From the NCBI GenBank assembly GCA_017399555.1, contig JAFQBW010000054.1, positions 1 through 64,000 of the forward strand: DNA of 64,000 bases. The letters run 5' to 3'. Source of the stretch: Methanocorpusculum sp. (GTDB lineage: Archaea > Halobacteriota > Methanomicrobia > Methanomicrobiales > Methanocorpusculaceae). The notes below the pieces were generated by a model. The model saw only the letters and a program-made list of their open reading frames with translations, was not told the origin of the DNA and made no database searches. Every line of letters starts with the position of its first letter. The stretch's first letter is position 1. The position numbers were made by a program, and so were the translations under genes. Below, in pieces: positions 1 to 64,000 of the stretch.

Positions 1-58
1 TATGAATAATACTTAGCTGTGTAAGTATATAGGAATTTCCCTCATGAATGAGGTGATA

Positions 59-94
59 AAATAATAGAGGTATGACCCTCTATTATTTCTTTTT
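59..94. terminator. 12-bp hairpin, probable bidirectional terminator
   Basis: A perfect inverted repeat has a left arm AAATAATAGAGG (59-70), a loop of 6, and a right arm at 77-88. On the plus strand it is followed by CTTTTT; on the minus strand it is followed by a T-rich stretch. It could end a plus-strand gene lying to the left of the window, and it directly follows the candidate micro-ORF on the minus strand. Confidence 0.55.
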
Positions 95-172
95 GAGAAG
101 CTGATACCACAATCGAATCTCTCTGGATATGAGAGCTGCAAGAGTAGCCACAGCTAACAGGAAGGGAAGTAT
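83..172 (-). CDS. possible 29-residue hydrophobic peptide without a standard start codon
   Basis: On the minus strand a perfect archaeal Shine-Dalgarno, GGAGGTGAT (184-176), is followed 3 nt later by an open frame that begins with ATA and runs 29 codons to TAA. The peptide is a leucine/alanine-rich hydrophobic helix of about 15 residues followed by a basic tail ending in KKK. That layout resembles small membrane toxins, but no family is recognised. The in-frame ATG overlapping the SD belongs to another frame and stops after 10 codons. The lack of ATG, GTG or TTG at the expected place is the main argument against translation. The hairpin at 59-88 follows immediately. Confidence 0.18.
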   Translation of the reverse strand: MLPFLLAVATLAALISREIRLWYQLLKKK

Positions 173-402
173 TGTATCACCTCCATTTCAGTTACTCCGG
201 GTCATTACTCCGGGCATCTTATGATTCACTCTTCGACTATATAAACCCCAGACCGCGCGGTGCGAAAGTGCCCTGGATATTGAAAAATGCGAAAAATCCG
301 AAGCCATACAAGAGAATAAATGAAAAATAAACCAAGCAAAAGAGCCAAAACGCACTTTCGCGAAAATGATTTATTGAGATCCAAAAATAGAGAATTAGAC
401 TT

Positions 403-424
403 GAAAAAAGGCAATTAATTGCCT
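403..424 (-). terminator. terminator of the CBASS-like operon
   Basis: The palindrome AGGCAATTAATTGCCT (409-424) overlaps the TAA stop of the SLATT gene at 415-417. On the minus strand it is followed by a run of six T. It has a 6-bp stem with a TTAA loop, placed exactly where the five-gene operon ends. Confidence 0.6.
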
Positions 425-996
425 CTTCGAAGGTCTACTGGAAGCATATTGTCAATTTCCTCATCAGACAGAAACTGTTCTTCTTCCTCATTTATCGCCT
501 TTTGGGCCATTTTGTATGCTTTGGCAGAGGTCTGTGGGGCACAACTATAAACCTCCTCTGTTTTCTGGATTAGCAAATCTCTCTTTCTCCTAACATCATC
601 CACAGGAATATACTTCATATCCGCCAGTAATGATAAGTACTCTTCTCTAAGCTTCCAGAGAGCATTGGCTGTATTCTTATGCTTGTAACTCCTCTCCTTA
701 TGGTTAGCAGTTTTAATGATGATGGTCAGAGTAACTACGATAATCGAAAGACAGGCAGATGCAATACTAAACCAGAAATTAATTTCTGGGTAGAATGCAT
801 TGACAAATGGGAGTAGAATTCCCGCCAATGTTAAACTCGAAGTAATGATTAAAGCAAGTTCCAGACTATCTGCTCTCTTCATTAAGATATCAGCCATTTT
901 ATTGTGTGTCACATAGGTGAAAACTAAACGACCATACTGATTCCTAATCTGTGATTCCAGCCCATAAACCTCAGTATTTTGGGAATTTTGAACCAT
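415..996 (-). CDS. SLATT-domain two-TM protein (putative CBASS effector 1)
   Basis: This 193-residue protein has a short N-terminal helix, two membrane helices (about residues 44-66 and 73-95) and a cytosolic helical tail rich in Lys and Glu. That is the layout of SLATT proteins, two-TM effectors that act with SMODS/CD-NTase synthetases. Family knowledge says such proteins are thought to form pores or disrupt the membrane once the cyclic nucleotide is sensed, killing the infected cell. Its start lies 26 bp inside the end of the upstream SMODS gene, so the two are almost certainly translated together. It is the last gene of the five-gene operon and its stop codon is embedded in the terminator hairpin. 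No transposon-type features were seen. Confidence 0.75.
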   Translation of the reverse strand: MVQNSQNTEVYGLESQIRNQYGRLVFTYVTHNKMADILMKRADSLELALIITSSLTLAGILLPFVNAFYPEINFWFSIASACLSIIVVTLTIIIKTANHKERSYKHKNTANALWKLREEYLSLLADMKYIPVDDVRRKRDLLIQKTEEVYSCAPQTSAKAYKMAQKAINEEEEQFLSDEEIDNMLPVDLRRGN

Positions 997-1852
997 AAAT
1001 TTCTCTCAAGAGTTTATTTTCTTCAGCATAATTACCTAATTTCGCATAGTTTAATGCCTTTGAAGAGAGTAATAGTGCTTCTTTTGCTTTACTAGTGAAT
1101 CGATTCTCATAAACTACAAAACGATTACTGCCAGGAATAAACCAATACTTCTTATCGATTGGACATCTTGAAAGATGTTCAAAGAAGAAGTAGCTCATAT
1201 AGTTGTACAAAACATATGAACACTGGTTATATTCCCATCCTTTTAAGAATTCATAAGCCAGTATATCTATCTGGATGCCTTTGATGTCAACATTATTTTG
1301 GTCACGCCAGGCTCGTGCCATCTTGCAAAGTCGTTTGAGATTGTAACATGTCTGTTTGTTCATTCGAGTTATCTCATCAATTTCAGCCTGAGGGTTCGTC
1401 ATCTTCCAAGAACCTCCGTTATGAGTATCAGGGTACAAATATGTTCCGTCAGTACGTTTGAAAGCAGGAAGAATCTCGAAAGTCATTCCATCACTGAAAG
1501 ATACTACAACCACTTGCCCATCACCTCTCATTCTTGTATTTGGATAAGTTGATGCAAGTGAGTTTTTTACATCCTGTAGTAAATCAGACTGACCATTATA
1601 TTTTCGACCCGAATATTTATCATAATCTCTCGGAGGCAAAACAAACAGCAAATCAATATCACTAACCTCTGTTTCAGTCCTGCGCCCATATGAACCAACA
1701 TAGATAAGATGCTGATCTTCTGAACTAGTACCCCAGAAATCACTGTTCAACCTCTTTGCAATTTGACCCTTTCGAGAACGTATAAGGTCTCTTGTATCTT
1801 TATCAATCGAAATATTCGAACAAAATGCCTTAAATTTTTCTGCTACTGTCAT
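971..1852 (-). CDS. SMODS/CD-NTase nucleotidyltransferase 1 (CBASS signal synthetase)
   Basis: This 293-residue protein has the polymerase-beta-fold signature GSYGRRT (residues 53-59) followed by SDIDLLF, giving the metal-binding pair D65 and D67. The strand carrying the third acidic residue reads FEILPAF, so Glu126 stands where Asp is usual. A helical C-terminal half (160-210) with a conserved-looking AWRDQ stretch completes the CD-NTase layout. CD-NTases make cyclic di- or trinucleotides when phage infection is sensed; the product here cannot be predicted. ATG 1852 is preceded by GAGGT at SD distance. The gene begins 23 bp after the second SLATT gene and overlaps the first SLATT gene by 26 bp. 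Confidence 0.8.
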   Translation of the reverse strand: MTVAEKFKAFCSNISIDKDTRDLIRSRKGQIAKRLNSDFWGTSSEDQHLIYVGSYGRRTETEVSDIDLLFVLPPRDYDKYSGRKYNGQSDLLQDVKNSLASTYPNTRMRGDGQVVVVSFSDGMTFEILPAFKRTDGTYLYPDTHNGGSWKMTNPQAEIDEITRMNKQTCYNLKRLCKMARAWRDQNNVDIKGIQIDILAYEFLKGWEYNQCSYVLYNYMSYFFFEHLSRCPIDKKYWFIPGSNRFVVYENRFTSKAKEALLLSSKALNYAKLGNYAEENKLLREIYGSKFPKY

Positions 1853-1875
1853 AAATAAACCTCGACAATTGTAAA

Positions 1876-2493
1876 TTACTTATTCCTAGAACCAATACCA
1901 TCCCACTCTCTATCAATATTCAGATAGTGGTCATCATCTAATCTCTTACTAATATCCCGCTTAAGGTAGTAGGCCTTTTCAAACTTAAGGAAAGTTTTCC
2001 CTGTTAAAGAATTTGGAGGGAGAGAGCGAACAAGCATATAGTATTTCATATTAAACGCTTCAGCGTTCGACTTGGCATCATCATCACTCATCCAGTTTAA
2101 TTGATTTTTTCTAAACCACCGAGATTCCTGCCTATAACTCTTCCATGCTTTAAATGCATATTGGTAAGAAGCAATATTTTCTGACCATCCAAATATAGAA
2201 TCAAATACTGATGAAAATGCCACCCCTAAAGAAATAAAGGCGACAATTTTTGAAATGAAAGGTATTGATGTTTCCGATAATCCAAATAATTCTGGACAGA
2301 GAGATATGCCGGCAAGGACCACACCAACTATAATTGACACTATGAGTGTTATTCCTCTCTTGCGTCTATCTATTCTTTCAGAATGAAGATACGCTTCTGC
2401 CGAAAAATCTGCCGTATTTTCACGTTCTTTCAATATTTCAGCAATCTGTTTCTTTATGGGGGACATAGTGTCCCCTGATTTATTCTCCGTCAT
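1876..2493 (-). CDS. SLATT-like two-TM protein (putative CBASS effector 2)
   Basis: This 205-residue protein has a charged N-terminal helix and two membrane helices (about 47-68 and 78-98). A cytosolic helical tail with many aromatic and charged residues follows. The architecture matches SLATT effectors, but the sequence is clearly different from the other SLATT protein of this operon, so it is not a recent duplicate. Its ATG overlaps the stop of the upstream nucleotidyltransferase gene in an ATGA arrangement and is preceded by a strong GGAGGT. Expected role, by analogy: membrane effector triggered by a nucleotide signal from one of the two synthetases. Assignment rests on topology and neighbourhood, not on a strong motif. 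Confidence 0.65.
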   Translation of the reverse strand: MTENKSGDTMSPIKKQIAEILKERENTADFSAEAYLHSERIDRRKRGITLIVSIIVGVVLAGISLCPELFGLSETSIPFISKIVAFISLGVAFSSVFDSIFGWSENIASYQYAFKAWKSYRQESRWFRKNQLNWMSDDDAKSNAEAFNMKYYMLVRSLPPNSLTGKTFLKFEKAYYLKRDISKRLDDDHYLNIDREWDGIGSRNK

Positions 2494-3383
2494 TGGTTAC
2501 CTCCTAAACGATTCATTCTTCTTGCACGTGAGGCAAAACGTCTCGAGAGGACACGTCTTGCTTCAGAGTCCGGACCGCCCAGGCTTCGTTTGTCAACATA
2601 GGTTGATTGTCCAGTAACATCACGCATCCTATGCATGATATGACGGGAAGCATGCTGGTGATAATACACAGCCATCACCCCAATATCACGTGTCTTTGAA
2701 GCAGGAGCCTGCTTGAAGATTCTGTTCGCCATCACCTCAATGTGGTGACCGCTCATCCGCTGACCCTTCGGATTGTCAACATTTTCCTTCTTCAGGATGC
2801 GTATGAGGGTGGTTAATCTTCCTCCGCACTTCTTGTTCGTCCGCTGGAAATCACGTCTGAAACGGTTCTCATAGACTACATTGGACCAGCGGTTTCCATC
2901 CGCTACCCGATAACCGTTTTTAGTCTTAATTACCGGCACGTATTGCATTTCAGTCCCGTCACGATATGTGGCCGTGACTGTTCTGCTCGTCTCAGTAACT
3001 GATTTGACATTTGGAAGCTTGGATAGTTGCTGTCGTATGTAGGCTTTAACTTCAGCAGGACTCTTCTTCTCGAGAGAAGTTCCGTTAATTCTAACATGGT
3101 TATCCACATCACTGATACCTTCCACATAGGTCCCTTTCGCAACAGAACCTGCATAGACGATATCAACAGAATCGTCAATGCCATCATTAATCAGGTCTTC
3201 GGCTTCATTTCGATACCGCATATGCAGTTCTCTATTCCGCTTTGGCTCAGGTATGTCCTCTTCCTTGGGCTTGTTACTGAAATCATCAAGAGTTGATTGC
3301 GAAATAGTAGGTCCATACGGATTCTTGACAACCTTTCCATCCTCGTAATAGGGATGAGTTGAGGAAACAGTGCCCCCTCCCAT
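2490..3383 (-). CDS. CD-NTase-like nucleotidyltransferase 2
   Basis: The ATG at 3383 is chosen because it shares a base with the upstream TGA (TGATG) and follows GGGGGA at SD distance; a GTG at 3389 would add two residues. The 297-residue product starts MGGGT. The nucleotidyltransferase motif reads AGSVAKGT followed by SDVDN (D92 and D94 from this start), and a helical C-terminal domain contains IRILKKEN, as in CD-NTases. Where the third catalytic acid should be, the sequence reads MQYVPV: Gln replaces the acid, with Glu two residues earlier. It may be an altered, slow or inactive synthetase, or a regulatory partner of the other one. The Arg-rich C-terminus (about 275-297) is unusual and could bind nucleic acid. 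Confidence 0.68.
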   Translation of the reverse strand: MGGGTVSSTHPYYEDGKVVKNPYGPTISQSTLDDFSNKPKEEDIPEPKRNRELHMRYRNEAEDLINDGIDDSVDIVYAGSVAKGTYVEGISDVDNHVRINGTSLEKKSPAEVKAYIRQQLSKLPNVKSVTETSRTVTATYRDGTEMQYVPVIKTKNGYRVADGNRWSNVVYENRFRRDFQRTNKKCGGRLTTLIRILKKENVDNPKGQRMSGHHIEVMANRIFKQAPASKTRDIGVMAVYYHQHASRHIMHRMRDVTGQSTYVDKRSLGGPDSEARRVLSRRFASRARRMNRLGGNQ

Positions 3384-4396
3384 CAGCACTTCCCCCTTGC
3401 AGTGTTAGAAGACTTGGCAGAACATATTTCGTCATCAAGATTATAGTACAAGTCTTGATACGTAAACTGTTCATGATATTTTAGACCAGCCAGTCTGCAA
3501 TCCTCTTCTATCCTACGATATGTCCTGAAAGCTTCCAAATCCATGTCCGTCACAGGATAATATGGTGTCTTACCATTACGTCCTGATTTAACAGAACGCG
3601 GGACTCCCTCTTTACTAGTGAACTTTCCATTTCGCGTCTCAATTATGTAATTAGCAGTTACTGCTCCATCTGAGAATGCAAAATCATCAAGGGACTGCCG
3701 AGAACCAAGACCGTAAACTGAAAGTTCAGGAACCATAGAGCGAATAAATGTTCCAAATTGTATAGCTTTCCTTATATCATACCGTCTTCTGGTAGCCAGG
3801 TAAGCCCCAACATGGAATATATAATGTTTAGTTCCCAAATGTTCTAAGTCACGAATACTTTCTTGAATCTGCTCAATATTACTGCCCTTGACAATCCCAC
3901 GGAATTCACAGTTCGGATTGTTGTGTACCAGATCCTCATTCTTTGTTCTAAGTTCCTCTACCTTACGTGCCCCCCATGCAGGGCGATTAAGATATGTTGC
4001 TTCGTCAAAGGTAGTAGATGACTGAATGTCTAACACATCTAATGCTTCAGATACAAGCTCAGGGCTCAGACCAGAACATTGCCTATCATTCACAATAAGG
4101 GATAAGCAGGGTTCTGCTTCACTCTCAAAGAACTGTTTACATCCACCAGCGTCTACAATCTCAGCACAAGCATCAGTCATCTTTTTTCCATCTGCTGTGA
4201 ATAACTGAGAACTCCGAAGATAGTATTCAGGGATATTTACATCCGGATTTTTCAGCAGAGCAACTGAGTGTTTATTTGTCGATACGATAACCGGCTTTAC
4301 GCCATGAGTTGCATATCCACCTTTTGGAATAGCAACTCTTCCAGCCTCATACGACTGGTGAGTATTAACGGGTTCTCCCCGATTATTTTTATTCAT
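3383..4396 (-). CDS. tRNA-guanine-transglycosylase-like protein (Cap10/DpdA-like)
   Basis: The ATG at 4396 follows GGGGAT at SD distance (337 residues); a TTG at 4414 would add six. Residue positions below count from the TTG. The protein looks like a TGT-family TIM barrel: VDAGGCKQ (87-94) corresponds to the DSGGFQ loop with the catalytic-pocket Asp. A later QSSTTFDE matches the strand with a conserved Asp-Glu, and LSVYGLGSRQ (231-240) matches the family's 'lhGvG' strand. The zinc-binding C-x-C-x2-C motif of true TGTs is not visible. TGT-like proteins (Cap10) occur with QueC- and OGG-like proteins in type IV CBASS, and DpdA modifies DNA with 7-deazaguanine. As first gene of this operon it probably acts on a protein or nucleic acid during defence. 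The substrate is unknown. Confidence 0.62.
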   Translation of the reverse strand: MNKNNRGEPVNTHQSYEAGRVAIPKGGYATHGVKPVIVSTNKHSVALLKNPDVNIPEYYLRSSQLFTADGKKMTDACAEIVDAGGCKQFFESEAEPCLSLIVNDRQCSGLSPELVSEALDVLDIQSSTTFDEATYLNRPAWGARKVEELRTKNEDLVHNNPNCEFRGIVKGSNIEQIQESIRDLEHLGTKHYIFHVGAYLATRRRYDIRKAIQFGTFIRSMVPELSVYGLGSRQSLDDFAFSDGAVTANYIIETRNGKFTSKEGVPRSVKSGRNGKTPYYPVTDMDLEAFRTYRRIEEDCRLAGLKYHEQFTYQDLYYNLDDEICSAKSSNTARGKC

Positions 4397-4702
4397 GGAT
4401 AAATAAATCCCCAAGATTTTACCACAGGAAATGTGGGAGTCTAATACAATACAAGCTGATGAGACTCATTAGTAATGACCAAAAATAAGTATGTCCTACA
4501 CAAATTATCACAAAGGCTAAATCTTTTTACCAATTAGTGACATATAGTGTAAATCATACGAAGTATTTGTGGCCATCAACCCCACGAGTCTTCGATGTAT
4601 TTTCTGCGGGAGGGAGCCGCCAAACTCAAACCTCTCGCGTTATATTAGCTATATTATACCACCCCACAACACTATTTTCAGTTCACTCATACTTGTATTA
4701 CC
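4397..4702. other. AT-rich intergenic region with the presumed operon promoter
   Basis: About 300 bp separate the TGT-like gene from the stop of the upstream ATPase, long enough for an independent promoter of the five-gene operon. TATA-like candidates on the minus strand include CACTATATG (near 4538-4548) and TTATTTTTGG (near 4481-4489), but neither is decisive. A 5-bp inverted repeat CCACA/TGTGG at 4422-4436 lies close to the start. The RloB-like gene that often follows RloA-type ATPases is not here; I see no credible coding sequence. Confidence 0.4.
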
Positions 4703-6055
4703 TCACGCGCTTTTATCAAATTTTGGAATGCCGGCATACTCACCATTCAGATAGGCCTTAACAACTTTTTTGTCGAACCTCTCATTATACTTATCAAGAG
4801 TATCAAACTCAGAGCTACCATATTCATCTTTGGTTACAAACCGTATCTCATCAGCTCGGAGTAACGAGAGATCCATCAGTTTTGACTCATGTGTTGTCAC
4901 GATTAACTGGATTTCTGTATTCTCAATAACATTCAAGTACTCTTCTACGAATTTCAGGGTTAAGAGGGGATGTAAACCACTGTCAATTTCATCGAGAACA
5001 TACACCTTTTCGCCCCCAAGTTCCGCTGTAATGAGAACTTCCACGATATCAAGCAGTCTTCTAGTTCCATCCGACTCTTCATGGTATTCGAATGTCGTGT
5101 CGATGTTTGTATGCAGGAATTCCAACTTTTCCAGCCGGATATCTCCAGTTTCCTTGATGTACGACAGGATGAAGAAGTTTCTGAAACCACGGAGAATGAA
5201 TCCGCCATCAAATTCAGGGCACTGTTTCATAATTTCGGAAACATCCTTTTTGAACTGCTCGATGAACTCGTCTACCATCTTGGAAGGGAAATAGTGATGC
5301 AGTTCATCCAGAGATCCCTCAACGAGTTTCACTTCAGATATTCCAAGATCCATACGAGATAAGAAGGAATTAATCTTTGACAGATTTGTTGCATTGGTGA
5401 AGTTGGTTGGTGAAGAGTTGCTGTCTGGATAGTTGATAGCTAATGTCCCTTTGAACCAGGTATATAATGACTGAAGGAACTGTAAATTCTCGTTGGATGC
5501 AAAGAAATCCGACTTATTCCGCGACATCTCTGTCAGGAAGAGCACAGTGTCATTAGAGGCCATACTCTCTGCAAATACTTTGATTGATGCATTACGCGCA
5601 AGAACAGATTCAAGGCGAGATATTTTTTCAGCGGGTTCGCGGACAAAAAGCTCTTTCGTCTCCCCATTCGCCTGAATCTCACTCAGCCATTCCTTACGGA
5701 TACTCTCTTTGCTGAGAAGGACTTCGAATCCATACGCATACATTTTGTTACCGAGTTTTAGCTGGAACTCGAAGGTCGTATTCCTATCACTGTTCTCTGG
5801 ATGGATGCGACAATATTTCGACCGGTCACCCGATTTCAATCCATCACAGATAACACGCCGGGCAAACTTCATTGCCGTAACAAGGTTTGACTTCCCAGCC
5901 CCATTTGCCCCGTAGACCGCCGCAAATTTCAAGAGATTACACTTGCGGCTTCGAGAAACATGGTTCATCTTCAAACGAACGTTCCCGCTCCGCATTGAGA
6001 ACGTTTGCCTGTCGTTGAATGAGAGGAAGTTACTTACGCTGAATTCTATGAGCAT
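4703..6055 (-). CDS. AAA15/RloA-like ABC-type ATPase (predicted phage defence)
   Basis: This is a RecF/SMC-like ATPase of 450 residues from ATG 6055; a GTG at 6064 would overlap the best SD, AAGGTG. It begins with the FSVSNFLSF strand typical of this family. Walker A is GANGAGKS near residue 50, the ABC-type signature is SDGTRRL, Walker B is VYVLDEIDSGLHP, and the switch histidine is in IVTTHES. No TOPRIM nuclease domain follows, so it is nearer to COG1106/RloA than to OLD or retron-Eco8 nucleases. Such ATPases occur in abortive-infection modules, usually with a second toxin or nuclease protein. None is adjacent here, so it may be an orphan, or it may work with the neighbouring CBASS-like operon, which runs in the same direction about 300 bp downstream. 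Confidence 0.75.
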   Translation of the reverse strand: MLIEFSVSNFLSFNDRQTFSMRSGNVRLKMNHVSRSRKCNLLKFAAVYGANGAGKSNLVTAMKFARRVICDGLKSGDRSKYCRIHPENSDRNTTFEFQLKLGNKMYAYGFEVLLSKESIRKEWLSEIQANGETKELFVREPAEKISRLESVLARNASIKVFAESMASNDTVLFLTEMSRNKSDFFASNENLQFLQSLYTWFKGTLAINYPDSNSSPTNFTNATNLSKINSFLSRMDLGISEVKLVEGSLDELHHYFPSKMVDEFIEQFKKDVSEIMKQCPEFDGGFILRGFRNFFILSYIKETGDIRLEKLEFLHTNIDTTFEYHEESDGTRRLLDIVEVLITAELGGEKVYVLDEIDSGLHPLLTLKFVEEYLNVIENTEIQLIVTTHESKLMDLSLLRADEIRFVTKDEYGSSEFDTLDKYNERFDKKVVKAYLNGEYAGIPKFDKSA

Positions 6056-6440
6056 TGACGGCACACCTTTGTGACATATATATGTTCTAATATAATATAA
6101 AGATGTGTTATGAAATGCAGATTTATCTCACACAACGCACATTTTATAACGGAATCCTGTATGGTTGGGGCGTAAAGAGACTATTTCAACATAGATTGCA
6201 TACTCGTCGTAGACATACGCAACAGGAACAGAGTCCTCTGCCCCTCATGAAAACAAACACTGTAAAAGGAAGGTGATACCGGCCGGAATGAACAGGTTAC
6301 CAGTCTGTTCAGCTGGATATACCACTCTTCGACTTAACAGGAAAATAATTAGTCGTACAAGGATATAATCATTCTCCAAATAACAGGATACTCCGCAGAT
6401 ATACCGAAACAACACAAAAAAAGTATTCAAAAAAGATATC
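6056..6440. other. intergenic region, no gene seen
   Basis: This 385-bp region lies between the ATPase and the small acidic-protein gene. It contains the palindrome ACATATATATGT (about 6073-6084) just upstream of the ATPase start, plus AT-rich TATA-like sequence at 6090-6100 that could promote the ATPase. The rest has no convincing ORF or RNA structure. Confidence 0.4.
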
Positions 6441-6596
6441 TTAATCCTTCATCTCGGAAAGCGGCGTCATCTTCGCACCAGGAGGGAGGAAACAACGCTC
6501 AAAATCTTCCCGCATCTTCCGTGCTTCGCGTCTGTCCTCCTCAGTTAACTCCTGATGTCCGACATACTCAAAATATTCGCCGGTTGTTGGATACAT
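6441..6596 (-). CDS. 51-residue acidic protein, possible antitoxin
   Basis: The open frame from ATG 6596 to TAA 6441 encodes 51 residues, with a strongly charged helix in the middle (about 17-35, many Glu, Asp and Arg). GGAGG lies upstream, at a rather long spacing (14 nt). The gene starts 8 bp after the stop of the ADP-ribosyltransferase-like gene, so the two are presumably co-transcribed. Toxin-first order, small size and charge fit an antitoxin or immunity partner. That is inference; no family is recognised. Confidence 0.5.
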   Translation of the reverse strand: MYPTTGEYFEYVGHQELTEEDRREARKMREDFERCFLPPGAKMTPLSEMKD

Positions 6597-6604
6597 AATA
6601 TATC

Positions 6605-6922
6605 TTATATCCTCCGAAGCATATAAACAATACTCTCACAGACTGGTGAGAGCAGACCTTTTTCAACGTGACTAATCTCATCAATACGATACTTACAACC
6701 ACGACCAGTCAACATCTCTTCCTCCTTACATCCCAGATATAATGCATTTTCATCAGGTTTAAGTGAGCGGGCAAGAAACACCATTTTACCATCCTCATCC
6801 ATCCTCGCATAGCGGAGAGCAGAATCCACAGACAAAGAGTAACTCCCGTAAGCCCGCTCAATATACACATCTCCTTCTACAAGTCCCTCTGTCCATCGCG
6901 AATCATACAACCCGCGAATCAC
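6605..6922 (-). CDS. ADP-ribosyltransferase-like protein (putative toxin)
   Basis: From GTG 6922 (GAGG six nucleotides upstream) the product has 105 residues; the frame stays open further upstream, with a TTG at 6988. The order of motifs fits the ADP-ribosyltransferase fold. An arginine in IRG sits near the start and a YSLSVDSALRYA segment resembles the S-T/S-S strand with its following helix. KEEEMLTGRG then resembles the E-x-E loop 'EEEvLlprG', followed by YRIDEI. Such enzymes transfer ADP-ribose from NAD to a target. The protein is short for the family and begins just downstream of the RNase P RNA, so it could be a 5'-truncated remnant. The 51-residue partner downstream suggests a toxin-antitoxin pair. 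Confidence 0.45.
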   Translation of the reverse strand: MIRGLYDSRWTEGLVEGDVYIERAYGSYSLSVDSALRYARMDEDGKMVFLARSLKPDENALYLGCKEEEMLTGRGCKYRIDEISHVEKGLLSPVCESIVYMLRRI

Positions 6923-7000
6923 ATTCAGCCTCGCAGGCAGAACACTCTTAGAAGAATAACAGAAGCGGCAAAACCATCCAAAAACCAATCGAAAAGAAGT

Positions 7001-7314
7001 TGCGTGAGTCGGAGTAATAAGCCTCCTTCTGTTTTTGCGGCATTCGGCTTAGCGTTGTACCCGGACTATTGGATCAGACAGATTCCGTAGCAGTCCTGTT
7101 TCAACTTTCACCCACAGAGATTCGCCGTTCCATCACATTCCCCGACATCAGCGCTCGGCATTCTCTGCCTCATTGCTCCATCGGGAGTGTATCGTTTCTG
7201 TTCCAGAGCTGTGACTCTCGCCACCCGTACTTGCATACGGCTGTGCTGTCTGAGCGGTGGGAGGACTTTCCTCAGCGCATACTGCACCGTCGGCCGCGTG
7301 CTCCCTCTCACGCG
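7001..7314 (-). ncRNA. rnpB: RNase P RNA
   Basis: The minus strand carries the hallmark elements of RNase P RNA. GAGGAAAGTCCTCCC lies near 7276-7262 in the 5' part, and ACAGAA with AGGCTTATTACT lies near the 3' end (about 7038-7013). The ends pair: GCGTGAG (7313-7307) is perfectly complementary to CTCACGC (7008-7002), with a GGAG/CTCC extension, forming helix P1. The RNA is therefore about 313 nt, normal for archaeal type A. It processes the 5' ends of pre-tRNAs. A TATA box lies about 25 bp upstream. ORFs crossing this interval are shadows. Confidence 0.92.
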
Positions 7315-7334
7315 GATAAATATTAGCGGGAAAA

Positions 7335-7342
7335 GCATATAA
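7335..7342 (-). promoter_or_regulatory. TATA box of rnpB
   Basis: TTATATGC on the minus strand lies about 21-28 bp upstream of the first base of the P1 helix. This is the correct archaeal TATA-to-start distance and supports the 5' end placed at about 7314. Confidence 0.6.
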
Positions 7343-7382
7343 GAATTACACTCGTCCCGCGAAAAAAGACGGGAAAAACAGA

Positions 7383-7508
7383 TTACTGCTTTTCCTCTTC
7401 CTTCTCATCCATCTGTGACACGGTCTTCATCATCTTCGAAAACTGTGCGGTTGTCACGGTCTCCTGCTTTCCGCAGAACCATTCCAGAAATCCTTTCCAG
7501 AAACTCAT
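7383..7508 (-). CDS. 41-residue protein coupled to hef
   Basis: The start ATG at 7508 shares a base with the TAA stop of hef (TAATG) and follows GGAGG inside the end of hef, so translation is almost certainly coupled. The product starts MSFWKGFLEWFCGK and ends in a Glu/Lys-rich tail. The aromatic N-terminal helix is amphipathic or membrane-peripheral. No family is recognised. A longer frame starting at 7607 in the same register would run inside hef and is not needed. Confidence 0.55.
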   Translation of the reverse strand: MSFWKGFLEWFCGKQETVTTAQFSKMMKTVSQMDEKEEEKQ

Positions 7509-9787
7509 TATTCCTCCCAGGTTTTTACCGCCATGGCAAGAATTGCCGACGCGGTTTTTTCTCCGATTCCTTTGACACCCATCAGCTCCTCCTTGGATGC
7601 CGAACAAATCCGGCGAAGCGTTCCAAACTCCCTAAGCAGTTCGCGGGCGGCTTTCGGGCCGACGTCCGGAAACGCGGTTAGGATGTAGAGCAGGGCGTCA
7701 TTGGTCTGCCGGGCAGTCTTTGCCGAATGCCTGGAGCGTTCGCTTCGTTCACTGCCTGCCTCGCGCCGGGCAAACGCGTAAATCATCTCCGCGGTCTCCT
7801 GCGCATCCTTGGTAAACAGCAGGGAGACGTCGTAATCCGCAGCGATGGACGCCAGGGTGTTGCGGATGGCATTCGGATGGATGTTTCGCAGGTCGTAGAG
7901 GTCTGCGATACTGCCGCCTTCGACAATCATCACCGGACGGATGGCTGACTCCGCAAGCGCTTTTACCTGCCCGAAGAGGTCGCGGTCAACTAAGGTGTCC
8001 ACAAAGTCCTGGATGGTCTTTCGCTCGATTAAGACTCTGCCTGCCGCGTAGTCTCCTGCCGGCAGGTGTTCGAGGCTGATTTTTGCCCCGAGGTTGCTTA
8101 GGTACTCCGGGACTTTGGCCTGCATCTCGCGGTTGTCGATGATGACTGCCGGGTGTTCCTCGTCGTCCTCTTCTTCAGGTTTGGCAAGCACGAGGTCTGC
8201 TAACGTCTGCTGGCCGGAAACGCCGTAGGAGGCGTCTCCTGCGGCAGGGACGGTGAACTGCCGGGCGGGAACTTTTCCGCTGCGCATGGCTGACACCCCT
8301 TTGAGCATCTGCTTTTCCTTGGCATTGGATACCCAGCGGAAGGTTTCATCCGCCGTGCCTTTGGTGATTAAGACGATGACCTTTCCGGAGGTGTTTCTGC
8401 CGGTCCGCCCTTTCCGCTGGATGCTTCGGACCTCGGACGGGACGGATTCATAGAAGACCACAAGGTCGGTTGCCGGGATGTCGAGTCCTTCCTCGCCCAC
8501 AGACGTTGCAACAAGTACTGCGTACTCGCCTTCGCGGAACTGCCGGATTGCTTCAATCTGCTGTTTCTGCGAGAGGCCTTTTTCGCTGTCGCGGGATGCC
8601 TGGCCGACGAAACGCCGGGCGGATATTCCTGCTTCGTTGAGGTAGTCCACCAGCATCTGGACCGAGTCGCGGTAGGTGACAAAGACGATGACCTTCGAGT
8701 CGGGGAACTCGGTCATCTGTTCCCGGATGATGCGGACGACCGCGTTCGCCTTCGGGTGGATTTCGCGGGTCCAGGAGTCCGAGAGGGCGAGCAGCCGCTG
8801 GAACCGTGCATCCGCACAGATTCTCTGCGAAGCCTTGCTTCCTCCGCCCTGCCCTTCGGTCTGGAGGCGGAGCAGGTATGCCCGAAGCGCGGTAGAACCC
8901 TGCGATTCTGCGAGCATGACGCCGTGCTTTAACTTCATCAGCTCGGCATGCACGGAGACTGCGGTGTATGCGGTCTTGTCCTTTTCCTGCATGCGCATCT
9001 GAATCTGTGCCCGAAGCGCATTCAAGGCCTTCATGGAAAGCGCTTCGCGTTTGGGCACGCGGTAGTTCAGTTCGGCAAGTTTGGTGAGCCGGTCATCGAG
9101 CATGCCGTTTAGGACCGAGACCGCAAGCCAGAGGTCTTCGGGGAGTTCGAGCATCATGTACTCCAAATCCCGCTCATGCACATAGGGCCGGACGTCGGCG
9201 TCCGTTTCCACACGGCTTTCCACTGACGTAATGGATAAGTGCTCGCAGATTTCTGCGACATGTTCGCGGTCCGAGCCGGGGGATGCGGTCATGCCGAGAA
9301 CGAGCGGATGCGCTGCTGTTTCGTTGTAGCGGTGTCCGATGAAGACATAGGCGTAGTTGCCGACGGTTCGGTGACACTCGTCGACAATTAAAAGCGAGAC
9401 TTCTTCGAGACCGTATCGTCCGGCAATCAGGTCGTTTTTGATGACCTCCGGCGTTGCGATGACAAACCGTGCCGCATTCCAGGCGGCAACCCGTTTCGGC
9501 GACGGAGTCGACCCGGTAAACATGACGACGTCTCCTTCTTCGAGCAGGAGATTTTTGGAAAAATAGCGGAGATGCTGTTCGACCAGCGGTTTGGTCGGGG
9601 CAAGCATCAGAACTTTGCCTGTGTCAATGCGGTCTGCCGCAACCAGCAGGGCAACGGCGGTCTTGCCCATGCCGGTCGGAAGAACAACAAGAGTGTTTGC
9701 AGACAGCGCACTGTCTGCAATCGCGGTCTGATACGACCGCGCCTCAATCGTGTTCTCCGGAATATTTTTGCGGCTTACGTAACTCAT
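7508..9787 (-). CDS. hef: Hef helicase-nuclease (XPF/FANCM family)
   Basis: This is a 759-residue fusion of a superfamily-2 helicase and an XPF-type nuclease. Walker A PTGMGKT is at about 37-43 and the DECH box at 136-139. Helicase motif VI appears as QRKGRTGR. The nuclease motif begins DNRE (551-554), continues with GDY (578-580) and ERKT (588-591), and two helix-hairpin-helix motifs lie near 705-755. Archaeal Hef processes stalled replication forks and branched DNA; homologues are FANCM and XPF/Mus81. The length matches the full-length family, and all expected catalytic residues are visible. A Glu/Asp-rich linker (about 535-547) joins the two halves. The gene lies 1 bp from glyS and is co-directional with it. 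Confidence 0.95.
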   Translation of the reverse strand: MSYVSRKNIPENTIEARSYQTAIADSALSANTLVVLPTGMGKTAVALLVAADRIDTGKVLMLAPTKPLVEQHLRYFSKNLLLEEGDVVMFTGSTPSPKRVAAWNAARFVIATPEVIKNDLIAGRYGLEEVSLLIVDECHRTVGNYAYVFIGHRYNETAAHPLVLGMTASPGSDREHVAEICEHLSITSVESRVETDADVRPYVHERDLEYMMLELPEDLWLAVSVLNGMLDDRLTKLAELNYRVPKREALSMKALNALRAQIQMRMQEKDKTAYTAVSVHAELMKLKHGVMLAESQGSTALRAYLLRLQTEGQGGGSKASQRICADARFQRLLALSDSWTREIHPKANAVVRIIREQMTEFPDSKVIVFVTYRDSVQMLVDYLNEAGISARRFVGQASRDSEKGLSQKQQIEAIRQFREGEYAVLVATSVGEEGLDIPATDLVVFYESVPSEVRSIQRKGRTGRNTSGKVIVLITKGTADETFRWVSNAKEKQMLKGVSAMRSGKVPARQFTVPAAGDASYGVSGQQTLADLVLAKPEEEDDEEHPAVIIDNREMQAKVPEYLSNLGAKISLEHLPAGDYAAGRVLIERKTIQDFVDTLVDRDLFGQVKALAESAIRPVMIVEGGSIADLYDLRNIHPNAIRNTLASIAADYDVSLLFTKDAQETAEMIYAFARREAGSERSERSRHSAKTARQTNDALLYILTAFPDVGPKAARELLREFGTLRRICSASKEELMGVKGIGEKTASAILAMAVKTWEE

Positions 9788-9788
9788 C

Positions 9789-11513
9789 TTACAGAGTGTC
9801 GAAGGTGAGTCTGCCCTTTAAGAGCAGCGGAATCTTTGCGGCGATGTCTTCCATCTTGCCTCTGACCTGCTTCATGGAGTCGCGGTCGCGGATGGTGACG
9901 GTGCCGTCTTCTTTGGTGTCGTAGTCGACGGTGATACAGAACGGTGTTCCAATCTCGTCCTGTCTTCTGTAGCGGCGGCCGATAGCGCCTGCGTCATCGT
10001 ACTCGGTCTGGATGCCTTCTGCCTGGAGGTCGAGGACGAGTTTTCTTGCAATCTCGTCCATGCCGTCGCGTGCCATGAGCGGGAGGACTGCAACCTGGAC
10101 CGGGGCGACGCCGTTTCTGAAGCGCATGACGGTTCTTGCCTCGCCGTCTGCAACGTCTTCGGAGTAGGCGTGTTCTAAGACCATGTAGCAGATACGGTCA
10201 ATACCGTAGGACGGTTCGATGACGTGCGGCATGACGTCTTCGCCGAAGACATCGACCATTTCGTCTTTGACGGTGTACATCTCCGGTGCGACGAGGATTT
10301 CTTCTCCGTCAACGGTGACGCGGATTCCGTCTTCAGCAGGCTCTGCCTGTGCCATGGCTTCTGCGACTGCCTTTGCTTTTCCGCGGAATACCGGTCCCAT
10401 CTTGCCGTAGTTTGGGACAATCGCCTTGTGGTGAACTTTTTTCGGCTCCGGGTACTGGACAAAGACGGTGTTCTTCTGTCCGGAGACTGCGGCGTGTGCT
10501 TTTAAGTCGTAGTTGGTTCTGTCTGCAATTCCGACAATTTCAACCCAGCCGAAGCGGTCGGAGAATGCTTCTGCGTCCCAGCAGTCGGTTGCGTAGTGTG
10601 CACGCTCATCCGGCATGTGCTGGCGGAATCTGATCTTCTCCGGGTTGAATCCGACCGTTGTTAAAATGTCGTGCGTCATTGCGACGTAGTATGCGACGTA
10701 CTCGTTTGCGATGATGCCTTCATCGACTGCCTGGCGCATGGTCTTGACGACTGCCGGCTCGTCTTTTTCCTGCTGGGCGATTCCGCACAGCGGCATGGAG
10801 TAGTCTGCGTAGCGGAAGAACTGCGGGTGGTCTTTTTCCTCCGGGTGGACGAAGATTTCTGCTTCTGCCTGGGTGAATTCGCGGAGGCGAATCATTCCCT
10901 GACGCGGGGAGATTTCGTTACGATAGGATTTTCCAATCTGGACTGCGCCAAACGGCAGGTGGTCACGGTAGAATCTAAGAAGTCTTGGGAAGTCGACGAA
11001 CATTCCCTGTGCGGTTTCCGGACGTAAGTATCCTTTTCTCTGTCCTCCAGGTCCGATAGAGGTGGTGAACATTAAGTTGAAGTCAAAGACTTCTACGTCT
11101 CCTAAGACTTTGTTACAGGACGGGCATTCTTTGTCGAGTAAGACGTCGTGGAGTTCTTCTTTGGACATGGTTCCTGCGTGCGGGATGCCGAATGCTTCGG
11201 CGACGTGGTCTGCACGGAGGAATTCCTGGCAGTGCGGGCACTGGAACATTTTGTCGGAGAAGCCTCCGACGTGTCCGGATGCGACATAGATTGGTTCAAT
11301 GCCGACGGTCGGGCATTCGATTTCGTAGTAGCCTTCCTGGACTACGTAGAAGTTTCTCCAGATATTTTCGATGCGGCGTTTGAGCATTGCACCGAGCGGG
11401 CCGTAGTCGATGAATCCGGCAACGGAACCGTATATTTCGGAAGACGGCCAGACAAAGCCTCTTCTTCTGGCGAGTTCCATTACTTTTTCATAGGTATCTT
11501 CGTATTCAGCCAT
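9789..11513 (-). CDS. glyS: glycyl-tRNA synthetase
   Basis: This 574-residue class II synthetase of the archaeal/eukaryotic dimeric type charges tRNA-Gly. The N-terminal MELARRRGFVWPSSEIYG and GFIDYGPLGA segments are characteristic, as is RPETAQGMF. Motif 2 contains FRNEISPRQG, and near the C-terminus PSYGIDRICY is motif 3. Two C-x2-C pairs (about residues 90-140) probably form a zinc site in the insertion. The C-terminal anticodon-binding domain spans roughly 470-570. Its stop is 1 bp before the hef start, so the two housekeeping genes form one transcript. A TATA-like CCTTATAGG lies upstream near 11555. Confidence 0.95.
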   Translation of the reverse strand: MAEYEDTYEKVMELARRRGFVWPSSEIYGSVAGFIDYGPLGAMLKRRIENIWRNFYVVQEGYYEIECPTVGIEPIYVASGHVGGFSDKMFQCPHCQEFLRADHVAEAFGIPHAGTMSKEELHDVLLDKECPSCNKVLGDVEVFDFNLMFTTSIGPGGQRKGYLRPETAQGMFVDFPRLLRFYRDHLPFGAVQIGKSYRNEISPRQGMIRLREFTQAEAEIFVHPEEKDHPQFFRYADYSMPLCGIAQQEKDEPAVVKTMRQAVDEGIIANEYVAYYVAMTHDILTTVGFNPEKIRFRQHMPDERAHYATDCWDAEAFSDRFGWVEIVGIADRTNYDLKAHAAVSGQKNTVFVQYPEPKKVHHKAIVPNYGKMGPVFRGKAKAVAEAMAQAEPAEDGIRVTVDGEEILVAPEMYTVKDEMVDVFGEDVMPHVIEPSYGIDRICYMVLEHAYSEDVADGEARTVMRFRNGVAPVQVAVLPLMARDGMDEIARKLVLDLQAEGIQTEYDDAGAIGRRYRRQDEIGTPFCITVDYDTKEDGTVTIRDRDSMKQVRGKMEDIAAKIPLLLKGRLTFDTL

Positions 11514-11578
11514 GTGTGTCTAGTTATGGGTTTTGTAAAGTAATTAACTATCCTATAAGGAGGGTTGGAAAAAAAGAG

Positions 11579-12079
11579 TTAAGCTGCTTTCCAGATAGCA
11601 GTTACTGTGGTGTTGTATTCGGTCAGAATTATCTCTTCTCCGGGAAAGATGTGGTTTCCGTAAATCTTCCATCCGGCATATACATATCCTGTTTCAGCCG
11701 TAAACCGGCATTCGGGAACTTTCCATGGCGGATTCGCTGAACCGCTGAAGAGGGAGGTGCTGTATACTTCTCCGACACCGTGATATCCCGGGTCGAACTC
11801 AATCACATACAGATAGAAACTTACCGGCTCTTCTTTTAGCGCATGGACAAAAGATGAGAAAAGCCCGACCCGGTCTTCTCCAAACTTGCCGAGGATTATC
11901 CATTTTGCCGCTATTTCATGCGGGACAGGTTCTATCAGAACCTCAGCGCATGTCTCGCAGTCCTCAACAGGGGCAGGACTGATTGGTGCGGGACTTATCC
12001 GAAGCGGCTCGTCTGCCGCGGCAGGGCAGGCAAGAATTCCAAGAAGAAAAACCGCCAGCACAAAAAGCATCTTCTTCAT
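11579..12079 (-). CDS. secreted protein with InlB-B-like repeat
   Basis: This 166-residue protein has a clear signal peptide (MKKM, hydrophobic core, cleavage near Ala-Ala-Asp at about 22). A proline-rich linker and a C-x2-C pair (CETC) near residue 41 follow. The C-terminal 45 residues, with GYVYAGWKIYG and a final VTAIWK, resemble one InlB B-repeat, a small beta domain found in cell-surface adhesins. It is probably exported and surface-associated. No operon partner is evident: glyS follows upstream of a 65-bp gap in another transcript. The start is supported by GGTGAAT-like sequence upstream. Confidence 0.6.
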   Translation of the reverse strand: MKKMLFVLAVFLLGILACPAAADEPLRISPAPISPAPVEDCETCAEVLIEPVPHEIAAKWIILGKFGEDRVGLFSSFVHALKEEPVSFYLYVIEFDPGYHGVGEVYSTSLFSGSANPPWKVPECRFTAETGYVYAGWKIYGNHIFPGEEIILTEYNTTVTAIWKAA

Positions 12080-12211
12080 AGATGGTAATTCACGGCGGGA
12101 AAATATGAAGTTTTTGGTTTCTCTAAGATACGTTTCAGTACAAAAAAAGATGAGTATTTCTTACAACCGCCATTTTTGAAAAAGGTATCATGAACACTTA
12201 TTTGAACATAA

Positions 12212-12398
12212 GATATTTCCACCGCGAGCCGCCGTCGCAAGCCTACGGCTTGCTCATGGCTCGAGCAAGCTCTCGCCCCGCGCCGGAGTCGCGGCTCCGC
12301 ACCCCGAAATATATAATAAAGCAATCCCAAGTATTATTTCTTGAAATAGGGGTGCGGGGCGGCGACTCCGGCGCGGAGCCGCCCGCGGTGGAAATATC
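12212..12398. repeat. 187-bp palindromic MITE-like element
   Basis: Perfect 15-bp terminal inverted repeats, GATATTTCCACCGCG at 12212-12226 and its complement at 12384-12398, bound a GC-rich palindrome. Inside, GCGCCGGAGTCGC and GCACCCCGAAAT-type blocks recur in inverted order around an AT-rich centre at about 12306-12348. A smaller hairpin GCAAGCC/GGCTTGC lies in the left arm. The element stands out in base composition from its AT-rich flanks and encodes nothing. I found no clear target-site duplication. Confidence 0.65.
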
Positions 12399-12492
12399 CT
12401 CTTTTTTTGGGTAAAGTGATGAGAATGAACATAGTCAAATCATGCTCTATGAAGTATAGTATTTTGAAAAATAGGGGTTGTTAGAAATCCTC

Positions 12493-12626
12493 AATAATTT
12501 AATCGAGGTTCAGTCTCTGCTACACGCCCGTATCCCCGCGACGCCTAATGGGCATGCGGATACTGCGTCTCCTTAGCCCAAATATTGTGAGAAAAAAAAA
12601 AAATAATTTAATCGAGGTTCAGTCTC
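12493..12626. repeat. 3'-end duplication of the MATE gene around a small structured element (locus A)
   Basis: A 25-bp sequence containing the last 19 bp of the MATE gene occurs twice, at 12493-12517 (copy) and 12602-12626 (native). Between them lie 84 bp that include CGCCCGTATCC (12525-12535), GCATGCGG (12552-12559), CTTAGCCC and a run of 12 A. Inverted repeats GACGC/GCGTC and GTATCC/GGATAC lie within. The same core motifs and the same arrangement recur at the tbp gene (52794-53160). Confidence 0.75.
12592..12603 (-). terminator. poly-T terminator of the MATE gene
   Basis: A run of 12 A on the plus strand gives U12 on the transcript, 5 nt after the MATE stop codon. Oligo-U tracts are the usual archaeal terminators. 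Confidence 0.6.
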
Positions 12627-13978
12627 AGTTTCATCCAGGAACCTCTCTTGTAGAAGAAGAGGTCAACAAGGAAGACCACAACAGAACCAACGACAATAGC
12701 GAACCAGATCTGCTCGATTGGATGTCCGGTCATCATCAGAATTGCAGAAAGACCTGCCTGTACGATAACCTGTCCGGTGATTGCCGCATACATACCTGGT
12801 CTTGTAGCACCTGCACCATTCATTGCAAATCCCATCGTCATTCCCATAGCGATAACGAAATAGGAGAACGGTACAATCTGCATGAATGAAATTCCAATTT
12901 CAAGAGAGGCATCCGTTGCGCCGAAGAATCCAAGGAGATACGGAGCGGTAAACAGATAGAGCACTGCAACACCGAGCATGAAGATAGCGTTGGCCGTTAC
13001 CGCATAGCGGACAGTCTTTTTTGCACGCTCCGGCTTGTTAGCTCCTAAATTCTGACCGACCATAACAGCCACACCGGAACATAATCCCATAGCGACGATT
13101 AAGCCGAGCATATCAAGTCTGATACAGATACCGTAGGCTGCGATAGCCGCCTCGCCGTATGCAGCGATAATTACCATCATTAAGACCATTGCAAAGCTTC
13201 TGATACCGCTCTGCACGGCAGACGGAATGGCAATTACAAAAATATCCTTTACCAGACGCGGCTCGAAGGTAAACTTCTTCGGGAACTTGATTGGACCGTA
13301 TTTGTGCTTCGGCAGGAAGTACATACAAAGAATCAGCAGAATAACACCCACTGCTCTGGACGAGAGGGATGCGTATGCAGAGCCTGCAAGCCCCATAGCC
13401 GGGAAAATCCAGAGACCCTGAATTAAGGTCGGGTTTAAGATAATATTGACGATGTTGACGCCGACCATCACAAACATCGGCGTTCTTGAATCACCAGTAC
13501 TCTGGAAAACGGTCGTCAGCGTCATCAAAAGCATCATAATGAAATTACCCATCAGTGCCGGACGCAGGAACTTTGCCCCTTCTTCCGCAAGGGCTGCATC
13601 TCCCTGACTCATAAAGTACAGAATATCCTCAGACCAGAAAAATCCGATAACTGCCAGGATAACGCTGAAAATCAAACCAAGGTAAATTGCATGAGCCAAC
13701 ACAACCTGAATTCTTTCATATTTTTCGGAACCGTACGCCCGGGAAACGAACGCAGCGGTAGCGGTTACTATACCCATAAGCACAGTCGTTAAGACCATGA
13801 TAACCGATACACTTAACGTTCCGCCGGCGATAGAAGTATCACCAAGCTCACCGATAAAGTGCATATCAACAACCTCCAGAACGCTCTGGAGCATGTTGCT
13901 GATAATAATCGGCAGGGCAATAATGAGGAGGGCTTTTCCTACATTACCGTCCGTTAATGTATTCTTGTGTTCACTCAT
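12608..13978 (-). CDS. MATE-family multidrug efflux transporter
   Basis: This 456-residue integral membrane protein has 12 predicted helices in two homologous halves. Typical MATE features are the N-terminal LIIALPIIISNMLQSVLEVVDMHFI stretch (about 17-41), given here only in outline, and FQSTGDSRTP near 165. MVGQNLGANKPERA (about 318) is the conserved 'GxxxGA..' segment after the second-half helix. MATE proteins export cationic drugs or metabolites using a proton or sodium gradient. The gene is monocistronic, and its 3' end is duplicated downstream at 12493-12517 (see the repeat). Confidence 0.9.
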   Translation of the reverse strand: MSEHKNTLTDGNVGKALLIIALPIIISNMLQSVLEVVDMHFIGELGDTSIAGGTLSVSVIMVLTTVLMGIVTATAAFVSRAYGSEKYERIQVVLAHAIYLGLIFSVILAVIGFFWSEDILYFMSQGDAALAEEGAKFLRPALMGNFIMMLLMTLTTVFQSTGDSRTPMFVMVGVNIVNIILNPTLIQGLWIFPAMGLAGSAYASLSSRAVGVILLILCMYFLPKHKYGPIKFPKKFTFEPRLVKDIFVIAIPSAVQSGIRSFAMVLMMVIIAAYGEAAIAAYGICIRLDMLGLIVAMGLCSGVAVMVGQNLGANKPERAKKTVRYAVTANAIFMLGVAVLYLFTAPYLLGFFGATDASLEIGISFMQIVPFSYFVIAMGMTMGFAMNGAGATRPGMYAAITGQVIVQAGLSAILMMTGHPIEQIWFAIVVGSVVVFLVDLFFYKRGSWMKLRLNLD

Positions 13979-14125
13979 AACGATACCTCTATTAATGCAA
14001 TTTCTGAGACAATAAAACTAGTGGTAAACCGCTGATTTTTACCCGGACTGCCTGGATGCAAGCATCTTCTACCATATCGCCGGGGAAACCGGCAGAAATC
14101 ATGCTAACTCAAAGAAGGAAATAAA

Positions 14126-14827
14126 TTATGAGAAAAGAGACTTCTCTTTCCCAGCATCATCGGTAAGCAGTATCTGTTCTGCCGCATCGATAACACTGGT
14201 TATGTGATAGTGGATACTGAACAGAACCCCTGCCAAATCAGGATAGCGTTCCAGGGTACGGCAGAGCAGCGGCAGCACATACTCCCTTGTCTCTTCGATA
14301 TATGCCTTCATCTTCTCTTTTGAAAACGTCCCCGCCATAGTTGACACATTATGACACCGGTCAATGAGTTTTGTTACTGCAGCTGTTTTATTCTCTCCAA
14401 GCCGGTCATAATACCGGCGTTTTGCCGCATCCTTTGTTTCCCCCTCCAGGACAGTAAATGTCATCAGCTCCACGCCATAGCGTACTTCCTGACTTACCGG
14501 CAGCTCCTGCGGGGAAACTCCGCAGTCCTCACACACATCATGCAGGAGAATCGTTGAAATAAGTGTGTCATCAGCTATCCTCAAGGAAAGCGCATGACAT
14601 GCCATCGTCAGCGGGTGGATAATATACTCTTCACCGCTTTTTCTGTATTGTCCGGAATGCATCTTCCGTGCAAAGGAAAGTGCCTGCACCGTCTGTTCCA
14701 TCTGCCGGGAAACCGCAAACTCATGGATGTGCGCATACATCATATCGATATTGTATCCTGATAGTTCCATCCTCATCTCCCTGAATATATGGTATACGGC
14801 AGGAGAGATAATAGGTTTGCCTGTCAT
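14126..14827 (-). CDS. HD-domain hydrolase, SpoT/MESH1-like
   Basis: This 233-residue protein has the motif series of the (p)ppGpp hydrolase (HD4) family: [16 protein letters not shown] (57-72), LLHDVCED (94-101) and KLIDRCHN (153-160). These supply the metal-binding His, His-Asp and Asp and the conserved ED pair. There is no synthetase, TGS or ACT domain, so it is a stand-alone hydrolase like MESH1. MESH1-type enzymes hydrolyse ppGpp or NADPH; most archaea lack ppGpp, so the substrate here is open. It is divergently transcribed from the PlsC-like gene, with about 60 bp between them. Confidence 0.75.
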
Positions 14828-14888
14828 TTCATGCCGTGCAGAGTCTTAGATACTCTTATCATTTCTTACAGCGAATGGATATGGAGAA

Positions 14889-16094
14889 ATGGCTTCACTT
14901 CGTCTTTTATGGTATCGGATGTGCTACCAGGTGTTTCGCGGAATCGCCACGCCGCTTGTCCGGTTCAAACTGCATTACACCTATGACAAGGTCTATGCAA
15001 AACACCGTCCGTACGTTGCGCTTTCCAACCACACCACGCTTTGGGACTACCTCTTAGTCGGAGTTCCTTTCAGACGCCAGATGTACTTTGTTGCCGGAGA
15101 ACACCTCTTCAGAAACAAGATTCTGCGCACCTTCGTCATGAACTGCGCAGGTCTTATCATCAGAAAGAAGGGCGCTCCGGCAGATGACATGATTGCCGAG
15201 ATGAAGCAGGTCTTACAGACCGGAGCCAATGTCTGGATGAGTCCGGAAGGTGCCCGTTCCATCAACGGAGAAAGCGCCTTCATCTCCCCTGCCACCGGCA
15301 AACTCATCAGGGAATGCGCAGAACTCGGCGCAGGCCTTGTCACCTACCGCATCCACGGCGGATACCTCCGCAGACCGCGCTGGGGAAAACACCAGAGAAA
15401 GGGACGCATGTGGGGAGAGTTTGTTGCCGAGTACTCGCCGGAGGAAATCCTTTCCAAGTCGGTTGACGAGATTAACGAAATCATCAACCGCGACATGTAT
15501 GTCAACACCTTCGACGACCAGAAGAAGAACCCGACCCCCTACACCGGAGAGGCATTAGCCGAGGATTTAGAGACCACGCTTTATGTCTGCCCGAAGTGTC
15601 ATGCCGTCGGCAAGCTCCACAGCAAAAACGATATCTTAGCCTGCGAGTGCGGATACAAGGTCCGCTTCACCGAGTACGGTCTCTTTGAAGCCGCAGGAGA
15701 GGATGAACTCCTCATCGACAACATCGCCTCCTGGGATCACTGGCAGAGAGACTATCTCAAGAGCAGACTGCCTGAGTTCCTCGAATACCCGGCAGACAAA
15801 CCGGTTGAGTTCGACGACAACCAGATTCTCAAAAGAATCGGCGCACTCAAGTCCGTTGATGTCTTAGGCGAAGGACGCTTTGCAATCTACAAAGACCGCT
15901 TAGAGTTCGTCTCTGCAAATGAGACCTTCACCTTCCCGTTCTCGGAGATTGCCGGATTTGCCTTCTCCCTGCAGATGAAGATTCTCTTCTCCATGAAGGA
16001 CGGAACCTACTACGAAGTCGATTCCAAAATCCCGCGTTCTGCGGTTAAATACATGGTACTCTACCGTTTCCTTATCGGAAAAGAGTACTATTAA
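14889..16094 (+). CDS. PlsC-like acyltransferase with internal zinc ribbon
   Basis: This 401-residue protein carries in its N-terminal half the glycerolipid acyltransferase motifs NHTTLWD (H48-x4-D53) and SPEGARS (E120). Unusually, a zinc ribbon follows (about 233-255: CPKC and CECG pairs), then a region of unknown function ending in a small beta-rich domain. PlsC enzymes put an acyl chain on lysophosphatidate, yet archaeal membrane lipids are ether-linked. The substrate may therefore be something else, for example a minor acyl lipid or a modified sugar. Start: ATG 14889; the earlier ATG at 14877 is in another frame. No signal peptide. Divergent from the HD gene. Confidence 0.7.
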   Translation: MASLRLLWYRMCYQVFRGIATPLVRFKLHYTYDKVYAKHRPYVALSNHTTLWDYLLVGVPFRRQMYFVAGEHLFRNKILRTFVMNCAGLIIRKKGAPADDMIAEMKQVLQTGANVWMSPEGARSINGESAFISPATGKLIRECAELGAGLVTYRIHGGYLRRPRWGKHQRKGRMWGEFVAEYSPEEILSKSVDEINEIINRDMYVNTFDDQKKNPTPYTGEALAEDLETTLYVCPKCHAVGKLHSKNDILACECGYKVRFTEYGLFEAAGEDELLIDNIASWDHWQRDYLKSRLPEFLEYPADKPVEFDDNQILKRIGALKSVDVLGEGRFAIYKDRLEFVSANETFTFPFSEIAGFAFSLQMKILFSMKDGTYYEVDSKIPRSAVKYMVLYRFLIGKEYY

Positions 16095-16142
16095 CTTTTT
16101 TTAACAGAAATCCTCTTACCCTTCGGATGAGAATATACTCTC

Positions 16143-17291
16143 ATGGATTACCGTACTCTTGGACGTACCGGTCTTCGTGTGTCGGAAGTTGGTCTCGGCG
16201 GCGAATGGCTGGAAGGAAAATCTGCTGAGGAAGTCTGTGCTGTCATGGACTCGGCAATACATGCCGGTATGAACTATATTGATATCTTCATGCCGGAGCC
16301 AAACGTCCGTTCGAATATCGGTTCCGCTCTGAAAGGACGCCGGGAGAAGATGCTGATTCAGGGACATATCGGTACGGTTTATGAGGACGGGCAGTACAAG
16401 AGAACCCGCGACCTTTCGCAGACAAAAGAGGCATTTGAGGATTTGCTTTCCAGGCTTCAGACTGATTATGTGGATGTGGGGATGATTCACTATGTGGACT
16501 CCGCAGAGGATTATGCGGCGGTTTTTGAGACGGAAATCATTGATTACGCAAAGTCCCTGAAAGCAGAGGGGAAGATTCGCTTCCTGGGCTTGAGTTCCCA
16601 CAATCCGGAGATTGCCCTTCGGGCTGTGCAGACCGGGCTGATTGATGTTTTGATGTTTTCGATAAATCCTGCATATGATTTTGAGGATTCCGCTTCTGAT
16701 ATCTATTCCCAGATGGAGTTTTCCGGACTGAAAGCGGACGGCGTTCACCGGCCGGATTCGGCACGCCGGGAGCTGTACGGATTCTGCGAGGCGGCAGGGG
16801 TTGGTATTGTGGTGATGAAGGCGCTTGCCGGCGGCAGGCTGCTTGATGCGTCGCAGTCTCCGTTTGGAACGGCGCTGACTGTTCCGCAGTGTATTCACTA
16901 TTCGCTGACGCGTCCGGGCGTTACTTCGGTTCTTGTCGGATGCAGCAGTGTGTCTGAGGTGGAAACGGCTGCCGCGTACTGTTCTGCATCGGATGCAAAG
17001 CGGGATTATTCTTTCGTGTTTGCCGGAAATCCGCAGATTCAGACCGCCGGAAACTGTATGTACTGCGGGCACTGCAGGCCGTGTTCGGCACATATTGATA
17101 TCCCGGTTGTTTTCAAGCTCTTAGACCTTGCATTGGCGGCAGAGGAGGTGCCGGCAACGGTTGCTGAACATTATGATTCTCTGGAATACAATGCGGATGA
17201 CTGTATTGAATGTCATCTCTGCGAACGAAACTGTCCGTTCGGGGTAAAGATTGCAGAGCGGATGGGATATGCCAGACGTATTTTCTGGTAA
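16143..17291 (+). CDS. aldo/keto reductase with C-terminal ferredoxin-type domain
   Basis: This 382-residue protein has an AKR TIM barrel (N-terminal MDYRTLGRTGLRVSEVGLG, a KAEGKIRFLGLSSHNPE strand, and LSRPGVTSV-type strand 8). After about residue 300 come cysteine motifs CMYCGHCRPC and CIECHLCERNCPFGV, enough for two iron-sulfur clusters. This domain combination is common in methanogens and clostridia. The clusters may feed electrons to or from the reductase site; the substrate is unknown. A tail-to-tail arrangement with the A22 protease gene leaves only 15 bp between the stops, so both rely on very short terminators. Confidence 0.85.
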   Translation: MDYRTLGRTGLRVSEVGLGGEWLEGKSAEEVCAVMDSAIHAGMNYIDIFMPEPNVRSNIGSALKGRREKMLIQGHIGTVYEDGQYKRTRDLSQTKEAFEDLLSRLQTDYVDVGMIHYVDSAEDYAAVFETEIIDYAKSLKAEGKIRFLGLSSHNPEIALRAVQTGLIDVLMFSINPAYDFEDSASDIYSQMEFSGLKADGVHRPDSARRELYGFCEAAGVGIVVMKALAGGRLLDASQSPFGTALTVPQCIHYSLTRPGVTSVLVGCSSVSEVETAAAYCSASDAKRDYSFVFAGNPQIQTAGNCMYCGHCRPCSAHIDIPVVFKLLDLALAAEEVPATVAEHYDSLEYNADDCIECHLCERNCPFGVKIAERMGYARRIFW

Positions 17292-17306
17292 GTTTCCCTT
17301 CTGTTT

Positions 17307-18227
17307 TTACCAGAATCCTGCGGCCATCCAGTCCCAGGTACCGGAAACAGCACAGCAGATGATAAACCCGAGAATCGCACAGCCGTTAATCAGCGGGAGT
17401 CCCGGCTGCGGTTTTCCGGAACGCATCGGAAGAGCCAGAAGAAGCATGCCGAGAACAGCGCCGAGAAGTGCGCCAAGAGCCGGAAGCGCGATTCCAAGGA
17501 CCGCAAATCCTCCTGCATACACCTGTGCGGAGACAATGAGAACTCCCGGGAAAATCACATCGCCGAGTCCAAGCATATAGGCACTTCTCTCCTCTTTTCT
17601 TGACTGAATGGAAAGCCCGCTTCTGCGAAATGAGTAATGCAGTTTTTTGGGGACAAGAAACATGATCGGCATGTTCTGCTGCATAACACCGTCTGCTAAG
17701 GTCAGCATGTGTTTTGTCTTGTGAACTGAGATATAATCATAGACAATCAGCAGAATCAGCAGGAGAATAACCGGAAGCGGAGATAATGAGATGCCGAAAA
17801 TTGCCGCACAGCCTGCCGCGGTAATCATGCCTGCCGCATCAATTACAAACCACTCCGGATAGAATTTGAGAAGCAGAATGCCGCCGAGGCCAAGAGCTGC
17901 TGCGAGAAGGTGTGCCGCAATTTCCGGAATGAACGGGTACAGCAGAGCAAAGGCCACATAGTATATTACTGCCGCAAGTGAGAGCGCAATAATCGCGCTG
18001 ATAACCATGCGGGCTTTTTTGCGAATCAAAAGCAGAAGAATTGCGGTAAAGACCAGCATCAGGAACAGGAAGAAAACCACGTTTCCCACGGAATCCGGGT
18101 CTTCGAAGGCAAAAAGTCCGGCATTCTGCATTGGATTGATTAAAAGCAGGGCTAAAATATTTGCCAGAATCAGTAAAAGAACCATGCCGCAGTAGGCAGC
18201 ACTTTCCGGAATTTTTCCCGCCTTCAT
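17307..18227 (-). CDS. presenilin-like A22 intramembrane aspartyl protease
   Basis: This 306-residue membrane protein has about nine helices. The three signature motifs of presenilin/signal-peptide-peptidase proteases are present: IVYDYI (Asp164), LGLGDVIFPG (Asp223 in GxGD) and QPGLP (274-278, the PAL-like loop). It therefore should cleave transmembrane helices inside the lipid bilayer. The relation to the structurally studied archaeal presenilin homologue of Methanoculleus marisnigri is from family knowledge. A hydrophilic loop (about 166-216) lies between the two catalytic helices. It is divergently transcribed from the small membrane protein gene at 18266, 38 bp away. Confidence 0.88.
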   Translation of the reverse strand: MKAGKIPESAAYCGMVLLLILANILALLLINPMQNAGLFAFEDPDSVGNVVFFLFLMLVFTAILLLLIRKKARMVISAIIALSLAAVIYYVAFALLYPFIPEIAAHLLAAALGLGGILLLKFYPEWFVIDAAGMITAAGCAAIFGISLSPLPVILLLILLIVYDYISVHKTKHMLTLADGVMQQNMPIMFLVPKKLHYSFRRSGLSIQSRKEERSAYMLGLGDVIFPGVLIVSAQVYAGGFAVLGIALPALGALLGAVLGMLLLALPMRSGKPQPGLPLINGCAILGFIICCAVSGTWDWMAAGFW

Positions 18228-18265
18228 ACAGTTAACTTAATATTTGTCGTCACCTTAGTTAAATT

Positions 18266-18580
18266 ATGAATATTCGAGACATTATCCCGGAGATACTTCT
18301 CATTGTCTTAATGGCACTTTCGGGAATCGTTGTCGTAAGCCGTCTGTGGCAGGATGCATTAATCGCTGTCGGCATTCTTGTTCTGATTTTATGTTTCGGC
18401 GGACTTCTGCTCCAGCTTATTATCCGTGTCAGAAGACTTGAGGAGGAGGCAAAGTACCGCGAGAAGATGATGCGCTCTGCAATGGAAGACTTAGGCCGTC
18501 AGCTTGTTGCAAAGCAGGACAAGACTGCACAGACCGTGGTTGAGGCAGTCGGCAGTCTGAAGTCCAGGATGTACCGCTAA
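18266..18580 (+). CDS. small membrane protein with coiled coil, coupled to fen
   Basis: This 104-residue protein has two membrane helices (about 8-25 and 31-54) followed by a charged coiled-coil helix (56-100). No family is recognised. Its TAA overlaps the ATG of fen (TAATG at 18578-18582), so the two are co-translated. The cytosolic helix could anchor a partner at the membrane, but a link with flap endonuclease rests only on position. Confidence 0.7.
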
Positions 18581-19581
18581 TGGGAGTGGCGCTTCGGGCT
18601 CTCCTTGACGGATGTATTGAGAGCCCCGGCTGGGATTCTATCGGGGGGGTTGCAGCAGTTGATGCCTACAATGCCCTCTATCAGTTTTTATCCGGAATTC
18701 GTCAGTCAGACGGTATGCCGCTGATGGATGATGAGGGACGGATTACTTCACATTTGAGCGGTCTGCTGTTCCGCACGGCAAATCTGGTTGAGAAGAATAT
18801 TACGCCGGTTTATGTTTTCGACGGAAAGCCGCCGGCGTTTAAGATGGAGACGCTGGAAATGCGCCGTCAGGTTCGCGAGAATGCGGCGGCAGAGTATGAG
18901 CGTGCGGTAAAGGAAGGCGACAGTGAGTCTGCAAGAAAGTATGCGATGGCGTCTTCGAAGGTGGATGCCTATGTGAAGGATTCCGCAAAGGAGCTGCTGA
19001 CAGCACTCGGTATTCCCTGGATTCAGGCGCCGTCGGAAGGAGAGGCGCAGTCTGCGTTTATGACGCAGAGGGGGGATGTTACCTATGCGGTGTCGCAGGA
19101 TTATGATTCGCTTCTGTTCGGCTGTGAGACTTTGGTCCGCAATGTGACGATTTCGGGAAAGCGCCGGATTCGCGGAAAAGTGATTTCGGTCTATCCGGAG
19201 CGGTTAGTCCTGGCAGACACGCTTGCAAAGCTGGAACTTACCCGCGAGGAGCTGGTGCAGGCGGCGCTTCTGATTGGAACGGATTACAATTCCGGGGTTT
19301 CCGGTGTCGGTCCAAAGACTGCGCTGAAGATTGTCCGTGCCGGAAATTTTGCGGAGCGGATTTCGGAGGCAGAAAATTCCGCCGAGCCGGAGGAGCTGGT
19401 GCAGTATTTCCTGCATCCGGAGGTTACTGAGGATTATGAGATTGTGTCGCGTTCTCCGGACCGCGATAAGGTGATGGAAATCCTCTGCGAGGAACACGGA
19501 TTTACCCGCGAGAGAGTCGATGCCGGTCTGGAACGGCTCGGGGCGAAAAAAGGTCAGGCTACTCTTGATGCGTGGTTCTAA
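18580..19581 (+). CDS. fen: flap endonuclease FEN1
   Basis: This 333-residue structure-specific nuclease removes 5' flaps during Okazaki-fragment maturation and repair. It has the XPG N domain with [11 protein letters not shown] and VFDGKPP, and the XPG I domain with APSEGEAQ followed by [10 protein letters not shown], giving the acidic two-metal cluster. A helix-hairpin-helix ([11 protein letters not shown]) follows. The C-terminal QATLDAWF is a PCNA-interacting PIP box. The length is normal for archaeal FEN1. The second residue is Gly, as needed for catalysis in this family (MGV), which supports ATG 18580. It is translated in overlap with the small membrane protein gene upstream. Confidence 0.96.
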
Positions 19582-19671
19582 TCTTTTCTTCTTGCTTTGC
19601 TCCTAAATTATGTTTCATGTGATGAACACCGAACTGATTTAGAACAACCCTCCTATTTTTCAAAAAGACAC

Positions 19672-20061
19672 TTACGGCATCGGCGGGGCAAGTCCGATAG
19701 GCCCGAGCGCAATATGATAGAGTGAGCCGTTGTAGGAGACGTATGACTCCCACTCAAAGGAATCTATTGCATAATATTCCTCTGCGGTCATGTCTCCTTC
19801 CGGATGGATATTCAGATAGGTATCGCCGTTTTCAAGCGCCGCAAGGAGAACCGGATACTCTTCCTGGTCAGCTTCGGTAAGTTTGATGATACGGTAGGAA
19901 TCATTTGGAGTCTCGACTGCATCGATTTTCAGAAAAGATATGGGGTAGGGATACTCCGGTTCTTCCTCCGGTGTCTGCAGGATGCCGTCTGCTCCGGCAA
20001 AAATCAGAAAACCGGCGGCACAGACAAGCAGGACTGCCGCGAGGAGGAGGAGTTTTTTCAT
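19672..20061 (-). CDS. membrane-anchored or secreted small protein under the wHTH operator
   Basis: This 129-residue protein has an N-terminal hydrophobic segment (3-23) that is either a signal peptide or an anchor. A soluble acidic domain of about 100 residues with EEYPVLLAALENGDTYLNI follows. Its function is not recognised. Its promoter carries a 22-bp sequence at -33 that is shared (21 of 22 bases) with the promoter of the adjacent membrane-bound winged-helix regulator, so both are probably one regulon. The start is supported by GGTGAAT 12 nt upstream. Confidence 0.65.
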   Translation of the reverse strand: MKKLLLLAAVLLVCAAGFLIFAGADGILQTPEEEPEYPYPISFLKIDAVETPNDSYRIIKLTEADQEEYPVLLAALENGDTYLNIHPEGDMTAEEYYAIDSFEWESYVSYNGSLYHIALGPIGLAPPMP

Positions 20062-20093
20062 ACCAGATATTCACCGCGGCAGGATATAAAAAG

Positions 20094-20115
20094 ATTGGAC
20101 AGAAACCAGCAGAAT
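20094..20115 (-). promoter_or_regulatory. operator copy 1 (129-residue protein gene)
   Basis: On the minus strand the core is CTGCTGGTTTCTGTCCAAT, immediately upstream of TATA-like TTTTTATATCC and 33 nt before the ATG at 20061. It matches copy 2 at 20808-20829 in 21 of 22 positions. Its first base touches the stop codon of the regulator gene. Confidence 0.6.
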
Positions 20116-20774
20116 CATTTGCGGAGGAAATACCAAACATTCTTTCCTTTCTTCTCTGCGGAAATCACGCCATCCTCTTCCAGGCGGGTAAGATGCCAGC
20201 GAAGCGAGGAGAGAGAATACCCGGTTTCTTTGGAAAGCGCAGACAGCGTCAGCGGACCGCCGCCCAAAGCTTTTATGATTGCCGCGGGCTTTTCCTTTGC
20301 AGATGCCGCAGAAAGAAGGTCTGTTTCTGTTTCCGGAACTCCTGCCGGATAGTAGCGGATAGTACTGCGGTACGAAACTTCCCGTATCCGATTATTGCGA
20401 ATCAGTTTTTGTATCTGGTGTGCCGTTGAACCCCGCGAGTATCCAAGATATTTTACCAAATCAGATTCGCCGCATCCGGGATGCTCGGTGATATATGTCT
20501 GAATCTGCATTGCCCGCGAATCCGGATTGACGGATAGTGCCGAACGGGCAAAATTAATTACCATCAGCAAAGCGCCGGAAACAGTCAGAATCAATCCGCT
20601 GATACTGGTATAATCCGGTGACGGGGGTGGAGGTGCTTGCGGTGTAATGGGCTGTCCGGGGATAGGTTCTACCCCGGGGACCTCACTTCCGCTGTTGTCT
20701 GCAAAAGCCGGAACAAAAAGAAGGGTGAGCCCGACAAGCAGCAGAAACACCGGGACAAGTGTTCGTATCTTCAT
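20115..20774 (-). CDS. membrane-anchored winged-helix transcription regulator
   Basis: ATG 20774 starts a signal-anchor (MKIRTLVPVFLLL, to about 25); the open frame extends upstream but only as antisense of other sequence. The 219-residue product continues with a proline-rich extracytoplasmic stretch (about 30-52), a second membrane helix (about 57-77) and two winged-helix domains (about 85-140 and 155-215). The motifs TAHQIQKLIRNNRIREV and SSLRWHLTRLEEDGVI are typical of methanogen wHTH regulators. It probably senses an envelope signal and acts at the operator repeated in front of its own gene and the next gene (20808-20829 and 20094-20115). The Kef-type antiporter gene upstream is 85 bp away. 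Confidence 0.78.
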   Translation of the reverse strand: MKIRTLVPVFLLLVGLTLLFVPAFADNSGSEVPGVEPIPGQPITPQAPPPPSPDYTSISGLILTVSGALLMVINFARSALSVNPDSRAMQIQTYITEHPGCGESDLVKYLGYSRGSTAHQIQKLIRNNRIREVSYRSTIRYYPAGVPETETDLLSAASAKEKPAAIIKALGGGPLTLSALSKETGYSLSSLRWHLTRLEEDGVISAEKKGKNVWYFLRK

Positions 20775-20807
20775 GATAGAAGGTATCCTGCACGAACGGA
20801 TAAAGAT

Positions 20808-20829
20808 ATTGGACAAAAACCAGCAGAAT
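20808..20829 (-). promoter_or_regulatory. operator copy 2 (wHTH regulator gene)
   Basis: On the minus strand the core is CTGCTGGTTTTTGTCCAAT, followed by TATA-like ATCTTTATCC and 34 nt before the regulator ATG at 20774. The same position in both promoters (just upstream of the TATA box) is where an archaeal activator or repressor would act. Confidence 0.6.
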
Positions 20830-20859
20830 GATGGAAGAAAAAGAGAAATGGTGCGGAGG

Positions 20860-22926
20860 TTATGCCGCAGGGTTCTGGTTTTCTTTGGGAGTCGGAAGCT
20901 CACAGAAGGCTTCACCGTCACAGAGGAAAAGCGGAAGCATCTTTCCAAGAGACCGGCTCTCACCAATTACCACAACGGTATCTCCAGTCATCAGGATAGT
21001 TTCTCCGTCCGGAGACACAACCGCATCTGCTTCTCCGTGGCGTTTGACCGCAAGAACCGAGATACCGTAGTTTGTTCTGAGGTGGATTTCGCAGAGCTTC
21101 TTGCCGCAGACGACAGAACCTTCCTCGACTCTGACCTGCTCGACCTTTGCCATCTCAGACGACAGGCGGTCATCAGCCTGCTTGGCACGGACACGCAGGG
21201 AATCAAGAATTGTGGTGCGGTCTCTGTCAGGGATGCTGGTCTTCTGCGGAACTTCGATATATTTATTGTACAGCTCGGTTCTGATTTCCTTGCTGAACTG
21301 CTCGATGTCCTGTACCGGCATGTTCTTGCTCATTAAGATACGGCGGAAGATCTGAATTGCCGACTCACGCTCGTCCACAATCACTTCATCCGCTCCCAGG
21401 TGGTACAGCTCAGCGGTCTCGGAGATGAACTTCGAGCGGGTGATGATGGAAATCTGCGGGTTCATGCGGCGGGCGGCAGTGATGATTCCTTTCACTGCGT
21501 CCATGTGCGGGATGGTGATAACGATTGTTTTAGCGGTTCGAATCTCCGCAAACTCAAGCACCGCCTCGCGGCTTGCGTCTCCGTAGATGATATTTTCTCC
21601 GCGGGCACGCTCGCGGGAAACGGTTTCTGCGTTCAGTTCCAGGATGATATAGGGAATCTCCATCCGCTTTAACGCCTTTGCCACATACTGACCGGCAAGA
21701 CCGTATCCGACGATAATTTCATGGTCAGCCTCGAGATCCTGCTTCTCTTCTTCCTCCACCTTCGGCGCGAAGTACTTGTTTACAATCTTCGGCGCAAGCT
21801 GGACAAGGAACGGTGTCGCGGCCATAGTCACGATAGAGATAGCAAGGAAAATCTGGTAAATCTCCTCAGTCAGGATGCCGGAGGCAAGACCGGTTGAACC
21901 AAGGATGAAGGAGAATTCTCCAATCTGTGCGAGACCGACTGCGGAAAGAATCGCAGCCCCTGTCGCAACGCCTAAGGCTTTGACTGAGATGAAGTTGAAG
22001 ACGAACTTTCCAAGAAGCAGAAGGACTGCAAGAGCGATGATTACCAGCAGGTGTTCCCAGAGGTAGCCTAAGTTCAGCATCATTCCAATCGAGACGAAGA
22101 AGATTCCCGTCAGGATATCGCGAAGCGGCATAATCTGTCCCACCACTTCATGGCTGTAGTCCGAGCCGGAGATGGCGATACCGGCAAGGAATGCGCCAAG
22201 CGCAAGGCTGACGCCGTTTAAGGACATGAGCCAGGCAATACCGAAGCAGATGACGACAATTGAGATAACGAACAGTTCTCCGCTTCGGGTAAGGGCAACG
22301 TGGCGCAGGAACTTCGGGACCAGATAGATTGCCGCGACTAAGATAATCAGCATGATGACCAGACCGGAGACAAAGCTCACAATAGAGCTTACCAAATCCC
22401 CGCCGTCGGTTCCGGCAAGGAACGGCACGGCAAGCATCATGGGCACGACGTTTAAGTCCTGGAAAATCAGCAGACCAAGGGCGATTTTTCCGTGTCTGCT
22501 GTCCACTTCACCGCTTCTCTGGTACAGGTCCATGATAATTGCCGTGGACGAGTGGGCAACCAGGAAACCGATGAAGAGTGCAACGCTGAACGAGAAGCCG
22601 ACAGCCATCATGACGCCGAGAACGGCGACGGTGGTAATCACCAGCTGAAGCATACCGCCTATCAGCACAATCTTCTTCATCGCGAGCAGGTTCTTCAGCG
22701 ATATTTCCAGGCCGATGGTAAACATCAGCAGGATAACGCCGAGTTCCGCGAGCATCGACACTTCCGATTCGGCAATCAGGCCGAGACCGAACGGTCCGAC
22801 AATGATACCGGTTAAGAAGTACCCGATGATAAAGGGGAGTCTGAACTTCCGACCGATGAGCAGTACCACCAACGCACAAGCGAGTACTACAACAAGAGCG
22901 GAAATTAATGCTACTTCGTCTTCCAT
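20860..22926 (-). CDS. Kef/CPA2-type cation-proton antiporter with TrkA domains
   Basis: This 688-residue protein has an N-terminal 12-13-helix CPA2 antiporter domain (to about 390) with IIGYFLTGIIVGP and a later LAHSSTAI-type segment. A TrkA-N Rossmann domain (about 405-525; VGYGLAGQYVAKAL is the nucleotide-binding loop) and a TrkA-C domain (about 600-670) follow. It exports potassium or sodium in exchange for protons, gated by NAD(H) or other nucleotides at the TrkA domains. It is divergently transcribed from mbf1 across about 130 bp. Confidence 0.9.
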   Translation of the reverse strand: MEDEVALISALVVVLACALVVLLIGRKFRLPFIIGYFLTGIIVGPFGLGLIAESEVSMLAELGVILLMFTIGLEISLKNLLAMKKIVLIGGMLQLVITTVAVLGVMMAVGFSFSVALFIGFLVAHSSTAIIMDLYQRSGEVDSRHGKIALGLLIFQDLNVVPMMLAVPFLAGTDGGDLVSSIVSFVSGLVIMLIILVAAIYLVPKFLRHVALTRSGELFVISIVVICFGIAWLMSLNGVSLALGAFLAGIAISGSDYSHEVVGQIMPLRDILTGIFFVSIGMMLNLGYLWEHLLVIIALAVLLLLGKFVFNFISVKALGVATGAAILSAVGLAQIGEFSFILGSTGLASGILTEEIYQIFLAISIVTMAATPFLVQLAPKIVNKYFAPKVEEEEKQDLEADHEIIVGYGLAGQYVAKALKRMEIPYIILELNAETVSRERARGENIIYGDASREAVLEFAEIRTAKTIVITIPHMDAVKGIITAARRMNPQISIITRSKFISETAELYHLGADEVIVDERESAIQIFRRILMSKNMPVQDIEQFSKEIRTELYNKYIEVPQKTSIPDRDRTTILDSLRVRAKQADDRLSSEMAKVEQVRVEEGSVVCGKKLCEIHLRTNYGISVLAVKRHGEADAVVSPDGETILMTGDTVVVIGESRSLGKMLPLFLCDGEAFCELPTPKENQNPAA

Positions 22927-23057
22927 AAAGAGACCTCAATAAATGTGTAACTTATCTGTGTTACTGAATATATACTTTCCTTATAGTGAATAGAGAATAT
23001 CGTACCATATGAAAAGGATTAATGTAATATGGAGCGGATATATACATCAGATTTAGC

Positions 23058-23570
23058 ATGCAGACAGAATATTGTGAATTATGCGGCGTACAAATCACGA
23101 AACGGGCACGCCTCGTTCAGATTGAAGGTGCGAAGCCCATGAAGGTTTGCGATAAGTGTGCGAAGCTGGGTACCGAGGTTCAGACCCCGCGTTCTAAGGC
23201 TCAGTCCGGGCGTTTTGCCCCTCAGTCTTCTGCATCGCGTCCCGTCCACTCCCCATCAGCCCCGCGCAAGCGCGATATGTTCGACTTCATCGAAGGCGAT
23301 GTCGTAGAAGATTTCCCGAAGCGTATCGCCGCCGCCCGTCAGGCAAAAGGATTTTCCCAGAAGGACCTTGCATTTATTTTAAAGATGCAGGAAGGAGATA
23401 TCAAGAAGCTTGAACGCGGAGACCGCGCCCCGACCGAGGCAGAGCGCAAGAAGCTGGAAAAAGAGCTTGGAATTGTCCTCCTCGATATCGGAGACGACAA
23501 TGCAAAATCACAGATGGGAGGCGTTGCCGCAACAACGCTTGGCGATGTGATTCAGATTAAGAGGAAATAA
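23058..23570 (+). CDS. mbf1: archaeal multiprotein bridging factor 1
   Basis: This 170-residue aMBF1 has an N-terminal zinc ribbon (CELC at 6-9 and CDKC at 31-34), a flexible Ser/Pro-rich linker (about 45-75) and a Cro/C1-type helix-turn-helix (about 82-137, [18 protein letters not shown]). Family knowledge links it to ribosomes and transcription in archaea. It overlaps tpiA by one base (TAATG), so the two are translationally coupled. A short AT-rich leader with TATA-like sequences at 23024-23045 lies upstream. Confidence 0.92.
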
Positions 23571-24235
23571 TGACATCTCCTCTGATTTTAATCAACTTCA
23601 AGTCCTACCGCGAAGGTGCGGGAAATAATGCCGGAAGAATCGGCGAGGCCGCAGAGCTTGTTATGTCCGAGACCGGGGTTACTATCGGAGTTGCCCCGCA
23701 GTATGTGGAACTGCATCCGTTCTGCAAGCACTATGAGATTCCGGTCTATGCCCAGCATATTGATGCAGTCGAAGGAGCGTTTACGGGAAGAGTTCCGGCT
23801 TTTACCGTTCGCGCCGCCGGCTGTACGGGAACTCTCATCAATCACTCGGAACGCCGTTTAACCATCGCAGACATTGAGGCCTGTGTGGAGGCAGCAAAGT
23901 TCAACCACTTGGAGTCTGTTGTCTGCACCAACACGGCAGGCGTTTCCGCGGCGGCCGCAGCCTTTGGACCTACCTATGTCGCGATAGAGCCTCCGGAGTT
24001 AATCGGTTCCGGCGTATCTGTTGCAAAGGCAGACCCGGGAATTATTTCCGCCTCGGTTGAGTGCGTGAAAAATATCAACGCTGATGTCAAGGTGCTCTGC
24101 GGTGCCGGCATTCAGTCCGGCGACTGCGTGAAGACAGCGGTTGACTTAGGCGCTGACGGTGTGCTTCTCGCATCCAGTGTGGTAAAAGCAAAAGACCCTG
24201 AAGCGGTTCTTCGCGACCTGGTCTCCAAACTCTAA
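23570..24235 (+). CDS. tpiA: triosephosphate isomerase
   Basis: This 221-residue, short archaeal-type enzyme interconverts glyceraldehyde-3-phosphate and dihydroxyacetone phosphate in glycolysis and gluconeogenesis. It has the N-terminal LINFKSY with the catalytic Lys, the LINHSERR segment with the catalytic His, the [13 protein letters not shown] segment with the catalytic Glu, and the phosphate-binding GAGIQSGD and [14 protein letters not shown]. It is coupled to mbf1 upstream and followed closely by a patatin-like gene (8 bp). Confidence 0.95.
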
Positions 24236-24243
24236 TCTTTTTT

Positions 24244-25098
24244 ATGAAAACAGGGCTTGTGGTGGAAGGCGGCGGAATGAAGTGCGCCTACAGCGCAGGT
24301 GTTCTCGACCGGTTCTTAGATGACGGTATTTCTTTTGATGAGTGCATCGGCGTCTCGGCAGGGGCGGGAAATGCTGCGTCCTATCTTTCCGGACAGCGGG
24401 GACGAAATCTCCGGTTTTTCGTGGAGCATGCACAAAAGCCGGAGTATATGGGATTTTCACATTTCATAACGAAGGGTTCGTTTTTCAATCTCGGCTACAT
24501 TTATGGAGAACTTTCCAATGCGGACGGAGACGACCCGTTCTTCTATGCACGAGCCAAAGAAAATCCGTCAGCGTTTCTGCTGACGACAACCGATGCCGAT
24601 ACAGGAGATGCCCGCTACTTTACCAAAGAGGATATGAAACCCAATGACTACCGGGTGCTCATGGCAGGATGCGCTATTCCTGCGCTTTGCCGTCCGGTAG
24701 AACTCGACGGCAGGAAGTATTTTGACGGCGGCGTTGCAGACCCGATTCCTTTGCAGAAGGCATTCGACGACGGATGCGAGAAAGTTGTGGTGATTCTGGA
24801 AAATCCGCGAACTTTTGTCCGCCAGCCGCAGGGGCTGAAACCGGCATATCATTTCCTGCTTCGCCGGTATCCGAAGATTCGGGAAATGATTGACAACCGG
24901 CATCTCCGCTACCGGGAGACCTTGAAGCGGGTGTATGAGATGGAGCGGGCGGGAAAAATCTTCATCTTCGCTCCGCCGGAAGGAAGCGGGGTTTCTACCA
25001 GCACGAAGGAGGTTTCGCTTCTGCAAAAGCTCTATGAGGCAGGAATTGCGGATTATGATGCTCAGCGCGAGGCGATGCTTGCGTATCTGGAGGAGTAA
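24244..25098 (+). CDS. patatin-like phospholipase (RssA/YjjU type)
   Basis: This 284-residue protein has the oxyanion loop EGGGMKCAYSAG at the N-terminus, the nucleophile serine in GVSAG (Ser38) and the catalytic-dyad Asp in FDGGVADPIP (about 158-167). The Ser-Asp dyad marks it as a lipid acyl hydrolase of the YjjU subgroup. As with the PlsC-like gene, the substrate in an ether-lipid archaeon is unclear. It is probably co-transcribed with tpiA (8 bp upstream) and the 100-residue gene that starts 2 bp after it. Confidence 0.88.
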   Translation: MKTGLVVEGGGMKCAYSAGVLDRFLDDGISFDECIGVSAGAGNAASYLSGQRGRNLRFFVEHAQKPEYMGFSHFITKGSFFNLGYIYGELSNADGDDPFFYARAKENPSAFLLTTTDADTGDARYFTKEDMKPNDYRVLMAGCAIPALCRPVELDGRKYFDGGVADPIPLQKAFDDGCEKVVVILENPRTFVRQPQGLKPAYHFLLRRYPKIREMIDNRHLRYRETLKRVYEMERAGKIFIFAPPEGSGVSTSTKEVSLLQKLYEAGIADYDAQREAMLAYLEE

Positions 25099-25100
25099 TT

Positions 25101-25403
25101 ATGGGAAAAGAGAAACTGTGTCACAAATGCAAAGACAAATACGATAAAGACTGTAAAGACAGAAAGACTGCAAAGTGCGGACTGAAAGCCGCAAAGAAGG
25201 AGGCAAAGCGTCTCCGAGAAGAAGCGGAGATGATGCAGGTCTTAAAGAACTGCCGGAACTCGATGTGCCAGGTGTTTGCGGAGCAGACTGCTGTCCTGCA
25301 GCTTGCAGACGAGGACTTTATGGAGAAGTTCGCCGAGTCTCCGGAGTATGCCGAGGCGCTTGCGGCATTTAAAAAACGGTTTGATGCAGAACACGGCAGA
25401 TAA
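25101..25403 (+). CDS. small Cys/Lys-rich N-terminal protein, unknown
   Basis: This 100-residue protein starts 2 bp after the patatin-like stop. Residues 1-27 hold four cysteines in the pattern CHKC...C...C among many Lys residues, consistent with a metal site. The rest is a charged alpha-helical domain with two further Cys (about 50 and 55). No family is recognised. Confidence 0.7.
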   Translation: MGKEKLCHKCKDKYDKDCKDRKTAKCGLKAAKKEAKRLREEAEMMQVLKNCRNSMCQVFAEQTAVLQLADEDFMEKFAESPEYAEALAAFKKRFDAEHGR

Positions 25404-25476
25404 TTCTGCCGGACATATGCTTTTTTCGCGCTTCGTTTCAACAGCCCTATAATCTTATAGAGCCTATTATATCCTC

Positions 25477-26271
25477 ATGTCAATATCATTTACCAAGCTT
25501 CACGGAAACGGAAACGACTTCGCGTTAGTCGATGAGATGTCAGGCGTTGTTATCCCTGATGATATGAAGGCAGGATTTGCAATAGCTTACTGCGACAGAC
25601 GCTTTGGAATCGGTGCGGACGGTATTCTCTTTATTGGTCCTTCTGCTGAGGCGGATGTGAAAATGACGCTGTTCCAGCCGGACGGAAGCGAGGCTGAGAT
25701 GTGCGGAAACGGTATCCGCTGTCTTGCAAAATATGCCGCCGATAAGAAATACGCAAAGACAAAGGCATTCAAGATTGAGACTCTTGCAGGAATTATGCAG
25801 GTCAGAGGAGATTATGATCAGGACGGGGATTTCATGGCGACCATCAATATGGGTTCTCCGGTTTTTGAGGACTCTCTTGAGATTGACGGTATGACGGTCC
25901 ATTCAGTAAATACCGGTGTTCCGCATGCAGTTATTTTTGTGGATGATGTCGAAGCGGTCGATATCAATGCTGTTGCCCCGAAAATCAGACACCACGAGCA
26001 CTACAAGAACGGAACGAACGTGAACTTTGTGCAGGTGACCGGCGAGTCTGATATTACCATCAGAACCTTTGAGCGCGGTGTTGAAGGAGAGACGCTTTCC
26101 TGCGGAACCGGTTCTACCGCCTGTGCTTTAATTGCAGAGCGTACCGGTAAAGTTTCCGGTGATGTTATCCATGTTGCAACAGCCGGCGGACCGCTGGATA
26201 TCACGATTGCAGAACTGCCGCTTATGACCGGCCCTGCTGAGACGGTCTATGAAGGAACAATTACCTTCTAA
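25477..26271 (+). CDS. dapF: diaminopimelate epimerase
   Basis: This 264-residue enzyme converts LL- to meso-diaminopimelate in lysine synthesis. The two catalytic cysteines lie in MCGNGIRCLA (about 74) and LSCGTGSTA (about 210), and KLHGNGNDF marks the N-terminus. The length is normal. It lies apart from dapA-dapB (27305-28946) by one divergent gene. The downstream intergenic A/T tracts end the transcript. Confidence 0.95.
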   Translation: MSISFTKLHGNGNDFALVDEMSGVVIPDDMKAGFAIAYCDRRFGIGADGILFIGPSAEADVKMTLFQPDGSEAEMCGNGIRCLAKYAADKKYAKTKAFKIETLAGIMQVRGDYDQDGDFMATINMGSPVFEDSLEIDGMTVHSVNTGVPHAVIFVDDVEAVDINAVAPKIRHHEHYKNGTNVNFVQVTGESDITIRTFERGVEGETLSCGTGSTACALIAERTGKVSGDVIHVATAGGPLDITIAELPLMTGPAETVYEGTITF

Positions 26272-26273
26272 AC

Positions 26274-26301
26274 AAAAATAAAAAAAAAAATCTTTTTTTT
26301 T
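26274..26301. terminator. bidirectional poly-A/poly-T terminator
   Basis: Between the convergent dapF and epimerase stops lie a run of ten A (26281-26290) preceded by more A, and eight to nine T (26293-26301). Each strand therefore has a U-rich tract after its gene. Confidence 0.55.
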
Positions 26302-27226
26302 ATTCTTCCAGCGTTGCGCGAATTGCGGCACGCACGGCATCTTCCGAGGTCACACCCGGATTCCAGCCGAAGGATTTCAGCTTGTCAACAGATAACTGCA
26401 TCTTCGGGACGTCGCCCACCCATCCGCGGTCTCCGCCGGTGAAGTTGAACTTGACGCCTTCAAGCCCCATCTCCTCGACAACCAGTTCGGCAATCCGCTT
26501 CACGGTTACCCAGTCTTCCGAGCCGATGTTGAAGAAGTTAAACGTCTCATGAGAAATCTCCGGGGCAAAGACAACCGCTTTCACACACTCCTCCACTGAG
26601 AGATAGGACTTCGACTGACTGCCGTCTCCTAAGATTTCGAGTTCTGTCGGGTTGGCACGCAGTTTCTGCACGAAATCATAAATTACTCCGTGGGTACTGC
26701 GCGAGCCGATAATATTGGCAAAACGGTACACCCAGGCATGCCAGCCGTAGGTTGCCGCATAGGAGGATATCATTGCCTCGCAGGCGAGCTTGCTTGCACC
26801 GTAGATGGAAATCGGAATCATCGGGGAGTAGGTTTCCGGCGTCGGGATAACAGAGGCTTCTCCGTACACCGTGGATGTGGAGGTGAAGACAATCTCTTTT
26901 ACGTCATACTCCTTCATGGCCTCCAGAACACGAACCGTTGCCGAGACATTGTTTTCGTAAACCTCCCACGACTTGCGGGCAGATCCTCTCACATCCGGGT
27001 CTGCTGCGATATGATACACGCGGTCTGCTCCCGCGAAGGAGTTCTGCCATCCGTCCTCTAACAGGTCCTTGTGGATAACCGTAATCTGGGGAAGAGCTTC
27101 TTCCAGGTTTGCCATTCTTCCTGCGACCATAGAGTCAATAACTACGACCTCGTGGTTCTGCGAGACCAGCAGATCAACCAGATGAGAGCCGATAAAACCT
27201 GCTCCGCCTGTCACGATACACTTCAT
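26300..27226 (-). CDS. NAD-dependent sugar epimerase/dehydratase
   Basis: This 308-residue extended short-chain dehydrogenase has the Rossmann motif TGGAGFIGSHL (7-17). The catalytic triad comprises a Ser/Thr in STSTVYG and the pair Y-x3-K in YGASK. It probably acts on UDP-glucose or a related nucleotide sugar (4-epimerase-like), supplying surface glycans. It is divergent from dapA, with about 78 bp between. Confidence 0.9.
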   Translation of the reverse strand: MKCIVTGGAGFIGSHLVDLLVSQNHEVVVIDSMVAGRMANLEEALPQITVIHKDLLEDGWQNSFAGADRVYHIAADPDVRGSARKSWEVYENNVSATVRVLEAMKEYDVKEIVFTSTSTVYGEASVIPTPETYSPMIPISIYGASKLACEAMISSYAATYGWHAWVYRFANIIGSRSTHGVIYDFVQKLRANPTELEILGDGSQSKSYLSVEECVKAVVFAPEISHETFNFFNIGSEDWVTVKRIAELVVEEMGLEGVKFNFTGGDRGWVGDVPKMQLSVDKLKSFGWNPGVTSEDAVRAAIRATLEE

Positions 27227-27304
27227 AGTTATCTATAGGCAGTTATCTGACATCAACCCTTCGAACGTAAGATACATGTTACCTCAGCACTAAATACTAG
27301 AGAT

Positions 27305-28198
27305 ATGTTTGAAGGAGTAATTCCCGCATTAATTACCCCGTTCAACGACGACGCATCACAGTCGCTTGACTTAGAAGGTCTGCGCAGCTGTATTGAACAC
27401 GTCGTAAACGGGGGAGTTCACGGACTTCTCGCCTGCGGTTCTACTGGTGAATCCGCAACTATGACTCACGCAGAACATATCCGTGTTATCGAAGAAACGG
27501 TCTCTGCCGCAAGCAACCGCCTGCCGGTTATCGCCGGTACCGGTTCGAACAACACCGACGAAGCACTCGTCATGACGCTCGGCGCAAAACTTGCCGGAGC
27601 AGATGCCGTCCTCGTCATCAGCCCCTACTACAATAAGCCAAACCGTTCCGGTCTCTTAAAACACTACAAGAAAATCGCCGATGTCGGACTGCCGGTGATT
27701 GTCTACAATATCCCGGGAAGAACCGGTCAGAACCTTCCAGCCGACCTCATCTTAGAGATGGCACAGACCATCCCGAATATCGTCGGTGTCAAGGAAGCAA
27801 GCGGCAATATTGACCAGATGATGGCTATCATCGACGGAATTTCCGATCTCGAGCGCGACCTGCCGTTCATTTTAACCTCCGGCGACGATTCCCTGACTCT
27901 TCCGGTCTTATCCGTCGGCGGACAGGGTGTTATCTCGGTTACTGCCAATATCGAACCGGCCCGTATGGTTGAGATGTACAACCGCTTTAGAAAATGCGAT
28001 ACCCAGGGTGCAATCCAGATGCACTATGAGTTAATGGAGCTTTCTAAGGCAATGTTTATGGATGTAAATCCTGTGCCGGTAAAGCGTGCCGCAGAACTGC
28101 GCGGACTTATCAAGAGCGGAAACGTCAGACTGCCGCTTGACTCCTTAAGCCCGGAGATGACCGAGAGAATGAGAGAGGTGCTTTCCCACTATGACTAA
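27305..28198 (+). CDS. dapA: 4-hydroxy-tetrahydrodipicolinate synthase
   Basis: This 297-residue TIM-barrel lyase condenses pyruvate with aspartate semialdehyde, the first step specific to lysine synthesis. The Schiff-base lysine is in VGVKEASGN (about 162). ACGSTGESA near 44 is the pyruvate-binding loop, and [10 protein letters not shown] contains the catalytic Tyr. It overlaps dapB by 8 bp. Confidence 0.96.
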
Positions 28199-28946
28199 AG
28201 TAATTATCTGCGGAGCATTTGGAAGAATGGGAACTACCATCGCCCAGATGGTACTGGAAAATCCGGAACTCGAGTTTGCCGGAGGAGTTGACATCAGAGA
28301 AGGCGAACTTCACGGAAAGCCGGTAGTAACATCAGACAAACTTGCAGACTTCATCGACTCTGCAAAGCCGGATGTTATGATTGACTTCACCGTTGCCGCC
28401 GCAACTATGGTGAATGCAAAGATTGCCGCAGCAAAAGGTGTGGCGCTTGTTATTGGAACCACCGGATTTACTCCGGAACAGGATGCAGAGCTTCTTGACG
28501 CAATCAAGAACGTCCCGGTTGTCAAAACAACGAACTTCAGCGTCGGCGTCAACATCTTCTGGGAGCTTGTCCGCGAGGCCGCAAAACGCTTAGGCGACTA
28601 TGATATCGAGGTTATCGAGGCTCACCACAGACACAAGAAGGATGCACCAAGCGGTACTGCAAAGACCATCCTCCGCGTCTTAGAGGAAGAGACCGGAAAG
28701 ACCGAGGAGATGTACGGCAGATGCGGTATGACGGAAAGAAAGGGCGAGATTGGCGTTCACGTAATCCGCGGCGGAGATGTTGTCGGAGACCACTCCGTTC
28801 AGTTCCACCAGAACTACGAGACCATCGAACTTTCCCACCGTGCCTATGACCGTGCCGTCTTTGCCCGCGGAGCAGTACGCGCCGCAGCATGGGCACCGAC
28901 TGCAGAGCCGGGACTCTATACGATGAAGGAAGTTCTTGGACTGTAA
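28191..28946 (+). CDS. dapB: 4-hydroxy-tetrahydrodipicolinate reductase
   Basis: This 251-residue reductase uses NAD(P)H to make tetrahydrodipicolinate. It has GAFGRMG (about 7-13) as the dinucleotide loop, the catalytic histidine pair in [15 protein letters not shown], and VIGTTGF. It overlaps the end of dapA by 8 bp, so the two form one operon. Confidence 0.96.
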
Positions 28947-29000
28947 TAGAAACTTATATTCAAGTCGAATGAAAAATATAGATAACGAGAGGTAAAATCT

Positions 29001-29177
29001 ATGCCAGCAGTAATCGATAAAGCAAAATGTACCGGATGTACCACCTGTGTTGATATCTGCCCAGCCGCAGCAATTGAGCTCGGAGCAGACGACAAGGCAG
29101 TCATTGACGCAGGAGCCTGCGTTGACTGTGAAACCTGCGTTGACGAGTGTCCGGAAAGCGCAATCAAGATGGAGTAA
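29001..29177 (+). CDS. 2[4Fe-4S] ferredoxin
   Basis: This 58-residue protein has two classic C-x2-C-x2-C-x3-C-P motifs, CTGCTTCVDICP and CVDCETCVDECP, and nothing else. It starts at ATG 29001 with GAGAGGT upstream at SD distance. It is a small soluble electron carrier for redox enzymes. It lies just after dapB (54 bp), with its own AT-rich leader (AACTTATATTC near 28952), so it may have its own promoter. Confidence 0.95.
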   Translation: MPAVIDKAKCTGCTTCVDICPAAAIELGADDKAVIDAGACVDCETCVDECPESAIKME

Positions 29178-29210
29178 ATCTCCAACACAAAATTTCTTTC
29201 GGCTTTTTTC

Positions 29211-29837
29211 TCAGATTAACAGTAATTTTACCTTGCCTGCTTTTGCGGTTTCTGCCGCGAGGTTTGTTGCAGGATATCCGGATGCGATTACCGAGATTCC
29301 GGCGTTTAAGGATTTTTTGACCATGTCAGCGGTGACTTTTCCGGAAAGCATCAGGGCTGATTTTTTCAGGTCAGTTCCGGAAATAATTGCAGAGCCGACC
29401 GCTTTGTCAATCGCCGCGTTCTGCCCGACATCTTCTGCGAGGAAGAATCCTTTGGGAGATACTACCGCGGCCGCAAATCCTCCGGCGCGCAGGATGTCGG
29501 AATCCAGACTTTCCGGCAATGCCGGGGGGTCGATGGTTTCTTCGAGGACCGGAAGTTTTGCCGCGTCCAGATAGGTTGCTGTTCCTCCGCATCCGGAGAC
29601 CACGGTTTTTTTGGGCAGAAGAACCTTGAACGGGTTTGCGGTAAGCACCCCGATTTCTGCTCCGTCAAGCATGACTGATTCTATCTCTTCGGGCTGAATG
29701 ATTCCTTCGGTTTTCAGGTATCCATAGGCAAACTCCTTTTCCATCCCGGAAAGCATCAGGGGAGATGCAAGGGAGCGGCCGTTGACTGTCAGCGAGTAGA
29801 GCCGTTCGTCGAGGAGTCCGTTGACAAAGCCTTTCAT
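29211..29837 (-). CDS. fdhD: FdhD-like formate dehydrogenase accessory protein, short form
   Basis: ATG 29837 gives 208 residues, short for the family (about 260-270); the frame open further upstream only shadows the opposite-strand gene. The N-terminal VNGRSLASPLMLSGMEKEFAYGY-like block (about 19-40) and KTEGII match FdhD, as do the later GFFLAEDVGQNAAIDKAVG and LSGKVTADMVKK. FdhD is thought to transfer sulfur from IscS to the molybdenum or tungsten cofactor of formate dehydrogenase. The normal C-x2-C reads SGCGGT here, with only one Cys (Cys83). It is head-to-head with the DUF126 gene. Confidence 0.85.
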   Translation of the reverse strand: MKGFVNGLLDERLYSLTVNGRSLASPLMLSGMEKEFAYGYLKTEGIIQPEEIESVMLDGAEIGVLTANPFKVLLPKKTVVSGCGGTATYLDAAKLPVLEETIDPPALPESLDSDILRAGGFAAAVVSPKGFFLAEDVGQNAAIDKAVGSAIISGTDLKKSALMLSGKVTADMVKKSLNAGISVIASGYPATNLAAETAKAGKVKLLLI

Positions 29838-29891
29838 TTCTTTTCCATATGCTGTGAAACTATTAAAGCATACCCCATCCAATGATAGTAT

Positions 29892-30281
29892 ATGAATCTC
29901 ACCGGAAGAAGTATTTCCAAAGGCACAGCAGAAGGCGAACTGCTGAAAACCGATACCCCGATTTCTTTCCTGGGCGGCGTTGACCCGCGGACAGGAGTTA
30001 TTATCGATGCCGCCCATCCGCTTGCCGGGCAGAATATTACGGGAAAAGTTCTTGCCTTCCCTTACGGCAAGGGTTCGACGGTTGGCTCCTATGTCCTCTA
30101 TGCACTGTCCAGAAACGGCACGGCTCCTGCCGCAGTGATTAATACCGAATGCGAGACAATTATCGCTATTGGGGCCATTATCGCAGGAATTCCGGCAGTT
30201 GACCGTCTGGAAGGAGACCTTCCGGAGAATGGAACGGTTGTAACCGTTAACGGAACTGAAGGAACTGTCAGCTTCGCATGA
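29892..30281 (+). CDS. phosphomevalonate dehydratase small subunit (aconitase X, DUF126)
   Basis: This 129-residue swivel domain of the aconitase-X type has YGKGSTVGSYVLY as the characteristic loop, with IGAIIAGIPAVD following. In archaea this small subunit joins a large DUF521 subunit to dehydrate phosphomevalonate in the modified mevalonate pathway to isoprenoid lipids. The large subunit is not in this window, which is unusual only if they are normally adjacent in this group. It overlaps the radical SAM gene by 4 bp (ATGA), so they are co-transcribed. Confidence 0.88.
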   Translation: MNLTGRSISKGTAEGELLKTDTPISFLGGVDPRTGVIIDAAHPLAGQNITGKVLAFPYGKGSTVGSYVLYALSRNGTAPAAVINTECETIIAIGAIIAGIPAVDRLEGDLPENGTVVTVNGTEGTVSFA

Positions 30282-31387
30282 ATATTGTCTGGCGGTATAT
30301 TTCCCACAGCAGGAATACCTATGCGGGACTGTTTGCGGCATGTGAGAAGTACGGATACACCTTGGAGCCGGTTGACGGTCCGGAAGGAGATATTGTCTGC
30401 TACAGTCTCAACAGTCTAAACTATAATCTCTATGCAGAAGAGATGCGAAATGCCGAAGGCATTGTGATAGCCGGCGGCCCGCATCCGTCTGCCTGCTGGA
30501 AGGATGTGCTCCGCGATGCGGATTATGTGGTGGTCGGCGAAGGCGAGAGAACGCTTCCGCGGCTTCTGGATGCGTTAACGAAAGGCGGAGACCCGAATTC
30601 TGTTCCGGGTGTTGCCGGAAAGAATGGGCTGAATCCTGTTGACCATTCGGTGAGACTGGATGCCTATCCCTGCTTTTCGCGGATGAAGGGATATATTGAG
30701 CTTTCCCGCGGCTGTCCGTTTAACTGCGGCTACTGCCAGACGCCGAGACTGCATGGAAACCGGATGAGACATCGTTCCCGCGAGGCGGTGGTCGAGCTTG
30801 CGTCAAAGTTCCGGGACGCACGGTTTGTCACACCCAACGCGTTTGCCTACGGTTCGGCAGACGGCATCCATCCGGATGTGGAAAAGCTGGAGCGTCTGCT
30901 ATCCTCGCTTTCGAAAAACAATATCTATCTGGGAACGTTCCCCTCCGAGGTGCGGCCTGAGTTTGTTCTTCCGGAGACGGCGGAACTGGTTGTGCAGTAC
31001 TGTTCAAATAAGAATCTGCATTTCGGCGCTCAGTCCGGTTCGGATTCGGTGCTTCACACGCTTCGCCGCGGACACACCATCGCGGATGTTATGCAGGCGA
31101 TTGATGTATGCCGGGATTTCCATCTGCAGCCGGTGGTGGATGTGATTTTCGGCTTCCCGTTCGAGACCGACGAAGACCAGCAGAAGACATTTGATTTGGT
31201 AAAAGAGATTTCCCGCTACGGAAGAGTGCATGTCCATCTGTTAACCCCGCTTCCGGGAACAGCGCTTGCGGGAACGGTGTGCCGGGAGCTTCTGCCGGAT
31301 ATTGACAGTAAACTGGGAAAACTTGCACAGAACGGAAGGGTTACCGGTTACTGGCATGAAAAAATAGACTGGGCAGAGGAGCGGTAA
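30278..31387 (+). CDS. B12-binding/radical SAM protein (MJ1487-like)
   Basis: This 369-residue protein has an N-terminal cobalamin-binding-like domain (to about 110; GGPHPSACWKDVLRDADYVV and VGEGERTLPRLL fit the pattern). A radical SAM core follows with CPFNCGYC (the 4Fe-4S ligands) and the later GAQSGSDSVLHTLRRGHT and FGFPFETDED strands. It resembles the TIGR04013 group of archaeal proteins. The reaction is unknown. It is translationally coupled to the DUF126 gene, so a role beside the mevalonate route is possible but unproven. Confidence 0.85.
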   Translation: MNIVWRYISHSRNTYAGLFAACEKYGYTLEPVDGPEGDIVCYSLNSLNYNLYAEEMRNAEGIVIAGGPHPSACWKDVLRDADYVVVGEGERTLPRLLDALTKGGDPNSVPGVAGKNGLNPVDHSVRLDAYPCFSRMKGYIELSRGCPFNCGYCQTPRLHGNRMRHRSREAVVELASKFRDARFVTPNAFAYGSADGIHPDVEKLERLLSSLSKNNIYLGTFPSEVRPEFVLPETAELVVQYCSNKNLHFGAQSGSDSVLHTLRRGHTIADVMQAIDVCRDFHLQPVVDVIFGFPFETDEDQQKTFDLVKEISRYGRVHVHLLTPLPGTALAGTVCRELLPDIDSKLGKLAQNGRVTGYWHEKIDWAEER

Positions 31388-31391
31388 GGCT

Positions 31392-32474
31392 CTACTCGCT
31401 CTTTTCCACCGTCAGCCCGCAGTTATCTGCTTTGGTGCTGACGGCAATTTCCAGCCCGATACTGTCTGCAATTTTCTGCATCTCTTCTTCATTCTTCTCT
31501 GTTATCACGCAGACAGACGGTCCGACAGAACTCATCGCCACGAACTCCAGTCCGGCAGACCGCAGGGCATTCATGTGCTGGTAGATGATAAAGGAGTGAT
31601 GCTGAACCTCAGCCCGCTTGGAGCCGCGGAACTCCAGTTCCCAGATGATGTCTCCCATGGTTTTTATGTCGCCGCGGATAAGAGCCGGGATGAAGTCCAT
31701 CATAATCATGTAGGCTTTCAGTTCCCGGTCCCGGGTATCCAGAAGCCGGGCATGATTCATCAGGAGCGAGAACTCATTTTCTCCGGCATTCTCTTCTGCA
31801 GCATGGGTTTTCGGGATGACGATGTAGATATGGTATCCTTCGGCAAACGGGCGGGAGCATATGGGGGTGAGTTTGTCTCCGATAATGTTCATCCCGCCGT
31901 TAAGAGAAGCAAGTGCTCCAAGTCCTGTCTCGAATCCGAATACGACTTTTCCTTCCGCATCGGTTTCTTCGACATAGTTGTGCCCGAGAAGCATGCGGAT
32001 TCCTTCGTTGTCAAGCGGCCTTCCCGCGGCTTCGTTCATTCCGGTAAGGACTGCGACCGCGGTTGTGCAGGTTGAGCCAAGGCCGATGTGTTCTCTTCCA
32101 TGGTCGCAGGTTTTGATGCGGAAGCCGCCGGTGTATCCGGTGACTTTTTTGAATGCCGCTTCGAGGTGGTGAATCAGGAGATGGCGCGATGATTCAATTT
32201 CGGTTTTTTCTGCGGCAGATACCTCTGCTTCATGATAGAGCTGCAGGGCAAATCCAATTCCGCCGCCGCCAGGAGTCCCCGGACTGAAACGGTTCATGTC
32301 AAGAACACTTAAGTGAATCCGTGCCGGGGCTCGGATATGAAATGTTCCAGCTTCTGCGTTCGGCTCTCTGATACAGGAGACGTTGGCTGTCCGGATATTT
32401 TCTCCGGGGTTGAACGGGGTGAAGTCGTATTCGACTAAGTCGAGGTCTCCTCCGCGAATCTGTAGGATTGCCAT
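31392..32474 (-). CDS. beta-ribofuranosylaminobenzene 5'-phosphate synthase
   Basis: This 360-residue GHMP-kinase-fold enzyme joins p-hydroxy- or p-aminobenzoate with PRPP in the first committed step of methanopterin synthesis. It has APARIHLSVLDMNRFSPG (about 48-65), HIGLGSTCTTAVAVL (about 128-142, the GHMP loop) and GGMNIIGDKL. This gene is strong evidence for a methanogen or related C1-archaeon. It runs opposite to the radical SAM gene, with the stops 4 bp apart. Confidence 0.9.
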   Translation of the reverse strand: MAILQIRGGDLDLVEYDFTPFNPGENIRTANVSCIREPNAEAGTFHIRAPARIHLSVLDMNRFSPGTPGGGGIGFALQLYHEAEVSAAEKTEIESSRHLLIHHLEAAFKKVTGYTGGFRIKTCDHGREHIGLGSTCTTAVAVLTGMNEAAGRPLDNEGIRMLLGHNYVEETDAEGKVVFGFETGLGALASLNGGMNIIGDKLTPICSRPFAEGYHIYIVIPKTHAAEENAGENEFSLLMNHARLLDTRDRELKAYMIMMDFIPALIRGDIKTMGDIIWELEFRGSKRAEVQHHSFIIYQHMNALRSAGLEFVAMSSVGPSVCVITEKNEEEMQKIADSIGLEIAVSTKADNCGLTVEKSE

Positions 32475-32680
32475 GATGGTTATCTTAGATATGGTGCTGT
32501 AAGTATATGGGTTTTTCGCGATTCGATGTGATATAGCATCATGTGGTTTATTTCATGTATTACTGGCACTTTTGCATCTGAAACACCAATATCGCAAATA
32601 CAGCAGAGTTCTTTTCCTCTGTTCAAAACCTGCAGGATGAAGATAGCTGCAGTGAAAAAAGAGATATGGATACAGCCCGG

Positions 32681-33271
32681 TCAGCAGAGCCGTTTGTTTC
32701 GCACATCCCAAAAGAAATTTTTCTCCGGATTTGGGCGGCGATATTTTTGTAAATAGGAGGCAAAGACCTCCGGATAATTTTTGATGTCATTGAGCGGAAC
32801 ACAGTAAAGCTCCTTTGGTGTTTCCCCGTGCAGGATATCATTTCCAACACCAATCACCACATACACTGGGACATTTTGCTCTTTTTGATACCGAAGATAA
32901 TTTTCAATTTGATCGGGGCGCGCCCAGCGAATAGTTTGTGTATGGTATTTTTCCGAGTAATAGTACCGGGAACGATATTTACATTCCAAAGCGAATTTGT
33001 CTCCGGTTCTTCGATAGCGCATCAAAATATCCGGATTGCAATTCGACTCAGGGCAGATTCCATCCTCACAAATATCCCGAGTCCAGTCAACAACACCAAA
33101 ATAATTTACTGTATCAAATCTACCGATAATGTACTTTTCAAAGAGTTTGCCCTTCTGTTCATACTCGGTCCGAAGCTGTGCATCCGACTTCCCCGCATTT
33201 CCCGGAAGTGTTCGTTCCTCCTCCGCATCAAAGAAGTCAAGAACTTTTTTCAGAAAATCTCTCAAACCCAT
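32681..33271 (-). CDS. PD-(D/E)xK nuclease-like protein
   Basis: This 196-residue protein has the restriction-nuclease-like core: a helix with EKYII, then VVDWTRDI, a NPDILM strand (Asp81) and FALECKYR (Glu96-x-Lys98), giving the D-x(n)-E-x-K catalytic set. A second half with YLRYQKEQNVPVYVVIGVGN is the usual structural partner. The role could be DNA repair or nucleic-acid defence. There is a charged N-terminus but no TM segment and no obvious operon partner. Confidence 0.7.
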   Translation of the reverse strand: MGLRDFLKKVLDFFDAEEERTLPGNAGKSDAQLRTEYEQKGKLFEKYIIGRFDTVNYFGVVDWTRDICEDGICPESNCNPDILMRYRRTGDKFALECKYRSRYYYSEKYHTQTIRWARPDQIENYLRYQKEQNVPVYVVIGVGNDILHGETPKELYCVPLNDIKNYPEVFASYLQKYRRPNPEKNFFWDVRNKRLC

Positions 33272-33646
33272 TGTTCATACCATATGTCGGAAAAACAATT
33301 AATCCTATTCATCCTCCGGAGAATTTTTCCCGGACTGCTGAAAATCCCTCCTTCACAGAAGGCCGTAAATCCACGAACGCAATTCGCCTAAGGTATTTCA
33401 TCGTCCCGCAAAACAGACACGCTCAAAATCCGTTTATTCGCGTCCCCGCAAAATACCCGTCTGGAATTATACAGACAAAATATCTGAAAACACGCAAAAA
33501 CACAAAAACCAATATTACTGGTTATTTTTGAAAAATAAGTCGTTAAATTGGCTAAAACAAGCTCTCCAAAACCCCTCAAAAATTGCGCATAATACATATT
33601 ATGCGCAATCATTATATCCTCAGCCCGCAAAACAAATAGTAGAGAG
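33272..33646. other. AT-rich intergenic region with dif and xerA promoter
   Basis: This 375-bp stretch separates the nuclease-like gene and xerA. Its right end holds the 28-bp dif-like palindrome and a TATA-like ATTATATCC (33610-33620). The left two thirds is AT-rich with short, non-convincing frames on both strands. Confidence 0.45.
33582..33609. promoter_or_regulatory. dif: putative dif recombination site
   Basis: A perfect 28-bp palindrome has a left arm ATTGCGCATAA, a six-base centre TACATA, and a right arm TTATGCGCAAT. Length, 11-bp arms and 6-bp spacer match Xer/dif sites, including the 28-bp archaeal dif of Pyrococcus. It lies 37 bp upstream of the xerA start, just in front of its TATA box, so it may also be an operator. 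Confidence 0.6.
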
Positions 33647-34561
33647 ATGGCAAAAGTCAGACGAACATTCAATGCCTGGATACCGCGCTACATCAGCAGC
33701 CTCCAGACAAAAAACTATTCCGAGAACACTATTGAGGCGTATGCCCGGGTTCTCAAGCTCTTTGCTAAGTATCAGACCTATCTGACAGAACACGACGGCG
33801 AGCTTCCGGAAACAACCGAAGACTTCAGTGAATACGGAATGGGGGCAGAGATAGACGTCTCCGCCTACGAAATCGTCGACTTCTTTACCTTAATCAGAAA
33901 CGAACGCCACCTCTCTGCGGCAAGTATCCACCAGTATGATTCTGCGCTTTCCTCCTTCTACCGGTACTTAATTGTCCAGGATCTGCTCGAAGCAAACCCC
34001 ATGGACAAAGTTGACCGGCCGAAAATCAAGGACCGCGAGCTCAAATACCTCCGGCACAAAGAGGTCATGGAGTTCATTGCCTCGCTCGAAAATCCGCGGG
34101 ACGCACTCCTTGTCCGAACCATTTATGCTACCGGAATGCGTGTTTCCGAGGTCTGCGGAATGAACGCGGAACATATTGATTTCGAGGAAGGAACAATCCG
34201 CGTCAGAGGAAAAGGCGGCAAAATACGTATGGTTTTCTGTGATGCAGACACCCTTTCCGGCATCAAAGAATTCCTTGGAGAACGCACCAGCGGCAGTGTC
34301 TTTGAGGGAAGAAACGGCGCTCCGCTTTCTCCGCGTACCGTACAGCACATCTTCAGCCTCTATGCACCAAAGGGAATCACTCCGCATAAAATCCGCCACA
34401 GTTATGCCAGTGAACTCTACCGCAGGTCGCATAACATCCGTGTCGTCCAGGAAAACTTAGGACATACCTCTATCAAAACCACGGAAATCTATGTCCACAC
34501 CGACCTTGACGAACGCAGAAGAGCATACGAACAGTACTTCCCGCTTGCGACTGGTGAGTAA
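33647..34561 (+). CDS. xerA: XerA tyrosine recombinase
   Basis: This 304-residue tyrosine recombinase has all catalytic residues: Arg165 in YATGMRVSEV, His247 and Arg250 in TPHKIRHSY, His273 in LGHTSIKTT, and the nucleophile Tyr282. A SAM-like N-terminal core-binding domain (about 10-110) precedes. It is the archaeal counterpart of XerC/D for resolving chromosome dimers at dif. Its gene starts next to the dif-like palindrome at 33582-33609. Length and context argue for a chromosomal XerA rather than a phage integrase. Confidence 0.9.
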   Translation: MAKVRRTFNAWIPRYISSLQTKNYSENTIEAYARVLKLFAKYQTYLTEHDGELPETTEDFSEYGMGAEIDVSAYEIVDFFTLIRNERHLSAASIHQYDSALSSFYRYLIVQDLLEANPMDKVDRPKIKDRELKYLRHKEVMEFIASLENPRDALLVRTIYATGMRVSEVCGMNAEHIDFEEGTIRVRGKGGKIRMVFCDADTLSGIKEFLGERTSGSVFEGRNGAPLSPRTVQHIFSLYAPKGITPHKIRHSYASELYRRSHNIRVVQENLGHTSIKTTEIYVHTDLDERRRAYEQYFPLATGE

Positions 34562-34634
34562 GATGTATCTGAAACTCATCATCCGCAAGAGTAATAAACC
34601 ATATGATGCTATATTATAATTAGCAGGAGAAAAC

Positions 34635-35237
34635 ATGGAAGAAGAATACCAGAACACCCCGGAATTTGAAGAACCGCCGAAGCTTGCCTACTACAATGAG
34701 GCGGAACGCCAGGAAGAGATTAACAAATATCAGAAATTCAAAAAGGTGGACGGTGCCGCCTACCGCAAAGTAAACCTCTTCCTCAGAAAAAGAACCTACA
34801 TCACCGCCCGCGAATGGGCAATCGCACGCCTTTGTGCTGACTTCAAAACCCCGTACGGTGCTGAGATGACCTTTATCGGTCAGCACCTGCCGGAGCTGTG
34901 CCCCTTCATGGAAGAGCCGTACAGTCCGCAGGCGGTAAACCAGGCACGCAGTTCCTTCAAGCGCAAGGTAAAAAAATCCGCGGCAACCTTCTTCTACGGC
35001 GCGATGTGCGGATTCTTCACGCTCGATGAACTCGACGACATCCTCTTTGAAGCAAACGAGGTCGCCAAATTCTTCCTCGAAATCGAAGGCACCAGTCTGG
35101 AGATTGATGACGAGATTGAGATTGAGGATAAGATCAGCGAAATCATGAAAAAGCTCGGCGACTCCGCAAACCAGATGTTAAACAGCAGGAGAAACGCGGC
35201 ATCTGATGCAGACGAAGACGAAGATGACGAAGAGTGA
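34635..35237 (+). CDS. DUF5806 family archaeal protein
   Basis: This 200-residue protein has the conserved block TAREWAIARLCADFKTPYG and the later IGQHLPELCPFM and FKRKVKKSAATFFYGA that I associate with the archaeal DUF5806 family. The C-terminus is very acidic (about 185-200). The family has no known function. It overlaps the small gene at 35224, so the two are probably co-transcribed. The GAGGAAAAC-like leader upstream is weak. Confidence 0.78.
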   Translation: MEEEYQNTPEFEEPPKLAYYNEAERQEEINKYQKFKKVDGAAYRKVNLFLRKRTYITAREWAIARLCADFKTPYGAEMTFIGQHLPELCPFMEEPYSPQAVNQARSSFKRKVKKSAATFFYGAMCGFFTLDELDDILFEANEVAKFFLEIEGTSLEIDDEIEIEDKISEIMKKLGDSANQMLNSRRNAASDADEDEDDEE

Positions 35238-35439
35238 TGCCGTTCTTCTTTCTCTGACGAAAGAGGAAGCTGTGGTTCTTGCCGACTGGCTGTATCAAAA
35301 CAGCAGGAAGAAAGAATATTTTGCTGACGCGGCAGAGCAGCGTGTCTTCTGGAATATTGAATGCCTGCTGGAAAAAGTTCTCCTCCCGGAAGACACCGGA
35401 ACGGATGCAGTGCGGACTGCAAAAGAACTCCTGCAATAA
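35224..35439 (+). CDS. small helical protein overlapping the DUF5806 gene
   Basis: ATG 35224 (an alternative in-frame ATG lies at 35206) encodes 71 residues, with helical LTKEEAVVLADWLYQNSRKK and a C-terminal leucine-rich tail. It overlaps the acidic tail of the upstream gene by 14 bp. The family is unknown. A second gene here is supported by the stop positions and amino-acid composition rather than by homology. Confidence 0.5.
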   Translation: MTKSDAVLLSLTKEEAVVLADWLYQNSRKKEYFADAAEQRVFWNIECLLEKVLLPEDTGTDAVRTAKELLQ

Positions 35440-35499
35440 TCCAATCCTTTCTTTTTTGTAACCTTTATATTTCTGCACTGCTGATAATACACTATAATT

Positions 35500-36876
35500 A
35501 TGGCACTGGCAAAACTCGAAAAGCAGTTCTTCGGAACAAACGGGGCACGAGGAATCACCGGCGAAGACATGACGCCGGCCTTTGCCTTAGGTATCGCCGA
35601 AGCCTTTGGAACTATGCTGGGGAAAGGAACAACTGTTGGTATCGGACAGGACCCGAGAACCTCCGGCCCGGCTCTTGACGCGGCAGTTCGTGCAGGCCTT
35701 ACCGCCTGCGGATGCAACGTCATTGATTTCGGCATCCTGCCAACCCCTGCCCTGCAGTATCTTGTTCTCCACCACAAACTCGCCGGCGGAGTAATGATTA
35801 CCGCATCCCACAACCCGCCGGAGTACAACGGCATAAAAATTATCGAGGCCGACGGAACGGAGATGGGAGACGAGCGGACAATCGAGCTGGAACAGATATA
35901 TATCAACGGCAAAGCAGTTGTCGCCGGCTGGGATGAATTAGGAGAAGCTATCGAAGAGCCGGATGCATACAAACTCTACATCGATGCAATCGTCTCCCAG
36001 TTCCCCGAAGGAATCGGAAACGGCATAACCGTAGCTGTTGACCCGGGAAACGGTGCCGCCTGCAAAACAACCCCGGAGATTCTCCGCCGTCTCGGCTGTA
36101 CCGTGCATACCATCAACGCAGAATTCAACGGACTCTTCCCGAACCGTCTGCCGGAACCCTCAGAGGAAGGACTTGCAAACCTATCTGCTCTCGTACAGGC
36201 AACCGGCGCTGCCTTTGGTGTTGCCCATGACGGAGATGCAGACCGTGCAATCTTTGTCGATGAGAAGGGAACCTTCATGGATGGAAACATCACCTTCGCT
36301 CTCCTTGCCTCCTACTTTGCAGAAAAAGCAGGAAGCGGAGAAATCGTAACGCCGGTCTCCACCTCCGGAATCGTGGAAGCTGTAGGAAAAGAGTTCGGCT
36401 GTACCACTGCCTACACGGTAGTCGGCAGTATCTATGTTGCCAGAACCATGCGCCAGGAACTTGCCGAAGGAAAGAATGTCATCATCGGCGGCGAAGGAAA
36501 CGGCGGTGTTATCTACCCGAACCACCAGTTCTGCCGTGACGGCGGAATGTCTGCCGCAACCATGCTCGGTCTTGCCGCAGTCCGCAAGACGCCGATTTCA
36601 GAACTCATCGCAGCCCTTCCGAAGTTTACCATGTACCAGGAGAAGAGAAAAACCTCCCGTGCACCGGAAATCGTCGCCCACATGCGGGAGTTCTTCCGGG
36701 ACTGCCCAATCGACGACAGAGACGGAATCCGCATCACGAAAGGAGACGCCTGGGCACTTATCAGACCTTCCGGAACCGAGCCGCTTGTTCGTGTTTACAC
36801 AGAATCCCGCAATGCAGCAGAGGCAAAGGAACTGCAGGACACAATCCTTACAGAAATCGCCCCCTTCCTGGAATAA
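35500..36876 (+). CDS. glmM: phosphoglucosamine/phosphomannose mutase
   Basis: This 458-residue alpha-D-phosphohexomutase interconverts hexose 6- and 1-phosphates for nucleotide-sugar synthesis. The phosphoserine is in TASHNPPEYNG (Ser103), the metal loop in DGDADRAIF, the sugar-binding loop in GGEGNGGVIYP, and the phosphate-binding loop in RPSGTEPLVRVY. It could act on glucosamine or mannose phosphates; glmM is the more likely assignment. It is transcribed from an upstream promoter near 35470-35490 (an ATTATATAAT-like segment). Confidence 0.9.
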   Translation: MALAKLEKQFFGTNGARGITGEDMTPAFALGIAEAFGTMLGKGTTVGIGQDPRTSGPALDAAVRAGLTACGCNVIDFGILPTPALQYLVLHHKLAGGVMITASHNPPEYNGIKIIEADGTEMGDERTIELEQIYINGKAVVAGWDELGEAIEEPDAYKLYIDAIVSQFPEGIGNGITVAVDPGNGAACKTTPEILRRLGCTVHTINAEFNGLFPNRLPEPSEEGLANLSALVQATGAAFGVAHDGDADRAIFVDEKGTFMDGNITFALLASYFAEKAGSGEIVTPVSTSGIVEAVGKEFGCTTAYTVVGSIYVARTMRQELAEGKNVIIGGEGNGGVIYPNHQFCRDGGMSAATMLGLAAVRKTPISELIAALPKFTMYQEKRKTSRAPEIVAHMREFFRDCPIDDRDGIRITKGDAWALIRPSGTEPLVRVYTESRNAAEAKELQDTILTEIAPFLE

Positions 36877-36976
36877 GGCAGACACTCAAACCTGCCCCTT
36901 TTCTTTTTCCCCATCTCTCAGAAGATATATTTCCTGACAGGACAAACCATATATCACAAAATCCTGAGCTAAACCT

Positions 36977-37249
36977 ATGGAGAAAGTAATTATCACCGTC
37001 GTCGGCCATGATACTGTCGGTATCATCGCCAAAGTCTGTACCTACCTGTCAAACAACAAAGTAAACGTCGAGGACATCTCCCAGACCATCGTACAGGGGT
37101 ACTTCAACATGATGATGATCGTAGATACCAGTGCGTCTGAACTTGCATTCGGCGAGATGGTGCAGGAGCTGGAAAAAATCGGAGAAGAAATCGGCGTCAT
37201 CATTCGCTGTCAGCGTGAGGAAATCTTCACCCGCATGCACCGTATCTGA
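36977..37249 (+). CDS. ACT-domain regulatory protein (UPF0237)
   Basis: This 90-residue single ACT domain has the pattern [18 protein letters not shown], with a beta-alpha-beta fold and the later [12 protein letters not shown]. Such UPF0237 proteins pair with the PFL-like family next to it. It lies 8 bp before the following gene, in one transcript. ACT domains bind small ligands such as amino acids; the ligand is unknown. Confidence 0.88.
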
Positions 37250-37257
37250 GGGGACTC

Positions 37258-38622
37258 ATGATTAATATCTTCGAGGTCAACGAGACCAACACCATGATTC
37301 AGCAGGAAAAGCTGGATGTCAGAACGATTACGCTCGGCATCAGCCTGCTTGACTGCTGTGACACGAACTTAGACGAGCTGAACCGGAAAATCTACGAAAA
37401 GATTACCACCGTGGCAAAGGACCTCGTCAAAACCGGTGAACAGATTGAGCTTGAGTTCGGTATTCCAATCGTCAACAAGAGAATCTCGGTTACCCCAATT
37501 GCCTTAGTCGGTGCGCAGGCATGCAAATCTCCGGAGGACTTTGTAACTATTGCAAAGACCTTAGACCGTGCGGCAGAGGCAACCGGCGTGAACTTCCTCG
37601 GCGGATACTCTGCTCTGGTCTCCAAAGGAATGACCAAGGCGGATGAATACCTTATCCGTTCCATCCCGCAGGCATTAGCAGAGACCGAGAGAATCTGCAG
37701 TTCGGTTAACATCGGTTCCACCAAGACCGGAATCAATATGGATGCCGTCCGCTTGATGGGCGAGATTGTCAAAGAGACGGCAGAGAAAACCGCAGACCGC
37801 GACTCTCTTGGATGCGCAAAGCTTGTTGTCTTCTGCAATGCGCCGGATGACAACCCGTTCATGGCAGGCGCATTCCACGGCGTTACCGAAGGCGATGCAG
37901 TGGTCAATGTCGGTGTCAGCGGACCAGGAGTTGTCAAGCATGCATTAACCCAGGTGCACGGAGAAAACTTCGAAATCCTCTGCGAGACCGTGAAGAAAAC
38001 CGCATTCAAGGTCACTCGTGTAGGACAGCTGGTAGCCCTTGAAGCATCCGAGCGTCTCGGTGTTCCGTTCGGTATCGTTGACTTATCCCTTGCCCCGACT
38101 CCTGCTGTCGGCGACAGTGTTGCCGAAATCTTAGAGGAGATGGGCTTAGAGTCTGTCGGCGCTCCGGGAACAACCGCGGCACTTGCTCTCTTAAACGACC
38201 AGGTGAAGAAGGGAGGCGTTATGGCAAGCTCCTTTGTGGGAGGTCTTTCCGGCGCCTTTATTCCGGTCAGCGAAGACCAGGGAATGATTGATGCAGTAAA
38301 CCGCGGAGCACTCACCCTGGAAAAACTCGAGGCAATGACCTCTGTCTGTTCAGTCGGTCTCGACATGATTGCAATCCCGGGAGAGACTCCGGCCACCACC
38401 ATCGCCGGAATCATCGCTGATGAGGCAGCTATTGGAATGATTAATCAGAAGACAACCGCAGTCCGCTTAATCCCGGTTATCGGAAAGGATGTCGGAGACA
38501 CGGTTGAGTTCGGCGGTCTTTTGGGCTATGCACCAATCCAGCCGGTAAACAAGTTCAGCTGTGCGGAGTTCGTCTCCCGCGGCGGCAGAATTCCTGCCCC
38601 GATTCACAGCTTCAAAAACTGA
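37258..38622 (+). CDS. PFL-family protein (UPF0210/DUF711)
   Basis: This 454-residue protein belongs to the family that resembles pyruvate-formate lyase in sequence and is conserved with the ACT-domain protein in methanogens and clostridia. Visible features are [28 protein letters not shown] and the C-terminal [14 protein letters not shown]. The glycyl-radical loop is not recognised, so it may not be a radical enzyme. Its real reaction is unknown. It is probably regulated by the ACT protein encoded just upstream. Confidence 0.85.
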
Positions 38623-38646
38623 TTTGAGGGAATATCCCTCGCTTTT

Positions 38647-39294
38647 TTAGATAATAAGCATATTTCCCGGATGCAGAAGCTCGACCTTCATCGCGGTCGT
38701 GAGCTCGATTGCCTGCTTGAATCCGGTTAAATCCTGAGTGATTGCGGGGAAGGTATTGTAATGCATCGGAATTACCAGCGGAGCTCCCACAAACTCTGCG
38801 GCCATCATGGCCTCATCCGGCCCCATCGTGTAATGCCCGCCTGCCGGAAGGAGCGAGACGTCCGGATGATACAGAGAGCCAATCAGCTTCATGTCGGAGA
38901 AGAGTCCGGTATCTCCTGCATGATAGACACAGGCGCCGTCCATTCTGATTACAAATCCGCATGGCTCTCCCATATAGACCGGCACGCCGTTTTCTTCCAG
39001 AGAGTTGGAGTGTTCGGCATGTACCATAGTTATCTGCACACCGTCTTCATTTGCCGTGCCGCCGATGTTCATGCCGACCGCGTCAACGCCGCGCTTCTGA
39101 AGCCAGCCGGCAAGTTCATGGGAGGCATAGGTCTTTGGGAATTTCTCCGGGAAGTCTCCCAAGTGGTCGCCGTGCGCATGCGTAATCAGGACAATGTCCG
39201 CATCAATATTTTCTCCAAGCGGCATCGGGTCGATAACGATTTTCTTTGAGCCGGAAAGAATGAAGCAGGCATGACCTGCAAAGGTAATCTCCAT
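38647..39294 (-). CDS. metallo-beta-lactamase-fold hydrolase (UPF0173)
   Basis: This 215-residue protein has the MBL motif THAHGDHLGD (about 33-42), giving H-x-H-x-D-H, and a later HAGDTGLF. The UPF0173 family has no confirmed substrate. The gene ends 24 bp after the stop of the PFL gene on the other strand. Its start ATG 39294 has AGATT-like sequence upstream; no strong SD. Confidence 0.85.
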   Translation of the reverse strand: MEITFAGHACFILSGSKKIVIDPMPLGENIDADIVLITHAHGDHLGDFPEKFPKTYASHELAGWLQKRGVDAVGMNIGGTANEDGVQITMVHAEHSNSLEENGVPVYMGEPCGFVIRMDGACVYHAGDTGLFSDMKLIGSLYHPDVSLLPAGGHYTMGPDEAMMAAEFVGAPLVIPMHYNTFPAITQDLTGFKQAIELTTAMKVELLHPGNMLII

Positions 39295-39357
39295 GATTAC
39301 TTGTATGCAAAGAACTGCTTTATGTCTTTCGGGAAAGCCGGCGAAAAAAGAGGGGGG

Positions 39358-39993
39358 TTATTTCTTATATTGTGCGTTCAGCTCTTTGATTCCCATAACA
39401 AAGCGCTGGATTGCCGTGATGTGTCCGAAGAGGCCGTAGATAACCAGCAGCCAGCCAAGGAATGTCAGGCCGAAGAAGATTGGGCTTGGGAAGATGAACT
39501 CGGCAATTCCTAAGACGGTCAGGAGAATCAGCCGGTCTGCACGGCCGAGCACTCCGCCGTAGTTTCTCTTCATGCCGACAGCCTGTGCCTGGGTTCCCAT
39601 GTAGGAGGAGAGAAGAACACCAGTGATGGCAAACATGCCGATTACCCATGCCGGAACCGGACAGTTCCATGTCTGTACTCCCCAGACAAGGATACCGATA
39701 ACAATCGCCGTATCTGCATAGCGGTCAAACACATGGTCCAGATAATCACCGACCGGGCTTGCAATACCCATGTAGCGGGCAAGTGCTCCGTCTAAGACAT
39801 CAAGACAGGCGTTTAAGACGACAAACAAAACACCGAGAAGCGGGTGTCCGAATGCGAAGAGCACTCCGGCGGCAAATGCGCAGAACAGGGAGATGACACT
39901 CCACATGTTCGGCGTAATCGGCAGTTTGGAGAAGAACTTCGCGGTAGGGGTTAAAAACCACTGGATTTTGGGACGAAGAGATTCAAGACTCAT
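39358..39993 (-). CDS. CDP-alcohol phosphatidyltransferase (archaeal phospholipid synthase)
   Basis: This 211-residue membrane enzyme has DGALARYMGIASPVGDYLDHVFD (about residues 68-90), which fits the family's DG-x2-AR-x8-G-x3-D-x3-D motif, and about six membrane helices. In archaea this family makes archaetidylinositol phosphate and related polar lipids. It overlaps the kinase gene by 4 bp and is the last gene of the operon argD-hisC-kinase-phosphatidyltransferase. Confidence 0.88.
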   Translation of the reverse strand: MSLESLRPKIQWFLTPTAKFFSKLPITPNMWSVISLFCAFAAGVLFAFGHPLLGVLFVVLNACLDVLDGALARYMGIASPVGDYLDHVFDRYADTAIVIGILVWGVQTWNCPVPAWVIGMFAITGVLLSSYMGTQAQAVGMKRNYGGVLGRADRLILLTVLGIAEFIFPSPIFFGLTFLGWLLVIYGLFGHITAIQRFVMGIKELNAQYKK

Positions 39994-40499
39994 AAGGACA
40001 TCACGTATTCCGACCAGTCTATAGTGCCGAAAGAAGCAGGAACTTTGTCTTCCGCAAAAGCGAGAATCATGTCCGCTGCTGTTTCACTGTCTATAGATGT
40101 GGTGTCGATTTCATATATTTGTTCTGTAGAAAATGCATCAGCCGTTTCAATCAGGATGACATCGAGGGCTTCTGCTTCTGCATTTTCACGGATTTTTTCT
40201 GCGGAGTATCCGCGGGGGGCAAGGCGCTGTTCTAGGACATCCGGTCTGCAGCGGAGGATGATAATCTTCTCGCAGGGGAGGAAGTGTGCGATAGCGCCTT
40301 CTGCATAGCCTTCGAGGAACTGGTGCTCCTTGGCCCATGCCTCAACGTCAACAACGTCTGCTCCCATCTCGGAATCATGTTCGATGACAAAGGGGCCGAC
40401 AGTTGTTTTCAAATCGAGAACGTCGATGCCGCGTCTGCGAAGGGCTTCTGCAACAGAGGTTTTGCCGGTTCCGGGAGTGCCGGTTATTCCAATCAGCAC
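39990..40499 (-). CDS. adenylate kinase family NMP kinase (AK6/Fap7-like)
   Basis: This 169-residue P-loop kinase has Walker A GTPGTGKTS at the N-terminus (8-16), a central NMP-binding region, and a lid reading CRPDVLEQRLAPRGYS. It resembles archaeal AK6/Fap7 proteins, which act in ribosome maturation as well as nucleotide metabolism. It overlaps hisC by 7 bp and the phosphatidyltransferase gene by 4 bp. Confidence 0.85.
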   Translation of the reverse strand: MLIGITGTPGTGKTSVAEALRRRGIDVLDLKTTVGPFVIEHDSEMGADVVDVEAWAKEHQFLEGYAEGAIAHFLPCEKIIILRCRPDVLEQRLAPRGYSAEKIRENAEAEALDVILIETADAFSTEQIYEIDTTSIDSETAADMILAFAEDKVPASFGTIDWSEYVMSL

Positions 40500-41551
40500 A
40501 GTTCCTTCACCGCCGAAAGGAAGCGTTCGTTTTCCCAGTCATCGCCGATAGAGACACGGATGTAGGTGTCTCCAAGTCCCGGGAAGCTTGAGCAGGAACG
40601 AACGAGGACGCCTTTTTTCTGCAGCTGAACTACTGCATCGTCACTTTTCAGCGGGGCAGTGTTGATGAGGACGAAGTTTGCTCCGCTTGGAAGAACCGGG
40701 AAGGGGATTTCCTCTTCGAAGCGTTTTCTCCATGCACGAACGTGGGATACCAGCCTGTCCCTGCAGGACGGATTTTCGAGAGCGGCAACTCCTGCCGCTT
40801 CGGAGACACAGTTCAGCGAGAACGGGGTAACGCCTGCCATGTAGGGGCCGACGAACCATTCCGGAACAAAGGCGTAGCCGATGCGAAGACCTGCAAGACC
40901 GTAAACTTTGGAAAGCGTTCTGCCGATGATGAGGTTTTCGGCAGAGAGCAGGCTGTAGTAATCTTCGTCGGCGAACTCGATGTAGGCGCAGTCGAGGAAG
41001 AGGAATCCTTCGATGTTTTCCAAGATGCGTTTTACCTCTGCGGCAGGAACGGTGGTTCCTGTCGGATTGTTCGGAGTGCAGAGGAAGGAGAGTTTGGCGG
41101 TTCTGGCCTTTTCGATGAAGAGGTCGATGTCTATGGTGAAGTCTTCACGGGAGGGGATGTTTACGATGTTTGCCGATGCTGCTTTTGCGGCAAGTCCGTA
41201 AACCGAGAAGGTAGGAGCAGCAACTGCTACTGTATCTCCCGGCGAGACAATTACGCGAATGACGGTCTCGATTACTCCATCCATGCCGGAGCCGGATACG
41301 ACGACCGGAGCGTCATAGATATGTTTGCGGATTGCGGCACGGAGTTTTGCAGAGGACGGGTCCGGGTAGCGGTTGATATCGGAAAGCGCGAGAGCTGCGG
41401 CTTTCTGAATCTCCGGTGCCGGCTCAAAGGGGTTTTCGTTGGATGCCAGACGGGCAATTTTTTCAAACCCGGTGTCTCTGGCGATATCAGCGGCAGATGC
41501 CGCATAGACGTATCCTTTTCCGTTATATTCCGAGCGTATCTGCGGCTTCAT
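40493..41551 (-). CDS. hisC: histidinol-phosphate aminotransferase
   Basis: This 352-residue type I PLP enzyme is needed for histidine synthesis. NENPFEPAPEIQ near 40-50 and CTPNNPTGTTVP are the family's substrate and PLP motifs; the PLP lysine is in RTLSKVYGLAGLRIGY. It overlaps argD by 29 bp and the kinase gene by 7 bp. Confidence 0.9.
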   Translation of the reverse strand: MKPQIRSEYNGKGYVYAASAADIARDTGFEKIARLASNENPFEPAPEIQKAAALALSDINRYPDPSSAKLRAAIRKHIYDAPVVVSGSGMDGVIETVIRVIVSPGDTVAVAAPTFSVYGLAAKAASANIVNIPSREDFTIDIDLFIEKARTAKLSFLCTPNNPTGTTVPAAEVKRILENIEGFLFLDCAYIEFADEDYYSLLSAENLIIGRTLSKVYGLAGLRIGYAFVPEWFVGPYMAGVTPFSLNCVSEAAGVAALENPSCRDRLVSHVRAWRKRFEEEIPFPVLPSGANFVLINTAPLKSDDAVVQLQKKGVLVRSCSSFPGLGDTYIRVSIGDDWENERFLSAVKELC

Positions 41552-42653
41552 TGATTACCTCGACGGCGCGGGCGATTTCTTCATCGGAGATGATAAGCGG
41601 CGGGACAAGACGGATGTTTCCGTCTGCGGCAACGTTGATTAAGACTCCGTTGTTCTGGCACTCTGCGGCAAGTTCTGCGGCACGGTCGCCGATGGTAAAG
41701 CCAATCATTAATCCCCTGACACGCGGGTTGAAGCGGGCAAGGCCTTCGCGGAAGAGTTCTCCTTTGCGGGAGACTTCAGGAAGTACGGATTCGATGACAT
41801 TGTATGTTGCAAGACCTGCGGCGCAGGCAACCGGTCCTCCGGCAAAGGTACTGCCGTGTTCGCTTCTGGTGAATTCGAGGCCTTCGCGTGCGACAATTGC
41901 CCCCATCGGGAATCCGGAGGCGATTCCTTTTGCAATGGAGATGATGTCAGGCTGTACTTTGCTGTGCTGGAAGGCGAACCATTTTCCGGTTCTTCCCATT
42001 CCCGTCTGAACTTCATCAACAATCATGTATGCGCCTGCATCATCGCAGATATCGCGAACTCCCGGGAGGAAGTCGTCATTCGGGATGATAACTCCGGTCT
42101 CTCCCTGGATTGGTTCGAGGATGACGGCAGCGGTTTCTCTAGTTACCTTGTTTTTGAGGTCTTCGAGGTCTCCGTACTCGGCAAAGGTGCAGGAGGTTCC
42201 AAGCGGCTCGAATGGTTCACGGATTGCCGGTTTGTGGGTTACCGCAAGAGAGCCTATGGTTCTTCCGTGGAAGTCGTGCGTGAAGGAGACGAACTTTTCG
42301 CGGTTTGAGCGGACTTTGGCGAGCTTCATGGCCGCTTCGTTTGCTTCGGCTCCGCTGTTTCCGAAGAATACTTTGCCCATACCGGAGGCGAGTGAAAGTT
42401 TTTCGGCGAGTTCCGCCTGCCCGTCGATATAGTAGAGGTTGGAGCAGTGTATCAGTTTCTGTGCCTGTTCACAGATTGCTTCAACGACTTTTGGATGACA
42501 GTGTCCCGTACTGCAGACGGCAATTCCGGCGACCATGTCCAGATAGGATTTTCCGGTGTCGTCATAGACGGTGCATCCTTCTCCTTTGACCAGCTTCATG
42601 GACCGGCCGAAGCAGGGCATGAAGTATTTTGCGTCAAGTTCTTTGTAGGTCAT
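41523..42653 (-). CDS. argD: acetylornithine aminotransferase
   Basis: ATG 42653 is preferred to TTG 42668 (376 residues). This is a class III PLP aminotransferase for arginine or lysine synthesis. It has GNSGAEANEAAMKLA, the Asp-containing IVDEVQTGMGRTG, and SIAKGIASGFPMGA with the PLP lysine, then GSTFAGGPVACAA. It is the first gene of an operon with hisC, a small kinase and a phosphatidyltransferase. Confidence 0.92.
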   Translation of the reverse strand: MTYKELDAKYFMPCFGRSMKLVKGEGCTVYDDTGKSYLDMVAGIAVCSTGHCHPKVVEAICEQAQKLIHCSNLYYIDGQAELAEKLSLASGMGKVFFGNSGAEANEAAMKLAKVRSNREKFVSFTHDFHGRTIGSLAVTHKPAIREPFEPLGTSCTFAEYGDLEDLKNKVTRETAAVILEPIQGETGVIIPNDDFLPGVRDICDDAGAYMIVDEVQTGMGRTGKWFAFQHSKVQPDIISIAKGIASGFPMGAIVAREGLEFTRSEHGSTFAGGPVACAAGLATYNVIESVLPEVSRKGELFREGLARFNPRVRGLMIGFTIGDRAAELAAECQNNGVLINVAADGNIRLVPPLIISDEEIARAVEVINEAADTLGI

Positions 42654-42970
42654 TGTTGTGCTTTCCAATTTATGTGTATAATTTTGCGCTTGAAGTGTTT
42701 ATAGGCGTCGGAGAAGATGCGGACGACTATGCGTGAATCCGGGAAATACAAACTCCTGGAAGCTGAAAGAAAAAGGGAGAGGCATCAGAACCCTGCGTCA
42801 TCACCGACGAATCTCAGCGGGGGTAACTATCATCATTTGCCTGTCTTAGATATAGTGTTGAAAAATATAAAAAACCAGTACCTCTGGAGATGTGTTGTTT
42901 GGCACATGCCCTTTATGCATCGGGGCACTTATCAAATATAATAAGGGATTAAAGACAAATATAACCCCAC
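42654..42970. other. intergenic region upstream of valS
   Basis: This 317-bp region holds the divergent promoters of argD and valS. TATA-like ATATAAAAAACC (about 42864-42877) and AAATATAATAAGG (about 42934-42947) are candidate valS boxes. A short plus-strand frame at 42717-42941 has a composition unlike the neighbouring genes and no clear SD. I see no T-box or recognisable riboswitch. Confidence 0.4.
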
Positions 42971-45568
42971 ATGTCTCTTGAGGAGCTTCCAAAGAATTAT
43001 GACTTTGCCGCTGTCGAGAAACGCTGGCTTGACCAGTGGGATGACAGCGACTTCTACTTCGAGAAAGACTCGAAGAAACCGCAATATGTAATCGACACCC
43101 CGCCGCCGTATCCGACCGGAAAACTGCACATCGGACACGCCTTAAACTGGGTCTATATGGATATCATCGCCCGCTACAAGCGCATGACCGGATTTAACGT
43201 CATGTTCCCGCAGGGCTGGGACTGCCACGGTCTTCCGACTGAAGTAAAAGTCGAAGAGATTCACAACATCACCAAAAACGATGTCAGCCGTGAAGAGTTC
43301 AGAAGAATGTGCCGTGAACTCACCGTCGAAAACATCGAAAAGATGCGCCAGTCCTTACGCACCATGGGATTCTCCGTTGACTGGAGTAATGAATACATCA
43401 CAATGGAGCCCTACTACTACGGAAAGACCCAGCTCTCCTTCCTGCGCATGCTCAAAGCCGGATACATCTACCAGGACGAGCACCCGGTAAACTTCTGTAC
43501 CCGCTGTGAGACAGCAATCGCCTTTGCTGAAGTCTCCTACTATGATGGTGAAACCTTCCTCAACTACTTCGACTTCGACGGCCTTGAGATCGCCACCACC
43601 AGACCGGAACTCCTCGCTGCCTGTGTCGCTGTCGCTGTCCACCCGGACGACGACCGCTACAAATCTATCGTTGGAAAGACCTTAAAGGTCCCAATCTTCG
43701 GACACGAAGTAACCATCATCGCCGATGACGCCGTTGACATGGAATTCGGTTCTGGCGCTGTCATGATCTGTACCTTCGGTGACAAGACTGATGTCTTCTG
43801 GTGGAAGAAACACCACTTACCGCTCAGAAAGGCTCTCACCCCGAAGGGAACCTTAACTGCCATCTGCGGCAAATACGAAGGAATGACCGCCAAGGAAGGC
43901 CGTGCCGCAATCCTTGAAGACATGCGCGAGATGGGCATCTTAAAGGACCAGAAGAAGATTCAGCAGAGAGTCGGCGGATGCTGGAGATGCAAGACGCCAA
44001 TCGAGATTCTCTCCGAGAGACAGTGGTTCGTCAAAGTTAAGGGAGACGAAATCGTCAAGGCAGCCCGCGAAATCAAATGGTATCCGGAACACATGCTCCA
44101 GCGCCTCGAAAACTGGGCAGAACAGATGGAGTGGGACTGGTGTATCTCCCGCCAGAGACTCTTTGCCACCCCGATTCCAGTCTGGTTCTGCGATGAGTGC
44201 GGTGAAATGATTCTCCCGGACGAAGCAGACCTTCCAATCGACCCGACCATCGACAAACCAAAGCACGCCTGCCCGAAGTGCGGAAGCACCTCTTTCACCG
44301 GCGAAACCGATGTTCTCGACACCTGGATGGACTCCTCGATTACCGACCTCCACGTCACCGGATGGGACGGAAGCGGCATGCCGCCGTACTTCCCGGCACA
44401 GATTCGCCCGCAGGGACACGACATCATCAGAACCTGGGCATTCTACACCATCCTTAGAAGCATGGCGCTCCTCGGCGAGAAACCGTGGGACGGCATCTTA
44501 ATCAATGGAATGGTGCTTGGCGAAGACGGATTCAAGATGTCCAAGTCCCGCGACAATGTTATCGGTCCGGAAGATGTCATGGGCCCGTACGGTGTTGACG
44601 CACTCAGACAGTGGGCAGCAGCAGGTTCCTCCACCGGACAGGACATTCTCTTCAACTGGAACGATGTCGTTGCCGCATCCCGTTTCCAGACCAAGATGTG
44701 GAACATCGTCAGATTCTCCCTCTCCCAGATTCAGAAGGAGTCTCCTGTTCCAAAGACCGACGCACCGTCCACCCTTATCGACCGCTGGATGCTTGCAAAC
44801 CTCTCCAAGACCGTCGCAGACGTCACCGAAGCTATGGAGTCCTACCTCTTCGACAAAGGCTTAAAGATTGTCCGCGACTTTGCCTGGAACGTCATGGCAG
44901 ACGAATACCTCGAGTTCGTCAAGGGCAGACTCTACAGCGAAGAGCCGGAGAGAGCAGGCGCTGTTTACACGCTTGAGACCACGCTCGATGCCATGTGCAC
45001 CATGCTTGCCCCATACATTCCGTTCTTCGCACAGGAATGCTACCACCACTTATCCGGCGGCAAGAGAATCATCGACCACCCGTGGACCACCTTCTCCTTC
45101 GACGACGAAGCAGCCCTCCGCGACGGTGACTTAGTCGTTAAGATGGCAGGCATCCTCAGAAAGTACAAGCACGACGCAGGCCTTGCATTAAACGCACCGC
45201 TTGGAATCGTCACCATCTACACACCGAGCCATGACATCGACGACGCAGGAGACCTGGGAAGAACCATGAACGCCGAAGTTGTCTGGAAGGCAGAAGAGCC
45301 GGCACTCGAAAAGAAGGTCGGAGACGTTGTCTTCAACAAGAGTGTGGTTGGAAAGACCCTCCGTGCAAAGGCAGGAGCCTTCATGAAGGCAGTTCAGGCA
45401 TTATCCGATGAGGACAAGATTACCCCGCCGGCAGTCGTTGTCGCAGACGGTGAGGAAATCGCCGTTCCGGAAGACGCATGGAAGGTCACCTACACCTACA
45501 CCGTTTCCGGTCAGGAAGTCGATGTCATCCAGGCTGATGACGTCATGATTACCATTCAGAGACAGTAA
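42971..45568 (+). CDS. valS: valyl-tRNA synthetase
   Basis: This 865-residue class I synthetase has the HIGH motif LHIGHALNW (about 52-60), an editing domain (about 190-350), the KMSKS motif in [10 protein letters not shown] (about 522) and an anticodon-binding C-terminal domain. It charges tRNA-Val and edits mis-charged threonine. [13 protein letters not shown] near 180 and C-x2-C pairs in the zinc insertion are normal. The gene is transcribed alone, from the region upstream of 42971. Confidence 0.96.
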
Positions 45569-45648
45569 GCGGGACAAACCATCCCCTAATCTTTTTTACC
45601 ATTATCAAGCCATGAACTTGATATCTGAGAACATCCCAAATACTAGTA

Positions 45649-46308
45649 ATGACTGAGATTGTTTTTCTCACTGATATTCACGGAAATACCGAGGCGGCTC
45701 TTTCCATCTTCGACAAAGAAGAACCGGACATGGTTTTAATCGGCGGAGATGTAACGGATTTAGGACAGGGACTCGATGATGTTATCCCCTTCCTTGATGA
45801 AATTCCTGCCCCGACGTTTGTTGTTCCGGGAAACTGTGACAAACGCGAAATTATCCCGGTATTTGAAGCATCAGCCGCAGTCTGTGTCCATGAGAAAACC
45901 TTCGACATGGGAGATATCACGATAGCAGGTCTCGGCGGTTCCAACCCGTCCCCGTTCGGTACTCCTTTCGAGCATCAGGAAGAGGAGATTGCAGAAATGC
46001 TCTCCTCCATGCTTTCCGGCATGAAAAAGAACCGCTGGAATATTCTGGTAACCCATGCCCCGCCGTACGGTGTTCTGGATGAAGTTGCCCCCGATGTCCA
46101 TGTCGGCTGTCACTCCGCGGCGGCTGTTATCCGCGAGTTTGACCTGGTCTGCTGCGGACATATTCACGAACAGCGCGGCGTTGCTGAACTCAACGGCAGA
46201 ATCTGTGTAAACCCCGGACCGGCAAAAGAGGGTAATTATGCAGTAATCACGCTTGATGAGGAAAACGACCCGGTAATTGTTTTGAAAAATATTCGTGACG
46301 AGGAGTAA
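45649..46308 (+). CDS. calcineurin-like metallophosphoesterase
   Basis: This 219-residue enzyme has the metal-binding motifs TDIHGN (8-13), GGDVTDLG (about 32), VPGNCDK (about 60) and the later VTHAPPYG and CGHIHEQRG. The substrate is unknown; such proteins act as phosphodiesterases or nucleotidases. It lies about 80 bp after valS with its own leader. Confidence 0.88.
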   Translation: MTEIVFLTDIHGNTEAALSIFDKEEPDMVLIGGDVTDLGQGLDDVIPFLDEIPAPTFVVPGNCDKREIIPVFEASAAVCVHEKTFDMGDITIAGLGGSNPSPFGTPFEHQEEEIAEMLSSMLSGMKKNRWNILVTHAPPYGVLDEVAPDVHVGCHSAAAVIREFDLVCCGHIHEQRGVAELNGRICVNPGPAKEGNYAVITLDEENDPVIVLKNIRDEE

Positions 46309-46314
46309 TCCCGT

Positions 46315-46539
46315 CTATTTTTTTACTTTCAGGAACTTTCCGTTTCCGGCATATTTTGCAAACGAGCCGTCTTCCATCTGATAGATTCTGCCGACGGTAA
46401 AGTCCGGCTGCGGTTCAGCAGGCTCTTCTGCCGCGGGCTGTTCCTTGTTCTTTTTCAGCCGTGTTTCCAGGAAGCCGGTCAGAATCACTACAAAAAGGCA
46501 GATGACAGCAAATCCTATCAGTATTGTCAGATAATCCAT
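46315..46539 (-). CDS. small single-TM protein
   Basis: This 74-residue protein has one N-terminal membrane helix (about 4-24), a charged Lys/Glu/Pro linker, and a small soluble tail with GRIYQMEDGSFAKYAGNGKFL. It is unrecognised. It lies 6 bp after the asparagine-synthetase-like gene and closes the operon that starts at 47724. Confidence 0.7.
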   Translation of the reverse strand: MDYLTILIGFAVICLFVVILTGFLETRLKKNKEQPAAEEPAEPQPDFTVGRIYQMEDGSFAKYAGNGKFLKVKK

Positions 46540-46545
46540 GATAAT

Positions 46546-47523
46546 CTATTCTCCATCAGAGATGCTAATCTTTTCTATCAGTTCTGCGGTGTTTCTGCAT
46601 CCTTCTTTCTTTGAAAGCCGGGCAAGCATCTTTGAAACCCCGCTTCCATACTGCATGGCTTTTTTCGGTTTCCAGGCAAACTCTTCCGGAAGGTATTTTT
46701 CCGCAACTTTGCGGAGAGCGACTTTTCGCAACTCGCCGGAGACGAGTTCCTCCGCCGGCAGAAAACGGGCACAGCGGACAACGCGTTCGTCCATGTAGGG
46801 AAGCGAGTACCAGACGCCGAAATGCTGTGCCGGGGCTGAGTCGCGTTCCCTCTGGAGGGAAAGGCCTGCAAAGTCCTTCTCCAAATCAGCCCGCAGAGTA
46901 TCGGTTCTTCCGTAGCGGGCATAGCCGGCAAAGAGTTCATCCGCCGCCTGGCCGGTTAGAATACGGGATGCTTTGCACTGTTTTGCCAGCCGGCAGATGA
47001 AGTATCCGGTAACCGCGAGTTCCAGGTCCATTGGATTTTTCCGCGGCAGGATACGCAGAACCTCCGGCACTGCCGCTTCGACCTCTTCGAAGGTGATGGT
47101 ATGCAGGGTAAGTTTTGCCCCAAGCGCTTCCGCCGCCCGTTCTGCGGCATCCGCATCATGAGAGCCTTCGGCTCCGACAGCAATCGCCGGAAGTCCGGAG
47201 AGGGCGGCAACAAGTGTTGAGTCAACTCCTCCCGAAAGGGTTACGACCGCATCCGAAGAACAGCGGAGACGCACGGCTTCTGCGACCGCATCCTCCAGAC
47301 CAAGCACCGGTACTTGAGGGCGAACCTGCAGTGTTTCAGAGGCTGTGGAGACCACGCCTGCCGGATGGTTTGCCGGCATAATTCCGTAGCAGTCACGGGC
47401 TGTTAGTTCTGCTGTCTCGAGGAAGAACTCCCCGCCGCAGGCGGCAAGTTCCTCTGCAGTCAGTCTCTCCGCCTCCGCTGCGGAGAGAATGCGTCCTGCC
47501 TGTTCTATCCATCCGCGAAGCAT
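46546..47523 (-). CDS. asparagine-synthetase-type ATP-pyrophosphatase protein
   Basis: This 325-residue protein resembles only the synthetase half of asparagine synthetase: SGGVDSTLVAA is the PP-loop and RILTGQAADELFAGYARYG the second conserved block. The N-terminal glutaminase domain with its catalytic Cys is absent. It may use ammonia directly, or amidate another substrate. The gene begins directly after the stop of the ribbon-helix-helix-like gene (TAG then ATG), so it is under the same operators. Confidence 0.82.
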   Translation of the reverse strand: MLRGWIEQAGRILSAAEAERLTAEELAACGGEFFLETAELTARDCYGIMPANHPAGVVSTASETLQVRPQVPVLGLEDAVAEAVRLRCSSDAVVTLSGGVDSTLVAALSGLPAIAVGAEGSHDADAAERAAEALGAKLTLHTITFEEVEAAVPEVLRILPRKNPMDLELAVTGYFICRLAKQCKASRILTGQAADELFAGYARYGRTDTLRADLEKDFAGLSLQRERDSAPAQHFGVWYSLPYMDERVVRCARFLPAEELVSGELRKVALRKVAEKYLPEEFAWKPKKAMQYGSGVSKMLARLSKKEGCRNTAELIEKISISDGE

Positions 47524-47724
47524 CTAATACCCTCTCTGCAAATCAGCAATACAGTCGTTTACCGTATTGCGGATGAGTTTTTCCAGCGCCTTCATGTCAA
47601 GCGACTGGCTGCTTCGCTCCTCGAGCTTTGCCTGCATTATCAGGATTGCGGTACTCAGGTCGGGAGCATACTGTGCGGCTGCGGACAACGCCTCTTCGCT
47701 TACCCGGACTACTTTTGAAGCCAT
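47524..47724 (-). CDS. small ribbon-helix-helix-like regulator
   Basis: ATG 47724 gives 66 residues; the frame opens earlier but without a clear start. The N-terminal KVVRVSEEALSAAAQYA, then helices up to RNTVNDCIADLQ, fit the beta-strand plus two-helix pattern of RHH DNA-binding proteins. The gene is the first in an operon with the asparagine-synthetase-like gene and the small TM protein. Three GTTACA-type inverted repeats lie upstream, so autoregulation is likely. The RHH assignment is from pattern only. Confidence 0.6.
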   Translation of the reverse strand: MASKVVRVSEEALSAAAQYAPDLSTAILIMQAKLEERSSQSLDMKALEKLIRNTVNDCIADLQRGY

Positions 47725-47755
47725 AGTAGAAGATTGGCAGTGCTGATATTTATAA

Positions 47756-47834
47756 GTAACATTTTGTAACATGCCTGCAGAACACTGTTACAAAATGTAA
47801 CAAATCGTAAAAAACACCTGTTACAAATTGTTAC
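47756..47834. promoter_or_regulatory. three GTTACA-N3-TGTAAC operators
   Basis: Copies lie at 47756-47770, 47787-47801 (a perfect palindrome, GTTACA AAA TGTAAC) and 47820-47834, spaced 31 and 33 bp, i.e. about three helical turns. The first overlaps the CTTATAAATA TATA region of the RHH-like gene; the third abuts the stop codon of the transporter gene. They look like binding sites for the encoded small regulator. Confidence 0.6.
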
Positions 47835-48704
47835 TCACTCAGAGGGTTTCGTGGAAGCGAAGTATACTCCAAGCGCCATGACGAGAAGAGCAAGCAGAAA
47901 CTGCAGGGACGGCACTTCCCGGAAGATAAGAAGAGAAAGACCTGCCGCGATAAAGGGCGAGACCGCATAATAGGTACTGGTCTTTGCCGCTCCCAGATAC
48001 CGCTGGGCGAGAATATAGAAGAAGATACTCAGACCATATGCCGCAAAGCCGAGGAGCAGAACCGCCGGGATAACAGACGGTGACGGGAACCATTCTCCGG
48101 CAGGCAGTGCGAGAAGCAGACCACTCAGTCCGGCAAAGACTCCTTTGATTACTGATACCTTCAGCGGACTTCGTTCGGAAAGTACCCGGGTACAGTTATT
48201 CTCCAGTCCCCAGAACAGACAGGCCGCGGTCACCAGAAGCGAACCGGCCGAGAAGGAAAAGGTCTCCCCGCTTTCAACCGAGAGAATCACCCCTGCCGCG
48301 GTCACCAGAAAAATTGCCCACCAGAGACGCTTTGATACCTTCTCATGGAAAAAGAGCATCGCAAACACTGCGGTCGCCGCAATCTCCAGATTGTTCAGTA
48401 GAGACACCTGTGAGGCAGACGCAAACGTCAGCCCAAGCATCAGACACGCAAGAGCTGCGGTATTCAGGAGAACCATGCCGACAATATACGGCACATCGGA
48501 TTTGACAAACGGTGTTCCGTCCGGTTTTGCGGAACGGATTTTCTGTCCGATGCCGACTGCCGCCATCCCAAGTCCTGAGCCGATGTACAGCAGGGCGGAA
48601 AGCATCAGCGGGCTTACCTCGTTGAGAAACAGTTTTGAAAGCGGGATACTGACTGCATAGAGGGCGGCGGCAAGTATGGCATATCCGACGGCAAACTGTT
48701 TCAT
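47835..48704 (-). CDS. EamA/DMT-family transporter
   Basis: This 289-residue protein has about ten membrane helices in two EamA halves and short loops. Substrates of the family are metabolites such as amino acids or nucleotide sugars. The start, MKQFAVGYAILAA, has a basic residue then a helix. Its stop is at the edge of the operator set for the downstream RHH-like gene. Confidence 0.88.
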   Translation of the reverse strand: MKQFAVGYAILAAALYAVSIPLSKLFLNEVSPLMLSALLYIGSGLGMAAVGIGQKIRSAKPDGTPFVKSDVPYIVGMVLLNTAALACLMLGLTFASASQVSLLNNLEIAATAVFAMLFFHEKVSKRLWWAIFLVTAAGVILSVESGETFSFSAGSLLVTAACLFWGLENNCTRVLSERSPLKVSVIKGVFAGLSGLLLALPAGEWFPSPSVIPAVLLLGFAAYGLSIFFYILAQRYLGAAKTSTYYAVSPFIAAGLSLLIFREVPSLQFLLALLVMALGVYFASTKPSE

Positions 48705-48897
48705 ACACCAAGGTCTGCGGACAGCAATTTATGTCTTGTCCCGGCGTCTTACGATTTCGAAAAATGCACATACAGAGCATGCAGGAAAAATGAATTGTTG
48801 GGATGGGGAACACACCAATTCCGGTTTGGTAGAACTTTTCCGCACCCCGCGCTGAATTTCCTGGAAAAAGAGATACGGGATGTGTTAGTCCCCGAAA

Positions 48898-49722
48898 TCA
48901 AACTTCGAACGGTACGCGGTAGAGTTTTGCCGGAACGTCTCCATGAATCCGCCAGACATCGTCTGTCGTGATATCTCCTTTCTGGAGCATCCGCTGAATG
49001 GTCCGCGGAACGGAACGCGGGCCGTTGACAGCGCCGGGACGGGAGTTGTCGTCCATGAAATCACTCTCCATCGTAAACACGCGTCCCTCGCGGAACCAGT
49101 CGGCAAGGAACGGTTCGCGGGCGGTAACGGATGGGTGAAGCGGGGTTTCGCAGGTTGCAAAGTGCTTTATCACGCGGGTAGTATCCATGCCTGCCGCTTT
49201 TGCCATATCGACAACATCAGCACACGGTCCGCTTTCCGCATGAATCTGCAGCGGACAGTCCAGCTCGCCTGCAAGCGTTAACGCATGCGAGAGAACACGG
49301 TTTGCCATATCCCAGACCTCCGGTGAGACCGGATAATGCGGTCTGCCGGACTTCAGACCGATACATTTTCCGTCTGCCACATACTCTGCCGCCACATCCA
49401 GTCCGCCTTTCATCAGCGATTCGGCGTCTGTCAGGCTCATGCGTTCCAGAAGCCGTCCCACCTCTGCCGGGTGAACACCTGCCATGCAGTAGCAGGTACA
49501 GCCGAGTTCTCGGACCGCTTCTGCATCCGCAAGTGTACTGTCAAAGACCTCCCGAAAATCCGCGGGTGCAGAGGGCGTTACCCCGCAGGACCAGGACGGA
49601 AGCGTGACAAGAACGATATGTGTACCGCCGGAACGCATGAACTCCTTAATCACCTCAGGGCCGCGTCCGGTTCTGCGGTTTAAGTGGAAGTGGTCATCCA
49701 GAATCGGAAATGCCGGTGTCAT
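48898..49722 (-). CDS. TatD-like metal-dependent hydrolase
   Basis: This 274-residue amidohydrolase-fold protein has the N-terminal LDDHFHLN metal motif, GVHPAEVGRL, a metal-binding Glu/Asp in the EYVADGKCIGL region, LQIHAESG, and a final HGDVPAKLY. It is related to TatD nucleases/hydrolases; the substrate is unknown. It is the last gene of a three-gene operon and begins directly after the stop of the flavoprotein gene (TGA then ATG). Confidence 0.82.
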   Translation of the reverse strand: MTPAFPILDDHFHLNRRTGRGPEVIKEFMRSGGTHIVLVTLPSWSCGVTPSAPADFREVFDSTLADAEAVRELGCTCYCMAGVHPAEVGRLLERMSLTDAESLMKGGLDVAAEYVADGKCIGLKSGRPHYPVSPEVWDMANRVLSHALTLAGELDCPLQIHAESGPCADVVDMAKAAGMDTTRVIKHFATCETPLHPSVTAREPFLADWFREGRVFTMESDFMDDNSRPGAVNGPRSVPRTIQRMLQKGDITTDDVWRIHGDVPAKLYRVPFEV

Positions 49723-50274
49723 TCAGTCCTCATTCAGCCATTTGGCAAGCTCGGCAACGCCGGCGATGGCCGCCGGGTCTTCCCAGGCAGGGATAGTATC
49801 GGTCTTTCCCGAGCAGACAATATGGTCACGGAATCCGGTTGCATTTACCTGCTTGAAGAATGCGCTTAAATGGTGCTGTGCGTTTGCCTCGTTTCCTTTG
49901 CCGCCGGCGGTAAGAATGGCCGCGGATTTTTTCGGCCGCTGTTCAAGCGGCTCTTTAATAAAGAATGTTGCGGCATGCCAGGGCTGCAGTCTGCTCATCA
50001 GGCTTAAGACTGAGCCGGGAAGTGTGCTGTAATAGACCGGGGAGGCGATTACGATATTGTCAAAATCATCATCATAGATAATCTGCATATCATCCTCGAC
50101 CACACACTTTGCGGTCGTCCAGCAGGCGCGGCAGTCAACACACGGAGCAATGCCGGAGCGGAATGCCGAGATTTCGATGACCTCTCCTTCCAGATGTTTT
50201 TTCAGTTCCGCAATTAAGAACGCGGTGTTTCCGTTCACCCGCGGGGAACCATTGATAATTATTGTCTTTTTCAT
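49723..50274 (-). CDS. NADPH-dependent FMN reductase/iron-sulfur flavoprotein
   Basis: This 183-residue flavodoxin-fold protein has NGSPRVNGNTAFLI (FMN phosphate loop) and a SPVYYSTLPG loop. Two cysteines in CVDCRACW near 47-54 suggest a compact cluster site like that of iron-sulfur flavoproteins. It overlaps the THEP1 gene by 4 bp. Confidence 0.85.
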   Translation of the reverse strand: MKKTIIINGSPRVNGNTAFLIAELKKHLEGEVIEISAFRSGIAPCVDCRACWTTAKCVVEDDMQIIYDDDFDNIVIASPVYYSTLPGSVLSLMSRLQPWHAATFFIKEPLEQRPKKSAAILTAGGKGNEANAQHHLSAFFKQVNATGFRDHIVCSGKTDTIPAWEDPAAIAGVAELAKWLNED

Positions 50275-50789
50275 TTCAGAATCTCCTCTATGCGTTTGAG
50301 AACTGTTTCAAACAGCGCATCCCGGTTCTCTTCGGTAACCCGGATAACCTCAGTCTTCGGATGGTTTCTGACCGCATCCAGGAACGGAATTTCCATATCC
50401 CGCACAACACCGAACACCGGCAGGTCGGAGTCGAGAACGGAAAACACTGCCGAGCGGAACTTTTCAGTGGATGATTCAAAGCGTCCAAGTTCGTCCATTA
50501 AAACCAGACCCTGCAGGTTTTCCAGACACGCGGTCCCCAGCGTTTCAAAAACTTCCGGGAACACTTTCCGCGGGCGGTCATCAGTGTACCGGTAGGCGGC
50601 AACCGCGCTTCTTGTTCCGGAAGCGTCGGATAAAATCAGCGGTGTTGTACCTTCCGCATCTGCTTTCCCCCACGCGGTAATAAAGCCGGATGTCTGCGGT
50701 TTCAGCGCGGACAAAACCCGCTGCAAAAGAAAACTTTTTCCCACACGCCGGTCGCCGGTGAGGAAAATATGCATCTTTTCTTCTGCCAT
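50271..50789 (-). CDS. THEP1-type nucleoside-triphosphatase
   Basis: This 172-residue P-loop NTPase has Walker A TGDRRVGKS (about 11-19), a Walker B segment LVLMDELGRFE (about 94-104) with the family's Glu, and a final RVTEENRDALFETVL. It is annotated in methanogens as nucleoside-triphosphatase. It starts a three-gene operon with a flavoprotein and a TatD-like hydrolase and is divergent from the ABC permease gene. Confidence 0.85.
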   Translation of the reverse strand: MAEEKMHIFLTGDRRVGKSFLLQRVLSALKPQTSGFITAWGKADAEGTTPLILSDASGTRSAVAAYRYTDDRPRKVFPEVFETLGTACLENLQGLVLMDELGRFESSTEKFRSAVFSVLDSDLPVFGVVRDMEIPFLDAVRNHPKTEVIRVTEENRDALFETVLKRIEEILK

Positions 50790-50916
50790 ACCAGAAAGAT
50801 TTGCTTTGCTGGAAGATAACCCTTCGGCTCTTGCCGGAAGAGAGTTTAATGAATTTGATTTACTTTTGCCGCAAAAAGGATTAATTACTTATTATTGCGC
50901 GGTTAACAGATAAGAA

Positions 50917-51945
50917 ATGACAGAAGAAAAGACGCGGCATGTGCCGAATTATAGACTCCGTTTTATCCTGCTGATACTTGCTGCTCTTTTGTGCATTCTG
51001 ATTTCCTTTGCGGTCGGCAGATTCCCGGTCTCGCTTGCGGATGTTATCATGGTCTTCGCAACCGAGATTTTCCATCTGGATATTGCCTGGGATTATGCCA
51101 CATGGAGTACGGTAATCAATATCCGCCTCCCGCGTATCTTAGCCGCATTCTTTGTCGGTGCAGCGCTCGCAACAGCCGGTGCGGCATACCAGGGGATGTT
51201 CCAGAACCCCTTAGTATCTCCGGATATTCTCGGTGCTTCTTCCGGCGCAGGATTTGGTGCGGCCCTTGCTATCTTTATGGATTTAGGTCCGGTCTGGATT
51301 ACCGCGTTCGCCTTTGCCGGAGCAGTAATCTGTGTGGGGGCAGCCTATGCAGTCAGCCGGTTTACGAAGGGAAGTGCAACGCTTTCTATGGTTCTTGCGG
51401 GAATTCTGGTGAGCAGTCTCTTTACGGCTATGACCTCGTTCCTGAAAACGGTTGCCGACACCGAAGACCAGCTTCCGGAGATTACCTACTGGCTGATGGG
51501 AAGCCTTGCCGGGGCTGACATGGGCGATGTGATTTTTGCCGGAACGTTAATCATTGCCGGAATTATTCCCATCTTCCTTCTCCGGTGGCGGATGAACGTC
51601 TTAACCTTAGGCGAGGATGAGGCAAAGAGTATGGGAATTAACCCGCACCGTCTGCGGTTCATTGTTGTGGCCTGTGCAACGCTGATTACCGCGGCCGCTG
51701 TTTCCATCTCCGGTATCATCGGATGGATTGGTCTGGTTATCCCGCACTTCTGCCGGATGATTTTCGGCTGCGACTACCGGAGAATCATTCCGTCTGCGGT
51801 TATCATGGGCGGTGCATTTCTGCTTCTGGTTGACGACCTTGCCCGCTGTATGGCGACCGTGGAGGTTCCAATCGGTATTCTTACCGCGTTTGTCGGAGCG
51901 CCAATCTTTGCGTATCTGCTGATGATGGGAGGACGCCGGGCATGA
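50917..51945 (+). CDS. FecCD-family ABC transporter permease
   Basis: This 342-residue protein has about 10 membrane helices and the typical RLPRILAAFFVGAALATAGAA-like block early (about 70-90), then NPLVSPDILGASSGAGFGA. FecCD permeases import iron-siderophore or cobalamin. It overlaps the ATPase gene by 4 bp (ATGA). No substrate-binding protein is next to it, so the ligand is unknown. Confidence 0.9.
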   Translation: MTEEKTRHVPNYRLRFILLILAALLCILISFAVGRFPVSLADVIMVFATEIFHLDIAWDYATWSTVINIRLPRILAAFFVGAALATAGAAYQGMFQNPLVSPDILGASSGAGFGAALAIFMDLGPVWITAFAFAGAVICVGAAYAVSRFTKGSATLSMVLAGILVSSLFTAMTSFLKTVADTEDQLPEITYWLMGSLAGADMGDVIFAGTLIIAGIIPIFLLRWRMNVLTLGEDEAKSMGINPHRLRFIVVACATLITAAAVSISGIIGWIGLVIPHFCRMIFGCDYRRIIPSAVIMGGAFLLLVDDLARCMATVEVPIGILTAFVGAPIFAYLLMMGGRRA

Positions 51946-52736
51946 AGTCTTTGGAGATTCAGAACCTGAGCTTTGCCTACAATAAGAAAGGTCCGCAGGT
52001 TCTGCAGGATGTTTCGTTTTCGACCGAGGATGGAGACCTGATTGCTGTTCTTGGTCCAAACGGGGTGGGAAAGAGTACGCTTTTCAAGTGTATGCTCGGC
52101 TTCCTGAAGAAGTATTCCGGAACAATTCTGTTAAACGGGAAAAACATCAGCGAACTGACGCACAAGCAGATTGCCCGGCAGATTGCCTATATTCCGCAGT
52201 CCACCCATCCGGTTTTCAATTATGAGGTCTTAGATGTCGTGATGATGGGACTGACCAGCAGTCTGAAAGCGCTGTCATCACCAAAGCAGGAGCATATCGA
52301 AGAAGCCCGCGAGGCACTGAAAAGTCTGGGCATTGCCCATCTGGAACGTGCAGGATACGGTGAGATTTCCGGCGGAGAGCGTCAGCTGGTTTTAATTGCC
52401 CGTGCTCTGGTGCAGAAGTCAAAGATTCTGATTATGGATGAGCCAACGGCAAATCTGGATTACGGAAATCAGTTCCGTGTGATGCAGCGGGTTGCAGGAC
52501 TTGCGAAGGAGGGCTATACGATTATTCTTTCCACGCACAACCCGGACCATGCGTTTATCTATGCGAACCGCGTTGTGATGATGTTCGGCGGAAAAGTCAT
52601 TGCCGACGGAAATCCGGAAGAGGTCCTGGACGCTGAGCTGATTCGGAAGGTGTACGGGGTGGAGGTTATGGTGAATACGTTTGAGAATACGAAGCGTACG
52701 CATAAACTCTGTGTTCCAAAGGATACAGAGTTCTGA
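51942..52736 (+). CDS. ABC transporter ATPase (FecE/BtuD-like)
   Basis: This 264-residue ATPase partners the FecCD permease. It has Walker A GPNGVGKST, signature ISGGERQL, Walker B LIMDEPTANLD and an H-loop in LSTHNPD. It belongs to the siderophore/cobalamin type. It is co-transcribed with the permease. Its 3' region is followed by a short hairpin and then the tandem repeat near tbp. Confidence 0.92.
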   Translation: MKSLEIQNLSFAYNKKGPQVLQDVSFSTEDGDLIAVLGPNGVGKSTLFKCMLGFLKKYSGTILLNGKNISELTHKQIARQIAYIPQSTHPVFNYEVLDVVMMGLTSSLKALSSPKQEHIEEAREALKSLGIAHLERAGYGEISGGERQLVLIARALVQKSKILIMDEPTANLDYGNQFRVMQRVAGLAKEGYTIILSTHNPDHAFIYANRVVMMFGGKVIADGNPEEVLDAELIRKVYGVEVMVNTFENTKRTHKLCVPKDTEF

Positions 52737-52771
52737 TACTTTTTTTGAAAGATACAGACATCTCAGAAAAT

Positions 52772-52791
52772 CACAACGCGATAGCGTTGTG
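52772..52791. repeat. 8-bp hairpin downstream of the ABC ATPase
   Basis: CACAACGC (52772-52779), loop GATA, then GCGTTGTG (52784-52791), 35 bp after the ATPase stop. It has no T run on the plus strand and only a short ATTTTC on the minus strand. It could be a weak terminator or simply mark the edge of the repeated region. Confidence 0.45.
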
Positions 52792-52793
52792 TA

Positions 52794-53160
52794 GATACAA
52801 AAATTCAGCAAAAAAAAAAAGAATAGAGTTTTTCCGGTTATTTCTGCTCTGCAAGAACGTCCTTGATGCTTCCCGCCCGTATCCGCCCCGGGAGCCTGAG
52901 GAGCATGCGGCTCAAAGAGCCTTAGCTCCAGGAAAATCAGGATACAAAAATTCAGCAAAAAAAAAGAATAGAGTTTTCCGGTTATTTCTGCTCTGCCAGA
53001 ACGTCCTTGATGCTTCCCGCCCGTATCCGCCCCGGGAGCCTGAGGAGCATGCGGCTCAAAGAGCCTTAGCTCCAGGAAAATCAGGATACAAAAATTCAGC
53101 AAAAAAAAAGAATAGAGTTTTTCCGGTTATTTCTGCTCTGCAAGAACGTCCTTGATGCTT
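52794..53160. repeat. tandem 3'-end duplications of tbp with a structured element (locus B)
   Basis: Two units of 147 bp (52794-52940) and 144 bp (52941-53084) precede the native end of tbp (53085-53160). Each unit contains a copy of the last 34 bp of tbp with its stop codon and the A-run terminator (76 bp in all). An element of about 70 bp follows with CGCCCGTATCC, GCATGCGG and CCTTAGCTCC. The units differ from each other at only a few positions. The element core matches that at 12493-12626. Open frames across this stretch are shadows of the repeat. Confidence 0.85.
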
Positions 53161-53693
53161 GCCTCTAATACATCAAGTCCCTTCTTGACATCGGTTAAGT
53201 TCTTACCGCCGGTTAAGATAATCTTTCCGGAGGAGAAGAGGAGAGCAACAATCTTCGGGTCCTTGATTCTGTAGACAAGTCCCGGGAACTGTTCCGGCTC
53301 GTACTCGATTGCTTCTAAGGAAAGTTTTGCAACAACGCGGTTTAAGTTGATGAAGCGGCCGATATCGTAAGAACAGACAATGTTAGTGACTGCTACCTTC
53401 GGGACCGGGAGAATATTGACGCCTGCCTCCTTTAAGGAAGAGAGAACCTTGTTTAATCCCTCGCCTAAGGACTCCTCGTTTCTGATACCGGTTAAAACAA
53501 CCTTACCGGAGGAGAAGATAAGCGATGCCATACGCGGTTCATCGATACGGTAAACTGCTCCCGGGAAGCGCTTGGTATTGAGTTCACATCCTTCAATCTT
53601 GCTGGAAATCTCTGCAAGATCAATCTCGTCAGCGATAACACCGGACGCAACAATATTTTCAATCTTCAGAGAAGAATATGCATTTCCATCCAT
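53127..53693 (-). CDS. tbp: TATA-binding protein
   Basis: ATG 53693 gives 188 residues, the standard archaeal length; an earlier in-frame start at 53738 would add 15 residues with no homology. Two direct repeats of the TBP fold are visible: IENIVASGVI with the later FPGAVYRIDEPRMA, and VTNIVCSYDIG with FPGLVYRIKDP. Two phenylalanine/serine DNA-contact strands read LIFSSGKVVLTG and LLFSSGKIILTG. It recruits TFB and RNA polymerase at archaeal promoters. Its 3' end has been duplicated downstream (see locus B). Confidence 0.97.
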   Translation of the reverse strand: MDGNAYSSLKIENIVASGVIADEIDLAEISSKIEGCELNTKRFPGAVYRIDEPRMASLIFSSGKVVLTGIRNEESLGEGLNKVLSSLKEAGVNILPVPKVAVTNIVCSYDIGRFINLNRVVAKLSLEAIEYEPEQFPGLVYRIKDPKIVALLFSSGKIILTGGKNLTDVKKGLDVLEASIKDVLAEQK

Positions 53694-53759
53694 GTTTATA
53701 TTAATGGAGTGGGGGAGACCATAATACTTCCGTGTCAACTCCCTTATAAACCCTTTAAA

Positions 53760-55202
53760 TCAGGCGTCCTTTCCGCCCTTGTTCTCAGCCTCGCGTCGGG
53801 CAATCAGGTTCGGAACGGCGGCAGAGAGGATAAGGGTGATGATGCCGAATACCAGACCTAAGGCTGCGGTTGCGTGGAAGCCGGTCAGGAACAGCTCCGG
53901 AGACAAAGCAGTTACCGGTATTCCAATGGATGCCGGAACGGCGAAGGAGAAGATTACCACATATGCGGCAACACCAATAACGCCTCCAAGGAAATCTGCA
54001 GTAATCATCACAGACGTCCCTGCTCCTTCCTCTCCTTTCGGCGAGAACTGCACAATACGGGTGGTCGCAGGGCCTCCGGAGATGCCGAAGGCAAAGCCCA
54101 TGCAGACAAGTGCCGGAAGAAGTGCGATAACTCCCCACTCCGGCAGGATGAACAGCAGAATCAGACAGAAGGAGATGCGGAAGACTGCCGCTAAAATGCA
54201 GGGGGTGCGGCATCCAATCCGGTCGCTCCATGCGCCAACCGGAATGCCGACGAGAGCCGTAATGACGGCAGAAATCATCAGCAGGAAACCGGAGACTGCG
54301 GCATCTAAGGAAAGCGAGGTCTGCATATAGTAGGGGACCATATACATAACGCCGGCAAAGACTCCGCAGGTCAGAAGGTACGAAACAGAGACTGCGCTGA
54401 ACTTCCAGTTAGTAAAGATTCTGACATTCAAGAGCGGGTTGTCGGACTTGAGCGAGTGGAAGATAAACCAGAGAAGGGATACCGCAAAAACTGTTCCGGT
54501 AAGGATACTCTCTATACTGGTCCAGCCAAGGACCGGTCCTCTTTCCAGGAAGAGGATAAGGGAGGCGATAGCTGCAAACATCAGCCAGGTACCTTTCCAG
54601 TCAAACGGCTCCTTCTTTGGTTTGGTTTCCGGTTTCGGGATAACTGCACGGGCTAAGGCGATTGCCGCGATTCCGATTGGAACATTGATTAAGAAAATCC
54701 AGTGCCAGGAAAGATAGGCAGTAAGCAGTCCGCCGAGCGGTGGGCCGAAGGTTAAGGCGATTCCTCCGGTCGTGGCGATTACTCCCATGCCAAGACCGCG
54801 TTTTCCCTCCGGTAAAAACCGCGTTACCAGAAGCGGGGCAGCGGCCGCTATCATAGAAGCGCCAAGGCCCTGCAGACCGCGGGCGGCAATCATGATTCCA
54901 AGCGACGGGGCAAGAGCGGAAAGAAGCGAGCCTGCCGCAAAAATAAAGAATCCGATGGAGAACACTTCGCGGATTTTTCCGTTGTCGGCGACTTTGCCGA
55001 ATGCCAGAATAAATCCTGCCATAATCAGCAGGTATGCCATCACAATCCACGAGCCGGCGGAAATATCGATGCCGTACTCGGCGGCAATGACCGGCATTGC
55101 GACATTGACAATCGAACTGTCCAGACTGTCCATGAAAATCGCAAATGCGGAAATCAGCATCAGCATCTTCTGGTGAGTCGGATTCTCGACAACGCGGTAC
55201 AT
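53760..55202 (-). CDS. MFS drug transporter, DHA2 (14-TM) family
   Basis: This 480-residue protein has about 14 membrane helices. Early motif DSLDSSIVNVAMPVI (about 24-38) and LQGLGASMIAAAAPL are typical of EmrB/QacA-type drug:proton antiporters. No operon partner. The start MYRVVENPTHQKM is preceded by AGAATT-like sequence; no strong SD. Confidence 0.9.
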   Translation of the reverse strand: MYRVVENPTHQKMLMLISAFAIFMDSLDSSIVNVAMPVIAAEYGIDISAGSWIVMAYLLIMAGFILAFGKVADNGKIREVFSIGFFIFAAGSLLSALAPSLGIMIAARGLQGLGASMIAAAAPLLVTRFLPEGKRGLGMGVIATTGGIALTFGPPLGGLLTAYLSWHWIFLINVPIGIAAIALARAVIPKPETKPKKEPFDWKGTWLMFAAIASLILFLERGPVLGWTSIESILTGTVFAVSLLWFIFHSLKSDNPLLNVRIFTNWKFSAVSVSYLLTCGVFAGVMYMVPYYMQTSLSLDAAVSGFLLMISAVITALVGIPVGAWSDRIGCRTPCILAAVFRISFCLILLFILPEWGVIALLPALVCMGFAFGISGGPATTRIVQFSPKGEEGAGTSVMITADFLGGVIGVAAYVVIFSFAVPASIGIPVTALSPELFLTGFHATAALGLVFGIITLILSAAVPNLIARREAENKGGKDA

Positions 55203-55245
55203 AATTCTTACAGATTAGTTACCGCAAAATATGAATCATACGATG

Positions 55246-56454
55246 TTACAGCAGAAGCATCATAACGGCAAGCAGACAGGTAGCGCCGATTAAATCAATT
55301 GAACTGGTCACCACCGGAACACCGAAGTTATCCGGATCAAAACCTCGCCGGTAGGTAATAACCGCAGTATAGTATCCCAGGAGATTCATCGCGGTAACCA
55401 CCAGCAGTCCTGCGGCAAGAGACAGCAGAACCATCAGAAGAAGGCCGGGGGTAGTAATTCCCAGAAGCAGTGCCGCATAATGCGAAATTGCCCCCATCAG
55501 CGGAAGGAAAATCACTGCATAGATATAATTCTCGCCAAAATGTTTTAGAACCGTCTTCTGCGGGAAAAGAACCGGATCAATCATACCCATATGCATCTCC
55601 GTTCCGATACGGGATGTCAGAATTCCGCCAATCGAACCGCAGCCGTTCATAAACGGGGATATCAGAATCAGTACAGCGGCCGCGGAAATCAGTGCATCGA
55701 GCTGATTCGTGTACAGCACGCCTGCGGTAATTCCCAGAAGCGACAGCGGAAGCAGAAGCGGAAGTCCTTCCCGCAGAACATCCATCATCGTCCGGGTTCC
55801 CCGCTTAAACGAAATAACCGCCCAGAGAAGCATTGCAAGAACAATACATCCAAGGACAGCCTTTCCGGCAAACGGAAGGCCCGTCACCAGCAAAGCGGTC
55901 ATCACCAGGAACGGGAGCGTTACAATATCACCGAGCGTGGTCACCGCCGGAGCGCCTACCATATCCAGATCCCAGAACTTCCGGTAACAGACAATGCTTA
56001 CCAGAACACCGACGACTGTAACCAGAATTCCTGCCAGAGTTCCGGAAATCACCGAGATGATAATCATCTCGGCAATACCGATAACCGGCGTTCCTGTTCC
56101 CATGCAGATAATCTTTCCAAAAACCGCAAGGGCTGCGGAGATAATCACGGTTAAAATCAGCGATGCACGCAGGTTATCTCCAAGTTCCGTGTTTCGTCCG
56201 AACTCAACCTCAAATGCACCAAGGTGCATGGAAGAAGAAAGACGGGATGTCAGAATTCCCGCTATCGCCCCGCGCATATTAATCGACGGAGTTACTAAAA
56301 CCATCAGTCCCGGAATCAGCAGTAAAACATCATTTACCGAACCCAGATAAATTCCGGCGATAAACGATAAGCTCACGCTGATTAAAAGCGTCCAGAACCC
56401 GGTAAAAAACTCACGGTGCTTTTCTCTGAGGGCGTCGACAACTGCCAGGGTCAT
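55246..56454 (-). CDS. MgtE-like divalent-cation transporter, duplicated membrane domain
   Basis: This 402-residue membrane protein has two repeats of the MgtE-type integral membrane domain. Paired segments are PSINMRGAIAGILTSRLSSSMHLG and GCGSIGGILTSRIGTEMHMG, with the first given here only to mark the motif and both ending in a Met-His pair. There is no cytosolic CBS domain, which is typical of the archaeal form. It moves magnesium or other divalent ions. It is divergent from the U32 peptidase gene. Confidence 0.85.
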   Translation of the reverse strand: MTLAVVDALREKHREFFTGFWTLLISVSLSFIAGIYLGSVNDVLLLIPGLMVLVTPSINMRGAIAGILTSRLSSSMHLGAFEVEFGRNTELGDNLRASLILTVIISAALAVFGKIICMGTGTPVIGIAEMIIISVISGTLAGILVTVVGVLVSIVCYRKFWDLDMVGAPAVTTLGDIVTLPFLVMTALLVTGLPFAGKAVLGCIVLAMLLWAVISFKRGTRTMMDVLREGLPLLLPLSLLGITAGVLYTNQLDALISAAAVLILISPFMNGCGSIGGILTSRIGTEMHMGMIDPVLFPQKTVLKHFGENYIYAVIFLPLMGAISHYAALLLGITTPGLLLMVLLSLAAGLLVVTAMNLLGYYTAVITYRRGFDPDNFGVPVVTSSIDLIGATCLLAVMMLLL

Positions 56455-56573
56455 CCATACTCACCTCATTATCCAAGCACATAGTGAATAACTATTGGTT
56501 CTTAATACGTATTAAAGAAAGGGGTTGACAGCGAAAGGTGATTATTCTCTTCCGACCAACATATAGAGTATCT

Positions 56574-58955
56574 ATGCACATCCCTGAACTCCTTGCCCCC
56601 GCAGGCTCTCCCGAAGCCCTGAAAGCCGCGGTCTATGCCGGATGCGATGCGGTCTATCTCGGCGGAAGACTGTACGGCGCCCGGGCCTATGCGGCAAACT
56701 TTGACAACGCAGGAATTGAAAAAGCAGTAGCCTTTGCGCACGAACACGGCGTAAAAGTCTATGTAACCGTCAACACCTTAATCCGCGACGCCGACATGCA
56801 GCAGGCAGCAGAGTACCTGCAGTTCCTCTCCGCAGCAGATGTGGATGCCGTCCTCGTCCAGGACGCAGGACTTGCCGCTCTTGCCCGCGAAATTGTCCCG
56901 GACCTGCCGCTTCATGCAAGCACACAGATGACTATCACCAACCGTGCCGGTGTTGAGTTTGCCGCAGAACACGGCATCTCCCGCGTGGTGCTTGCCCGCG
57001 AAACAACCCTCGAAGATGCCGCAGAACTCGCCCGCGTTGGTGCAGAACTTGGAGTTGGAATCGAAATATTTGCCCACGGAGCACTCTGCTACTCCTACTC
57101 CGGACAGTGCCTCTTCTCCTCTGCTGTCGGAGGCAGGAGCGGAAACCAGGGAATGTGCGCCCAGCCATGCAGAAAACCCTATACCCTCCTTGCAGACGGG
57201 GACCGGGTTGCCACAAACGGAGACTACATCCTCAGCCCGAAAGACATCTGCACCTACCCGAACCTTGCAGAAATCTGTGCAAGCGGAGTGGAATGCCTCA
57301 AAATCGAAGGCCGCATGAAAACACCGGAGTACGTAGCCGTCGTTACCGCAATCTACCGGAAAGCACTCGATGCGGTAGCCGAAGGCACGTTTGAACCAAA
57401 AACCGAGGACATGGAAAACCTCGCCTTCGCCTTCAACCGCGGATTTACCAAAGGATATCTCTTCGGCGACAAAGCATCCATCATGAACTGGGAAAAGCCG
57501 AACAACCGCGGAGTATATGCAGGGTATGTGAACGGGGTTGACAAAAAACGCGGCAAAGTCATCGTCAAAATCGAAGGGCCAATACCGGACACAGGAGACG
57601 GCCTCGTCTTCAAACTTGCCGGACGCGAGGTTGGTTTTGCCTTAAACAAAGAGCCATACCTCTTCCCCGAAGGAGACGCCTATAAAATCCCGGCGCCGGA
57701 ATCCGTTCTGGAAGGAAGCGAGCTTTGGATAACCCGCCGCCTGAAAACCGAAAAACTCGCAAACGCCATCCTCTCCAAACCGCCGGCAGGAAAAATCCCG
57801 CTTGACATCATCGTCGCAAAGAATCCGGAAGGACATTTAGTAATCATCGGAAACGGAAAGACTGCTGTTTCGGAAATCCCGGTAATGGAAGCAAAAAGCC
57901 GGCCGCTGACACCCGAAGCCGTCGAAACCCAGATGCGGAAAACCGGCGGAACACCCTTTGTCATCCGCAGTCTGCGCATGGAATATGACGGAACAGGCTT
58001 CCTGCCGCTTGGCGTTGTCTCTGACCTCAGACGCAAATTCCTCGACGAATGCGCCAGAGACTTAACCGAAAAACGCACGCGGATGACTCGTCCGTTCCAG
58101 GAAAAAGAACGGGCAAAACCGGAAAAGACCACCCCTGTCATCCAGGTCTATACGGATTCCATCCCCTGCGCTAAAGCAGCACACTCCGCCGGCGCCGGAC
58201 AGGTCGTCTATGAAGGATTTGAGGAAATCTACAACCTTCCAACCATCTACAAACTCCCGCGCATCATCGCCGAACACGACCTCATGCGAAAACTCGAAAA
58301 ACTCCCGGCATCCGCCGCCGGCGTTATGACAGACAGCATCGGCGTTGCCGAAATGCTGACCGGGGTCCAGCGCTACGGAGCATCTGGATTAAACATCACC
58401 AACGCACGAACCGCAAACCTCTTCGGCAAATCCTGCCGGCAGGTCTGTCTCTCGCCCGAACTTTCCGGAGCACAGATAAAAACCCTCATGGAACACCTCG
58501 CAGCCTACGCACACCCGCCGAAAACCGAAGTAATCGTCCAGGGAAACCTCGAAGTCATGATTACCGAAAACTGCATTCCGGCAACAGCCCAGGGATGCAG
58601 GTCCTGTAACCAGTCCTGGGCACTGAAAGACAAAACCAACAGAATCTTCCGTATCAGAACAGACTCGGACTGCAGAACACGCATCTTAAACTCCGCGGAA
58701 ATCTGCCTGGTTGAATACGTTCAGGAACTTGCCGCGGCAGGAGTCTCGGTACTCTCCATCGACGCCCGCGGCAGGTCTCCGGAATACATCAGACGCATGG
58801 TCTCCATCTACACCCGTGCTCTCGAAGGCGAACGGGCAAAAGACCTCAAAGAAGAAATCCGGGAGATAGCATCCGGAGGAGTAACTGCCGCCCACTATCT
58901 CCGGGGAGTATCTGAAGACATCGAACTTCCGGAGAAAAAAAGCAGAAAGAAATAA
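56574..58955 (+). CDS. peptidase U32 family protein
   Basis: ATG 56574 gives 793 residues starting MHIPELLAPAGSPEALKAA; the longer frame upstream has no SD support. It has the U32 motifs ELLAPAGS, VYLGGRLYGARAYAANF and CYSYSGQCLFSS with GNQGMCAQPCRK, and a second C-terminal domain with CRSCNQSWALKD (about 672). U32 enzymes include collagenase-like proteases and RNA-modifying RlhA/TrhP; the length and Cys pattern fit the latter, double-domain type. It is divergent from the MgtE-like gene. Confidence 0.87.
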   Translation: MHIPELLAPAGSPEALKAAVYAGCDAVYLGGRLYGARAYAANFDNAGIEKAVAFAHEHGVKVYVTVNTLIRDADMQQAAEYLQFLSAADVDAVLVQDAGLAALAREIVPDLPLHASTQMTITNRAGVEFAAEHGISRVVLARETTLEDAAELARVGAELGVGIEIFAHGALCYSYSGQCLFSSAVGGRSGNQGMCAQPCRKPYTLLADGDRVATNGDYILSPKDICTYPNLAEICASGVECLKIEGRMKTPEYVAVVTAIYRKALDAVAEGTFEPKTEDMENLAFAFNRGFTKGYLFGDKASIMNWEKPNNRGVYAGYVNGVDKKRGKVIVKIEGPIPDTGDGLVFKLAGREVGFALNKEPYLFPEGDAYKIPAPESVLEGSELWITRRLKTEKLANAILSKPPAGKIPLDIIVAKNPEGHLVIIGNGKTAVSEIPVMEAKSRPLTPEAVETQMRKTGGTPFVIRSLRMEYDGTGFLPLGVVSDLRRKFLDECARDLTEKRTRMTRPFQEKERAKPEKTTPVIQVYTDSIPCAKAAHSAGAGQVVYEGFEEIYNLPTIYKLPRIIAEHDLMRKLEKLPASAAGVMTDSIGVAEMLTGVQRYGASGLNITNARTANLFGKSCRQVCLSPELSGAQIKTLMEHLAAYAHPPKTEVIVQGNLEVMITENCIPATAQGCRSCNQSWALKDKTNRIFRIRTDSDCRTRILNSAEICLVEYVQELAAAGVSVLSIDARGRSPEYIRRMVSIYTRALEGERAKDLKEEIREIASGGVTAAHYLRGVSEDIELPEKKSRKK

Positions 58956-58980
58956 CCTCATAACACTGGAGAGATAACTA

Positions 58981-59091
58981 ATGAGCATGGATAAATCGGA
59001 AAAACCGGGGCTGATGTACTACGTACTGATGCTTGTTGCAGCCGGTTGTGTTATTTACGGTCTTTACGGATGGATTACCGGAAAATGGTAA
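58981..59091 (+). CDS. 36-residue single-TM protein
   Basis: The ATG 58981 frame encodes MSMDKSEKPG, then a membrane helix (about 12-30) and a final GWITGKW. GGAGAGAT lies at SD distance upstream. It sits between the U32 gene (25 bp) and the aminopeptidase gene (19 bp), all in the same direction. It is probably a real micro-protein of the transcript, function unknown. Confidence 0.6.
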   Translation: MSMDKSEKPGLMYYVLMLVAAGCVIYGLYGWITGKW

Positions 59092-59110
59092 TCCCGCACC
59101 GGAGGAATAG

Positions 59111-61843
59111 ATGAAAACCCACTATCTTTTTTACCCGGCAGAATTTCCTGTTCCGCCGGTTTCTGTACAGCATATCTCCGCAGTCTTTGACATCACCGAA
59201 ACACGCGTAACCGTCACTGCGGAAACCCGGTTCTTTGCGGAATCCCTCGTCTCTGAACTGCGGCTGAACGCAAAAAATCTCGAAATTCAAAGCATCACCC
59301 AGAACGGAAAACGCCTGGACTATACTTATGCGGATGATATCATCACCCTGCGCCTGCAAAAACCGGTACAGGGAGAGTTCCGGATACAGACAAAAACCGC
59401 CTGCTGTCCGACAGACAACATCCTCGAAGGTCTCTACTATGACATAACGCCGGAAGGAAAACCGCGGACCATCATCTCCCAGTGCCAGCAGTGGGGATTC
59501 CAGAGAATTGCCCCCTGCATTGACGACATGCGGGCAAAATGCACCTGGACAACCACCATTATTGCCGACAGCAGATACAGCAACCTCATCTCCAACGGAA
59601 ATGTCTCGCGGGAAAGAACCCGGTATGACTCAGCCCGGGATACCATCACCTACCAGAACGACGAACCGATGCCGCCGTATCTGTTCTTCCTCGGCGTTGG
59701 AACATGGGACACCTTCTCGCGGGAGTTCTGCTACCCGGACGGAAAAGCGGTCCGCCTTGAACTGCTGGCACTGCCCGGGGCAGACAGAACCGATGCGGAA
59801 ACAGCAGTGGAAATCATGGCGGACGCCATTCTCTGGACACACATCTTTACCGGTCCGGAACGCTTTGATGATACAGAAAAGCGGCAGCGCCTCTATGAAC
59901 TCTGTACCCGGCGGTTCAAAGGAGAGGAAGGACTGACCGAAGAGATTGAAACACTCTCTGCTGACCTCGTCTGCGGATACCAGTATCCGTATGAAGTGTA
60001 CCGCGAAATCGCCATGCAGAACTCCGACTTCGGCGGCATGGAAAACACCGGAAACACCACCATCATCGCCAGCCGGATTATGCCGGATGCGGAAATCACC
60101 GATGCCGCATACGAATACATGCTCGGCGTCAAACAGCATGAGTTCTACCACAACTTAAACGGTTCCGGCGTTACCGGAGACACCCCGTTTTCCATCTGGT
60201 TAAACGAAGCGGTAACGGTCATGATGGAGGATGAATACTTGGCCTTCCATTTCGGAAAGGACTACATCCGGTTAAACAACATCCTCCAGCTCTATACGCC
60301 GGGAACCGGCACCTTCTCTCTGGATACCGGAGCGGTTTCCATGCCTATTGAACCGGAAGGATTCAATGATCCCAATGATTTAATCACCGCGGTCACGTAT
60401 GTGAAAGCCCCGGAGTTTACCCGGATGATTGAAGCAATGCTTGGAAAACCCGCGTTTTCCTGGGCGCTGGATTTGTACCATAAACGCTTCGCCGGCAAAA
60501 ACGCATCCCCGCGGGACTGGCTGCATGCGATGGAGGATATCGGCCGAACAGACTTTTCCTTCATGGCAGACCGCTGGCTCAAACAGACCGGATACCCGAC
60601 AGTGACCGCCTCTGCTGTATATCATCCGGAATCCGACTCCGCAGAGATTACCGTCACCCAGAGCGGGTTTGGAACGCAGAACCCCTGGATTTTCCCCTTC
60701 ATCGGCAGACTGATGAACCGGGACGGAGAAACGGTTGCCGAATTTTCAAAGAAGATTGACGCGGAGAAGATGACCTTCTCTGTCCCTTGTTCCGGCGAGT
60801 TTGATTTTGCCGTCTGGAACGAGAATCATACGGCATACATCAAAATGGAGCGGACGGAATCAGATGAGGTGCTCTATCTCCAGACCAAACTGGACAAAAA
60901 TCCGGTAACCCGCTTCCTCGCATTCTCGGCGCTCTTTGAGCGGGAGATGGTGCGTCTGTTAGAAGATGAAAACGCGTCCCCGTCAGAGGCGTTTGCAAAA
61001 GAGGTTATGCGGACGCTGAAAGATGAGGAACTGATGCAGTCCTGCGGGGCAATGCCGCTTCTGATGTTTGAGTCGGTATCAGACCCCCGTTTTTCCCACG
61101 CATACGCAAACCTCTATTCGGCAAAGCAGAAGATTCTGCGAAATATTGCCGGTCTGTTCAAGGAGGAACTGCTTGGACTGTATGCAAAATACGCCGAAAC
61201 CCTGCCGAAGAACGGATTCTGTCCGGCGGTTCTTTCGGCACAGTTCAAGCGGAATGCCGTGCGGAATCTGATTCTGACAATCCTTGCCGCGCTGGATTCC
61301 GCAGATGTGCAGGAGCTGATTTCCACGCAGTATCATACGGCAGAGTCGGCAACGGTCCGGCTTTCTGCACTTTCGCTGTATCTTTCCTCGTCTGCTGCTG
61401 ACCGAAGAGAACTGCTTGCAGAAGAACTTGCCCGCAGTGCATCGCATCCGCTTGCCTTTGAGAACTGTATTGCGGCCGCGGCAAACACGGCACGGGACAC
61501 TGTATCCTACCTGCGGATGATTGAAGAGTCTCCAATGTTCCATATCGAACAGGCAGGAGAAGCCCGGGCGCTGTATCTGCGGTTTGCCCAGAACCGGAAG
61601 GTCTCTCTGGAAACCGAAGAGGGCAGAGAGTTTTTAGCGGAGTCGATTATCCGCCTCGCAAAAGTGAATGCCTACATCACAACCGGTATGCTTTCGGTGT
61701 TTTCTCATATGCATGAAGCAGAGGAAACAGAGCGTGCAGTTCAGCGAAACCTGCTCTCCCGGATTGCAGAAGGAGTCTCCGCGAAAGAGTCTCCTGCAGT
61801 ATATCAAACACTGCAGCAGATTATGACCGCAACGAAAGAGTAG
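59111..61843 (+). CDS. M1-family aminopeptidase
   Basis: This 910-residue zinc peptidase has the exopeptidase motif GGMEN (308-312), the zinc site HEFYH (343-347) and the third ligand Glu366 in WLNEAVTV, exactly 18 residues after the last His. The N-terminal beta domain and a long C-terminal helical domain (about 570-910) match PepN/ERAP-like enzymes. It removes amino-terminal residues from peptides. ATG 59111 follows GGAGGAAT. It is probably co-transcribed with the U32 and micro-protein genes. Confidence 0.93.
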   Translation: MKTHYLFYPAEFPVPPVSVQHISAVFDITETRVTVTAETRFFAESLVSELRLNAKNLEIQSITQNGKRLDYTYADDIITLRLQKPVQGEFRIQTKTACCPTDNILEGLYYDITPEGKPRTIISQCQQWGFQRIAPCIDDMRAKCTWTTTIIADSRYSNLISNGNVSRERTRYDSARDTITYQNDEPMPPYLFFLGVGTWDTFSREFCYPDGKAVRLELLALPGADRTDAETAVEIMADAILWTHIFTGPERFDDTEKRQRLYELCTRRFKGEEGLTEEIETLSADLVCGYQYPYEVYREIAMQNSDFGGMENTGNTTIIASRIMPDAEITDAAYEYMLGVKQHEFYHNLNGSGVTGDTPFSIWLNEAVTVMMEDEYLAFHFGKDYIRLNNILQLYTPGTGTFSLDTGAVSMPIEPEGFNDPNDLITAVTYVKAPEFTRMIEAMLGKPAFSWALDLYHKRFAGKNASPRDWLHAMEDIGRTDFSFMADRWLKQTGYPTVTASAVYHPESDSAEITVTQSGFGTQNPWIFPFIGRLMNRDGETVAEFSKKIDAEKMTFSVPCSGEFDFAVWNENHTAYIKMERTESDEVLYLQTKLDKNPVTRFLAFSALFEREMVRLLEDENASPSEAFAKEVMRTLKDEELMQSCGAMPLLMFESVSDPRFSHAYANLYSAKQKILRNIAGLFKEELLGLYAKYAETLPKNGFCPAVLSAQFKRNAVRNLILTILAALDSADVQELISTQYHTAESATVRLSALSLYLSSSAADRRELLAEELARSASHPLAFENCIAAAANTARDTVSYLRMIEESPMFHIEQAGEARALYLRFAQNRKVSLETEEGREFLAESIIRLAKVNAYITTGMLSVFSHMHEAEETERAVQRNLLSRIAEGVSAKESPAVYQTLQQIMTATKE

Positions 61844-61944
61844 GAATACTCTTCTCTTTTTTGCGTGGAATGGACATCCGTCAATCCACGCTAATTTTTG
61901 CGCAGATTGGCGGATTATCTCGATATTAATTACCGGTAAAAAAG

Positions 61945-62406
61945 TTAGATGTAATCCCCGATGTCTCTCTCACGGGAAATTACTGTATCACAGTAACTGC
62001 AGCGGTATCCTCTGCTGTGCAGAACAAAGCGGGTCGGGACCGGCTCTTTGGTATTGGTGATACAGTTCGGGTTCGGGCAGGTGATAACTCCGGCAATCTC
62101 CTGCGGAACAGCGACCGGTTTTTTATCAACGACCTGATAATCGCGGATGATACTAATCGTTGCATCCGGCGCTACCAGTGCGATTTTATCAACCTCGTCT
62201 TTGACAAGTTCGCGGTTTGCAATCTTTACCAGGTCCTTTCTTCCGCCGTGCGAACTTTCCACATTACAGGCAACGGTCACCGTCTCGGATGTTCCGCGGG
62301 AGATACCGAGAATGCGGATAACCGTCAGTCCCTCTCCCGGCGTGATATGGTCAATTACCGTGCCGTGCTGGATTGGGGAAATCATCAGCGTCTTTTCCGG
62401 CTTCAT
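61945..62406 (-). CDS. pyrI: aspartate carbamoyltransferase regulatory subunit
   Basis: This 153-residue protein has an N-terminal nucleotide-binding domain and a zinc domain with cysteine pairs CPNPNC and CSYC, about 110-141. It binds CTP and ATP and controls the catalytic subunit. Its start overlaps the end of pyrB by 4 bp, so the two are co-translated. Confidence 0.96.
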   Translation of the reverse strand: MKPEKTLMISPIQHGTVIDHITPGEGLTVIRILGISRGTSETVTVACNVESSHGGRKDLVKIANRELVKDEVDKIALVAPDATISIIRDYQVVDKKPVAVPQEIAGVITCPNPNCITNTKEPVPTRFVLHSRGYRCSYCDTVISRERDIGDYI

Positions 62407-63317
62407 TTCCGCATCACCTCATGCAGCATCGCCATTCTGACCGGCACACCGTTGTGCGCCTGCTCGAAGTACTTGGCGCAGGGGAGAGCGTCCACCCGCG
62501 GGTCGATTTCATCCACTCTCGGGAGAGGGTGGAGCACAATCATATTCGGTTTGGCAATTTCCAGAAGCTCCGGCGTAATCCGGTAGGTGGAAGCATAACT
62601 GTCGAAGGCAACAGGATCCGGGAAGCGTTCCCGCTGAAGACGGGTGACGTAGAGGACATCGAGTTCCGGCAGGCACTCTTCGACTGCATCATGGCAGATA
62701 AGTTCCACGCCAAGCTCTGAGAGGTCGGCTTTCAGAGATGCCGGGAAGTCGAGACCTTCGGGGGCTATGGTGTGGATTCTGATGTTTTTGTATTTCGAAA
62801 GCGCAAATGCCAGAGAGTGGACCGTTCTTCCGTACCGCAGGTCTCCCTGCAGACCGATGTCGATGTTTTCAAGCGGCATCGACTCGCGGATAGTGTAGAG
62901 GTCAAGAAGAGTCTGGGACGGGTGCTGTCCTGCTCCGTCTCCGCCGTTGATGACCGGAACAGTCGCCACCTCGCTTGCAAGGCGGGCCGCTCCTTCCTTC
63001 GGGTGACGGAGAACGATAGCATCTGCATAGCCGGAGACCACACGGATAGTATCCGAGAGGGTTTCTCCTTTTGCAATAGAGGTTGCTTCAACAGAACCAA
63101 GGTTCAGGATTTTTCCGCCAAGCCGCATCATAGCTGACGAGAAGGACATACGGGTACGCGTACTTGGTTCAAAGAAGAGGACTGCGAGAATCTTTCCGTC
63201 GAGTTCGTGACCGGTTCCGTTTCCCCGGTCAAACTCTGCAGCAGCGGATAAGATTCTGTCAATATCTTCCCGTTCCATGTCGCGGACAGATAGGATATTT
63301 TTCTGGTTAACAGTCAT
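62403..63317 (-). CDS. pyrB: aspartate carbamoyltransferase catalytic subunit
   Basis: This 304-residue enzyme makes carbamoyl aspartate, the first committed step of pyrimidine synthesis. It has the carbamoyl-phosphate motif PSTRTRMSF (about 52-60) and the later HPSQTLLDLYTI. The aspartate domain includes YVTRLQRERFPD and LHPLPRVDEI. It is upstream of pyrI with a 4-bp overlap. A TATA box lies at 63362-63369. Confidence 0.96.
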   Translation of the reverse strand: MTVNQKNILSVRDMEREDIDRILSAAAEFDRGNGTGHELDGKILAVLFFEPSTRTRMSFSSAMMRLGGKILNLGSVEATSIAKGETLSDTIRVVSGYADAIVLRHPKEGAARLASEVATVPVINGGDGAGQHPSQTLLDLYTIRESMPLENIDIGLQGDLRYGRTVHSLAFALSKYKNIRIHTIAPEGLDFPASLKADLSELGVELICHDAVEECLPELDVLYVTRLQRERFPDPVAFDSYASTYRITPELLEIAKPNMIVLHPLPRVDEIDPRVDALPCAKYFEQAHNGVPVRMAMLHEVMRK

Positions 63318-63361
63318 TGGTGAGCGCTCTTACAAATTAGTAGAGTATTTGTCTCGATGGG

Positions 63362-63369
63362 ATATATAA
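63362..63369 (-). promoter_or_regulatory. TATA box of pyrBI
   Basis: TTATATAT on the minus strand within GGTTATATATCCC, about 45 nt before the pyrB ATG at 63317. With the usual 25-nt spacing, transcription would begin near 63338. Confidence 0.55.
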
Positions 63370-63445
63370 CCATCCAAAAACAGAGAGAGGGGAAAACAGG
63401 ATGTGCCGCAGAAATGAGGAATGGAGAAGGGAAAGAGAAGTGTGA

Positions 63446-64000
63446 TTACTCCTGCATCCCCAGTACTTTTTTCAGGAACTGTCCGGTATAACTTTTCTTT
63501 ACTTTGGCTACTTCTTCCGGCGTTCCTTTGGCGATTATTTTCCCTCCGGCATTTCCGCCTTCCGGCCCTAAGTCGATGATGTAGTCGGCAGACTTGATGA
63601 CATCCAGGTTATGTTCGATGACAATTACGGTATTGCCCTTCTCAACCAGGCTGTCGAGAACACCAATAAGCTTCTTTACATCATGGAAGTGCAGACCGGT
63701 TGTCGGCTCATCTAAGATATAGACCGTCTTTCCGCCGGAACGTTTGGCAAGTTCGCGGGTAAGTTTGATTCTCTGTGCTTCTCCGCCGGATAAGGTGGTG
63801 GAGCTCTGGCCGAGTTTGATGTAGCCGAGACCGACATCAGCTAAGGTCTGGAGTTTGGCACGGATTCCCGGTCTGTTCTCGAAGAGTTCCAAAGCTTCAT
63901 CCACACTCATGTGGAGGACATCTGCAATGGATTTTCCTTTGTACTTCACTTCCAGCGTCTCGGAGTTGTAGCGTGCTCCCTTACACTCTTCGCACTCCAC
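63446..64000 (-). CDS. uvrA: excinuclease ABC subunit A (C-terminal part, cut by window edge)
   Basis: Only the last 184 codons are in the window; the gene continues beyond the right edge. The ABC signature [15 protein letters not shown] and Walker [14 protein letters not shown] of the second ATPase domain are present, as is [18 protein letters not shown]. UvrA recognises bulky DNA lesions in nucleotide-excision repair. Confidence 0.95.

Follow-up and report, generated by a model that had tools for sequence, protein, structure and literature searches.

A short covarying hairpin with long flanking target repeats, a probable mobile DNA element of one Methanocorpusculum clade

Results

A hairpin insert between duplicated gene ends

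The stretch of DNA analysed here (the window, 64,000 nucleotides of contig C49 in the source genome G000, a 2.02-Mb assembly of 67 contigs) contains a MATE family transporter gene whose 3' end is duplicated. A repeat search recovered an exact 25-bp direct repeat (AATAATTTAATCGAGGTTCAGTCTC) with 84 bp between its copies (Table 1), which bears out the original prediction that the last 19 bp of a gene and its downstream bases had been copied. As the MATE reading frame lies on the minus strand, these 19 bp of the right copy are the gene end with its stop codon, and the intact 3' end (12608-12626) falls within that copy. Alignment to the empty site of a sister species (G018) showed that the left copy in fact extends to about 12519-12521. 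We refer to the hairpin insert as X and to the flanking duplicated target segment as A.

The X core also occurs twice at the gene for TATA-binding protein (tbp), where the segment 52794-53163 reads copy-element-copy-element-copy, and again 3' of a tRNA-Leu on contig C6 (a tRNA identified by reading the sequence, without a tRNA finder). Within the window, CGCCCGTATCC was found exactly at 12525, 52874 and 53018; with one mismatch allowed there were 4 matches against 0.91 expected, a count reached by none of 100 shuffles. The MATE and tbp inserts share CGCCC..., GCATGCGG and CTTAGC in the same order, as had been claimed. The first part of the MATE insert tail is similar to the tails at three lipoprotein loci (L102, L118 and L134). 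Tandem A-X-A-X-A arrangements were present at five loci (tbp, L080, L081, L105 and L073).

Table 1. Features of the window, with positions, strand and the basis of each assignment.
Feature	Position	Strand	Basis
Archaeal RNase P RNA	7006..7309	-	187.8 bits
Larger insert containing element Y	~12150..12490		
Element Y (surroundings 12225-12390)	12235..12255	-	
Left copy A1 of target (duplicated MATE gene end)	12493..12517	.	Repeat search, G018 empty site
Core of hairpin element X, MATE	12525..12583	+	57-position model R1, 73 bits
Conserved 5' arm CGCCCRTAT[GC]CCCGCGACGCCT, at MATE CGCCCGTATCCCCGCGACGCCT	12525..12546	+	Alignment
Outer stem, 5' arm TGGGC	12549..12553	+	Alignment, covariation
Internal loop 5' side ATGC, invariant	12554..12557	+	Alignment
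Inner stem-loop GGATAC-TGC-GTCTCC, hypervariable yet covarying among copies	12558..12572	+	Alignment, covariation, orthologue comparison
Internal loop 3' side TTA, invariant	12573..12575	+	Alignment
Outer stem, 3' arm GCCCA	12576..12580	+	Alignment, covariation
Insert 3' tail, AATATTGTGAG then A run	12581..12601	+	Locus comparison
Right copy A2 of target	12602..12626	.	Repeat search
MATE family transporter gene (PF01554)	12608..13978	-	ORF and family match
tbp 3' end and downstream sequence, first copy	52794..52873	.	Repeat search, flank alignment
tbp locus, element X copy 1	52874..52932	+	60.8 bits
tbp 3' end, second copy	52941..53017	.	Repeat search, flank alignment
tbp locus, element X copy 2	53018..53076	+	60.8 bits
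Third, functional copy with the real tbp 3' end	53085..53163	.	Repeat search
TATA-binding protein gene (PF00352)	53127..53738	-	Family match

Another element, Y, lies close to the MATE insert and consists of two adjacent hairpins, GAGAGCC-NNN-GGCTC and GAGCAAGCC-NNN-GGCTTGCGAC. The exact pattern of the second hairpin occurs in 11 of the 25 genus genomes, some of them without X, and Y was found inserted inside X copies (L115, L073 and L141, compared with L087, L084 and L137). In the window, Y sits inside a longer insert that is bounded by inverted ends (GAGGATTTCTAACAACC / GGTTGTAAGAAATACTC) and looks like a MITE; the G018 MATE locus lacks this insert. X, or X plus Y, was also seen inside a further multi-copy repeat (AAAACAGTTTGGATAATTTTAGACATGCA...) at L093, L110, L114 and L115, and several copies of this repeat sit at contig ends (C4, C12, C14 and C17 of G006).

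Copy number and distribution

X is about 55-85 bp long. A looser pattern recovered 12 copies in its own genome and more in 5 of 24 congeners, with stem covariation visible by eye. The original prediction had proposed searching the genome and its relatives with a covariance model, and the model that we built from 27 copies (R1) matched 29 copies in G000, 13-24 in each of five sister genomes (G006, G009, G010, G018 and G023) and zero in 27 other family genomes. An order-level scan of 232 genomes gave matches in seven, namely these six and a seventh with a single weak 26-bit hit. The six X-bearing genomes form one clade as far as the MATE protein shows: it is 90-100% identical across the five that yielded the gene and at most 70% identical in the next-nearest genomes. 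When other species and viral contigs were scanned with patterns, the matches listed included no convincing X outside the genus, and among the scanned contigs listed, strong R1 scores were limited to those of Methanocorpusculum. Two X copies lie on one contig titled Lachnospiraceae (JAFVSN010000055.1), which matches G018 at 92% identity over 862 bp; by its sequence, it is misbinned Methanocorpusculum DNA. Within one genome, non-tandem copies are mostly less than 90% identical and seldom above, so that no near-identical donor of recent date can be seen, and this holds for the recent MATE insertion too.

Flanking repeats and empty sites

Flanking repeats were called by local alignment of 150 bp on each side (score of at least 12.5). 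Of 97 X copies, 62 had such a repeat, whereas mispaired controls gave 3 in 288. Counted by independent locus, the figure was 36 of 56, compared with 41 of 2000 random genome positions (2%); about a third of X loci have none. The repeats are locus-specific and 13-139 bp long, the left A normally ending 0-10 nt before CGCCC and the right A normally starting from -3 to about 24 nt past the outer stem. At some loci X lies upstream of a gene and the duplicated segment holds a promoter and start codon (L122, L080/L136, L085 and L117). Flanking A copies, unlike most non-tandem X copies, can be identical. Each species with the L095/L108 locus has two identical A copies there, but their sequence differs from one species to the other, which points to recombination between them. 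Such recombination probably keeps the A copies alike, and it would also explain the tandem arrays and exact loss of X.

Comparison of orthologous loci, also proposed at the outset, identified sites that lack the insert. A single MATE end, followed by unrelated sequence without X, is present in G018, and G009, G010 and G006 likewise have one end only. One filled against four empty species favours a gain in the G000 lineage. At L122, G006 has X between two copies of a 48-bp promoter-plus-start segment, whereas G018 has one 48-bp A and no X, and single-copy sites of like kind were found for L134, L112, L142 and L085. (The G018 sequence was covered as stretches totalling 1.455 Mb, and absence of X in this genome holds for those stretches.) At tbp, G018 and G010 carry X or X/Y insertions at positions of their own, and G006 and G009 have none. 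In the G018 orthologue of L121 (C4, about 100493-100563), another hairpin (GGGCATAAGCCCAAGGGCTTAGCCC) lies between the same flanking repeats that enclose X in G006.

The many unlinked loci, the empty sites in relatives and the locus-specific duplications together uphold the proposal of a small mobile or copying element. The arrays at five loci could instead suggest simple local tandem duplication of gene ends, unrelated to X, but repeats are far commoner next to X than at random sites, and relatives that lack X have just one A, making this explanation extremely unlikely. One caution applies to movement of X in trans: a site with one A could also arise from recombination between two A copies that deletes X.

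Junctions and gene boundaries

The 5' junction shows a TNYY preference in the 52 independent loci compared: T occupies -7 in 38 (p 6e-13), pyrimidines occupy -5 in 47 and -4 in 45, and G is very rare. L085, with TGAG, is an exception. We considered a fixed spacing from start codons (ATG+2) as a targeting rule and rejected it, as these sites are mostly TNYY themselves (TGCT, TGCC and TGTC, within ATGCT, ATGCC and ATGTC).

Eight sense copies lie exactly 1 nt past a stop codon without a flanking repeat, reading T/RAN-CGCCC. They include formyltransferase and aEF1B loci common to two species (names read from the sequence). G018 sites that lack X read TAA at this point, so the final two letters of the stop codon appear to come from X. 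These copies, together with those 3' of the same tRNA-Leu in four species, are what would be expected if X were chiefly a regulatory hairpin (a terminator or 3' UTR stabiliser) retained by selection, with its mobility old and its positions reflecting selection. We consider this unlikely. The 1-nt spacing is explained by the native stops in G018 and the RAN at the 5' end of X, numerous copies lie antisense, sit upstream of promoters or are missing in sister species, and the stems show no G-U excess even in sense copies (see below).

For genes on the right that face X, 10 of 15 independent loci have a right repeat whose start is no more than 4 nt from the stop codon, and in many the two coincide (stops were taken from open frames of 80 codons or more). 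The suggestion that X targets gene 3' ends describes some loci; others have X after tRNA-Leu, beside duplicated promoters and starts, or between genes with no direct repeat. Restoration of the gene end, also suggested, is expected of any target duplication, though a repeat edge at the stop codon is commoner than expected. In convergent loci, conversion biased by selection, with erosion confined to the non-coding part of A, could contribute to this edge.

The conserved structure of X

The X consensus consists of CGCCCRTAT[GC]CCCGCGACGCCT, 2 nt, an outer stem (NNNGC/GCNNN), the loop ATGC/TTA, and an inner stem of 3-6 pairs with a short loop; at MATE, 5 of 6 inner pairs form. Across 105 distinct rows, 92.3% of stem cells are paired and the covariation score is 0.476, compared with 0.120 for shuffled alignments and 0.165 for the best slid version, and 194 cells show changes on both sides, compared with 46.5 in shuffles. 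This alignment was fitted to the model, and an independent MAFFT alignment of 27 rows gave the same picture. Orthologous X copies differ by 25 two-sided Watson-Crick changes and 14 one-sided ones. The original prediction of inverted repeats that differ and yet are kept is right for the outer and inner stems. The pairs that it matched, GACGC/GCGTC at MATE and GGAGC/GCTCC at tbp, are not homologous: GACGC belongs to the constant 5' arm, which includes GCGACGCCT, and the true MATE outer stem is the one in Table 1.

Two nested covarying stems are therefore conserved, as had been suggested, but their pairing does not look like that of an RNA. Selection on RNA predicts G-U on one strand. The stem pairs comprise 782 Watson-Crick, 11 G-T and 17 A-C, and a G-T excess is absent from both sense and antisense copies (6 G-T and 11 A-C in sense copies; orientations from lists compiled by hand). 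Near-pure Watson-Crick stems without strand bias indicate that the structure acts as DNA, or that the arms are copied from each other. Rfam models at gathering and permissive thresholds gave nothing at X beyond chance matches. Folding single inserts as RNA gave weak z-scores (-0.75 to -2.1), and the structure is thus argued from covariation. A pseudoknot between CCGTAT of the 5' arm and ATGCGG was dropped because the common CCCATATCC variant is unpaired. The constancy of the internal loop and the 5' arm argues that something recognises X.

Search for mobilising machinery

Y1 transposases (PF01797; IS200/IS605, RAYT) were found in 0 of 25 genus genomes, several of which are incomplete, with controls positive in 5 of 14. 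Neighbour clustering of the genes beside X copies, few of which were run against the family library, gave genes of ordinary cellular function and none recognised as a mobility gene. Reverse transcriptases were present in G000, G009 and G018, and also in three genomes without X; the search found none in the incomplete assemblies of G006, G010 and G023. Neither enzyme is supported as the one shared by X-bearing genomes, Y1 having been found in none of the 25 and reverse transcriptases being patchy. The G000 and G009 reverse transcriptases (L422 and L423) adjoin proteins resembling the targets of diversity-generating retroelements, and look like the enzymes of such elements.

Target-primed reverse transcription of X as an RNA, a route that can yield target duplications of variable length, would fit the variable repeats, the A run that precedes the right copy at MATE and the reverse transcriptases of the three genomes. 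We regard it as very unlikely, considering the distribution and apparent type of these enzymes, the lack of G-U tolerance in the stems and the inconsistency of the A tail.

Discussion

Our preferred interpretation, to which we assign a probability of roughly 55%, is that X is a non-autonomous mobile DNA hairpin of one Methanocorpusculum clade that inserts in trans with long, variable target duplications. A protein acting in trans would recognise the folded X DNA, and the target strands would be broken tens of bases apart, with the upper break just after TNYY. Joining of X and filling of the long gaps would leave the stretch between the breaks on both sides, as A-X-A. Later recombination between A copies could expand this to A-X-A-X-A, homogenise the A copies, or remove X and one A exactly. 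Insertions would survive mainly where the neighbouring gene stays whole, with one A carrying its end, or its promoter and start.

The main rival is replication template switching with no dedicated enzyme; we infer the mechanism of insertion in both. Here, a nascent strand would leave the target at TNYY microhomology, copy X at another locus until the hairpin halts synthesis, and re-enter the target upstream to recopy A, with arm-to-arm copying keeping the stems perfectly paired. The failure to find Y1 transposases in 25 genomes or recognised mobility genes next to X is in line with this, as is the resemblance of flanking bits in the MATE X to the lipoprotein-locus copies. The pair at A2 columns 39-106 (64 GC, 24 CG, 7 UA and zero mismatches) is as arm-to-arm correction predicts. 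However, arm correction alone would not keep the ATGC/TTA loop and 5' arm constant in nearly all copies, and the 5' end of X is sharp across loci, and we find this account rather doubtful.

Within the trans-mobilised reading, we offer tentatively, as a possibility that we would not lean on, that a novel system recognises the folded hairpin with its ATGC/TTA loop and breaks the target at points tens of bases apart, one of them following TNYY and the other often falling at a stop-codon edge, with the inner hairpin rewritten by arm-to-arm copying during movement. If so, most insertions would carry a duplicate of the adjacent gene boundary.

Very small, transposase-free mobile hairpins have been described in mitochondria and in some bacteria, which raises the question of how they move. 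For the archaeal X family, several close genomes are available, empty sites are clear, each event is marked by a long duplication, and there are a junction motif and a covarying DNA structure, which makes the question testable. Its junctions show where strands were cut, and its restriction to one clade narrows the search for an enzyme. X also shows a route to duplicated gene ends and promoters in a small genome, and is a case of strong covariation that is no evidence for RNA.

Comparison with known systems

The long, variable repeat of X is unlike that of most transposases. IS1634/IS1549 insertion sequences make long, variable target duplications, as X does, but X is under 90 bp and has no terminal inverted repeats. 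The latter, with duplications of 13-139 bp in place of a fixed short length, also separates X from class II MITEs. Integron attC sites are folded DNA with variable covarying stems and conserved unpaired bases, features that X shares. The A segments beside X differ in being local target copies, not cassettes, and the integrase boxes RYYYAAC/GTTRRRY were not seen in the X consensus. A structured RNA family is a poor fit, as X has no curated Rfam match and shows 11 GT against 17 AC in about 810 pairs. The cyanobacterial small dispersed repeats of Elhai and colleagues, to which PMC3116915 refers, are reportedly tiny dispersed hairpins with nested insertions and no known enzyme; X is alike in these respects. 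It differs in its long flanking duplications, for which those repeats are not known.

REP and REPIN sequences are short, imperfect intergenic hairpin repeats that are present in many copies, clade-specific and without a gene of their own (PMC3116915, PMC3733652). X is likewise a short extragenic palindrome in many copies. It differs in that the 25 genus genomes, several of them incomplete, yielded no RAYT (Y1_Tnp), in its long flanking direct repeats, which lie outside the REP definition, and in its 5' arm, which ends in GCGACGCCT with no GTAG or CGTC tag at the palindrome foot (read 5' to 3'). Mitochondrial GC clusters and double-hairpin elements are very short, GC-rich mobile hairpins of compact AT-rich genomes that undergo rapid substitution and merging by an unsolved mechanism (PMC4478555, PMC2800124). 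X resembles them in being short, mobile, GC-rich and without its own gene, a comparison of how they work that makes no claim of homology. Flanking repeats are just 2-3 bp (AG or ACT) at GC clusters (PMC4478555) and absent from the Allomyces elements (PMC2800124), compared with 13-139 bp at X, whose host is an archaeon. We regard X, which departs from GC clusters in repeat length and from REPs in RAYT and tag, as a variant of the short mobile hairpin kind.
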